From Armatimonadota bacterium (GTDB taxonomy: Bacteria > Armatimonadota > Armatimonadia > Armatimonadales > Armatimonadaceae): 37,677 nt of DNA. Position numbers and translations under genes: made by a program. The notes below the pieces were generated by a model. The model saw only the letters and a program-made list of their open reading frames with translations, was not told where the DNA came from and searched no databases. Each line of letters begins with the position of its first letter. Position 1 is the first letter of the stretch. Positions 1 to 37,677 of the stretch are shown here, piece by piece. The DNA lies in assembly GCA_026392155.1 (NCBI GenBank), contig JAPLCP010000194.1, positions 1 to 37,677 of the forward strand, read 5' to 3'.

Positions 1-339
1 CAAGTGCCCGGTCTTCTGGTTATCAAAGAAGCGAAACGAGAGTTTTTGCAGATGATCGAAGATGCGCCGCCGTAGCTCGGTCTCGATCGAGATTCCCAGC
101 ACGTGCCCCCAGTAGTTCACGACATACTGAAGCCCCGTGTTCACCAAGTAGATCATCAGTAGCCCGACCGCGGCGCTGAGAATCAGCCCCCAGTTGGAGC
201 TAGGCAGGAGCTTGTCCACGAAGTACTTCACGGCCAGCGGGAACGCCAGCTCCAGCAGCCCCGAGATCACGGCGCAGGAAAAATCAATCAGAAACAGGCG
301 GCGGTGGGGGCGGTAGTAGGAAAAAAACTCACGAAGCAT
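1..339 (-). CDS. ABC exporter, N-terminal transmembrane part (cut by window edge)
   Basis: Translating the minus strand from ATG at 339-337 gives 113 residues open to the window edge, starting MLREFFSYYRPHRRLFLIDF. Hydrophobic helices follow at about residues 15-40 and 52-75, then an intracellular-loop-like stretch ending ELRRRIFDHLQKLSFRFFDN at about residues 88-107. This is the typical start of a fused MsbA/BmrA-like ABC exporter, where the 'LRRRIFDHLQKL.FRFFD' coupling loop is conserved. The ATPase domain would lie outside the window, so the substrate cannot be named. No Shine-Dalgarno sequence precedes the start; a TATGAA hexamer lies 6 nt upstream (see the leaderless finding). The gene is divergent from the acyltransferase at 749. 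Confidence 0.8.
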   Translation of the reverse strand, partial: MLREFFSYYRPHRRLFLIDFSCAVISGLLELAFPLAVKYFVDKLLPSSNWGLILSAAVGLLMIYLVNTGLQYVVNYWGHVLGISIETELRRRIFDHLQKLSFRFFDNQKTGHL

Positions 340-748
340 AACCTATTCATACCGTCGCGAGCACGATCAGTTCCCTATATGTTGTATTGCCAGTGAGTCG
401 GTTGCGCCGAAGGTCTTCAGAAGCTCTGCTTCACAGTGTACTTCCTTCTGCGTGCCCCGCGTTATTACGCCCGGAAGCCGCGCCCGGAGTGCTTGAAGCT
501 CAGGGAGGGAGAGTTGGCGAATCTCGCGCAGGTTTGTGGAAACTCAATCATGAGCGAATTGTAGGCCATCTCTCCGGGTTCGTACCACTCACCCACCTCC
601 CTTCCCCGGAAAGCTCCTTCGTCGCGGGAAGGAAGGCCGCATCTCCTCTATCCCCTCTTCCCAACGAGGAACGAGTGTGGGGGGAAGAGGGGACGGAGCG
701 AGCTTGCGAGCATCCTGGGGAGATGGCCCGAAGGGGCTATAATAATCC
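340..748. other. Divergent intergenic region with inverted repeats
   Basis: About 410 bases lie between two divergent genes. No ORF with convincing coding character was found. The left end carries the -10-like TATGAA of the minus-strand ABC gene (346-351) and the right end the TATAAT of the plus-strand acyltransferase (738-743). The middle holds a perfect 12-bp inverted repeat, TCCCCTCTTCCC at 651-662 and GGGAAGAGGGGA at 682-693, with a 19-nt loop. A weaker pyrimidine/purine pair lies just before it at about 598-636. This resembles the C-rich/G-rich palindromes found elsewhere in the window but lacks their core, so membership is doubtful. Confidence 0.5.
738..743 (+). promoter_or_regulatory. 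-10 box TATAAT directly before the acyltransferase start
   Basis: A perfect TATAAT ends 5 nt before the ATG at 749. Transcription would start at or next to the A of ATG, giving a leaderless mRNA. No clear -35 hexamer is visible at the usual distance, and no Shine-Dalgarno sequence is present. Confidence 0.55.
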
Positions 749-2017
749 ATGTCGTCTGATTCCTCTGAGATCATTGTCCCGGGGCGCGCTGACTTTATCG
801 CCGCCAAGCCGACGCCCTCGGTGATCCGGGTGGCGCAGAAGTGCAGCAACACGATTGTGGGCGTGCTGGGCATCAGTGGCGTGGACTACGATCAAGACGA
901 ATTAGAGCGGTTTCGGGCGCTCTCGGGGGAGCGCGTCTTGCTGACGCCCAACCACCCGACGAACTCTGATCCGGCACTGCTCTTTCATCTCTCCGCACAG
1001 GTCAAGCAGACCTTCCATTTCCTTGCCTGCCGCGAGGCCTTCGATGCGTGTTTGGGGCTCTGGGGGCACCTCATCAAGCGGCTCGGGGCGCACTCGGTGA
1101 TCCGGGGAACGGCAGACCGTGCGAGCTTCCGCGCCACCCGTGAGCTGCTCGCCAGCCACGCCAGCAAGCTGGTGATCTTCCCCGAGGGCGAGGTCTACTC
1201 CCAGAACGACACGCTCCTGCCCTTTCACGACGGCGTCTTTCAGCTCGCGTTCTGGGCGCTGGAAGACGCGCGCAAGGACGATGAGACGGCCAATCTCTTT
1301 ATCCAGCCCGTGGCGCTGAAGTACAAGTTCACCACCGACATGCGCCTGCCGATTCTCTTCTCCCTCAACCGGCTGGAGCACTTCACCGGCTCCCCGATTC
1401 CAAGCGATGCGGGCACCTACGAGCGCCTGCGTGGGATTGGGTTTGCCATGTTGCGCTCGCTGGAGAAAGAGTACCGCTTGCCGTCGCCCAAAGATAAAGA
1501 CGACGATTTAGAGTCGGACTTCACCCCCCGGCTCACGGCGATCAAGGAGGCGATCTTGCAGCGCGTCGCGCTGGCGGCGGGAATCCCTGACCCACGCGGC
1601 GAGACGCTTCCTGAGCGCATGCGGACACTCATTCACGCCATTGAGATCGTCACTCGGGACGAGCACGATCTCTCTGTAAAGACGCCCTACGACACTGAGC
1701 TGCGCCGCCTGCAGCGCGAGCGTGCCCGACCCCTCCTGCGTGATCTGGACCGCATCGCCAACTGGATCGCGGTCTACGATGGCTACGTCCGAGAAGACCC
1801 CACTCCGGAGCGCCTCTTTGACATGCTGGTTCGTCTGGAGCGTGAGTGCTTTGGCAAGTCTCTGCTCACCGGCCCCCGCCGCGCCCGCGTCCGCCTGCCG
1901 GAGCCCATCAACCTAGGAGACCGACTCGCCGCCTACAAAGCCGCCCGCCGCGCCGAGGTACGTGCGGTTGCCAAAGAAGCCGAAAAGCGCATCTTCACTG
2001 AGCTACGGAGCAGCTAG
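749..2017 (+). CDS. PlsC-like lysophospholipid/glycerolipid acyltransferase
   Basis: The protein has 422 residues. The N-terminal half carries the acyltransferase signature: an HX4D motif in NHPTNSDP (H69, D74) and an FPEG motif (about 144-147). Both are hallmarks of the LPLAT/PlsC family, which transfers acyl chains to lysophosphatidic acid or related acceptors at the membrane. The protein is longer than a classical PlsC (about 240 residues). Its C-terminal part (about 230-422) is charged, helical and unassigned. No obvious transmembrane helix is present, so membrane association would be peripheral. The start at 749 is supported by the TATAAT 5 nt upstream and a conserved-looking N-terminus. 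The decayed gene at 2018 begins immediately after the stop. The exact acceptor substrate is not evident. Confidence 0.8.
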   Translation: MSSDSSEIIVPGRADFIAAKPTPSVIRVAQKCSNTIVGVLGISGVDYDQDELERFRALSGERVLLTPNHPTNSDPALLFHLSAQVKQTFHFLACREAFDACLGLWGHLIKRLGAHSVIRGTADRASFRATRELLASHASKLVIFPEGEVYSQNDTLLPFHDGVFQLAFWALEDARKDDETANLFIQPVALKYKFTTDMRLPILFSLNRLEHFTGSPIPSDAGTYERLRGIGFAMLRSLEKEYRLPSPKDKDDDLESDFTPRLTAIKEAILQRVALAAGIPDPRGETLPERMRTLIHAIEIVTRDEHDLSVKTPYDTELRRLQRERARPLLRDLDRIANWIAVYDGYVREDPTPERLFDMLVRLERECFGKSLLTGPRRARVRLPEPINLGDRLAAYKAARRAEVRAVAKEAEKRIFTELRSS

Positions 2018-2630
2018 GTGAAGCGACAAAAGCAGCAACTTGCTGGTAACGATATTCATAGTGTAATGGTCTGGTACTCACAGCGGTTGCGCCAAGTAGT
2101 GTGGTGCCAGCGAGTCACTCTCGGTGTAGGGATGCTCTTTATGGGGGGGCTTCTATCTTTTTGTCCAGGGTAAGTATGGCGAATCGCGTTTCGTTAACCT
2201 CTTCTTGACCTTATGTCTCATAGGGATTATCGTCGGGTTGAGCTTGGCGGTGCTTCGTGTTTTGCGAAAATTCCTCATTGTTCGGACATTACACGAGCTA
2301 CGGGATAAGCAACTTCTCGCCAGCGCAGAGTGGCCTTAAGCACTCCCAAAACTGATCGCATTGTTGGAGCAAATTGGGGGCTGGCCAAGCAACGAGCCGC
2401 TGTGGCTTTGGTGGTGGCGAACGAGTCAGCCCATTCTCATCCGCTGGCTTCCTCGATTGCAGCCCGGCGAACTTGGGGCTCGCGAGTGTCGGACGCTTCG
2501 CAGGCTGTTGGGCTTCAATCAACTCTATGAGGACTTGCAGGTGGCGATTCTTCTAGCACTGGGAACGGCGCGGGACTGTCTGCGGGAGCTGGGCGAGCCT
2601 GTGTCCCGCCGGTTGGAGCGGCGGGACTAG
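2018..2630 (+). pseudogene. Decayed membrane-protein gene (frameshift plus internal stop)
   Basis: A GTG at 2018 abuts the upstream TAG, with GGAG at 2006-2009 as a possible ribosome binding site. The frame reads into a hydrophobic helix and hits TAA at 2171-2173. Removing one G from the G7 run at 2143-2149 restores an open frame with two hydrophobic segments (about residues 35-55 and 64-85) and a charged tail ending at TAA 2337-2339. The same frame then stays open to TAG at 2628-2630 and encodes a leucine-rich, HEAT-like helical stretch (LIALLEQIGG... LLALGTARDCLREL). The simplest reading is one protein of about 200 residues broken by a +1 insertion and a nonsense codon. Alternatives are two small genes, or a sequencing error in the G run for the first break. 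The family is not recognised. The 3' end overlaps a REP-like hairpin. Confidence 0.5.
2603..2627 (+). repeat. REP-like hairpin, family 2, copy A
   Basis: A perfect 9-bp stem GTCCCGCCG / CGGCGGGAC surrounds the loop GTTGGAG. It overlaps the last codons of the decayed gene. Copy B lies about 100 bp downstream in inverted orientation, and copy C is at 16620-16642. Confidence 0.75.
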
Positions 2631-2730
2631 AGAGCTAAAGCTACGAAGGCCGCTTCGGGCCATCCCGAATTTTCTGGGCCGGGTATCCTTTAGAGGGGGG
2701 CTTTGTAGCGGAGCCTGCGACGCTCTTTAG

Positions 2731-2753
2731 TCCCGCCGCTCCAACCGGCGGGA
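2731..2753 (-). repeat. REP-like hairpin, family 2, copy B (inverted)
   Basis: This is the reverse complement of copy A over at least 23 bp (TCCCGCCG, loop CTCCAAC, CGGCGGGA), and the flanking TAG before it is also shared. Together, copies A and B bracket about 100 bp (2628-2730) with partly complementary ends (AGAGCTAAAGCTACGAAGGC versus GCGGAGCCTGCGACGCTCTT), an arrangement like a REPIN or a small MITE. Confidence 0.7.
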
Positions 2754-2786
2754 TAGGGGGGCGGAACTTTCACTATCGTTATAGGG

Positions 2787-2816
2787 TTATAGTACCGATT
2801 ATCCGTGGGGTATAAT
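2787..2816 (+). promoter_or_regulatory. Promoter of the pyruvate dehydrogenase operon
   Basis: A perfect TATAAT lies at 2811-2816, with a weak TTATAG at 2787-2792 as the -35 (spacer 18). The transcript leader (about 2823-2863) contains a short GC hairpin (GGGCGGGGA..TCCGCCCC, 2822-2839). AAGGAG at 2845-2850 is 13 nt before the pdhA ATG, which is unusually far. Confidence 0.6.
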
Positions 2817-2863
2817 GGGCCGGGCGGGGACTCCGCCCCCTGGCAAGGAGACTGTTTTATAAG

Positions 2864-3868
2864 ATGGCAAAGGGCCAGACGGCTGCGCTAGACGCGGCCA
2901 AGTACCGCCGGTTCTATGAGCAAATGGTGCACATCCGTGAGTTTGAAGAGGAGTGTCTGCGGGCATTCCAGCGCGGAGGACATGGCATCGGAGGCTACCT
3001 GCACCTCTACTCAGGTGAAGAAGCTATTGCCGTAGGAATCATTGGCGCACTCGATCAAGCGGCAGGCGACTGTTTTATCGGTCACTACCGCGACCATGCG
3101 TACGCACTCGCAGCAGGTTCCCCCCCCGGCCCCGTGATGGCGGAGATCTGTGGTAAGTACGATGGCTGCTCAAAAGGCAAGGGCGGCTCGATGCATATCT
3201 GTGATGCAGAGCGCGGCTTTTTTGGCGGCTACGGCATTGTCGGTGGCAACGTCCCGATCGCGCTGGGCTTGGGCTACGCGCTCAAGTACCGCCAGCAACC
3301 CGCCGTTGCGGTCTGCTTCTTTGGCGATGGCTCCATGAACCAGGGCGCTTTCCACGAGACCCTGAACATGGCGCAGCTCTACAAAGTCCCCGTGATGTTT
3401 GTTCTGGAGAACAATGGCTACGCGATGGGCACCAGTATCGAGCGCTCCCATGCCAACACCGATCTGACGGATCGTGTGAGCAGCTACAACATGAACCGCA
3501 AGAAAATTGACGGCCAGAATATCGTCACCGTGCATGAAGAGGTCAGCCAGATCGTCGCGGACATGAAGAAGAACCCCGCCCCGTTCTTTCTGGAGTGCGA
3601 TACCTATCGCTTCCACGGGCACGGTGCCGCCGACGAGGCAAAACAGACCGTGGTCTACCGGACGAGAGCTGAGATTGAGGCCGCAAAAGCAAACCGTGAC
3701 CCGATTGCTATCGCTGCTGAGATCTTGCTGGCCGAAGGGATTCTTACCGAAGACGACATTCAGAGCATCCATGATGAGGGTGTGCGAATCGCCAAAGAGG
3801 CCGTGCAGTTCTCCGACGATTCCCCGGTTCCCCCTGCTGACGAGCTACTAAAGGATGTCTACGCATAA
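2864..3868 (+). CDS. pdhA: Pyruvate dehydrogenase E1 component, alpha subunit
   Basis: The protein has 334 residues, the normal length for the alpha subunit of heterotetrameric alpha-ketoacid dehydrogenase E1. The thiamine diphosphate-binding motif runs from GDGSMNQG (about 154-161) to LENNGYAMGT (181-190). An N-terminal region with YxHLYxGEEA (about 45-53) and the KGGSMH loop (106-111), typical of PdhA, are present. It decarboxylates pyruvate and passes the acetyl group to the lipoyl arm of E2. The gene overlaps pdhB by one base (TAATG), indicating translational coupling. Branched-chain E1 alpha is the main alternative. The KGKGGSMH loop and overall sequence favour pyruvate, but substrate is an inference. 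Confidence 0.92.
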   Translation: MAKGQTAALDAAKYRRFYEQMVHIREFEEECLRAFQRGGHGIGGYLHLYSGEEAIAVGIIGALDQAAGDCFIGHYRDHAYALAAGSPPGPVMAEICGKYDGCSKGKGGSMHICDAERGFFGGYGIVGGNVPIALGLGYALKYRQQPAVAVCFFGDGSMNQGAFHETLNMAQLYKVPVMFVLENNGYAMGTSIERSHANTDLTDRVSSYNMNRKKIDGQNIVTVHEEVSQIVADMKKNPAPFFLECDTYRFHGHGAADEAKQTVVYRTRAEIEAAKANRDPIAIAAEILLAEGILTEDDIQSIHDEGVRIAKEAVQFSDDSPVPPADELLKDVYA

Positions 3869-4884
3869 TGGCAAAACTACGCTACATTGATGCTTTGGCG
3901 CAGGGCATTCGTGAGGAAATGCGCCGTGACCCCCGTGTCTTTCTGGTGGGCGAGGAAGTCGCACAGTACCAGGGGACACTTGAGCTCTCGAAGGGCTTTT
4001 TAGAGGAGTTTGGGCCTCTGCGAGTGGTGGATACCCCCATCTCGGAGGTCGGGATTGTCGGTCTGGGAATTGGCTCCGCGATGGCGGGTCTGCGCCCCAT
4101 CTGCGAGATGATGCGCATGGACTTCGCCACGCCCGCCTACGACCAGATCGTCCAGCACGCCGCCAAGATTCGTTACATGTTTGGTGGCCAGTTCCAGGTG
4201 CCCATGGTCATCCGTGGTCCCAGCGGTGTCGGCTTGCAGCTCTCTGCCCAGCACTCGCAGGCCATTGAGGTGCTCTTTGCCCACGTTCCCGGTCTGAAAG
4301 TCGTTGTCCCAGCGACTCCCGCGGACGCCAAGGGGCTGATGATCTCGGCGATCCGGGACAATAACCCGGTGATGGTCTTTGAGTCGCTGCGCATGTACTT
4401 CACCAAGCCCGATGAGCTTGAAGCCATCCAGCCTGGCCTCAGTGAAGTGCCCGACGATCCTGATTTCTCGGTGCCTATCGGCGAGGCAAAAGTCCTGCGC
4501 AAAGGCAAAGATATCACCCTCGTGGCCTACTCCTGGATGACCATTCAGGCACTGAAAGCCGCCAATGCGCTCGCAAAAGAGGGTATCTCTGCCGAGGTGA
4601 TTGACCTGCGCTCCCTCCTGCCGCTCGACATGAACACGGTGTTGGCCTCAATCAAGAAGACCCATCGCGCTGTGGTCATTCAAGAGCAGTGGCCCCTCTA
4701 TGGCTGTGCCGCAGAGATCTCCGCCCAGATCGCCGAGCGTGCGTTCTATGACCTAGACGCACCCGTTCTGCGTGTGACGGGAGCCTTTGTGCCGATGCCC
4801 TACGCCAAGAACCTTGAAAATCTCGCCTTCCCAACGGAAGTGGATATTGTCGCGGCGGCAAAACGTAGCCTGGGAGGCAAGTAA
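3868..4884 (+). CDS. pdhB: Pyruvate dehydrogenase E1 component, beta subunit
   Basis: The protein has 338 residues, full length for E1 beta (transketolase pyrimidine-binding plus C-terminal domains). The N-terminal part has GEEVAQYQG (about 27-35), VDTPISEVGIVGLGIGSAM and the GPSGVG..LSAQHSQ stretch that is highly conserved in PdhB. The C-terminal domain includes VIDLRSLLPLD and EQWPLYG. It forms the alpha2beta2 E1 with PdhA. The ATG at 3868 overlaps the pdhA stop (TAATG), and pdhC starts 3 bases after its stop, so the three genes form one operon. Confidence 0.92.
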   Translation: MAKLRYIDALAQGIREEMRRDPRVFLVGEEVAQYQGTLELSKGFLEEFGPLRVVDTPISEVGIVGLGIGSAMAGLRPICEMMRMDFATPAYDQIVQHAAKIRYMFGGQFQVPMVIRGPSGVGLQLSAQHSQAIEVLFAHVPGLKVVVPATPADAKGLMISAIRDNNPVMVFESLRMYFTKPDELEAIQPGLSEVPDDPDFSVPIGEAKVLRKGKDITLVAYSWMTIQALKAANALAKEGISAEVIDLRSLLPLDMNTVLASIKKTHRAVVIQEQWPLYGCAAEISAQIAERAFYDLDAPVLRVTGAFVPMPYAKNLENLAFPTEVDIVAAAKRSLGGK

Positions 4885-4887
4885 GCG

Positions 4888-6240
4888 ATGGCAGCGATCA
4901 TCATGCCCAAGATGGGCGATGCAATGGAGGCGGGCGTCATTGTCCAGTTCCTCAAAAAAGTCGGTGATACGGTAGTCGCAGACGATGCGGTGTTCGAGAT
5001 CGAGACCGATAAGTCGAATGTGGAGGTGCCCGCAGGTGAGGCCGGGGTTGTCCATCAGATCCTCGCCGCCCCGGGCGCTGAGGTCAAGGTCGGTGATCCG
5101 GTTGTGATTATCGGCCAAGGCGCACCGCCCGCAGGAGGCAGCGCACCCGTTGCCGCCACTCCGGTTGTGGCATCCCCCGCCGCTGAGACGGCGACTGGGC
5201 ACCCCCTGGGTACGGTAAGCGAAGAGGTTAAATCTGTGTCGGTTGCGGCACCGGTTGTCGTGGTAACGGATCCCGCCAAACCCTACGGCGATAGCTACGT
5301 TGGCCAATTGCCCGAGGGACTCGGCGGCTCGGCATCGGTTCTGAGCGATCCCATCGAACTCGAAGGCTCCCCCAATCTTGGGGGCGGGGGGGGCGGTGAC
5401 ACTCGGGTCAAGGCCTCGCCTCTGGCCCGTGCGATTGCGGCAGCCAAGGGCGTCAACCTGGCGAGTATCAGCGCTGCGGGAACCATCACGGCAGCGGATG
5501 TTGAGGCGGCGGCTAAAACCTCTGGCTCTCCCAATCTTGGGGGCGCGATTGCCGATGAGGTCGAGGTGCAGTCCTACAACGGCATGCGTAAGACCATCGC
5601 GCGGCGCCTCACGGAGAGCAAGCAGCAGATCCCACACTTCTATGTCACCGTCGAGGTGGACATGGAAGCGCTTCTCACGCTACGCGAGCAAGTGAACGCA
5701 AGCGGCGGCGCGGTGAAGGTCTCCGTCAACGACTGTCTGCTCAAGGCCGTTTCTGTGGCCCTGCTCGCTGCGCCTAACGTCAACTCCAAGTTCGACGACA
5801 ACAAGCGCTTGGTGAGTAAGAACCACCATATCGGCTTTGGAGTCGCGCTTGAGGATGGCTTGATTGTTCCTGTGGTGCGCAATGTGCAGGCCCTGAGCCT
5901 GCGCCAGGTCGCCGCTGCGAGCAAGCCGCTGATCGAGAAGGCACGCGCCGGGAAGCTCCAGCCCGCGGACTACATGGGCGGGACGTTCACCATCTCCAAC
6001 CTGGGAGCGGTCGCGGAGGTTGAGAACTTCGCTGCGATTGTGAATCCGGGCGAGGGCGCGATCTTGGCCGTGTCGAGCACGCGCACGGTAGCCGCCGTGG
6101 TGAACGGACAGGTCGTGCCGCGCAAGCGCATGAAAGTCACCCTCTCCGCCGACCACCGTGTGGTAGATGGAGCCGATGGCGCGGCGTTCCTTGGGGCGCT
6201 GAAGAAAGCTATCGAGAACCCTCTGGAGCTGCTTCTGTAA
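4888..6240 (+). CDS. pdhC: Dihydrolipoamide acetyltransferase, E2 of pyruvate dehydrogenase
   Basis: The protein has 450 residues. In order it has one lipoyl domain (about 1-77, lipoylated lysine K42 in ETDKSNVEV), an alanine/proline/valine-rich linker, a peripheral-subunit-binding domain (about 174-207), a second linker, and the catalytic acyltransferase domain (about 228-450) with the DHRVVDGA motif (H423, D427). It accepts acetyl groups from E1 and transfers them to CoA. Both linkers flanking the subunit-binding domain contain the same peptide GSPNLGG (about 160-166 and 213-219). Each copy is encoded by a 22-base palindromic repeat (5365-5386 and 5524-5545). No E3 (lipoamide dehydrogenase) gene follows, so E3 must be elsewhere. 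Confidence 0.9.
   Translation: MAAIIMPKMGDAMEAGVIVQFLKKVGDTVVADDAVFEIETDKSNVEVPAGEAGVVHQILAAPGAEVKVGDPVVIIGQGAPPAGGSAPVAATPVVASPAAETATGHPLGTVSEEVKSVSVAAPVVVVTDPAKPYGDSYVGQLPEGLGGSASVLSDPIELEGSPNLGGGGGGDTRVKASPLARAIAAAKGVNLASISAAGTITAADVEAAAKTSGSPNLGGAIADEVEVQSYNGMRKTIARRLTESKQQIPHFYVTVEVDMEALLTLREQVNASGGAVKVSVNDCLLKAVSVALLAAPNVNSKFDDNKRLVSKNHHIGFGVALEDGLIVPVVRNVQALSLRQVAAASKPLIEKARAGKLQPADYMGGTFTISNLGAVAEVENFAAIVNPGEGAILAVSSTRTVAAVVNGQVVPRKRMKVTLSADHRVVDGADGAAFLGALKKAIENPLELLL
5365..5386 (+). repeat. Palindromic element in frame in pdhC, copy 1
   Basis: The core is CCCCCAA-TC-TTGGGGG (5369-5384), a 7-bp perfect stem with a 2-nt loop. It encodes GSPNLGG in the linker before the subunit-binding domain and is followed by a G-rich tail (5386-5396). 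It matches copy 2 at 21 of 22 positions. Confidence 0.8.
5524..5545 (+). repeat. Palindromic element in frame in pdhC, copy 2
   Basis: This is the same 22 bases as copy 1 with one change (CTCTCCC instead of CTCCCCC). The core stem is CCCAA-TC-TTGGG (5530-5541). It encodes GSPNLGG in the linker after the subunit-binding domain, in the same reading frame as copy 1. Confidence 0.8.
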
Positions 6241-6635
6241 TGCACAAGGCACTTACCAACAAGCCGGTATTCGATGTCGACAAAGCCCTCTGGCGGATGC
6301 GGGAGTGGAAATCACTCCCCACTCCGCCGGGGATGGACCGGATCGTCGTGGAGTGGTGCGTCACCTACGGCCCGAAGGTATTTATCTATCCCGCCGTCAA
6401 GCGCATCCTGGGCTTCGATACCTGCGAAGGCTACGGCGATGGGACGTCGGATGAGCGCTGGGCGGACTTGCTGGAGTTTGAGTACGTCCCGCAGGTCGTG
6501 AAAGCCCTTGAAGACGCGGGTTACCGGGTGCAGACCATCTGCGCCGACCAGCGCCCCGTCCAGGCGATGCGCCAGCGCCGCCGCGACACCGAGAAGCTCG
6601 CCGCCTCGCGCGGTGCGCATCACGCGCACCACTAA
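6240..6635 (+). CDS. Conserved-looking small protein of the pdh operon, function unknown
   Basis: The protein has 131 residues with no signal peptide or membrane helix. The start ATG overlaps the pdhC stop (TAATG), so it is translationally coupled to the E2 gene, and the operon terminator follows 17 bases after its stop. Its features are a central aromatic/acidic stretch (VVEWCVTYGPKVFIYPAVKR, about residues 35-54; FDTCEGYGDGTSDERWADLL), a helical segment (VPQVVKALEDAGYRVQ) and a C-terminal tail ending HHAHH. No family is recognised. Its position suggests a role linked to the dehydrogenase complex, but this is inference only. Confidence 0.75.
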   Translation: MHKALTNKPVFDVDKALWRMREWKSLPTPPGMDRIVVEWCVTYGPKVFIYPAVKRILGFDTCEGYGDGTSDERWADLLEFEYVPQVVKALEDAGYRVQTICADQRPVQAMRQRRRDTEKLAASRGAHHAHH

Positions 6636-6652
6636 CGGCCCGGCTAAAATAT

Positions 6653-6692
6653 AAAACGCCTCGCGCCTCTTTGGAGACGCGGGGCGTTTTTG
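6653..6692 (+). terminator. Rho-independent terminator of the pdh operon
   Basis: The outer arms AAAACGCC (6653-6660) and GGCGTTTT (6683-6690) enclose an inner CGC..CTC/GAG..GCG stem with loop TTTG, followed by T and GTGTTT. The strong stem with A and T flanks could work in both directions. Confidence 0.8.
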
Positions 6693-6721
6693 TGTTTGGG
6701 GGGTTCGGGTGGGGCAAACGC

Positions 6722-6757
6722 AAAAAGCCCCACACTCCATAAAGAGCGCAGGGCTTT
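6722..6757 (-). terminator. Terminator of groES-groEL
   Basis: On the minus strand AAAGCCC (6757-6751) pairs with GGGCTTT (6731-6725), with an inner CTC/GAG pair and loop TTTATG. A run of T (CTTTTTG) follows. It lies about 80 bases after the groEL stop, beyond a palindromic element. Confidence 0.75.
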
Positions 6758-6774
6758 CTTAATCTCCCCTCCTT

Positions 6775-6836
6775 TTCCCCTTCCTCCCAGGATTGGGAGG
6801 AGGGGGCGGGGGAGGAGGGCTCCCCGGAGGAGGGCT
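6775..6836 (-). repeat. Palindromic element starting at the groEL stop codon
   Basis: On the minus strand the groEL stop TAG is directly followed by CCCTCCTCCGGGG, then AGCCCTCCTCC, C-rich spacer, and the core CCTCCCA-ATCC-TGGGAGG (6800-6783). This core, including the ATCC loop, is identical to the one inside glgB at 35073-35090. The AG of the TAG stop belongs to the repeat unit AGCCCTCCTCC, the same junction as after the DUF1559 gene. Confidence 0.75.
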
Positions 6837-8451
6837 AGTGATCGTGGTGGTGATCGCCGCCACCGGCTGCCGGGGGCTCCGGCTTCTCGACCACGAGGGT
6901 CTCGGTGGTGAGGATCATGCTGGCGATGGACGCCGCATTGGCTAGGGCGGAGCGGCTGACCTTGACCGGGTCAATCACGCCAAAGCCAACCATGTCGCCG
7001 TACTCCTCGGTCAGGGCGTTGAAGCCGTGTCCCTTGGCAAGGCTCTTGACCTTGTTGACCACGACGGAGCCTTCCAGCCCGGCGTTGGCAGCGATGGTGC
7101 GAAGAGGCGACTCCAGGGCCTTGCGGACAATGTCCACACCGACCTGCTCGTCTTTATCGTCCACAACCACACTGTCAAGATCCGCGATGACGTTGATGAA
7201 GGCCACGCCACCACCGGCGACGATTCCCTCTTCCACCGCCGCGCGTGTGGCGGAGAGAGCGTCCTCGTAGCGGTGCTTCTTTTCCTTCAGCTCGGTCTCG
7301 GTGGAAGCGCCCACCTGGATCACGGCAACGCCACCGGCTAGCTTGGCGAGTCGCTCTTGGAGCTTCTCTTTGTCGTAGCTGGAGTCGGTGTTGTCAATCT
7401 GCTTGCGGATCTGGTTGATACGGCCCTTGACCGCGTCTGAGTCTCCGTTGCCTTCGACCACCGTGGTGTTGTCCTTGGTGACGACGATCTTCTTGGCCTG
7501 GCCTAGCATGTCGAGCGTGACGCTCTCCAGCTTGAAGCCTAGGTCCTCGGTGATGAACTTGCCACCCGTGAGGATCGCCATGTCTTCCATCATGGCCTTG
7601 CGGCGGTCGCCAAAGCCAGGAGCCTTGACGGCAACCACGTTCAGAATTCCACGAATCTTGTTGACCACCATGGTAGCCAGCGCATCGCCATCCAGATCCT
7701 CAGCCACGATCACCAAGGGGCGACGGGTCTGCATAACCTGCTCTAAGATCGGAACAAGATCAGCGGCGAGGCTGATTTTCTTCTCGTAGTAGAGAATGAA
7801 GGCGTTCTCGAAGATACCTTCCATGCGCTCGGTGTCGGTGACGAAGTAGGGGGAGATGTAGCCCTTGTCGAACTGCATACCCTCGACGATCTCAAGCGTG
7901 GTATCGCGGCCCTTGGACTCCTCGACGGTAATGACGCCGTCCTTGCCCACTTTGTCCAGCGCATCGGCGATGATCTCACCGATCTCGGTGTCGTTGTTAC
8001 CCGAGATTGCAGCGACCTGTGCGACCATCTCGCCGTCTACCGGGATTGCATTGGCCTTGAGAGCGGCAACCGCCACCTCAACCGCCTTGTCAATTCCCTT
8101 CTTCACGGAGAGGGGAGCGCCACCGGCGGCGACATAGCGAAGGCCTTCGTTGACAATAGACTGTGCCAGCACGGTAGCTGTTGTTGTACCATCACCGGCG
8201 ATATCGTTGGTCTTGCTGGCGACTTCTTTCACGAGCTGAGCGCCCATGTTCTCGAACTTATCTTCCAGCTCGACTTCTTTTGCGACCGTCACGCCGTCTT
8301 TGGTGATCGTGGGGGAGCCCCACTTCTTCTCGATCACAACATTGCGTCCGCGAGGTCCTAGGGTTACCTTGACCGCGTTGGCGACCGCATTGGCCCCACG
8401 CTCCAGAGCGCGGCGTGCCGCCTCGTCAAAAAGCAGTTCTTTACTTGCCAT
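6835..8451 (-). CDS. groL: Chaperonin GroEL (Hsp60)
   Basis: The protein has 538 residues, full length for group I chaperonins. It folds proteins inside a 14-mer cavity capped by GroES, powered by ATP. Diagnostic stretches are present: [20 protein letters not shown] (about 31-50), the ATP-site [11 protein letters not shown] (about 86-96) and the [20 protein letters not shown] start. The usual GGM-repeat tail is replaced by [11 protein letters not shown], rich in histidine. The start codon lies 15 bases after the groES stop without an obvious Shine-Dalgarno sequence. A palindromic element begins exactly at the stop codon, which may have shaped the tail. Confidence 0.97.
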
Positions 8452-8466
8452 AGTTTTTATTTTCCG

Positions 8467-8751
8467 TTACTTAATCGCGTAGATCTGATCCTCATCGAGG
8501 ATCATCACGGTCTCGTTGTTGAGCTTGAACTCAGTGCCGCCGTACTTGCTGTAAACAACAAGATCGCCAACTTTTACATTGAGCGCGTTGCGCTCGCCGC
8601 TGTCTAGGACGCGGCCATTGCCTACCGCAATCACAATGCCTTCTGTTGGCTTGGTCTTAGCCGTGTCGGGGAGGAAGATCCCTCCAGCCGACTTCTCGTC
8701 GGACTCCGACGGCTTGACCACGACTTTGTCACCCAGGGGTCGAATTGTCAT
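8467..8751 (-). CDS. groS: Co-chaperonin GroES (Hsp10)
   Basis: The protein has 94 residues, the normal GroES length, beginning [20 protein letters not shown]. It contains the mobile-loop region [20 protein letters not shown] (about 21-40) and the C-terminal strand [12 protein letters not shown]. It caps the GroEL ring. It is first in the bicistronic groES-groEL operon under a consensus-like promoter with a CIRCE operator. GGAG lies about 13 nt before the start codon, unusually far, as for pdhA. Confidence 0.97.
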
Positions 8752-8771
8752 AGTTTGCTTTCACTCCAAAA

Positions 8772-8798
8772 TTAGCAGTCTTGGCTTCAGAGTGCCAA
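8772..8798 (-). promoter_or_regulatory. CIRCE operator (HrcA binding site)
   Basis: On the minus strand this reads TTGGCACTC, nine bases (TGAAGCCAA), GACTGCTAA. The classical CIRCE is TTAGCACTC-N9-GAGTGCTAA, so each arm has one change and the spacing is exact. It sits at the predicted transcription start of groES, where HrcA would block transcription until heat shock. Confidence 0.85.
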
Positions 8799-8803
8799 CG
8801 GGT

Positions 8804-8831
8804 ATTATATCAATTGTCGCAAAAAAATCAA
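8804..8831 (-). promoter_or_regulatory. groES-groEL promoter
   Basis: On the minus strand the -35 is TTGATT (8831-8826), the spacer 16 bases, and the -10 a perfect TATAAT (8809-8804). Transcription would start around 8797, inside the CIRCE element. Confidence 0.8.
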
Positions 8832-8916
8832 GAGATTCTCGGAGGTTTTCTCCGAAGCTTTTTCCTAAGACAAGTTGTAATTTTGGGTGGTGTATTATTT
8901 TTTCTCTTTAAGCGAT

Positions 8917-8922
8917 TATAAT
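8917..8922 (+). promoter_or_regulatory. -10 box of the metalloprotease gene
   Basis: TATAAT lies 59 bases before the ATG at 8982. The AT-rich upstream part (8895-8915) has no clear -35. GAGGAG at 8965-8970 is the likely ribosome binding site, 11 nt from the start. Confidence 0.5.
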
Positions 8923-8981
8923 AGTGTGGCGGCGGATGCTGCCTCAAAATAATGATCTCTCTTTAGAGGAGCTACTCTAGC

Positions 8982-11465
8982 ATGTTTTCTCGTCTGGCCG
9001 CTGCGGCGGCCCTTGCTCTCATCTTGCCATCCGCTGTGCTGGCACAGCCACCGACGCCTCCGCAAGGCACTCGGCCTCAAGGTGGACCACCGCCGGGACA
9101 GGGCGCTCCACCCTCGGCACCAGGGAAGCCCAAGCCCTACGCCGATGTGATCACCAAAGAGGCGAAGTCGGATCTGACGGGGCTCTTTAAGACGCATCAG
9201 ATAGACGACAAGTACTACTTTGAGATTCCCAAGTCCGCTCTTGGCAAAGAAGTCATGTGGGTGACGACTCTTGAGCGCTCGTCGGCGTTCTACGGCTTTG
9301 GTCAGACCGAGGTGCAAGACCGCGTGGTTCGCTTCGAGAAGCGCGGCGATAAAGTCCTGATGCGCGGCGTGAGCTACCGAATCCGGGCCAACGAGAACCA
9401 CGGCGATGTGAAGCGTGCGCTGGAGAAAGGCAATATCGAGCCCATTCTGGCGATCTACACGGTTCTGTCCTACGGCGATGGCGAGTCTATGGTGATAGAT
9501 GCCTCGCCGCTGATCTACTCCAGCCTCTTTGGCGCGAGCTTTGATCCTAGTCGCAGCTTTATCGAGAGCATGAAGTCCTTCCCCCAGAACGTGCTGGTGA
9601 AAGTCACCGGAACGCGTGCGGGTGGCGGCGCTCCTCCTAGCCCCTTTGGTGGAGGGGCTCCGGCAGGCGGCGCCTCGGAGACGGTGGTGATCAACCACAA
9701 TATCGTGATGCTTCCCGAGAAGCCCATGCTACCGCGTCTCTTTGATAGCCGTGTGGGCTGGTTTGCCACTAGCTATCAAGAGCTGGGGGGATCGGAAAAT
9801 AAAGTCAAAGATGTGACGATCATTGACCGCTGGCGCTTGGAGAAAAAAGACCCTAGCGCGGCGCTCTCCGAGCCGGTCAAGCCGATCACCTACTACATGG
9901 GCAGCGAGATCCCTGCCAAGTGGAAGCCATTTATCAAGAAGGGGATCGAGGCCTGGAACCCGGCCTTTGAGAAGGCGGGCTTTAAGAACGCTGTGGTCTG
10001 TCGCGATATTCCCAGCAAAGAGGAAGACCCCGAGTTCGACGATGAGGACATCCGCTACACTATGGTGCGCTGGCTGCCCTCGGGCGTAGAGAACGCCTAT
10101 GGCCCCCATCTCTCGGACCCGCGCACAGGCGAGATTCTCAACGGGAGCCCGAAGATCTTCCATAATATCCTGAGCCTGGTGCAGAACTGGTACTTTGTGC
10201 AGGCGAGCCACTCCGACCCGCGTGCTCGCAAGCTGCCGTTCCCGGAAGACCTTACGGGCGAGCTCTTGGCCTACGTGGTCACCCACGAGGTTGGGCATAC
10301 GCTGGGCTTTCCGCACAACATGAAGGCTAGCTCGTCGGTGCCTATCGCGAATCTGCGCGACCCAAAGTGGACCGCGCAGTGGGGCACGACGCCCTCGATC
10401 ATGGACTATGCCCGCAATAACTATGTTGCGCAGCCCGAGGATAAAGTAACCCAGCTCATGCCTAAGATCGGGATGTACGATCACTTTGCGGTGGAGTGGG
10501 GCTACTCGGTCTTTCCCGGCGTGAAGACATCTGAGGATGAGAAGACCTATCTTAATGCGATTGCTAATCGGCAGATGACCAACCCGATGCTGCGCTTTGG
10601 CAATCCCTCCGGCGATGATCCGGGCCGCCAGACGGAAGACATTGGGGCCGACGGGGTCGAGGCGACTCGGCTGGGAATGAAGAACCTGGAGCGGACGCTG
10701 GGCTGGCTTGCGTCGGCGACTCTCAAGTCCAACGAGGATTTCTCCGATCTGGACGCGATGTACAACGAGGTTCTGGGCCAGCGCTCGCTGGAGCTAGGCC
10801 ATGTGCTCACGATTGTCGGCGGCGTGACTGAGACGGAGTACCATGTTGGGCAGAGTGGCAATCCCAACTACACGCCCGTTCCCAAGGCGCGTCAGAAAGC
10901 CGCCGTTCAGCTCTTCAACGACCTCGTCTTCAAGACAAGCCCGATTCTGGTACGTCCGGACATCACCAGCAAGACCAGCGCAACGGGAACGGTAGACCGG
11001 GTGCTCTCTGAGCAGCGGCGCTTTATCAGTGGCCTGCTCAGCGACAGCCGCCTGAACAAGCTCGTGGAGTTTGAGACGACGGCTCCTAAGGCGGCCTACC
11101 CGATCAGTGAGCTGCTCACAGACCTCAAGAACGGGATCTTCAGCGAGCTTGCACAGCCCAAGCCCACCACGGATCTCTACCGCCGCAACCTCCAGCGTGC
11201 CTACGTGGATGCCCTCGTGGCTAAGCTCGGCCCACCCCCCGCGCCGCCCACGCTTCCTGCGGGCCTGCCTGCCGATCTCGTCCGGCGTGCTCGTAGCAAC
11301 TCGGGTCCTCTCTCCGGTGAGGCAAAAGTGCAGGTTCGCGCCGCGCTTGGGGAGCTTCAGGCATCGTTGGCTACCGCAAAAGCCAAGACCACAGACCGTG
11401 CAACTCTGCTACACATCACGGATTCGTGGAAGCTGATTGACGAGGTTCTGAACCCGAAGAAGTAG
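8982..11465 (+). CDS. Secreted zinc metalloprotease, DUF5117/DUF5118-like
   Basis: The protein has 827 residues with a Sec signal peptide (about 1-22, cleavage near VLAQ) and a Pro/Gly/Gln-rich segment after it. The zinc site is THEVGHTLGFPHN (about residues 433-445), an extended HExxHxxGxxHN gluzincin/metzincin-like motif. The order of the rest (YADVITKEAKSDLTGLF near the N-terminus, long C-terminal helical region) fits the large metalloproteases annotated with DUF5118-DUF5117-DUF4953 in Bacteroidota, Acidobacteriota and Armatimonadota. It probably acts in the periplasm or outside the cell. Substrate unknown. A Gly/Pro/Ala-rich loop at about residues 208-228 is encoded by a 7-bp hairpin (9640-9660) and may be a derived insertion. 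Confidence 0.85.
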   Translation: MFSRLAAAAALALILPSAVLAQPPTPPQGTRPQGGPPPGQGAPPSAPGKPKPYADVITKEAKSDLTGLFKTHQIDDKYYFEIPKSALGKEVMWVTTLERSSAFYGFGQTEVQDRVVRFEKRGDKVLMRGVSYRIRANENHGDVKRALEKGNIEPILAIYTVLSYGDGESMVIDASPLIYSSLFGASFDPSRSFIESMKSFPQNVLVKVTGTRAGGGAPPSPFGGGAPAGGASETVVINHNIVMLPEKPMLPRLFDSRVGWFATSYQELGGSENKVKDVTIIDRWRLEKKDPSAALSEPVKPITYYMGSEIPAKWKPFIKKGIEAWNPAFEKAGFKNAVVCRDIPSKEEDPEFDDEDIRYTMVRWLPSGVENAYGPHLSDPRTGEILNGSPKIFHNILSLVQNWYFVQASHSDPRARKLPFPEDLTGELLAYVVTHEVGHTLGFPHNMKASSSVPIANLRDPKWTAQWGTTPSIMDYARNNYVAQPEDKVTQLMPKIGMYDHFAVEWGYSVFPGVKTSEDEKTYLNAIANRQMTNPMLRFGNPSGDDPGRQTEDIGADGVEATRLGMKNLERTLGWLASATLKSNEDFSDLDAMYNEVLGQRSLELGHVLTIVGGVTETEYHVGQSGNPNYTPVPKARQKAAVQLFNDLVFKTSPILVRPDITSKTSATGTVDRVLSEQRRFISGLLSDSRLNKLVEFETTAPKAAYPISELLTDLKNGIFSELAQPKPTTDLYRRNLQRAYVDALVAKLGPPPAPPTLPAGLPADLVRRARSNSGPLSGEAKVQVRAALGELQASLATAKAKTTDRATLLHITDSWKLIDEVLNPKK
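9640..9660 (+). repeat. Hairpin within the metalloprotease gene (weak family member)
   Basis: AGCCCCT, loop TTGGTGG, AGGGGCT, preceded by CTCCTCCT. It encodes a low-complexity Pro/Gly loop (PPSPFGGGAPAGG). It resembles the C-rich/G-rich palindromes but lacks the core, so its membership is uncertain. Confidence 0.35.
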
Positions 11466-11472
11466 GGGCCGT

Positions 11473-11505
11473 AATCTGGCCCTGCTAGAGTGGCAGGGCC
11501 AGATT
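11473..11505 (+). terminator. Hairpin terminator after the metalloprotease gene
   Basis: A perfect 13-bp stem, AATCTGGCCCTGC / GCAGGGCCAGATT, with a 7-nt loop starts 8 bases after the stop codon. Only a short T-rich stretch follows, so it could be a terminator or a 3'-end protecting hairpin. Confidence 0.65.
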
Positions 11506-11583
11506 GTTAGGAATTTAACAGAGCTTGTGTCACATTTGTGATATATGTGCCGTTGGAGAAAAAGAAACGAGGAGGAACTCCAA

Positions 11584-12597
11584 ATGCACCAGGTTGACAA
11601 GTCAAAAAGTAATCCTTTGTTGACAAAACAGAATCTCTCTATTCTTAAGACAAGCTATGTAAAAGCACTGCCCCAGCTCTCCGCTCCCCAAAAGCAGCTC
11701 TCAGACCAGCGGCTTGCCGTGCTTCAGCGCACAAATGCAGACTTCCAGGGCCAGCTTCAGGGCCTTTTCAAAGAGCAAGGGATAGATCCCAAGAAGCTCA
11801 ACGATGAGCTGAAGCTGATCTTTGGCCTCAGTGACCCCAAGCAGCAAGAACAAAAACTTACCGAGTTTAAACAGAAAAATGCCTCGTTCTTCTCGGCTGC
11901 CCAGAATCGCTTCAATGCCTCAGGTCTCAGTAAGAGTTTGATTTCCCGCTATCCGCTGGGTAAGAACCAGAAGCTGCGTCCTGCCCCTAACCCCGGTGGA
12001 GTGATGGTTGAGGACGATCCGCCCCCTCCGCCCCCTCCCCCCGCAAGCTCCGATCTGCGCCTGGCAGCACCGTTTAGTTTTTCGGGACTGAGCGAACGAG
12101 GTGATGCTTGTGAGGCAAGTGATCAGGGAAGACTTTCTGCCTTCATTAGCAAGTACATGGATTCGGGGCGGAGAACGGCTTTTGTAGGGCAAGTTCTGAT
12201 GGTGCCAGCTGGGGTACGTTCGGTAGAGGTCACCTCTGTTTTCTCCGACACCTATTTTTTTGCATCTGCGACAGTAGTGGGTGGCTATGCTTCAGCCGAT
12301 ACACATATTAGCTTGCAGCTCCTTACCGAAGGGAATCAGCTTCTCTCCGAAGATAGACGTACGATGGCGAATGTATCCCTCCCCATTGGGGGGAATGTCT
12401 CGGATACGCGTGGACCACAGGGGCCTGCCGTGTCCCTGATCGGGCGCTACAATCGGCCAGATCCGGCACGAGAAGAGCGACTCCATCTTGTACTGACGGT
12501 CGAGGCCTGGTGTGGCGGGGGCGGGCTTTTAGGAGGGGGAGGGAGTGCTCGTAGCTTGGGGACGCTGGAGCGCTTCGATGTGCGCCTAGTTCGGTAG
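11584..12597 (+). CDS. Unrecognised protein with helical N-terminus and proline linker
   Basis: The protein has 337 residues. The start at 11584 is chosen because AGGAGG (11570-11575) stands 8 nt before it; a longer open frame reaches 11545 without such a site. Residues 1-125 are Gln/Lys/Leu-rich and probably helical, with repeated (L)PQLSAPQKQLSD and DPKQQEQKLTEF-like segments. A DDPPPPPPPPASSD linker follows (about 144-157), and then a beta-rich domain (about 158-337) with several aromatic and Ser/Thr/Gly-rich strands. There is no Sec signal peptide or membrane helix, and no family is recognised. The composition suggests a stand-alone gene, since rdgB downstream has its own promoter-like element. 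Confidence 0.8.
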   Translation: MHQVDKSKSNPLLTKQNLSILKTSYVKALPQLSAPQKQLSDQRLAVLQRTNADFQGQLQGLFKEQGIDPKKLNDELKLIFGLSDPKQQEQKLTEFKQKNASFFSAAQNRFNASGLSKSLISRYPLGKNQKLRPAPNPGGVMVEDDPPPPPPPPASSDLRLAAPFSFSGLSERGDACEASDQGRLSAFISKYMDSGRRTAFVGQVLMVPAGVRSVEVTSVFSDTYFFASATVVGGYASADTHISLQLLTEGNQLLSEDRRTMANVSLPIGGNVSDTRGPQGPAVSLIGRYNRPDPAREERLHLVLTVEAWCGGGGLLGGGGSARSLGTLERFDVRLVR

Positions 12598-12605
12598 CGG
12601 GTAGG

Positions 12606-12611
12606 TATACT
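12606..12611 (+). promoter_or_regulatory. -10 box TATACT directly before rdgB
   Basis: TATACT ends 7 nt before the ATG at 12619. No Shine-Dalgarno sequence is present. This spacing would place the transcription start on or next to the start codon. Confidence 0.5.
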
Positions 12612-12618
12612 GCCTTTG

Positions 12619-13179
12619 ATGAAAATTATTCTGGCGACTCGCAACGCCCACAAGGTCGAGGAGATGCAGCAGCTTCTCCCCGACCTTGAGCTCTTACCTC
12701 TCCCCGAGGATGCTCCAGACCCCGAAGAAACGGGCGCGACTTTCCTCGAAAATGCCCGCATCAAGGCCCTCTCTGCCGCGCTGCACACGGGGCTTCCCGC
12801 CCTCGCGGATGACAGTGGTATTTGCATAGACGCGCTCGGTGGCGCTCCCGGCGTGCACTCCGCCCGCTGGGTGAGCGAGGAGAACTGGATTCCAGAAGTC
12901 TTGAAAAAGCTTGACGGAAAAATAGACGGTGAGCGTAGCGCCCGCTATGTCTGTGCCCTGAGCCTGATGGCTCCCGATGGCACGATCTTGGCGGAGTCCG
13001 AAGGCACTTTTGCGGGGCGCATCGCAGGGGAGCCTCGTGGTACCAATGGCTTTGGCTACGACCCGATCTTTCTGGTAGAGCCCGACTACGCGCAGACGGT
13101 GGGTGAGATTAGTACCGAAGAAAAACATGCCCGCAGCCACCGTGGCGTGGCCGCACGGGTACTGAAAGAGGCTCTATGA
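12619..13179 (+). CDS. rdgB: XTP/dITP diphosphatase (RdgB/HAM1 family)
   Basis: The protein has 186 residues, typical for the family. It begins MKIILATRNAHKVEEM, the conserved (T/S)xNxxK substrate-binding start, and has ADDSGICIDALGGAPGVHSARW (about 65-86) with the catalytic Asp pair and Ser. The GTNGFGYDPIF motif (about 137-147) is present. It hydrolyses ITP, XTP and deoxy forms to monophosphates and so keeps damaged purines out of nucleic acids. The ATG at 12619 is preferred over an in-frame TTG just before it, because family members begin with M-K-I/L. The stop overlaps the amidase start by 4 bases (ATGA). Confidence 0.95.
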   Translation: MKIILATRNAHKVEEMQQLLPDLELLPLPEDAPDPEETGATFLENARIKALSAALHTGLPALADDSGICIDALGGAPGVHSARWVSEENWIPEVLKKLDGKIDGERSARYVCALSLMAPDGTILAESEGTFAGRIAGEPRGTNGFGYDPIFLVEPDYAQTVGEISTEEKHARSHRGVAARVLKEAL

Positions 13180-13781
13180 AGATCTGCATTGATCCTGGCC
13201 ATCCGTCGGAGGTAGGGGAGGGAACCCGCGGCAAGAAGCTTACAGAGATGCGCGCTGCGTGGCTGGTGGCCAAGCGCTTAGAGGCGATTTTAAAGGCCGC
13301 CGGGCATGAGACGAAGCTCACCAAGTCCCGTGAGAGAGAGTTTGTCAAGAACCGCAAGCGCGCCGAGATTGCCAACGCCTTTGGTGCCGATCTTCACGTC
13401 CGCCTCCACTGCGACTCGGAGGGCGGCACGGGTTTCTGGACGTATTTTCCCGACCGCCAAGGCACCGACTCCACCGGCAAGCGTGGCCCAAGTGGGAGCG
13501 TGATCGTGGCCTGTAAAGAAAAGGCTCCAAAGTTCCATGCTGCGCTTGCCGTCGGGCTTAAAGGCGCTCTACGGGATAACGGCTGCCAGCCTGATGTGAG
13601 AACTTTTGTGGGAGGCAAGCAAGGCGCACTCACCGGCTCGATCTGGTCGCAAGTGCCGGTGGTGCTCGTCGAGATGTGTGTCCTGAGCAACGCCAAAGAT
13701 GAGGCCTTTCTCACCTCGGAGAAGGGCCAAGATCAGATGGCGCAGGCACTAGCGGCGGGCGTTGCGGCGGCGTGCGGCTAG
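13176..13781 (+). CDS. N-acetylmuramoyl-L-alanine amidase, Amidase_3-like
   Basis: The protein has 201 residues. It begins directly with the first zinc motif KICIDPGHP (H9). The second ligand is probably E26 in KKLTEMRAA, the third H70 in VRLHCDSEGG, and the catalytic glutamate is in VLVEMCVLSN (about 168-177). This is the order of the Amidase_3 fold (AmiC/CwlV type), which cleaves the peptide stem from glycan strands. No signal peptide is present, although such enzymes normally act in the periplasm. It may be missing an N-terminal part or use another route. Translationally coupled to rdgB (ATGA overlap), and its 3' end overlaps the convergent PEP-CTERM gene by 33 bases. Confidence 0.8.
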   Translation: MKICIDPGHPSEVGEGTRGKKLTEMRAAWLVAKRLEAILKAAGHETKLTKSREREFVKNRKRAEIANAFGADLHVRLHCDSEGGTGFWTYFPDRQGTDSTGKRGPSGSVIVACKEKAPKFHAALAVGLKGALRDNGCQPDVRTFVGGKQGALTGSIWSQVPVVLVEMCVLSNAKDEAFLTSEKGQDQMAQALAAGVAAACG

Positions 13782-14615
13782 GGGAATTAGCCCCAGGAGC
13801 GCAAGGGCAAGTGTGTCCGGTTCAGGGATGCTCTGGCCACCGACCACGTCTTGTCCCTTCAGGTTGCCTTTCGAGTCTACGGTGTTGTCCACTTGGAAGT
13901 ACTGCGCCTGATAGCCACTGATGTCTTTGCCACTCTTGAGAGTGTCTTTCGCATAGGTTAGGTAGCCGTCGGCACTGTCAATAAGCTCCTGACGGTTGAC
14001 GGAGCCATCGGCGTAGTTGAGCTTAAAGTTAAACAGCCCCTGGCTCAGGTCAAGCCCGAAGTTGGCTTTGCTAGAGTCGAAGTCATTGACAATCTCCCAG
14101 AAGGCAAGCTGAAGCCCAGCTTGCTCTCCAAGAGTGTTGGCAACCTGAGGGCTACTGGGATCGGCGGGGTTGCGGTTGGCGTAGTTGTGGTAGAGGAGCG
14201 CGAGCGTATCGCTTGCTTTAGGGTCAGGCGTGCTGCTCCAGGGCTGCATAAACCCCTTGGTTGTGCCAAGGTCGTTGCTGGCACCGTTAACAAGCCAGGC
14301 TGTGGGCTCGACGCAGAGGGTGTAGAACCAGTCGCTACGGCTAAGATCGAAACCGGTTTGCCCCGACTTGCCGTACTGGGTCTTGAGAAGCCCCGCTCCG
14401 CTCTGGACCGTCTCCAGCTGCGTGCCATTGAAGGTCTGGAAAGTCAGTCCCGAGAGAAGGCCACCGCTGGTGCTATTAAGATCTGCGCTACTCTGACCCG
14501 TGAAGCTACTCAGGTCGAAGAATAAGTTAGTACGGGACTGTGCAAAAGCAGAGGGAGCGAGGAGCGTGAGAGCTAGAGCAAGGCCCAGAGGAAAGTGAAG
14601 GGCATGAGAGTTCAT
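13749..14615 (-). CDS. PEP-CTERM sorting-domain protein
   Basis: The protein has 288 residues with a Sec signal peptide (about 1-25, cleavage near AFAQ). A C-terminal tail follows the PEP-CTERM plan: PEP in SIPEPDT (about residues 262-268), a hydrophobic helix (LALALLGLIPLAA) and basic RRRNARR. Such tails are processed by exosortase, and the proteins are usually surface or biofilm matrix proteins. The central part is Asn/Ser/Gly/Asp-rich with no catalytic motif, and includes LCVEPTAWL and LGEQAGLQLAFWEIV, known from surface proteins of this class. The exosortase itself is not in the window. The 3' end overlaps the amidase gene on the other strand by 33 bases. Confidence 0.85.
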   Translation of the reverse strand: MNSHALHFPLGLALALTLLAPSAFAQSRTNLFFDLSSFTGQSSADLNSTSGGLLSGLTFQTFNGTQLETVQSGAGLLKTQYGKSGQTGFDLSRSDWFYTLCVEPTAWLVNGASNDLGTTKGFMQPWSSTPDPKASDTLALLYHNYANRNPADPSSPQVANTLGEQAGLQLAFWEIVNDFDSSKANFGLDLSQGLFNFKLNYADGSVNRQELIDSADGYLTYAKDTLKSGKDISGYQAQYFQVDNTVDSKGNLKGQDVVGGQSIPEPDTLALALLGLIPLAARRRNARR

Positions 14616-14627
14616 GCCCTAGATGTT

Positions 14628-14651
14628 TGGTGGGGCAAAGAATGCCCCACA
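14628..14651 (-). terminator. Hairpin between the DUF4097 and PEP-CTERM genes
   Basis: GTGGGGCA / TGCCCCAC with loop TTCTT on the minus strand lies 20 bases after the DUF4097 stop. There is no T run after it, so it may be a weak terminator or a leader hairpin of the PEP-CTERM gene. Confidence 0.45.
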
Positions 14652-14671
14652 CGGTGGGAATTAATGGTTTT

Positions 14672-16165
14672 TTAGCCCTCGGCTTGCTCTAGCTTGATAT
14701 CGCCACTCACCGACGAGAGCACGAGCATCGCCCCGGTGCCCTCCCCGATAGACTCGCTGACAATACTCATCCCAGCACCCCGGATCTCTCGCAGGCTACC
14801 ATCGCTTCCCCGGACCTTGCCACGAAGCTCACCGCTCTTGCTACGCGCTTCGAGGACAGCGTTGGTTTTATAGGGAAGTGTCAGGTGCGTATCGCCGCTG
14901 ATGGTCGAGAGCACCAGCTTACCTTTAACCAGGCTTGCACGAGGGGCAAAGCTCAGGCTCCCGGAGATGCTGTCCAGAAGCGCTTCTTCGTCAAAGTCGC
15001 ACTCCTGAATCTTAGTGTCTCCCGAGACCGTGCGGACACTCAGCCGAGTGCAGCTCACCCCACACAGGGTGCTGTCCCCCGAAACGGCAGAGAGAGTAAT
15101 CACGGGGACAATTGCCTCGTTGAGGGAGATATCGCCGCTCTGACTCTCGCCCTTGAAGCTTGCGCCATCGAGTCGAATGGCCTGAATGTCTCCGGAGGTT
15201 GTTCGAGCACTGACAGAGCCTAGCACGCCCTCGATTCCGATATTACCCGCCGTGGTCTCTGCTGCCACATCGCCTGCAATCTCGGCCAGGTGAATGTCGC
15301 CCGACTGGGTGGCAGTGACGGCAGCCGCCTTAATGCCCCGCACCGAGAGATCCCCAGAAGGGGAGAGCAGCGAGACTTTGACGCCCTCGGCGGGCACAAA
15401 GACTTTTAGGTGGAGCTGGATGCGTTTTGCCTTGACGCTACCACTGACCGTGATTGCGCCCCCGGTGTCACTACTCTCGGTGCTGACCTGCACCGCCTCG
15501 GCAACCGCTTGCGCCTCCTCGGGAGTTGCGGACCAGACCCGAAGTGTCCCCGCCGCACGCACCTCGGGGAAGTCGCCGCCCTGGACGGTAATATCGCCGA
15601 AGGGATTCTTGATGCGAAGCGTCCCACCCGAAGGCACGTTTAATGTCACTTCGTAGCCCTGCTCCAGAGTCGGCTCGCCCTGGAAGCCTTGCGTGATATC
15701 CGAGAGATTGATATCAATACTGCCAATCGAGTCCGTGACTTGTTTGCTTAGCTTCCGCGCTTGCTTGGCGGCGTTGGATGCAAACCGGCCCGCGTCAAAG
15801 TCCCGGAAGCTTCCTGCGATGCTCTTGGCACCGGGTAGTCCCTTCAGCGCCTGGTTGAGCGCCCCTATCGGATCGGGTGACTTCTTTGCTTCCTCGATCT
15901 GCTCCTCTGCAGCGGCAAGCTGCTGGTCCATCCCCGCCACTCTCTCCCGTGCTGCTGCGATCTTGGCCCGCGCCCGTGCAAGGGTCTCGGTCTCAAAGTC
16001 ATCTGTCCCCCCCGTCCCCACAGGTGGGGGAGCTTTTTCAGGTTCTGGTGCTGGGGGCGCTTCGGTGGGCTTCTCCATCGCAGCAAGAAGCTGCGAGGCT
16101 TCATCGGCGGTGATCTTGCCTTCTTGCAAGAGCTGCAAGATCTTGAGGTTCTCTTCTTTTGACAT
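14672..16165 (-). CDS. DUF4097-type beta-strand repeat protein with YvlB_N-like N-terminus
   Basis: The protein has 497 residues. Residues 7-31 (LKILQLLQEGKITADEASQLLA) are a SHOCT/YvlB_N-like helical module. A Pro/Glu linker and a helical, charged stretch (about 58-95) follow. The rest (about 165-497) is a beta-solenoid-like array of S-G-D/N-I/T turns about every 20 residues (TQSGDIHL, TTSGDIQA, SQSGDISL, AVSGDSTL, TVSGDTKI, TISGDTHL, SVSGDIKL). This is the DUF4097 putative adhesin pattern. No signal peptide or transmembrane helix is visible. It lies 21 bases downstream of a DUF2089 regulator, a pairing seen in Firmicutes (YvlB region) and others. Function unproven; possibly envelope-stress related. 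Confidence 0.85.
   Translation of the reverse strand: MSKEENLKILQLLQEGKITADEASQLLAAMEKPTEAPPAPEPEKAPPPVGTGGTDDFETETLARARAKIAAARERVAGMDQQLAAAEEQIEEAKKSPDPIGALNQALKGLPGAKSIAGSFRDFDAGRFASNAAKQARKLSKQVTDSIGSIDINLSDITQGFQGEPTLEQGYEVTLNVPSGGTLRIKNPFGDITVQGGDFPEVRAAGTLRVWSATPEEAQAVAEAVQVSTESSDTGGAITVSGSVKAKRIQLHLKVFVPAEGVKVSLLSPSGDLSVRGIKAAAVTATQSGDIHLAEIAGDVAAETTAGNIGIEGVLGSVSARTTSGDIQAIRLDGASFKGESQSGDISLNEAIVPVITLSAVSGDSTLCGVSCTRLSVRTVSGDTKIQECDFDEEALLDSISGSLSFAPRASLVKGKLVLSTISGDTHLTLPYKTNAVLEARSKSGELRGKVRGSDGSLREIRGAGMSIVSESIGEGTGAMLVLSSVSGDIKLEQAEG
16016..16029 (-). repeat. Short palindrome in the DUF4097 gene linker (weak family member)
   Basis: CCCCAC-CT-GTGGGG on the minus strand, flanked by AGCTCCC and a G7 run, encodes the PPPVGTGG linker. 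It resembles the pdhC elements in context (inter-domain linker), but the core differs. Confidence 0.35.
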
Positions 16166-16186
16166 CGTTTTGGTTCTTTCTAAATT

Positions 16187-16558
16187 CTAAAGTTCTGCCA
16201 AGAGGTGTGCAGCCTCACTGGCGGTAAGGCTTCCCTCTTCCACCTGGCGCAGGATGGTACGGCGACGGGGATTTTCCGGTGCTGCGGTATCGGCTAAAGT
16301 GGCTTCCAGAGCATTGACGGCACTATCGAGCTTGGCACGAACCGTGGGGTAGGAGATGCCTAGCATCCGCTCCATATCGCGAATCACGCCCCGGCAGCGC
16401 ACAAACGTCTCGATAAAGCTCTGGTGCTCCGCCGAGAGTCGCGCGAGCGGTGGGGGAGGGAAGTCTCCACAGAGCCGAGTACGGCAAGCCGTGCAGCTCA
16501 GCTCAGAGACACGCAGGGCTTCATCACAGACGGGGCACTGCTGGGGGCTTCGATTCAT
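16187..16558 (-). CDS. DUF2089-type zinc-ribbon/HTH regulator
   Basis: The protein has 123 residues. The N-terminus has a zinc ribbon with C8-x2-C11 and C22-x2-C25 (CPVCDEAL..LSCTACRTRLCGDF). A central region contains SAEHQSFIETFVRCRGVIRDMER and then a helix-turn-helix-like segment, MLGISYPTVRAKLD (about 65-78), typical of DUF2089. The C-terminal ILRQVEEGSLTASEAAHLLAEL (about 101-122) matches the N-terminal module of the neighbouring DUF4097 protein. It is probably a transcription factor controlling its own operon. A 10-bp direct repeat spans its start and promoter. The protein start is only 6 nt from a -10-like TAGATT. Confidence 0.85.
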   Translation of the reverse strand: MNRSPQQCPVCDEALRVSELSCTACRTRLCGDFPPPPLARLSAEHQSFIETFVRCRGVIRDMERMLGISYPTVRAKLDSAVNALEATLADTAAPENPRRRTILRQVEEGSLTASEAAHLLAEL

Positions 16559-16592
16559 GAAAATAATCTATCATGAAAATTAATAATGTCAA
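16555..16592 (-). promoter_or_regulatory. Promoter and candidate operator of the DUF2089-DUF4097 operon
   Basis: On the minus strand there is a consensus -35 TTGACA (16592-16587). The -10 is TAGATT (16570-16565, spacer 16) or GATTAT (spacer 18). The start codon follows within 4-6 nt, so the transcript would be leaderless. On the plus strand the decamer TCATGAAAAT occurs twice, at 16555-16564 and 16571-16580, 16 bp apart, overlapping the start codon and the promoter spacer. This fits binding of a dimeric repressor, possibly the DUF2089 protein itself. Confidence 0.55.
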
Positions 16593-16619
16593 GAATGATA
16601 TTGATATTGTTAATTTTAA

Positions 16620-16642
16620 TCCCGCCGGTTGGAGCGGCGGGA
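16620..16642 (+). repeat. REP-like hairpin, family 2, copy C
   Basis: This is the same 23 bases as copy A (TCCCGCCG, loop GTTGGAG, CGGCGGGA). It lies 2 bases beyond the stop codon of the minus-strand gene at 16645-17649 and is followed on that strand by ATTAAAATTAAC, so it could also serve as a transcript end. Confidence 0.75.
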
Positions 16643-16644
16643 GG

Positions 16645-17649
16645 TCACCGAGGGGAAAAGGGAAGGCGAACCGGAGCGCTACGAAAAGGGAGAGAGGGCC
16701 GCGACGTGTCTACATCGAACGCCTTGCCGATATTGTTGCCCGCGAGGTCTTCCAGCAGCGGCGAGGCGACTAAGAAATAGCGACGACTCTGCCAGGGCTT
16801 CTGGGGGATGAAGTGCCAGCGGCGCTCAAAGTCCTGTAGGGTTCCTGTGCCCTGCATTTTCTCAACCGTGATCAGCCGCTGCGCCAGAGCGTAGTCCAGC
16901 GGCTCGTTAAAGCGCACGATCAGCGGCTCGTGGGTGCCGATTTTAGGAGGTGTGATGTGCCAGCGCGATGGCTCAATCGGGGTGCGGTCGGCCTTGGTCA
17001 CGAGAAAGCGCTTGCGAAACGGAGCGACGAGTGGCTTTCCGTGGCCATCTTGCCATGTCGCGGCGAGCTCCAGGGTGAAGTGCTTCCCGATCGCAAGAGC
17101 GCCGCCGATATCCTCCAGTGGCTTCACGCCTCGCTTGATGCGCCCCGGATCAAAGAGCAGTGTCAGGCGGGTCTGCTCCGGACTCCACAGCTCCTCAGCG
17201 ATCTCTAAAAACGGCAGATCAACGGGCATGCCATCGGCTTGGAGCAAGCGAATGTGCTGGTACGAGTCTCCACGACTCATCGGAGCGGAGAAGTGAAGAT
17301 AGAACTTGAGCAGGTTCAGGGGCAGGGTGCTGGCACTCGGGTAGACCTGGAGCACGCGCGTGGGCACAGATGGCGCCGGGGAGGGGAGGCGAAAGCTCGC
17401 AGAGGCTGTGCCGGAGACAGCGTAGTAGGTTGTGCCGGGAAGCAATGGGAAGCGTGGCACAAAGACCACAAGCGCTCCCCGTTTCTCCATGCTCCCCGCC
17501 ATGGGGGTCTCGCGCTGCTCGCCCGCAAAGACACTAAGATCTTTGAGTGGCTGCGGATTCGACAGACCTGAGGCTTCGACGCTCGCCCGGTTGGAGCCTT
17601 TTGGGCCCACTACCCAGCGCAGCGTGATGCTCTGGCCTGCCGCTCGCAT
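16645..17649 (-). CDS. Ig-like beta-sandwich protein, function unknown
   Basis: The protein has 334 residues with no signal peptide. The sequence alternates beta-strand-like segments with phrases typical of bacterial Ig-like (SbsA/Big_5-like) modules: PRFPLLPGTTYYAVSG (about 69-84), LKFYLHFSAPMSRGD (about 113-127), PLIVRFNEPLDYALAQRLI (about 243-261) and RRYFLVASPLLEDLAGNNIG (about 290-309). At least two such domains are likely. The start ATG overlaps the upstream stop (TAATG), so it is coupled to the propeller-like gene. It probably acts with that protein outside the cytoplasm, although no export signal is visible. Assignment rests on motif resemblance only. Confidence 0.75.
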   Translation of the reverse strand: MRAAGQSITLRWVVGPKGSNRASVEASGLSNPQPLKDLSVFAGEQRETPMAGSMEKRGALVVFVPRFPLLPGTTYYAVSGTASASFRLPSPAPSVPTRVLQVYPSASTLPLNLLKFYLHFSAPMSRGDSYQHIRLLQADGMPVDLPFLEIAEELWSPEQTRLTLLFDPGRIKRGVKPLEDIGGALAIGKHFTLELAATWQDGHGKPLVAPFRKRFLVTKADRTPIEPSRWHITPPKIGTHEPLIVRFNEPLDYALAQRLITVEKMQGTGTLQDFERRWHFIPQKPWQSRRYFLVASPLLEDLAGNNIGKAFDVDTSRPSLPFRSAPVRLPFSPR

Positions 17650-18740
17650 TACGGCAGAGGCCGGGTTTCGAGGGTCAGCACGCCGCCCTCGTCGCGCCGC
17701 AGAACCACGGCGGTCTTGTTGTTGAGCTTATCGAGCTGGTCAATGCCGGTCCAGTCGGCCAGTGTCTCGTAGCCGACGCCTTTTTTATCGGGCACTGGTG
17801 CGGTGATCGGCTCGGCTTTCTCAATGCTCTCCGTGACGATCTTCATGACGCCGCGTGCACTATTGGCCATGAGCAGATTCACACGCCCATCTTTCTGATA
17901 GGCGATAATGTCCAGGGGGCGGTTTCGATTCCCTAGCTCCGCAATCGTCTTGCCCTGGATCTTAGCACCCGGCTTGATGGCGCTCAGCGGGAACTGCACC
18001 AGCGGCGTGCAGGTATAGGCCGCCAGTACATGCGCCTCCTTGCCGATCATAAACGGGACAAACGTGCGGATGGGGGCGCGGGTCTCGAAGCGTCCGTGGG
18101 CTCCGTGGTAGATCTCGACGCTCGTCGGGTTGGCGCTGTCCTTGAACGGAAACGGAATCGAGCGCAGGGTTGCGGCAAACTCCTCGTTGGAGAGCCCCGC
18201 CACCAGTAAGCGCCCATCCTGAAAGGCCAGATCGGTAATAGACTCCAGCCGAGGATTACTGCGCCCCGGGGTGCCCTCCGCCGGCGCCGCTGGCAGTGCG
18301 ACTTCGGAGAAGTGTACTTTTTCGAGCGCCACCAGCTCGACCTCACTCTCGCCTTTAACGCGCACCAGGGCGGGAGTCGCCTCAGGGCCACGCCCCCGCG
18401 AGACCGACAGATAGATATTGCCCGACACAGGGTTCACCGCCATGTCCTCGATCACAATATCCTTGGGCTCCGCGCCGAGCAGCCCCGCTATTTTCTTCTC
18501 CAGTCCCGCAATCTTCAGCGCCATCGCTGCCTTGCCAGGCTTGGTATCGTCGGTGGAAACGGCGATAATAGCGGCGGCCTTCGTGTCGGCGATAAAGAGA
18601 ACGCCCTCCGGCCCAAACGTCAGTGAGCCCATGGAGCGGAAACTTGGCGCACCCACACGCATTCCCGCCGTCGCTTTTCCCGCATGGGCGCCACTGGCTA
18701 CCATAAGAGTGAGAACGGCTCCGATCATAAAACGATTCAT
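17649..18740 (-). CDS. Secreted beta-propeller-like protein, function unknown
   Basis: The start at 18740 is chosen because GGAGGAG lies 8 nt upstream; an in-frame TTG at 18746 is less likely. The protein has 363 residues and a Sec signal peptide (MNRFMIGAVLTLMVASGAHA, residues 1-20). Motifs such as SLTFGPEGVLFIADTKAAAI (about 38-57), DMAVNPVSGNIYLSVSRG, ITDLAFQDGRLLVAGLS and RPLDIIAYQKDGRVNLLMAN look like the blades of NHL/SMP-30-like propellers. No catalytic residues can be assigned. It is third in a minus-strand run with the DUF1559 and M14 genes and is translationally coupled to the Ig-like gene. Confidence 0.75.
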   Translation of the reverse strand: MNRFMIGAVLTLMVASGAHAGKATAGMRVGAPSFRSMGSLTFGPEGVLFIADTKAAAIIAVSTDDTKPGKAAMALKIAGLEKKIAGLLGAEPKDIVIEDMAVNPVSGNIYLSVSRGRGPEATPALVRVKGESEVELVALEKVHFSEVALPAAPAEGTPGRSNPRLESITDLAFQDGRLLVAGLSNEEFAATLRSIPFPFKDSANPTSVEIYHGAHGRFETRAPIRTFVPFMIGKEAHVLAAYTCTPLVQFPLSAIKPGAKIQGKTIAELGNRNRPLDIIAYQKDGRVNLLMANSARGVMKIVTESIEKAEPITAPVPDKKGVGYETLADWTGIDQLDKLNNKTAVVLRRDEGGVLTLETRPLP

Positions 18741-18790
18741 TTCCAATACTCCTCCAAAAAAGTTAGCTCAGCATTCGTGGCAGCTTAGTG

Positions 18791-20143
18791 CTATTCCTTC
18801 TTGAGAACTTCCAGCCGGAATTTATAGGTGCTATGTCGCCGCTCACTGTCCCAGAGATGCAGGGTCATCGGCACGGAGGTGCCAGGTTTGGCGTCGGGCA
18901 TCACCTGGATCGTAAACGGGTTTTGAAGCGGGGAGCTACGGTACTCACTGGGCACCACGATCGCGGGATCTTGCGATGTCAGAACCGCATAACTCCACGC
19001 GCCGCCGGTGATTATCGGCGGTGTCCAGCCCAGAGTCGCATTGGGAGTAATGGGCTTGTCGGTCGTGCCGCTCCCCTCCAGCTTTAGAGTCCCGCGCTGC
19101 GCCAGCGGTAGCTCACCTGCGGTCTCCAGCCAGAAGCGCCAGGCCTCTTTGACATTGGTCTCGTACTCTTTGGCGACATCGCGCTCCGACGGGTAGCGCC
19201 CAGCGACGCCCTTGGCCTTGCTGGGGATGCTGATCTCAAAGTTAAAGCCATAGATGCCGTAGCTGTAGTAGGCATGCGTGTAGGTCAGCCCCGAGTTACC
19301 ACCCCGCACGCCCGGCGCGGGCTCGCTCCCTGGCTTTGACTTGGTGATGGAGTAGGGGGAGTCGCTCTGGCGCTGCTGCATCCCGGTGACGATCTTAAGA
19401 TAGCGGGCATGATCGGGGGCGATGCTATGGGCGGGGAAAAGAATCTCGCGGAGGGGGCTATGGATGTCCATAAACGCCCGGAGCTGGGGGTGCGCCGCGA
19501 AAAACGCATCCAGCGCCTGGTTCTCGGGCTCCGAGAGGGCAGCCAAGCCCTCGAAAATATCGGCACCAGGTCGCGCCGTTGAGTCGTTCCAGGTGCTGTC
19601 GATCTCGCGTCCACCGCCCCACCGAACAGGGAAGTTGCGGTTTAAGTCCACCCCAAACGTCCCATCTCCATTTCCCACTCTGTTTTTGCGCCAGTCTTTG
19701 TGCGTCTCCTCCCAGAGCTTGCCGTCCACATTGAACATCGGCACATACCAGAGGCAGCGCTGGCTCTTCCAGCCCACCGCCAGCTCCTCTTCGAGAAAGC
19801 GTAGGGTGCAGTAGGCAGGCTGCTGCTCGCGCGGGTGAATCCCCGAGAGCCACATCAGCTCCGGCTGGCCCGGCTTGCCGATACGGACAAGAGGAATGCG
19901 ACGCCCCTCGCGTGTCTTTCCGGGGAGCGCGGAGATCTCGATCAGCTCGGGGTACTTCTTCTTCCAGGCAGCAATCCGCTGCTCGATCTGGGCAAAGGTC
20001 AAAAGCCGTCCATTGGACTGATACCCTCCTCCCCCAGCCCCCGGGTACCCTCTGGGTGCCAACCCTGGGAGGAGGGGCTGGGGGAGGCCAAGTGCGGGTG
20101 CGGCGAAAAAGAGGCTGGCGAGAGCAAGAAGTGTGTATTTCAT
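18791..20143 (-). CDS. Secreted zinc carboxypeptidase, M14 family
   Basis: The protein has 450 residues with a Sec signal peptide (about 1-18). The M14 domain (about 47-330) has the zinc motif HPRE (H103, E106), the third ligand in FMDIHSP (H228), substrate residues in DLNRNFP (166-172) and the probable general base Glu in YGFNFEISIP (about residue 297). It removes C-terminal residues from peptides or trims cell-wall peptides outside the cytoplasm. The C-terminal about 95 residues form a beta-sandwich-like appendix. The residues right after the signal peptide (about 19-39, PQPLLPGLAP..GAGGGG) are encoded by a palindromic element. The ribosome binding site is also part of a second copy of that element. 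Confidence 0.88.
   Translation of the reverse strand: MKYTLLALASLFFAAPALGLPQPLLPGLAPRGYPGAGGGGYQSNGRLLTFAQIEQRIAAWKKKYPELIEISALPGKTREGRRIPLVRIGKPGQPELMWLSGIHPREQQPAYCTLRFLEEELAVGWKSQRCLWYVPMFNVDGKLWEETHKDWRKNRVGNGDGTFGVDLNRNFPVRWGGGREIDSTWNDSTARPGADIFEGLAALSEPENQALDAFFAAHPQLRAFMDIHSPLREILFPAHSIAPDHARYLKIVTGMQQRQSDSPYSITKSKPGSEPAPGVRGGNSGLTYTHAYYSYGIYGFNFEISIPSKAKGVAGRYPSERDVAKEYETNVKEAWRFWLETAGELPLAQRGTLKLEGSGTTDKPITPNATLGWTPPIITGGAWSYAVLTSQDPAIVVPSEYRSSPLQNPFTIQVMPDAKPGTSVPMTLHLWDSERRHSTYKFRLEVLKKE
20024..20088 (-). repeat. Palindromic element in frame at the mature N-terminus of the M14 peptidase
   Basis: The arms CCTCCCCCAGCCCC (20028-20041) and GGGGCTGGGGGAGG (20074-20087) form a perfect 14-bp stem. 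The right half (AACCCTGGGAGGAGGGGC) closely matches the right half of the glgB copy. The central part differs, with a CCCGGGTACCC-like insertion. Confidence 0.7.
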
Positions 20144-20149
20144 AAAGTT

Positions 20150-20214
20150 ACTCCCCTCCTCCCAGAGCTCTTGGGAGGAGGGAACTAGGGAGGAGGGGCT
20201 GGGGGAGGAGGGCT
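20150..20214 (-). repeat. Palindromic element between the DUF1559 and M14 genes
   Basis: On the minus strand the DUF1559 stop TAG is directly followed by CCCTCCTCCCCC, AGCCCCTCCTCCC and then a second arm pair CCCTCCTCCCA / TGGGAGGAGGG (20182-20154). The final GGAGGAGGGGAG ends 7 nt before the M14 ATG and is the only plausible Shine-Dalgarno sequence. The element therefore fills the whole 69-base gap. Confidence 0.75.
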
Positions 20215-21055
20215 ACGGTTGGCAGCCCAGCTGGGGGAGCAGACACGGGGCGCAGGATGCTGCCGCGATTCCGGTGCCCGTGAGCACGGGGGTGCAGAGC
20301 GCTTGATAGCGGTTGTCGCCTACAGGCGGGAAGAAGTCCACACTCAGCTTGCGAGCCTTCACGTGGCCATCGGCCCAGATCACGTTGGTCATGCCATTGT
20401 GCCGACCACGTGGGGCACCGTAGTCATTTGCGCCCGCCATCAGGCTACTTCCCGAGTGAACAAGGAGGTAAGGAAAGCGGTTGGCCGTTGTCGGAAAGCC
20501 TGCGACCGCATTGATGGCGCGCTTCTCTGGCCAGAGATCTGAGTTGCCAAACGCGGCGGTCTGGGCGGTGGAGGCACCGTCCACGATGAGCACCGTATCG
20601 GCGGGCCGCTCCATGGCAGGAAGCGAGCTGGTCATCACCCCACCACTGGCGTTGTTATTGCCCCCGAGATAGTAGTTGTAGGCATAGGTCACCACAAAGC
20701 CGTTCCCAATGCCACAGCCTGCCGCATTGGCAATCGTCCCTGCTGTGATTCCTGCGGTGCGGGGCGCACTGGGGCACTGGAAGACTTGGGTGCTCTTAAT
20801 GTAGGGCTGGATCATCGCGGGCCACGAGCAAAGCGTACCGCTCGCCGAGGTTCCCCACATGCCCATTAGGAGCATCTCATCGTAGTCTTGGGTGTACATC
20901 AGCAGGCCCGTGGCGATCTGTTTTTGATTCGAGAGGCACGAGGCCGCGCGGGCTTTCTCGCGGGCTTGGGCAAAGACAGGAAAGAGAATGGCGGCAAGAA
21001 TCGCGATAATGGCGATCACCACCAGGAGTTCAATTAAGGTAAAGGCACGACGCAT
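20213..21055 (-). CDS. DUF1559-type protein with prepilin-like N-terminal methylation motif
   Basis: The start ATG at 21055 is preferred because GGAGGT stands 7 nt upstream (the open frame extends to a TTG at 21070). The protein has 280 residues and opens [20 protein letters not shown], the type IV prepilin cleavage/methylation signal (cut before F5, E9 conserved), followed by the hydrophobic alpha-helix. The C-terminal region has the H-x9-GHVK pattern ([18 protein letters not shown]), typical of DUF1559/prepilin-like proteins that are greatly expanded in Planctomycetes and Armatimonadota. It is probably a pseudopilin-like surface or secretion-system protein. A leader of about 155 nt is likely (-10 TATAAT at 21222-21217). 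Confidence 0.9.
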
Positions 21056-21070
21056 AGGGTCAACCTCCAA

Positions 21071-21649
21071 AGGTTTTAAGAAGAAGTGTGTCCCGATTAC
21101 CCAGGCGAACGGCAGGACAGAAAAGTGCTATCGGCGCTCCCTCGGGGGCGTTCCCCGTGTAAGCTTGCTTTTTCGTGCAGACGACCTACCTTTGCGCCAG
21201 TGACGCCGACGGAAGAATTATACCGCAGAACCTAAAAAGATGGGTTTGGTACGAAGGAGTAGGGGATGCCGGACAAAAAAGAGGCGCATCAAGGCGAGGA
21301 GTTGAAAATTCCTCGCTGAAGGCAACAAGCTGCCGAACGTCCTGCCGGACGGATATCCCTGGCCCGGAGGGCCCTCGGCGCGAAGCGTCCCTATACAAGT
21401 TTCTTCGCACTGGAATGCCGCAGAGCACTGTCGTGGACTCTCTCCGCGGCTACTACATTATGACACCAGGATGGATGGAGCCACGGTCTATCACTTAAAG
21501 ATACTTATTGGACACAAGAGAGCCACTGAAAGCCCGAAAACCAGCCTGATGCGGTTAATGGTAATAACGACTCCCTATTCTTAAGATTTGAGAATGGGAT
21601 TTTGAAAGAGAAATGTTTCTGCTGGGACTGAGCGGGGTACAGTAGGGGC
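21071..21649. other. Intergenic region with leader and hairpins, no convincing gene
   Basis: About 580 bases lie between divergent genes. On the minus strand a perfect TATAAT (21222-21217) predicts a leader of about 155 nt for the DUF1559 gene, containing a CGGGG-AACG-CCCCG hairpin. No known riboswitch consensus could be matched. On the plus side there are two more hairpins: GCGAGGA / TCCTCGC (21294-21316, 9-nt loop) and GGCCC-GGA-GGGCC (21361-21373). The open frames here (for example 21186-21428, minus) have no recognisable family. The last part carries the TACAGT of the gene at 21650. Confidence 0.5.
21638..21643 (+). promoter_or_regulatory. -10-like TACAGT directly before the gene at 21650
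   Basis: TACAGT ends 6 nt before the ATG. There is no Shine-Dalgarno sequence. This is the same geometry as at 749 and 12619. Confidence 0.45.
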
Positions 21650-22264
21650 ATGGCGGAGACGATTGTTCCTGGGAAAAGCATTGGGAAGCTACGTTTAGGA
21701 ATGGGCGTTCTTGAGGCGATCCGGTTGCGCGGGAGGCCTCAGAGCACCGAGTGGGTGGAGGTTTCGACGGTGAAGAACCCCAAGCCTGCCCCCACCACGA
21801 CTCTGGAGCTACTCTGGTGGGAAGGGGGCACAGCCGACGACCCCGAGAGCTGGCTGATTGCCCATGTGAAGCGGGAGCGGGTCGTGCAGCTCTACGCGAT
21901 GGGGGTCAACTACCGCCTGACCAACGGCATCTCGACCACCAGCGACTTTACGCGCATCCGAAAAGTCTACCCGAAGCTCAAAGTCCGCGCGGGCTACTTT
22001 GGCTCCGAGGACGAGCCGGGCTACGTGGGGTATTTTTTCGATGAGATCGCGCAGGGGCTGGCGTTCACCCAGGGCACGCAAGACGACACGGCTACCTACA
22101 ATAGCCTTCCCAAGAGCTTCCCCGCGAGCCTAGTCGTCCACCCGCCGCGCCAGCGTGTGCTTCTGATGGAGCATGGCCTGATCGGGCTGGAGGAGACGCC
22201 TCTCGGGGAGACTTCAAAGCGCATCGCCGCCTGGCTGGCAGGCGGCATGCTCAAACCATGGTGA
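21650..22264 (+). CDS. Protein of unknown function upstream of an ABC transporter
   Basis: The protein has 204 residues with no signal peptide or membrane helix. The N-terminus VPGKSIGKLRLGMGVLEAIRLRG (about 6-28) resembles the 'G.IRLGMS..EV...LG' opening of small beta-rich domains that often repeat in envelope proteins (SmpA/BamE-like). A second similar stretch (TTSDFTRIRKVYPKLKVRAGYFGSED, about 99-124) supports a two-part fold, followed by GLAFTQG. No function can be assigned. It is followed by an ABC-2 operon with only a small gap. Confidence 0.7.
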   Translation: MAETIVPGKSIGKLRLGMGVLEAIRLRGRPQSTEWVEVSTVKNPKPAPTTTLELLWWEGGTADDPESWLIAHVKRERVVQLYAMGVNYRLTNGISTTSDFTRIRKVYPKLKVRAGYFGSEDEPGYVGYFFDEIAQGLAFTQGTQDDTATYNSLPKSFPASLVVHPPRQRVLLMEHGLIGLEETPLGETSKRIAAWLAGGMLKPW

Positions 22265-22272
22265 GGGTCGGG

Positions 22273-22278
22273 TACAAT
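22273..22278 (+). promoter_or_regulatory. -10-like TACAAT before the first ABC ATPase
   Basis: TACAAT lies in the short gap after the stop at 22264 and 12 nt before the ATG at 22291. It argues for 22291 over an in-frame ATG at 22258, because otherwise the hexamer would lie in the coding sequence. Confidence 0.45.
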
Positions 22279-22290
22279 GACTCAATACTT

Positions 22291-23220
22291 ATGCAAGACT
22301 CGCTTCCCATCGCCGCCGTCTCTGATCTGACCGTGCGCTACGGCTCGAAAACCGTGCTGGATCAGTTCTCTCTGGAGATCCCCGAAGGCTGCGTGGGGCT
22401 GCTTGGGCCGAACGGGGCGGGGAAGACGACTCTGATCAAGACCCTGCTGGGCTTTGTGGCTCCGAGCTCGGGGCGGGCGCAGGTTATGGGGCTGGATGTG
22501 GCGACTCAGGGCAAGCGCATCCGCCAGAAGATCGGGCTGATGCCGGAGCAGGACTGCCATATTCCCGGAATGAACGCGGTCACGTTCGTGGCCTACGCGG
22601 GAGAGCTGGCCGGGATGCCCCCTGAGCAGGCGATCCGGCGTGCCCACGAGGTGCTGGAGTGGTGTAGCCTCGGGGAGGCGCGCTACCGCAATGTCGAGAC
22701 CTACTCCACCGGAATGCGGCAAAGAGTGAAGCTGGCACAGGCGCTGGTGCATGGCCCAAAGTTATTATTTTTAGACGAACCCACCAATGGACTTGACCCG
22801 GCGGGCCGTGATGAGATGCTAGAGCTGGTGCGCGATGTCAGCCATGGCAAGGGCCTCTCTGTGGTGGTCTGCTCACACTTGCTGCCCGATATCGAGAAGA
22901 CCTGTGATACCGTGGTGGTGATGCGGCGCGGCGAAGTGGTGCGGCAGGGGCCGATTGCGGAGCTAAAGCAGACCCGTGGTGTCCAGTTCGATGTCGAGCT
23001 GCGCTTGTTCTCCGATGGGTTTGTGGGCGCGATGGGGCAGCGAGGAGCAAGCCTTGTTTCGCAGCTGGGAAGCTCGTGCCGCTTCGCCCTCCCCGAGACG
23101 GAGTCCAATCCCCACCGCCTGATCTTCGATGCGGCGATTGTCTCTGGGGCACAAGTACGTGGCTTTCGCCCTGCCGAAAGAAGCCTAGAGGATGTGTTTA
23201 TGGAGGCAGTGAGCGGATGA
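22291..23220 (+). CDS. ABC-2 transporter ATP-binding protein (first of two)
   Basis: The protein has 309 residues from ATG 22291; an in-frame ATG at 22258 would overlap the upstream gene by 7 bases and include the TACAAT. It has Walker A GPNGAGKTTLIK (about 41-52), signature YSTGMRQRVKLAQAL, Walker B LLFLDEPTNGLD and H-loop VVVCSHLLPD. It is a CcmA/NatA-type ATPase that powers an ABC-2 exporter. The C-terminal about 85 residues form the DUF4162-like accessory region. The stop overlaps the permease start by 4 bases (ATGA). The substrate is unknown. Confidence 0.9.
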   Translation: MQDSLPIAAVSDLTVRYGSKTVLDQFSLEIPEGCVGLLGPNGAGKTTLIKTLLGFVAPSSGRAQVMGLDVATQGKRIRQKIGLMPEQDCHIPGMNAVTFVAYAGELAGMPPEQAIRRAHEVLEWCSLGEARYRNVETYSTGMRQRVKLAQALVHGPKLLFLDEPTNGLDPAGRDEMLELVRDVSHGKGLSVVVCSHLLPDIEKTCDTVVVMRRGEVVRQGPIAELKQTRGVQFDVELRLFSDGFVGAMGQRGASLVSQLGSSCRFALPETESNPHRLIFDAAIVSGAQVRGFRPAERSLEDVFMEAVSG

Positions 23221-24242
23221 GTACCGAGCGCGCAAGTAGTGCCCCGAACCTGATTGCGGATCGCACGTACCGGAACTACGATGGCCCCATGCGAGCCGTC
23301 CGAGCCGGGTGGTGGGTGATCGCGCAGTCCGTGATCCGAACCAATATCAAGAAGGTTGGCTTCTGGATGCCGATCTTGATGATCGTGCTGATCCACTTGT
23401 TTTTTGGGCTGTTTTTCTTTCTGAACCACAATGTCACGCGGGCCTTGGGCGATATGGGTGGCGGCGGTGGGGGAGGACGAGGGCCATTTGGTCGCCAGGG
23501 CACCTTTACCTACGCCGCCTGCACTTACTTATGTGTCACCGAGAGCTGGCTGATGGTCTTTATCGAGGCGCTGATTATTGGGGCGGGCTGCATTGCGGCA
23601 GACAACCAGTCAAACGCGCTGCTGGTCTATCTTGCACGGCCTCTGACCAAGCTCGATTATCTGGTAGGGAAGTGGTTTGGAGTCTTCTCCCTTCTCTGGT
23701 GCGCGTCTGGAATCCCGACGTTGCTGATCTATATTTTTCTTCTGACGAGCTACTACGATGAGGGCTTCTGGTCCCAGAATCCGTACTTACTGCCGCGTCT
23801 GTTCATGGCGACTTTGATTGCGCCCGTGCTCAATGCTAGCCTGATCGTGGGAATCTCGGCCTGGTCCAAAGGAGGGCGGCTGGCAGGGGCGACCTACGCG
23901 GGCTTCTACTTTGTGATTGGGACGCTTACCTATGTCGCGGGGATCATCATGGCGGATAATGCTTTTGTCGCCCTAGACAACGAGAAGTCAGGAGCCAAAG
24001 TGGCGATTGTGCGTGCGATGACTGTCCGTAATGCCAGTGTGGGCGGAGTCACTGATGGGCTGGCGATGAATCTCTTGCATGTCAAGCCACAAGATCACCC
24101 GTTTCCCGTCGCAGGGGGGCGTAAGGGCCGTCAGCAAGCACCGCTGACTTGGCCGCTTGCCGCACTGGGAACCGCCTTTGTGCTACTGCCCCTCGCCGCT
24201 GCCCACCGGAAAATTCGCGCCGTGGAGATCATCAGCGGATGA
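23217..24242 (+). CDS. ABC-2 transporter permease
   Basis: The start at 23217 overlaps the ATPase stop (ATGA); longer readings into the ATPase gene are shadows. The protein has 341 residues. A cytoplasmic N-terminus carries RTYRNYDGPMRAVRAGWWVI. Hydrophobic helices lie at about 50-72, 115-140, 158-180, 198-222, 230-255 and 300-318. A glycine stretch (GGGGGGGRGPFG) lies in the first external loop. This is the ABC-2/ABC2_membrane_5-like layout, in which one six-helix subunit dimerises. The system probably exports a drug, lipid or polysaccharide; no direct clue. The stop overlaps the second ATPase start (ATGA). Confidence 0.85.
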   Translation: MSTERASSAPNLIADRTYRNYDGPMRAVRAGWWVIAQSVIRTNIKKVGFWMPILMIVLIHLFFGLFFFLNHNVTRALGDMGGGGGGGRGPFGRQGTFTYAACTYLCVTESWLMVFIEALIIGAGCIAADNQSNALLVYLARPLTKLDYLVGKWFGVFSLLWCASGIPTLLIYIFLLTSYYDEGFWSQNPYLLPRLFMATLIAPVLNASLIVGISAWSKGGRLAGATYAGFYFVIGTLTYVAGIIMADNAFVALDNEKSGAKVAIVRAMTVRNASVGGVTDGLAMNLLHVKPQDHPFPVAGGRKGRQQAPLTWPLAALGTAFVLLPLAAAHRKIRAVEIISG

Positions 24243-25174
24243 GCCAACCCATGATCTCTCTTGAGCGCGTTTCGCGCTGGCATGGCCAGGTAATTGGCCT
24301 CAACGATGTCTCTTTTCAGCTTCCTGCCGGGCTGACGGCGCTACTCGGCCCCAATGGGGCAGGCAAGTCCACGCTGCTGAAGCTTGTCACCGGGCAGCTT
24401 CGTCCACACACGGGCCGCGTGCTCTCTCTGAACCAGGAGCCCTTTGCCAACCCTGCGGTGGCGGCGCGGCTGGGGTACTGCCCGGAGATTGATAACTTCT
24501 ACGAAGAGCTGACCGGGCGCGAGTTTGTGACCCTGCTGGCGGCGATGAACGGAATCCGGGGCGAGGGAGCGAAGAAGCGGGTTCAGGAAGTCATGGAGCA
24601 GGTCGGTATGGCGGATCGGTGCGACCGGCGCATCGGGGGCTACTCCAAGGGCATGCGTCAGCGCATCAAAGTGGCGCAGGCCATTATCCACGACCCCGAT
24701 ATTCTGATCATGGACGAGCCGCTGAATGGCCTGGATCCCGTGGGCCGCCGCGAGATGGTGGAGCTGATGCAGAGCTTTGCCGCGCGGGGCAAGTGCGTTT
24801 TAGTGTCCAGCCATATTCTGTATGAAGTCGAGCAGATCACGGATCGAATTCTGGTGATCTTCAAAGGTCGCGTGCTGGCCCAGGGCAATATCCACGACAT
24901 CCGTGACCAGATTGACAAGCATCCCCATCACATCCGCCTTGTCACGGATCGTCCCCGCGAGCTCGCTGCGACTCTCATCGGACAGCCCTTTGTGCTCTCG
25001 GCACGGGTAGATCCCAAGAGCGAGAAGCTTGTCGAGATCGAGACCCACCAGCCCGACGTCTTTTATGGAGCGCTGCCCCAGCTCGTGATCTCCGGCGGCT
25101 TTCTTATCGAGCGCTTCCACTCGCCGGACAATAACCTGGAATCCGTGTTCCGTTATCTCGTCGGCGATGCCTAG
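24239..25174 (+). CDS. ABC-2 transporter ATP-binding protein (second of two)
   Basis: The protein has 311 residues from ATG 24239 (ATGA overlap with the permease). It has Walker A GPNGAGKSTLLK (about 36-47), signature GYSKGMRQRIKVAQAI, Walker B ILIMDEPLNGLDPVGR and H-loop VLVSSHILYEVEQ. It differs clearly from the first ATPase, so the two may form a heterodimer that drives one permease type. The stop codon TAG shares the palindrome CTAG (25171-25174) with the stop of the convergent transporter gene. Confidence 0.9.
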   Translation: MSQPMISLERVSRWHGQVIGLNDVSFQLPAGLTALLGPNGAGKSTLLKLVTGQLRPHTGRVLSLNQEPFANPAVAARLGYCPEIDNFYEELTGREFVTLLAAMNGIRGEGAKKRVQEVMEQVGMADRCDRRIGGYSKGMRQRIKVAQAIIHDPDILIMDEPLNGLDPVGRREMVELMQSFAARGKCVLVSSHILYEVEQITDRILVIFKGRVLAQGNIHDIRDQIDKHPHHIRLVTDRPRELAATLIGQPFVLSARVDPKSEKLVEIETHQPDVFYGALPQLVISGGFLIERFHSPDNNLESVFRYLVGDA

Positions 25175-26445
25175 GCTGGTTTGCTGGCTGCCATCAAATA
25201 CGCTGTCTCCGCGATGCCACCTAGGGTAAAAGAGAGTGCTGCAAGCGGCAGTGCGGGGAGCTTGGCGACAACGCCTGCGACAAGCACGAGCGCTTGGACA
25301 CTCAGCCCCAGAATCATGCCTCTGTAGATGGGTTTGGTGTTCTGTCGGGCTACCAAAACGCCTCGCACAAAAGAGCTGGTCGCGGCAATCAGGGGCAAGA
25401 GTGCTCCCCAGAGGATCCCCTCGCGCACCAAGCTATGGAGATCTGCCGGGACTCCTAGTGCCGTGGCGTAGAGGTTGCACAGCGGCGTGAGGGCCAGAAG
25501 CAGGGTTAGGCCCGTTGTCACGACCCCGACAATGCTGGCAAAGCGTGAGAGTGTCGCCTCGAGTACCGTCTCTCTTTTTAGCTGCGCCACCGTGATCTCC
25601 TGCACCGCAAAGCCCCAGCCGCGTAGCAAGAGGAGCGCGGAGAACACGACCGGAAAAGCCGCTAGGGTCTGGGTGGCCAAGGGCAGGCGTGCGACAGCGG
25701 CGCTGGTGAGGGGCTGCGCGACGAGCGTGAGCAGCGTGGTCATGGCGAGCGGCGTGTGGAACCTGGCAATGGCCTTCTGTGTGAGCGGCTCTTCGCCGGG
25801 TTCGTGCATCTTAGGCAGCGAGCGGATAACAGGGCGGGCGAAGCTACTGGCCGAGAGCGCCTCGACTAGGACGCCCAGCATGATCGCCACGGCTGCCGTC
25901 GCTGCGCCCGAGAGAATTTTCAGTGAGGAGAGAGCCAGGGCGCAGAGGAGCACGGCCACCAGGCGAATGGCCGTGCCGTAGGTGACAAGCTGTGTCTGGC
26001 CCTGGCGCACTAAGACACCCTGATGAAAGCGACGCCAGGCAATGGCGGCGCTCCAGAGAAGCATAAGCTGCATCGGCAGGCGCGTGGCTTGCACAATAGG
26101 AGCAGGCTGGCTGAGAAGCTCCAGACAGGTAAAGTCCAGCAGGGGCGTAAACGACAGGGCGGCAGTGATCACCGTGCACCAGAGCGCGATTCGCAGCATA
26201 AACGAGCGCAGGGCCAGAAATGTGTCGGTGTTCTTCACCAGCGCGGTCGCCGTCGCGAGAAGCATGATCACCGGACTCTCGATCAGAAGCGAGAGCTGCA
26301 TGGTCAGCCCCCACGCCGCTAGGTTGATCTTGGTCTCCGCCAGTCGCCCAATGGCCCACTGCACCGAGGGGCCTTCAAGCATCATGAGCTGGAAGCTCAG
26401 CGCGAGGGGGAGATAGAGACGAAGCAGACGAGACACCGCGTTCAT
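25171..26445 (-). CDS. Polytopic membrane transporter, MATE/ANKH-like (MOP superfamily)
   Basis: The protein has 424 residues with about 12 hydrophobic helices. The N-terminus (RLYLPLALSFQLMMLEGPSV, about 9-28) and LLIESPVIMLLATATALV (about 52-69) resemble MATE/MOP-superfamily proteins and ANKH-like relatives. That superfamily moves drugs, lipids or small anions. Internal similarity between halves is expected (PLALSF.. near 10 versus FHTPLAMTTLLTLVAQPL near 233). The 3' end is convergent with the ABC operon and shares a CTAG stop. Substrate unknown. Confidence 0.75.
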   Translation of the reverse strand: MNAVSRLLRLYLPLALSFQLMMLEGPSVQWAIGRLAETKINLAAWGLTMQLSLLIESPVIMLLATATALVKNTDTFLALRSFMLRIALWCTVITAALSFTPLLDFTCLELLSQPAPIVQATRLPMQLMLLWSAAIAWRRFHQGVLVRQGQTQLVTYGTAIRLVAVLLCALALSSLKILSGAATAAVAIMLGVLVEALSASSFARPVIRSLPKMHEPGEEPLTQKAIARFHTPLAMTTLLTLVAQPLTSAAVARLPLATQTLAAFPVVFSALLLLRGWGFAVQEITVAQLKRETVLEATLSRFASIVGVVTTGLTLLLALTPLCNLYATALGVPADLHSLVREGILWGALLPLIAATSSFVRGVLVARQNTKPIYRGMILGLSVQALVLVAGVVAKLPALPLAALSFTLGGIAETAYLMAASKPA

Positions 26446-26491
26446 TGTACCGCTTTTACTAGCAAGTGTTATTATTACTAACTAATGATAA

Positions 26492-26520
26492 TTGACAGAA
26501 TTGAATGAACGACGTATAAT
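26492..26520 (+). promoter_or_regulatory. Perfect consensus sigma-70 promoter of rimO
   Basis: TTGACA (26492-26497), 17 bases, TATAAT (26515-26520). This is the only full-consensus promoter seen in the window. It is expected to start transcription about 26527, right before a hairpin. Confidence 0.9.
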
Positions 26521-26528
26521 GTTTAATC

Positions 26529-26561
26529 GCCGCTCACGCCTGTTGGGTGCGGGCGGCTTTT
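26529..26561 (+). terminator. Terminator-like hairpin in the rimO leader (possible attenuator)
   Basis: GCCGCTCACGC (26529-26539) pairs with GTGCGGGCGGC (26547-26557) with one mismatch and two wobbles, followed by TTTT at 26558-26561 and another TTTT at 26567-26570. It lies directly after the predicted transcription start and before the GTG start at 26592. Confidence 0.6.
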
Positions 26562-26591
26562 GACTGTTTTAGAGGATGTTGAGGCGTAGAC

Positions 26592-27941
26592 GTGGAGAAG
26601 GTTCGGATCGGCCTGGTAAGTCTGGGCTGTCCAAAAAATTTGGTAGACTCTGAGGAGCTCTTAGGGGCTCTCACGGAAGGCGGACGTGGGCAGCTCGTTG
26701 AAGGGGATGCGGACGCCGATGTGGTGGTGGTTAATACCTGTGCCTTCATTGAGAGCGCCAAACGGGAGTCCCTGGCGGCAATCCGGTCTGCGCTGGCTCG
26801 AAAAGAGCGCGGTGAGATCTCTAAAGTCGTGGTGGCGGGCTGTCTTGCCCAGCGCTACGCCGAGACTCTGGCCCGCGACTTGCCCGATGTGGATGGGCTC
26901 TTTGGCATCCAGAGTGCCACCCAGATCGCAGACTCGATCTTCCCCCGCCGCACTGCCTTTGAGCTTCCTGTGCTGGGCAATAACTTCGTCCAGCCCATCG
27001 CCGAGAAGTACCCGCTTATTCCACCGTCACGGGTGCGGGCGACAGCGCCTTGGACGGCCTATCTGAAGATCTCCGAGGGCTGTGATCATGCCTGTACGTT
27101 CTGCTCGATTCCAAGTTTTCGGGGCAAGCACCGCTCCAAGCCGCTAGAGCGCATCGTGACTGAGGCCAAGCGCCTCGTGGATGCGGGAGCCATTGAGCTG
27201 AACTTAATCGCCCAAGACACCACGGCCTATGGGATGGATCTCTACAAAGAGCTCGCCCTGCCGCGTCTCTTAACCGAGCTGGGCAAGATAGAGAATCTGA
27301 AGTGGGTGCGCCTGCTCTACTGCTATCCCACGATGATGACAGATCGCCTGATCCAGACCATGGCCGACACCCCCAATGTCGCCCGCTATGTGGACATCCC
27401 GTTGCAGCATGGCGATGATGGCATGTTAAAACGAATGAAACGCGGAGGGTCGGTTTCTTCGTACTATAGGTTACTGGAGCGTCTGCGAAGCGCCATGCCC
27501 GATATTGCGGTACGGACAACGTTTCTTGTGGGCTTCCCAGGCGAGGATGCGGCGGCGTATGCGCAGCTCAGTCGCTTTGTCCAGGAGGCCCGCTTCGACC
27601 GACTTGGTGTTTTTGAGTACAGCCCAGAAGAGGGGACACCTGGATTTGAGCTGCGCCCCCGTGTGCCTGAGCGGATCGCTCGGCAGCGGCGGCGTGGGCT
27701 GATGGCCTTGCAACAGCCGATCTCGCTGGCCGCCAATCAGGCGCTAGTGGGAAAAGAGTTTGAGGTTTTGGTGGAGGGACGCGAGGGAGACGCGCTGATT
27801 GCACGCTCTTGGCGCGATGCCCCTGAGATTGATGGAACGGTGCGGGTTGTGGGAGCACAGGCGGAGCTGGGAAGCTGGCTGCGTGTGCGCATCACTGAGG
27901 CACAACCCTATGATTTATACGCGAAACTATCTGGAGGATAA
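26592..27941 (+). CDS. rimO: Ribosomal protein S12 methylthiotransferase RimO
   Basis: The protein has 449 residues, full length. The start is GTG at 26592 with GAGG 7 nt upstream. The N-terminal UPF0004 domain binds one 4Fe-4S cluster through C13 (LGCPKN), C50 (VNTCAF) and C84 (VAGCLAQ). The radical SAM domain has CDHACTFC (C164, C168, C171) in SEGCDHACTFCSIPSFRGKH. A TRAM domain ends the protein (about 376-445). It adds a methylthio group to an aspartate of S12. RimO rather than MiaB is favoured by GCPKN and the IPSFRGKHRSKP segment. It is followed after 2 bases by the winged-helix gene, so both share the strong promoter. Confidence 0.95.
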   Translation: MEKVRIGLVSLGCPKNLVDSEELLGALTEGGRGQLVEGDADADVVVVNTCAFIESAKRESLAAIRSALARKERGEISKVVVAGCLAQRYAETLARDLPDVDGLFGIQSATQIADSIFPRRTAFELPVLGNNFVQPIAEKYPLIPPSRVRATAPWTAYLKISEGCDHACTFCSIPSFRGKHRSKPLERIVTEAKRLVDAGAIELNLIAQDTTAYGMDLYKELALPRLLTELGKIENLKWVRLLYCYPTMMTDRLIQTMADTPNVARYVDIPLQHGDDGMLKRMKRGGSVSSYYRLLERLRSAMPDIAVRTTFLVGFPGEDAAAYAQLSRFVQEARFDRLGVFEYSPEEGTPGFELRPRVPERIARQRRRGLMALQQPISLAANQALVGKEFEVLVEGREGDALIARSWRDAPEIDGTVRVVGAQAELGSWLRVRITEAQPYDLYAKLSGG

Positions 27942-27943
27942 CG

Positions 27944-29956
27944 TTGGCTACAAAGAAAATGCCTAAGGCCGATAAGATCGAAGTGGCAATAAGACCGGCC
28001 AGTGAAGCAGACCGGGAGAAAGTACTGGCGGATGCCTACCTCTCCGATCTGATTTACGATGCACTGCTGGAGCGGGGCGAAGCATCTAAGTTCGCTGATA
28101 TCGCTCAGGAGATTAATAACCCCAATATCAGCTCGACCGTGGTCTATGGTGCGCTAGAGCAGGATGTCAAGTCCGAGGAGCCACGGCGTATCCGTCGCTT
28201 TATCTTTGTCGAGCGGCTCTGGAACCTCTCGTCTCGCTACATGGATGTCACACGCTCTCTGGAGCGCAATCTCCTAGACATCATCCGGCTTGCGGGACGG
28301 CCCCTCTCCACGGCGCAGATTGCCACAGAGCTCTCTGTGATCTACAACCGGCCCTCTGAGACCTACTTTAGCCTGCTACAGAAAATGCTTGCCAACGAGC
28401 AGCTCTACTTTAAGGGCAAGGGAAGCGCGTATGGCTTGGCTGAGTGGCTGCCGCTGGTAGATGGCGAGAACCTCGAAGAAGTCACGCTTGATAATAAGAT
28501 CAAGGTGGAGACGGTAAACCGCTTGCTGCCACTTTCGACCAAAGTTGGCTGGTCTTCGGCAAGCTACAGTGAGTCGAGCTACAAGATCGTGGGTGCTCTT
28601 AAAGGCGTTCCCGTTCCGCACCGCCTGCTGGGCGTGCTGGCGTGGGCCGCGATGGGCGAGAAGTACGATCCCCGTGCCCACCTGCTGGCCTGTCTGAGCG
28701 ATAGCCGCCTGACCTGGCTGAGCGTGGAGAATGGCAAGGGGCGCTGGATTACCCGTGAGACCGTCGAGCGCTTAGAGCGCCACCTCGCGGATCGCGTGGT
28801 GACTGCTGTGGAAGAAGTCGAGGAAGTGCCCGCACCGACACCGGTCGCCCCCCTGATTATCGAGGTCGCTCCTGAGCCAACCGAAGGTGAACCAGAGCCA
28901 GCGGTCGCTTTGGAAGTGCCCGAGCCTATCATCGAGGAAGAGAAGCTGCTGGGAGTCTCTGAGGCCGATCTGGCATCTCTGGCAAGTATTGTGAGTGAGC
29001 GTGGGGTTCCCATCGAGTCCTCCGAGCTTCTTGCGCTTCAGTACGAAGTCATGTCCGGCTACCCGTCTTTCAAGAGTGATTTGGCCATTCTCGAGGCCAA
29101 GCTCAAGTCCGATTCACGCTTTAGCTATATCGGCGCAGGGCGCTTCCGTGAGGCCGATACCCTCCCGCCCTTTGTCTACGATCTCCCCGAGTTTCTGGGA
29201 TTCCCGGACCTACAGTTCGTCTCCATGGACGGCGAGATCATGGACGAAGAGATCGAGGATGAGGGGTTTGCCGGGAGCCTGCGTCAAGATATTTTTCTGC
29301 CGCTAGCACAGGATGCAGGTGATGACGAAGGTCGCTACACCGGCGCTCCCATCGAGGGCGAGGCACTGACTCTGGTTGTCAAAGCTCATCACAAAGAGAT
29401 CGGGACATTCCCGCTCTGCCAGGTGCCGGATGGTTTCTTTCCCGCCGATGCACCCGTCGTCGAGGTGACCTTGCGGGAAGAAGATGGAACGACCCACGAG
29501 CTGATTGTCAACAACGAGCGGCGACTTGCCTTCAATCTCTTCTCGCTCTATGAAAAAATTGAGGCGGACTCGGGAGGATGCTTTTTGCTTCAGCCCACGC
29601 TGCGTCCTTATGAGTTCCGCGTCGAGGTTCTGGAAGAGACCGATCCGCAGGTCTATCTTAGCCCAGAGCGCTACGCCGAGCTACTGAGTGCTCGTGAGCA
29701 AGTTGAGGAGTCTGGGGAAGTCGCGACTTTTGATATCGTCTGTGAGCTTCTGGAAGAGCATGCCAAAGGGGTAGACTTCGTTCAGCTTCTCACGGAAGTC
29801 AATGTGGTGCGCCGCGTTACCCGTCGTAAGCTCGCCTCGATTCTGTCAAACTACTTCTGCTTTGTCCAGAAAGCGGGCACTGGGCAGTGGCGCTTCGATA
29901 CCAAGAAGCGAGACATGGGAACGGATCGTACAAAGCGTAAGTACCTAAAGCGATAA
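27944..29956 (+). CDS. Multi-winged-helix protein (HARE-HTH-like), function unknown
   Basis: The protein has 670 residues. The start is TTG at 27944, since GGAGG (27932-27936) is 7 nt upstream. Residues 30-95 (AYLSDLIYDALLERGEASKFADIAQEI.. and IRRFIFVERLWNL) look like a HARE-HTH/RpoE(delta)-type winged helix. Similar helix-strand units are suggested at about 100-168, 336-405 and 595-655 (IVCELLEEHAKGVDFVQLLTEV..WRFDTKKR). A Glu/Pro/Val-rich linker (about 287-335) and an acidic, beta-rich middle (about 420-590, with VKAHHKEIGTFPL) separate them. No enzymatic motif is seen. It may be a DNA- or RNA-polymerase-associated regulator; this is inference. It lies 2 bases after rimO and 34 before PBP1A. 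Confidence 0.8.
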   Translation: MATKKMPKADKIEVAIRPASEADREKVLADAYLSDLIYDALLERGEASKFADIAQEINNPNISSTVVYGALEQDVKSEEPRRIRRFIFVERLWNLSSRYMDVTRSLERNLLDIIRLAGRPLSTAQIATELSVIYNRPSETYFSLLQKMLANEQLYFKGKGSAYGLAEWLPLVDGENLEEVTLDNKIKVETVNRLLPLSTKVGWSSASYSESSYKIVGALKGVPVPHRLLGVLAWAAMGEKYDPRAHLLACLSDSRLTWLSVENGKGRWITRETVERLERHLADRVVTAVEEVEEVPAPTPVAPLIIEVAPEPTEGEPEPAVALEVPEPIIEEEKLLGVSEADLASLASIVSERGVPIESSELLALQYEVMSGYPSFKSDLAILEAKLKSDSRFSYIGAGRFREADTLPPFVYDLPEFLGFPDLQFVSMDGEIMDEEIEDEGFAGSLRQDIFLPLAQDAGDDEGRYTGAPIEGEALTLVVKAHHKEIGTFPLCQVPDGFFPADAPVVEVTLREEDGTTHELIVNNERRLAFNLFSLYEKIEADSGGCFLLQPTLRPYEFRVEVLEETDPQVYLSPERYAELLSAREQVEESGEVATFDIVCELLEEHAKGVDFVQLLTEVNVVRRVTRRKLASILSNYFCFVQKAGTGQWRFDTKKRDMGTDRTKRKYLKR

Positions 29957-29990
29957 TCGCGCTAAGCAGTTAAGCAGGAGAGGTGTAGAT

Positions 29991-32510
29991 ATGGGGCGGC
30001 CACGCAGACGTAAAGGAGGCGGATTCCGCCTCTTTCTCAGCCGAGTAGGGGCATTTCTCGGGATTATTTTAGCGATAGTTCTGACGGTTCTCATCTCGGG
30101 CCTCCTCTATGCGGGCGATAAAGTGCGGTTGGCCGCTCAGGGGATGCCCAGCTCTGCCACCCTGAGCCAGGAGATGGCAGGCGGGGTGACCCAGATCTAC
30201 TCCACCGACCGTGTTCTTCTCGGAGAAGTCTACACCCGCTTTCATGAGCGGGTGGACCTCAAGGACATCCCGCAGTGCCTGCTAGACGCCACGATTGCGA
30301 TTGAAGATAAACGCTTCTATGAGCACCCTGGGATTGATCTTAAGGGAATCGCCCGCTCGATATACAAGAATGCAGCGGGGGGGCGGCGCAGTGAAGGCGC
30401 TTCAACCCTGACCCAGCAGCTTGTCCGCAATGTCATTCTGAGGAACCGCGAAAAAACCGTCGAGCGCAAGCTCCGTGAAGCTCTTCTTGCCTACCAGGTC
30501 GAGCGGAGCATGACCAAAGACCAGATCCTGGAGCGCTATCTTAACGACATTAACTATGGGGGGCAGATCTTCGGGGTGAAGATGTCTGCGAAGCTCTTCT
30601 TTGGAAAAGAGCTTAAAGACATCACGATCTCCGAAGCCGCGATGATCGCGGGGCTGGTGCAGAGCCCGCCGAAAACCTACCCTTTCCGCCACCCTGAAGC
30701 TGCGATGGAGCGGCGAAACACCGTGCTCATCACGATGCTGGAGCAAAATAAGATCACACGGGCGCAGTACGACACGGCTCGGGCCGAGAAAATCAATATC
30801 CTGCCAGAGCCTCCCAAGATCATTAGCTACAACTTTAAGGCTCCGCATTTTGTCCGCTATGTTCTAAAGCAGCTTGTTGCCCGCCATGGGGGGGATCAGG
30901 TCTACAATGGCGGTCTGAAGGTCTATACGACGCTCAACTGGGAGATGCAGCAGCGCGCCGATGAGATTTTGCGTGCTGGCATTCGCGCAGAGCGAGGCCG
31001 TGGCGTTACAGAAGGAGCCCTGATCTGTCTGGAGCCTCACACGGGCTGGATCCGTGCGATGGCGGCAGGAGTGGATGAGAAAAGTGAGGTGAACTTTACG
31101 GTCTTTGGTAAAGGACGCCAGCCGGGCTCGACCTTCAAGCCCATCGTCTATGCCGCCGCCTTCGACTCAGGCAAGTACAATCTCTACTCAGAAGTTCGTG
31201 ACTCCGCGGTGAAGATTGGTTCGAAGTCGTTTCGGAACTACGGAGGGGGCTACTCCAATAGCGAGATGACTCTTGAGAATGCCATTGCAGTCTCGAAGAA
31301 CACGATTCCCATAAAAGTCGCGCAGGTGATCGGTCTCAAGCGCATTGTAGACACAGCGCATCGCATGGGGATTAAGCAGAAGCTGCCCACCAATGACTAC
31401 ACGCTGGTTCTGGGCAGTATCGAGGTAACCCCGCTGGAGATGGCGAGTGCTTTCTCGACGTTTCCCAATGGCGGCGATCACGCCGAGCCCATCGCGGTTC
31501 GTCTTGCCGTGGATGCGCAGGGCAATGTGATCGAGCGCAACGAGCCTCGCATCACGAAGTCGGTCATCAAGGAATCCACCGCGGCTAGTATTGGCAAAGC
31601 GCTAGAGGCGGTGGTGAATCGTGGAACGGGTAAGGCGGCTAACACTGTTCCTGGAGTTCGTGGCAAGACAGGAACCACGAGTGACAATAAAGACACTTGG
31701 TTTGTGGGCTACACTCAGGAGCTGGTTGCTGCATTGTGGGCCTGTAACCGACAGATCAAGCCCGTCTTGGACAAGGCGGGAAAGCCTATCCTGGATAAAA
31801 ATGGCAAGCCAAAGATGATGGAGCGCTATCTGGAAATGGATAGTGATGCCACGGGAGGCCATGTGAGCGCACCGATCTGGGGACGCTTCATGAGTGCTGC
31901 GGTTCCCATCCAGCAACGTGCCGGTCTGGAGCCGATTTTACTGCCGGAAGATCTGCAAAAACAGCGCCTTGCAGCGGCGGCGAAGGTTCCTCCTACTCCT
32001 CAGCCCGATAAGATCAACGATGCGGGGGAGCTGGTGGTGATGATCTGTGAGGAGACCAGCAAGCGGGCTAGTGCTTACTGTCATGAGACAGTCGAGAAAG
32101 TTTTCCCTAAAGGCACGGTGATCAATTCCTGTAAGCTACACAAAGCACCCACTCCAGAAGATGTAGCCACGACGACGGCAAGTCCCGCACCAGAAGCACG
32201 AGAGGAGCCCACACCTGCCCCACGCCGTCGGCGACGGCGCGATGCGGCTGCTGAGGAAGAAAAACGTCAGGAAGAAGAGAAGCGCCAGCAGCGTGAGGAG
32301 CAGCGTGCTCGCGTGGAGGAAGACACCAAGCCACGTGACGAAGAGAAAAAGCCGGAAGAGCGTGGGGAAACCGAAGTTGAGGTCTGTACCGAGACCGGCA
32401 AGCAGGCAACGGCTTACTGTCCCGAGAGAGTCATGAAGAAATTCCCTGTGGGAACACGCGTTGACAGCTGTAGAATTCATAAGGCTCGAACGGGCGAAGA
32501 GGACCGCTAG
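29991..32510 (+). CDS. Penicillin-binding protein 1A (bifunctional peptidoglycan synthase)
   Basis: The protein has 839 residues. A cytoplasmic basic N-terminus (RPRRRKGGG) and a transmembrane helix (about 17-41) are followed by a GT51 glycosyltransferase domain: IEDKRFYEHPG (E105) and EGASTLTQQLVRN (135-147). The transpeptidase has STFK (S380), SKN (435-437) and KTGTTSDNKDTW (559-570). It polymerises and cross-links peptidoglycan at the outer face of the inner membrane. After the transpeptidase there are two related Cys modules: residues about 680-716 and 795-831, each with V-C-E-T-x-K-x-A-x-A-Y-C and a final C-x-[LI]-H-K. An Arg/Glu-rich, highly charged linker separates them. The start is ATG at 29991, with AGGAGAGG upstream (29976-29983). 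Confidence 0.92.
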   Translation: MGRPRRRKGGGFRLFLSRVGAFLGIILAIVLTVLISGLLYAGDKVRLAAQGMPSSATLSQEMAGGVTQIYSTDRVLLGEVYTRFHERVDLKDIPQCLLDATIAIEDKRFYEHPGIDLKGIARSIYKNAAGGRRSEGASTLTQQLVRNVILRNREKTVERKLREALLAYQVERSMTKDQILERYLNDINYGGQIFGVKMSAKLFFGKELKDITISEAAMIAGLVQSPPKTYPFRHPEAAMERRNTVLITMLEQNKITRAQYDTARAEKINILPEPPKIISYNFKAPHFVRYVLKQLVARHGGDQVYNGGLKVYTTLNWEMQQRADEILRAGIRAERGRGVTEGALICLEPHTGWIRAMAAGVDEKSEVNFTVFGKGRQPGSTFKPIVYAAAFDSGKYNLYSEVRDSAVKIGSKSFRNYGGGYSNSEMTLENAIAVSKNTIPIKVAQVIGLKRIVDTAHRMGIKQKLPTNDYTLVLGSIEVTPLEMASAFSTFPNGGDHAEPIAVRLAVDAQGNVIERNEPRITKSVIKESTAASIGKALEAVVNRGTGKAANTVPGVRGKTGTTSDNKDTWFVGYTQELVAALWACNRQIKPVLDKAGKPILDKNGKPKMMERYLEMDSDATGGHVSAPIWGRFMSAAVPIQQRAGLEPILLPEDLQKQRLAAAAKVPPTPQPDKINDAGELVVMICEETSKRASAYCHETVEKVFPKGTVINSCKLHKAPTPEDVATTTASPAPEAREEPTPAPRRRRRRDAAAEEEKRQEEEKRQQREEQRARVEEDTKPRDEEKKPEERGETEVEVCTETGKQATAYCPERVMKKFPVGTRVDSCRIHKARTGEEDR

Positions 32511-32512
32511 CC

Positions 32513-34603
32513 ATGTCCCGCCACCGCTACTTTACGCCTCCGCAAACGCAGCAGCGTGTGGCTGAGGACATCAGCATCGTCCGAATTATAGGGATGGGTG
32601 GAGTGCTGCTCAGTCTCTTCTCCGTTCTTGTGGGACGACTATGGCTTCTGCAAATGGTGCGTGGTGAAGAGCATCGCGACAAGGCACTTTCCAACCGGAG
32701 TCGAGCCGTCCGGACAACGGCTCCGCGTGGAGTTATTAAAGATAGTAAGGGACGTACTCTTGTTGATAATACAACAAAACGTGTTGTCTTTCTTCATCCC
32801 GATGAGGTTGGGGGAGTAGAGCGCCTGCTTCGCATTGTAGACCCAGCACGTCTTATCCCGCCGCCTAAGGAAAAGCCCGCAGGCTCTAAGAAGCCCCTTG
32901 CAAGCCCCGCTCCTACACCAGCACCCGTGCCACTGACAAAAGCGGAGGCACTGCGTGAGCTGGATAAAAAGCGGAGCCCCAAAAAACTAGCAAAGCTACA
33001 AGAACAAGATAAACAGGCAAGTGCCTATCTTGATCTTTTGGCAAAGCGGATTGAGGTACCCCGTGAGGAGCTGGAAAAGACAATTCGAGGAAAGATCAGC
33101 GGAGCAAACGATCCTATTCCCATTCGCGAGGGAATTGACCAGGCGCTCATGGCTCGCATCTATGAGCTGCAAGACAATCTACCAGGAGTGTCTGTCGAAG
33201 TGGTACCGATGCGCTACTACCCTTTCCCCAATCGGGCGACCCATGTTCTAGGGTTTACCGCACAAGTAAACCCCGATGATCTCAAGACACCTAAGCTCGC
33301 CGACTATCCTACGGACAAGAAGTACCGTCCGGGGGATCTGATCGGGCGCACCGGGCTAGAGATGCAGTATGATGCCTATCTACGAGGAACTTTAGGCTCG
33401 GAGAGGTTTGAAGTGGATGGTCGGGGCCGCCGTCGCAAAGAGATGGGGGAAGTACCCGCCAAAGCCGGAGACACGCTGGTTCTAGCGCTGGATGCCCGTG
33501 TTCAGGAGGCGGCGGAGAAAGCCTTGGGGGGAAATCCAGGGGCTGTGGTGGCAATAGACCCGCGCAATGGTCATATTCTCGCCATGGCCAGTGGCCCTAC
33601 CTACGATTTGAACCTGCGAACACGCCCCATGACGACAGCTGAGTCCGATATGCTCAATAAGGACAAGGCGAAGAGGCCCTTGCTCAATCGAACCATTGCG
33701 AGATTTCCGCCTGGCTCGACCTTTAAGATTGTTACCATGGCAGCGGGCCTGGCTTCGCACCGCTTGCCCAGTAGTGCTTTTTGCCCAGGTTATATCTCTC
33801 TGGGGGGAAATAAGAAGAAGAAATGCCACGGAACGCATGGTAGTGTTAGCCCTACGTCTGCATTTGCGCAGTCTTGCGATGTTTTTTACTACAACGCGGG
33901 TGTCAAGATCGGAGATGTCACTCTTGCGGAGTGGGCAGGGAAATTTGGTCTTGGCAAAGTAACGGGTCTCGATTTTCCCTACGAGAAATCCGGGACAATT
34001 CCCACAAAAAAGTGGGTGACGGAAGAACTTAAAGAGGGGTGGTGGCGAGGAAATCTCTATGACATGGCGATTGGCCAGGGCTATGATGAGGCAACCCCGC
34101 TTCAGATTGCACTTGTCGCTGCGACAATTGCCAACGGAGGCACGGTCTGGCAGCCACATCTCGTTGATAAAGTGGTAGATAGCGATGACCCAAAGAAAGT
34201 ATTGCTCGAAACTAAGCCTGTGGAGCTGGGTAAGCTAGGACTGAGCAAAGACCATATTGGGCAGATTCAGCGTGCCATGCGCTCTGTGGTGGAGTCGGGG
34301 ACAGGGAAAGCGGCGGCAGTCTCGGGTATTGAGGTCTATGGTAAGACAGGGACGGCAGAGACGGGAGTGAGTGCAAAGACGCATGGTTGGTTCACGGGGT
34401 ATGCCGCTCGGCGTGGCGAGGCTCCTAGTATCGCGGTCTGTGTCTTTCGTGAGGCGCTGAAATCAGGAGATAATTTTCACGGTGGAGATGTCTGTGCCCC
34501 TGCTGCCCATCACGTGATTGAGACTTACTTTAGTAGCGAGACCACGAAGTCTCCTGTACCCAAACCAACACCAGCTCCCAGCCGTCGTAGACGAAGCCGA
34601 TGA
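32513..34603 (+). CDS. mrdA: Penicillin-binding protein 2 (cell elongation transpeptidase)
   Basis: The protein has 696 residues. A transmembrane helix (about 24-47) precedes the PBP dimerisation domain (TTAPRGVIKDSKGRTLVDN, about 68-86), and the transpeptidase has STFK (S402), SCD (454-456) and KTGTAETG (about 611). It cross-links peptidoglycan during elongation with RodA. Unusual is a Lys/Pro/Ala-rich insertion at about 114-170 in the N-terminal domain. It lies 2 bases after the PBP1A stop, and its own stop overlaps glgB (ATGA). The KCHG-containing loop (about 433-442, GGNKKKKCHGTHG) is like that of PBP2/SpoVD-type enzymes. RodA is not in the window. Confidence 0.9.
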   Translation: MSRHRYFTPPQTQQRVAEDISIVRIIGMGGVLLSLFSVLVGRLWLLQMVRGEEHRDKALSNRSRAVRTTAPRGVIKDSKGRTLVDNTTKRVVFLHPDEVGGVERLLRIVDPARLIPPPKEKPAGSKKPLASPAPTPAPVPLTKAEALRELDKKRSPKKLAKLQEQDKQASAYLDLLAKRIEVPREELEKTIRGKISGANDPIPIREGIDQALMARIYELQDNLPGVSVEVVPMRYYPFPNRATHVLGFTAQVNPDDLKTPKLADYPTDKKYRPGDLIGRTGLEMQYDAYLRGTLGSERFEVDGRGRRRKEMGEVPAKAGDTLVLALDARVQEAAEKALGGNPGAVVAIDPRNGHILAMASGPTYDLNLRTRPMTTAESDMLNKDKAKRPLLNRTIARFPPGSTFKIVTMAAGLASHRLPSSAFCPGYISLGGNKKKKCHGTHGSVSPTSAFAQSCDVFYYNAGVKIGDVTLAEWAGKFGLGKVTGLDFPYEKSGTIPTKKWVTEELKEGWWRGNLYDMAIGQGYDEATPLQIALVAATIANGGTVWQPHLVDKVVDSDDPKKVLLETKPVELGKLGLSKDHIGQIQRAMRSVVESGTGKAAAVSGIEVYGKTGTAETGVSAKTHGWFTGYAARRGEAPSIAVCVFREALKSGDNFHGGDVCAPAAHHVIETYFSSETTKSPVPKPTPAPSRRRRSR

Positions 34604-36606
34604 TCCCGGAGCTGATTCGTCTTGATCCCACCCTCACGCCTTACACGGCGGAAATCCAGCAGCGCCTAGCACTCTACCAGGCTACTCAGGAGAGGCTGGG
34701 GCCACTGACGGGAGCCATCAGCCAAGGCCATGCCTACTTTGGTTTTACGCAGACCACAGCGGGCTCTGTGGTCTACCGGGAGTGGGCACCCGTAGCCACG
34801 AGCCTGCACCTGATCGGAGATTTTAATGGCTGGAATCGGAGTGCAACCCCTCTCGTGCGGGATGATCACGGAACCTGGGAGGTCACTCTCCCCCCCGGCG
34901 CATTGGTTCAGGGAAGCCGTGTCAAAGTGCATGTCCACGCCGCCGATGACAGCCGCCTCGACCGCATTCCCGCCTACATTCGTCGGGCAACCCAGGACCC
35001 CGAAACAAAAGACTTCTGCGGCGAAGTATGGTTCGCACCATCCTCCTCCCCCACCCCTCCTCCCCCACCCCTCCTCCCAATCCTGGGAGGAGGGGTGGGG
35101 GAGGAGGGGCTTCGCATCTATGAGGCACATGTGGGGATGGCACAAGAAGAGCCGGGAGTGGGGACTTTTGCGGAGTTCACGGAGAAGATTCTCCCCCGGA
35201 TCGCCGCGCTGGGCTACAGTGCGGTGCAGCTCATGGCGGTTCAGGAGCACCCGTACTACGGCTCGTTTGGCTACCATGTCAGTAGCTTCTACGGCGTTTC
35301 AAGTCGCTTTGGCACGCCCGATGACTTGCGGGCGCTGATTGAGCGTGCGCATGCGCTGGGCCTGCGGGTGCTGATGGATCTGGTGCATAGCCACGCAGTG
35401 AAGAACCTGCTGGAGGGCTTGAGCCGCTTTGACGGCACCGAGTGGCAGTACTTTCATGACGGCCCCCGTGGCTTTCATCGTGGCTGGGACTCGCGCTGCT
35501 TTGACTACGGCAAGCTCGAAGTGCTGCGCTTCTTGCTCTCCAATGTCCGCTACTGGCTGGAGGAGTATGGCTTCGATGGCTTTCGCTTCGATGGCGTCAC
35601 CAGCATGCTCTATCACGACCATGGCGTGCGAGATTTTCAGGGCTACCGGGACTACTTTAGTGCCAATGTAGACAACGAAGCGGTGTGCTACTTACAGCTT
35701 GCCAATGCGCTCGCTCATGAAATTCAGCCCGATGTCCTCACGGTCGCGGAGGATGTCTCGGGGATGCCGGGGCTCTGTCGGCCTGTGGGCGAGGGGGGCA
35801 TTGGCTTTGACTACCGGCTGGCGATGGGCGTCCCGGACTTTTGGATTAAGCTGACCAAAGACACCCCCGACGAAGCCTGGTCGGTGGGAAATATCTGGGG
35901 AACTCTGACCAATCGGCGCTTTAGCGAGAAGCACATTGGCTATGCCGAGAGCCACGACCAGTCTATCGTGGGGGATCAGACCCTGGCGTTTCGGCTGATG
36001 GGGCTGCAGATGTACACCGAGATGGCGATTGGCCGCGAGAGCCTTGTTGTGGATCGGGGAATGGCGCTGCATAAGCTCATCCGCCTGCTGACCTACACAC
36101 TGGCGGGCGAGGGCTGGCTAAGCTTTATCGGCAATGAGTTTGGGCACCCCGAGTGGGTGGACTTTCCCCGCGAAGGCAACGACTGGAGCTACACCTACGC
36201 CCGCCGCCAGTGGTCGCTCGCCGACAGTCCGTTTCTGCGCTACCAGTTCCTCCAGGCCTTCGACAAGGCCCTGATGCACCTGCCGCAGCCCACCAGCCCC
36301 CCCGAGCTTTTGGCCCTGCACGAAGACAACCACCTGCTGGTCTACCAGAGCGCGGGGCTGGTGATCGCGGTCAACCTACACCCTACCCAGAGCCTCTCCG
36401 ATCTCCGAATCCCCGTGCCCGAGCCATGTGACTATCACTTGCTCCTCGACACAGATCAGACAGCACTGGGCGGCCAAGAGCGCGTTCTCGAAAAGAGCAC
36501 CTATGTCTGGGAGCCCCTTGCCGTGGGGCAGGCAGCCCAGAGTATCCAGGTCTACCTGCCCAGCCGCTGCGCTCTGGTACTTGCACCTACCAAGGCCAGG
36601 GAGTAA
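34600..36606 (+). CDS. glgB: 1,4-alpha-glucan branching enzyme, GH13_8 type
   Basis: The protein has 668 residues. An N-terminal CBM48 (about 42-130, with YREWAPVATSLHLIGDFNGW) precedes a GH13 catalytic barrel: D260 region (VLMDLVHSHAVKN), nucleophile D331 in DGFRFDGVTSMLYHDHG, acid/base E384 in TVAEDVSG and H452-D453 in AESHDQ. The DGVTSMLY/HSHA motifs are typical of the eukaryotic-like GH13_8 subfamily. It makes alpha-1,6 branches in glycogen. Between the CBM48 and the barrel (residues about 148-170, before LRIYEAHVGM) lies a Pro-rich then Gly-rich insertion encoded by a 26-bp perfect palindrome. The start ATG overlaps the PBP2 stop (ATGA). Confidence 0.93.
   Translation: MIPELIRLDPTLTPYTAEIQQRLALYQATQERLGPLTGAISQGHAYFGFTQTTAGSVVYREWAPVATSLHLIGDFNGWNRSATPLVRDDHGTWEVTLPPGALVQGSRVKVHVHAADDSRLDRIPAYIRRATQDPETKDFCGEVWFAPSSSPTPPPPPLLPILGGGVGEEGLRIYEAHVGMAQEEPGVGTFAEFTEKILPRIAALGYSAVQLMAVQEHPYYGSFGYHVSSFYGVSSRFGTPDDLRALIERAHALGLRVLMDLVHSHAVKNLLEGLSRFDGTEWQYFHDGPRGFHRGWDSRCFDYGKLEVLRFLLSNVRYWLEEYGFDGFRFDGVTSMLYHDHGVRDFQGYRDYFSANVDNEAVCYLQLANALAHEIQPDVLTVAEDVSGMPGLCRPVGEGGIGFDYRLAMGVPDFWIKLTKDTPDEAWSVGNIWGTLTNRRFSEKHIGYAESHDQSIVGDQTLAFRLMGLQMYTEMAIGRESLVVDRGMALHKLIRLLTYTLAGEGWLSFIGNEFGHPEWVDFPREGNDWSYTYARRQWSLADSPFLRYQFLQAFDKALMHLPQPTSPPELLALHEDNHLLVYQSAGLVIAVNLHPTQSLSDLRIPVPEPCDYHLLLDTDQTALGGQERVLEKSTYVWEPLAVGQAAQSIQVYLPSRCALVLAPTKARE
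35042..35110 (+). repeat. Palindromic element in frame in glgB (26-bp perfect stem)
   Basis: The stem runs from 35054-35079 to 35084-35109 with a loop of 4 (ATCC). The inner part is CCTCCCA-ATCC-TGGGAGG, then CTCCT/AGGAG, then CCCCACC-like arms. A partial extra copy of the C-rich arm precedes it (35042-35053). The translated segment, residues 148-170, keeps the frame and adds Pro-Pro-Pro-Leu-Leu-Pro then Gly-Gly-Gly. Confidence 0.9.
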
Positions 36607-36818
36607 AGACTGCCACCCGCTTTCCACTTTAGCGTATTCGTCCCATAGGCTTGGGGCATCGCAACCAGCTCTACTGGTGTCTCCGCAGAACTTACCGAAC
36701 CTAAATCCCCTGACCTCTTTATATCTCCCAAAGTCACCCAAGGAACTACCTGAAAGCCGCACCTGAGAAGCAGATTCCCATGTGGCTCAATGCCCTCAAA
36801 GGGAATCCTGTATTTTTA
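36552..36818 (-). pseudogene. Possible remnant of a minus-strand gene behind glgB
   Basis: The minus-strand frame from a TAA at 36821-36819 to a stop at 36552 is open. Its intergenic part (36818-36607) reads like protein, with stretches such as GFQVVPWVTLGDIK, SSAETPVELVAMPQAYGT and NTLKWKAGG. It has no ATG or ribosome binding site, and its 3' end runs into glgB antisense sequence. It may be the 3' fragment of a lost gene. The family is not recognised, and chance coding-like character cannot be excluded. Confidence 0.3.
36773..36816 (+). terminator. Possible terminator after glgB
   Basis: GATTCCC (36773-36779) and GGGAATC (36801-36807) with a 21-nt loop, followed by TATTTTTA. The loop is long and the stem short, so this is a weak candidate. 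Confidence 0.35.
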
Positions 36819-36821
36819 TGA

Positions 36822-37045
36822 AATTTTCTTATTGATCCTTGTACTCTTCAAAAAAATAAGTTAAACTCTCTTTGTTCGAGACAAATCGGGTTCTCACCGA
36901 TCACGAAAAACAAAGGTTTATGTAGCAGTGTCGGATGGGCTATGGTGCCCACAACTTCCGGGCTAGTAATGTAATACTGTTCGCAGTCATGCTTTTTAGA
37001 TAGCCTAGACGATTGATTATGAATAAAGTTAAGGTGGTTTGAATT
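36822..37045. other. AT-rich intergenic region before the orphan gene
   Basis: Together with the remnant, the gap from glgB to the orphan is 439 bases. From about 36810 on, base composition drops visibly in GC compared with the operon to the left. AAGGTGG at 37031-37037 is a good ribosome binding site for the gene at 37046. No hairpin or promoter could be assigned with confidence. Confidence 0.4.
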
Positions 37046-37513
37046 ATGAAAGAAGTAATGGTTGGCATATCTGTTTTTTTATTGCTAATGAATGTTGGTT
37101 TTGCTCAGGCGGATGTGACTGCTGAGGTTGATTCAAGAATAGAAGTTCCCGTGATTAACGGGAAGATATATTATGTGAGCAACTCCTCTTCCACATATTC
37201 TCTAGCGCTATCATCAACACATTTTACGACTATTTCTGGTTTACCGTCGGTTAATCCTTACTTGACAGGTATAATGGGATGCTACATAGGTGAAAAACAA
37301 GGACAAGTTGAAGTATTTCATCCAAAAGAATTGACTTTTATTGGCAATGGATCACAGTCACACCCTCTAACCGCAGGTAGTTATAATTTTTCTGTAGGGG
37401 CATGGCATGCTGAAGCATCGACAGATTTCGGGACTATGAATCCAAGCCAACCCGAGATTTGGGTATCAGGCGGTTATGCTACCCATGACTTCTACGTGGA
37501 AGTTGGATCGTAA
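37046..37513 (+). CDS. Small secreted protein, orphan, AT-rich
   Basis: The protein has 155 residues with a Sec signal peptide (about 1-20, MKEVMVGISVFLLLMNVGFA), cut before Q21 or nearby. The mature part is Ser/Thr/Tyr/Gly-rich and probably beta-structured, with a single Cys near the middle (GCYIGEKQGQ) and an HPKELTFIGNGSQSHP segment. AAGGTGG stands 8 nt before the ATG. Base composition is much more AT-rich than that of the neighbouring glgB-PBP genes, and codons end often in A/T, so acquisition by transfer is possible. A strong terminator follows. Function unknown. Confidence 0.7.
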   Translation: MKEVMVGISVFLLLMNVGFAQADVTAEVDSRIEVPVINGKIYYVSNSSSTYSLALSSTHFTTISGLPSVNPYLTGIMGCYIGEKQGQVEVFHPKELTFIGNGSQSHPLTAGSYNFSVGAWHAEASTDFGTMNPSQPEIWVSGGYATHDFYVEVGS

Positions 37514-37541
37514 CCGTATCCCTAAATAGAGAATCGCTGTG

Positions 37542-37571
37542 AAATACTCCGGCCTTTAGGTCGGAGTATTT
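37542..37571. terminator. Bidirectional terminator after the orphan gene
   Basis: AAATACTCCG (37542-37551) and CGGAGTATTT (37562-37571) form a perfect 10-bp stem extended by GCC/GGT, with loop TTTA. The A/T ends allow function on both strands. Confidence 0.8.
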
Positions 37572-37620
37572 ACTATCACAAATAAAAGGATGTTCTTGTG
37601 ATTATACTTCCTCCTATCAT

Positions 37621-37639
37621 ATATTCTTTTCAAGAATAT
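37621..37639. repeat. Short inverted repeat near the right edge
   Basis: ATATTCTT and AAGAATAT separated by TTC. It may be an operator or a terminator for a gene beyond the window; nothing more can be said. Confidence 0.3.
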
Positions 37640-37677
37640 CGGGCAGTATCAACTGCAAGAATAAGTATTGAATATCC

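Follow-up and report, generated by a model that had tools for sequence, protein, structure and literature searches.

Rickettsia supplies the best-known examples of palindromic repeats that are translated in frame within protein genes; a few scattered cases come from other organisms. The RPEs of Rickettsia are dispersed palindromic repeats that lie in frame inside unrelated genes and encode an extra peptide at solvent-exposed places (PMC10969869, PMC6649704), and for RPE-4, RPE-6 and RPE-7 distinct groups occupy identical or neighbouring sites from one species to another, the choice between a hot spot and divergence being left undecided (PMC3767692). Intragenic REPs, which carry GTAG or CGTC tags and are described from O. 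terrae, Thauera, Xanthomonas and others, form inverted hairpin pairs that are mostly intergenic, with some inside ORFs, including genes for DNA polymerase I (polA) and tRNA synthetases, and at roughly one and the same position in recB the REPs differ between two Xanthomonas species (PMC3733652). Bacterial MITEs, such as the QMITEs of Coxiella, are short and non-coding, reach high copy numbers, are bounded by terminal inverted repeats and are occasionally in frame (PMC5896051, PMC10969869). Finally, coding palindromes, that is, perfect inverted repeats inside protein genes, are known from the mitochondria of nematomorphs (PMC6649704).

Here we describe one family of in-frame palindromic repeats in at least 26 genes of an Armatimonadota genome; a literature search on palindromes in this phylum found nothing relevant. 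We refer to the family as family A, a label given here to the dispersed palindromic repeat that includes a copy in the branching enzyme gene glgB. Like RPEs, which are its closest parallel, family A is dispersed, palindromic and in frame in unrelated genes, where it encodes added peptide. Unlike RPEs, its arms are GC-rich purine/pyrimidine tracts, it resides in a different phylum and in a 4.8-Mb genome, and in glgB it has overwritten most of the native linker. A preliminary description of the locus had likened the palindrome to RPEs, and the likeness extends to how family A works (dispersed, in frame, absent in orthologues) and stops short of homology. A sequence relation to RPEs is not apparent, and the AT-rich Rickettsia origin of RPEs makes such similarity unlikely. 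As in intragenic REPs, family A hairpins occur in inverted pairs, and some copies are in polA and a tRNA synthetase gene (argS); in contrast to REPs, neither a conserved terminal tag nor a linked RAYT was found, roughly one in four of the clusters read is intragenic, and unrelated families of a sister species occupy many of the same sites. With MITEs it has in common its short length, high copy number and, in full-length copies, inverted ends, but it is without target-site duplication, and no parent transposon was found in the two intervals between close copies that were checked. In the nematomorph palindromes both arms code for conserved residues, and descriptions of them mention no dispersed family, whereas family A is dispersed. 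Since in-gene REPs and same-site cases of RPEs are known, family A is not a new kind of element; it is a new family and a variant, in-gene REPs and hot-spot-like RPE sites being already documented. What is unusual in it is the same-site turnover of unrelated families together with frequent openness in all six frames.

The glgB copy lies in a window of 37,677 nt, the whole stretch of DNA that was analysed. Its host gene (34600..36606, plus strand) encodes a GH13_8-type 1,4-alpha-glucan branching enzyme of 668 aa with Pfam matches to CBM_48 (47-126), Alpha-amylase (from 186) and Alpha-amylase_C (574-663), and its nearest solved structure by sequence is the branching enzyme 4bzy. The preliminary description had reported a 26-bp perfect palindrome with a 4-nt loop through which the coding frame passes, and both points were borne out: an inverted-repeat search placed the left arm at 35054..35079 and the right arm, G-rich on the coding strand, at 35084..35109 (both +; 26 nt each, 100% complementary), and the 668-aa ORF is open all through the palindrome. 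A second pairing register (35042-35064 / 35085-35107) shows the left arm to contain an additional 14-bp unit, so that the family A repeat tract spans about 35042..35109, corresponding to approximately residues 148-170 of GlgB. Folded as RNA, the palindrome is predicted to reach -66.6 kcal/mol (z = -7.6 versus dinucleotide shuffles; 0/200 equally stable), and given this predicted stability an effect of the hairpin on glgB translation is possible.

We examined family A across the window's own genome (G000; 4.77 Mb, 228 contigs), with copy counts taken from pattern searches and from sequence stretches around copies. The 101 bp around the glgB palindrome gave 95 matches, a figure that is not a copy count because a palindrome is able to match on both strands. 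The hairpin core of family A (CTCCCAGGATTGGGAGGAGGGG) was found at least 121 times at ≤3 mismatches, versus 0 for a reversed control pattern; the glgB palindrome is far beyond chance and is one copy of a dispersed repeat family in this genome. Reading 481 kb around family A copies, we defined 111 copy clusters. A full-length copy consists of two inverted halves of ~40 bp, each with its own hairpin, for roughly 125-145 bp in total, and these inverted halves give it the terminal inverted repeats typical of MITEs; the single halves, which make up many copies including that in glgB, are without them. Elsewhere in the window, an intergenic copy lies at 6784..6819 (+; hairpin-core search, cluster reading), and compound copies at 20024..20212 surround the start of a peptidase M14 ORF (18791-20143, minus strand; inverted repeats, clusters, Pfam). 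On another contig (C37:9286-9462; L033-L035), a family A end and 26 bp of its flank (TTCAGGTACAATCCCTTTATCATGAA) are duplicated in tandem, possibly through a recent rearrangement or as an assembly effect.

Alignment with relatives bore on how the repeat came to lie in GlgB. The spacing from W144 to Y174 is 30 residues in this GlgB versus 21-25 in 45 of the 47 aligned relatives (the two outliers have 27 and 48), and the aromatic linker motif [FY]-x-[WF], kept in 46 of 48 aligned sequences, is missing from it. The segment formed by residues 148-170 is absent from the sister species and from other GlgB relatives, which have a different short linker at this place, as expected in the preliminary description for GH13_8 branching enzymes. 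The net length gain is 8 aa (+24 bp) versus the sister species and 5-9 aa versus most GH13_8 enzymes. Because the motif is gone and the spacing is up by only 5-9 residues, the repeat has overwritten the native linker, which on this alignment is mostly replaced rather than joined by a repeat simply dropped in. The in-frame insertion proposed earlier is thus supported by orthologues that are without the segment, but not as a clean insertion, the native linker having gone together with the [FY]-x-[WF] motif. The GlgB linker of the sister species (WFAPLSLPLPMSRGVAGEGLRIY) is likewise without the motif, and for this reason the site was probably altered already in the common ancestor, before the two species split. 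An AlphaFold model built with 48 sequences had a pLDDT of 89.1 overall and <50 at residues 160-167, which are predicted to form a disordered tether joining two well-modelled domains.

To score the two flanks of every family A cluster we used a three-periodic coding model that had been trained on 203 long ORFs; the surrounding genes were called from ORFs, coding potential and orthologues. In 28 of the 111 clusters (26 genes), one and the same frame has coding character in both flanks and contains no stop within the repeat. Genes with in-frame copies include argS, polA, queG, hemD, lnt and a uxaA-like dehydratase gene, as well as those for an E2 acyltransferase, an NFACT protein, a TauE permease and PSCyt/PSD proteins; assignment of the gene at C95:34158 to DNA polymerase III was rejected, the Pfam match being to DNA polymerase I. 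The repeat-encoded peptides PSSPSPSSQSWEEG and LLPQPLLPILGGG, which are two frames of the same DNA, recur in unrelated proteins. Many inserts lie between Pfam domains or directly before one, and some lie within a domain match (argS, hemD, queG, TauE, DUF1611), where they presumably sit in loops. Judged from sequence, the in-gene copies would mostly occupy flexible linkers and are predicted to be incorporated into proteins, outside the few groups known for this. The earlier view of a mobile palindrome that stays translatable holds for a dispersed repeat that stays open, and its mobility is suggested by copy number, patchy distribution and orthologue comparison; no sign of excision was found.

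Copies that break a reading frame were also sought. We listed 23 cases with coding flanks on the same strand in different frames, and 20 of these were compared with the sister species (three omitted for length; the last one partial). The compared flanks mostly map to different ORFs or places in that species, seven cases were judged by eye to be gene boundaries, and the two candidates reported in a single open frame in the sister (upstream of dnaN; xdh) have a stop between the genes. Repeat-tract length modulo 3 was uninformative as a sign of coding selection, the ends of the repeats being fuzzy. At one junction (C181:23664-23792; L133), a family A copy lies between lepB-like and rnhB-like genes; the RNase HII frame seemingly has no ATG after the repeat, so the N-terminus of this protein may be repeat-encoded.

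The composition of the repeat bears on why it remains translatable. The arms of family A consist almost entirely of purines on one strand and of pyrimidines on the other, and stop codons are consequently rare in all six frames. Of 83 non-genic copies, 43 have no stop in any of the six frames, versus 20 expected from dinucleotide-preserving shuffles, and this openness is therefore a trait of the repeat, not just of copies under coding selection. Tolerance of the repeat in GlgB would follow both from these arms, which leave few stops in any frame, and from the nature of its product, a Pro/Gly-rich disordered stretch at a position with little constraint on length or sequence.

We compared the occupied sites with the genome of the sister species (G001), which belongs to the same genus and has a GlgB 82% identical. 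An orthologue was present at 27/27 compared sites and family A at 0/27, the one family A core of that genome lying outside them. Counted by eye from the listed sequences, a different palindromic repeat is present at ~15 of the 27 sites, three are ambiguous and nine, including glgB, are native-looking or empty. These other repeats comprise family B (CCCCCCCCGCCCCC-n-GGGGGAGC; degenerate in some copies), family C (found in a PSCyt2/PSD1 gene) and family D (CCATCTCCCC...GGGAGATGGC). Exact family B copies number 40 in the sister genome, and four of them fall within the 27 orthologous segments (2.2 kb total) versus ~0.02 expected under uniform placement (P ~4e-9); real placement is non-uniform, linkers being tolerated places, so this enrichment shows shared preferred sites, not mechanism. 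For five genes the comparison was extended to more distant relatives (G007, G017), whose linkers at these places vary, are similar in length and contain none of these repeats. A module (GGGTACCCTCTGGGTG or its reverse) is common to composite repeats of both genomes, including several in-gene copies, and suggests older repeat material held in common. A long palindromic repeat (GGCATCCCTCCCC...GGGGAGGGATGCC) was also observed at the same linker of several paralogous PSCyt2/PSD1 genes in the sister (G001:C4:468590-468760 and similar sites; L151, L175, L176, L177).

More tentatively, several unrelated palindromic families might take turns at the same core-protein linkers in sister species, an older repeat or linker acting as a landing pad that is overwritten by a newer repeat, with linker peptides of essential enzymes exchanged in frame; we consider this model possible but less likely than not. 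The two genomes, with the same sites and often different repeats, constitute a paired comparison, and the question raised by RPE-4/6/7, of a hot spot versus a diverged common insertion, is therefore testable at many sites.

Beyond this pair, the family A core at ≤2 mismatches was detected in 9 of 291 Armatimonadota genomes, with the largest counts in the genome studied here (98), G060 (47), G018 (28) and the single-contig genome G014 (7). Core copies in the other genomes are variants such as CTCCCAGAATTGGGAGAAGGGG; those of G014 and G018 have the same two-hairpin layout and lie between genes, and no long spanning ORF was found across the copies sampled in other Armatimonadota genomes. The strict family A pattern had no match in GTDB r220 genome contigs, in a scan that may omit the own or a very near genome.

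Very probably, the glgB palindrome is a copy of a high-copy, REP/MITE-like non-autonomous palindromic repeat that spread through the genome, overwrote the linker tethering CBM48 to the barrel of GlgB and was tolerated there. Movement or copying within the genome would generate new copies, one of which would have come to rest in the flexible segment that connects CBM48 with the catalytic barrel; selection would remove copies that break genes, leaving those in frame at linkers and loops. The likeliest movers would be a tyrosine (HUH/Y1) transposase acting on hairpins, or replication or gene-conversion copying between repeats. A rival account dispenses with transposition: template switching during replication, or gene conversion, among C-rich/G-rich linkers would create or propagate the repeats where they stand, at the expense of the linker already there. 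Loss of the native glgB linker, the presence of unrelated families at common sites and the lack of target-site duplication (flanks of lengths 2 to 9 do not match beyond chance pairs) all fit this account, as do small net gains at several sites unoccupied in the sister (glgB +24 bp, C218 +6, C180 +15, C27 +15), which gene conversion or template switching explains at least as well as simple insertion. We nevertheless consider it possible but rather unlikely, given net gains as large as +99 bp (C179) and +90 bp (C200:5999) at other sites and the defined two-hairpin layout of full-length family A, the same in intergenic copies of G014 and G018, as for a mobile element.

It is doubtful that family A is moved by one of this genome's own RAYT-type (HUH, Y1) transposases, a mechanism that would qualify its copies as true REPs. 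Three loci carry Y1_Tnp genes, and inverted hairpin pairs without target duplications fit such a mover; however, no Y1 gene is flanked by family A copies, none of which lies within 1.5 kb of these genes save for a possible one-mismatch 10-mer, and flank composition revealed no conserved GTAG- or CGTC-like tag beside the hairpins, only a mild TA excess. The two intervals checked between close family A copies hold ordinary-looking ORFs and no transposase. A role for the palindrome in regulating glgB expression, as a functional hairpin or G-quadruplex, would agree with the very stable fold (-66.6 kcal/mol), the G runs of the right arm and the many family A copies at gene ends, but is improbable for a repeat that recurs mid-gene in unrelated genes, core genes included, with no common regulatory theme and that is absent in the sister species. 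Palindromes and repeats do cause misassembly, and the assembly has 228 contigs; an assembly error is nonetheless scarcely credible when dozens of independent copies leave conserved genes in frame, the single-contig G014 contains related elements and other repeats behave in the same way in the sister species. A native Pro/Gly linker that is palindromic by chance is virtually untenable, for although such richness is frequent in linkers, this 26-bp perfect palindrome is common as DNA to >100 other loci.

The in-gene copies offer natural linker replacements in well-studied enzymes (GlgB, ArgRS, PolA, E2, QueG, HemD) that are directly assayable. They also carry a warning for annotation: predicted repeat-encoded peptides in such proteins are not errors by default.

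Other repeats were observed in the window. At 564-728, nested family D-like inverted repeats (GGCCATCTCTCC...GGGGAGATGGCC, with an inner CCCTCTTCCC hairpin) lie upstream of an acyltransferase ORF (749-2017), and at 2604-2753 there is a 32-bp inverted repeat (97%; TCCCGCCGGTTGGAGCGGCGGGACTA) with 86 bp between its arms, by eye unrelated to family A. A family B palindrome (CCCCCCCCGCCCCC-AAGATT-GGGGGAGC) at 5366-5393 (minus) lies in frame within ORF 4888-6240 (+), a second E2 acyltransferase gene, where it encodes SPNLGGGGGG directly before the E3-binding domain; a similar SPNLGG follows the domain.
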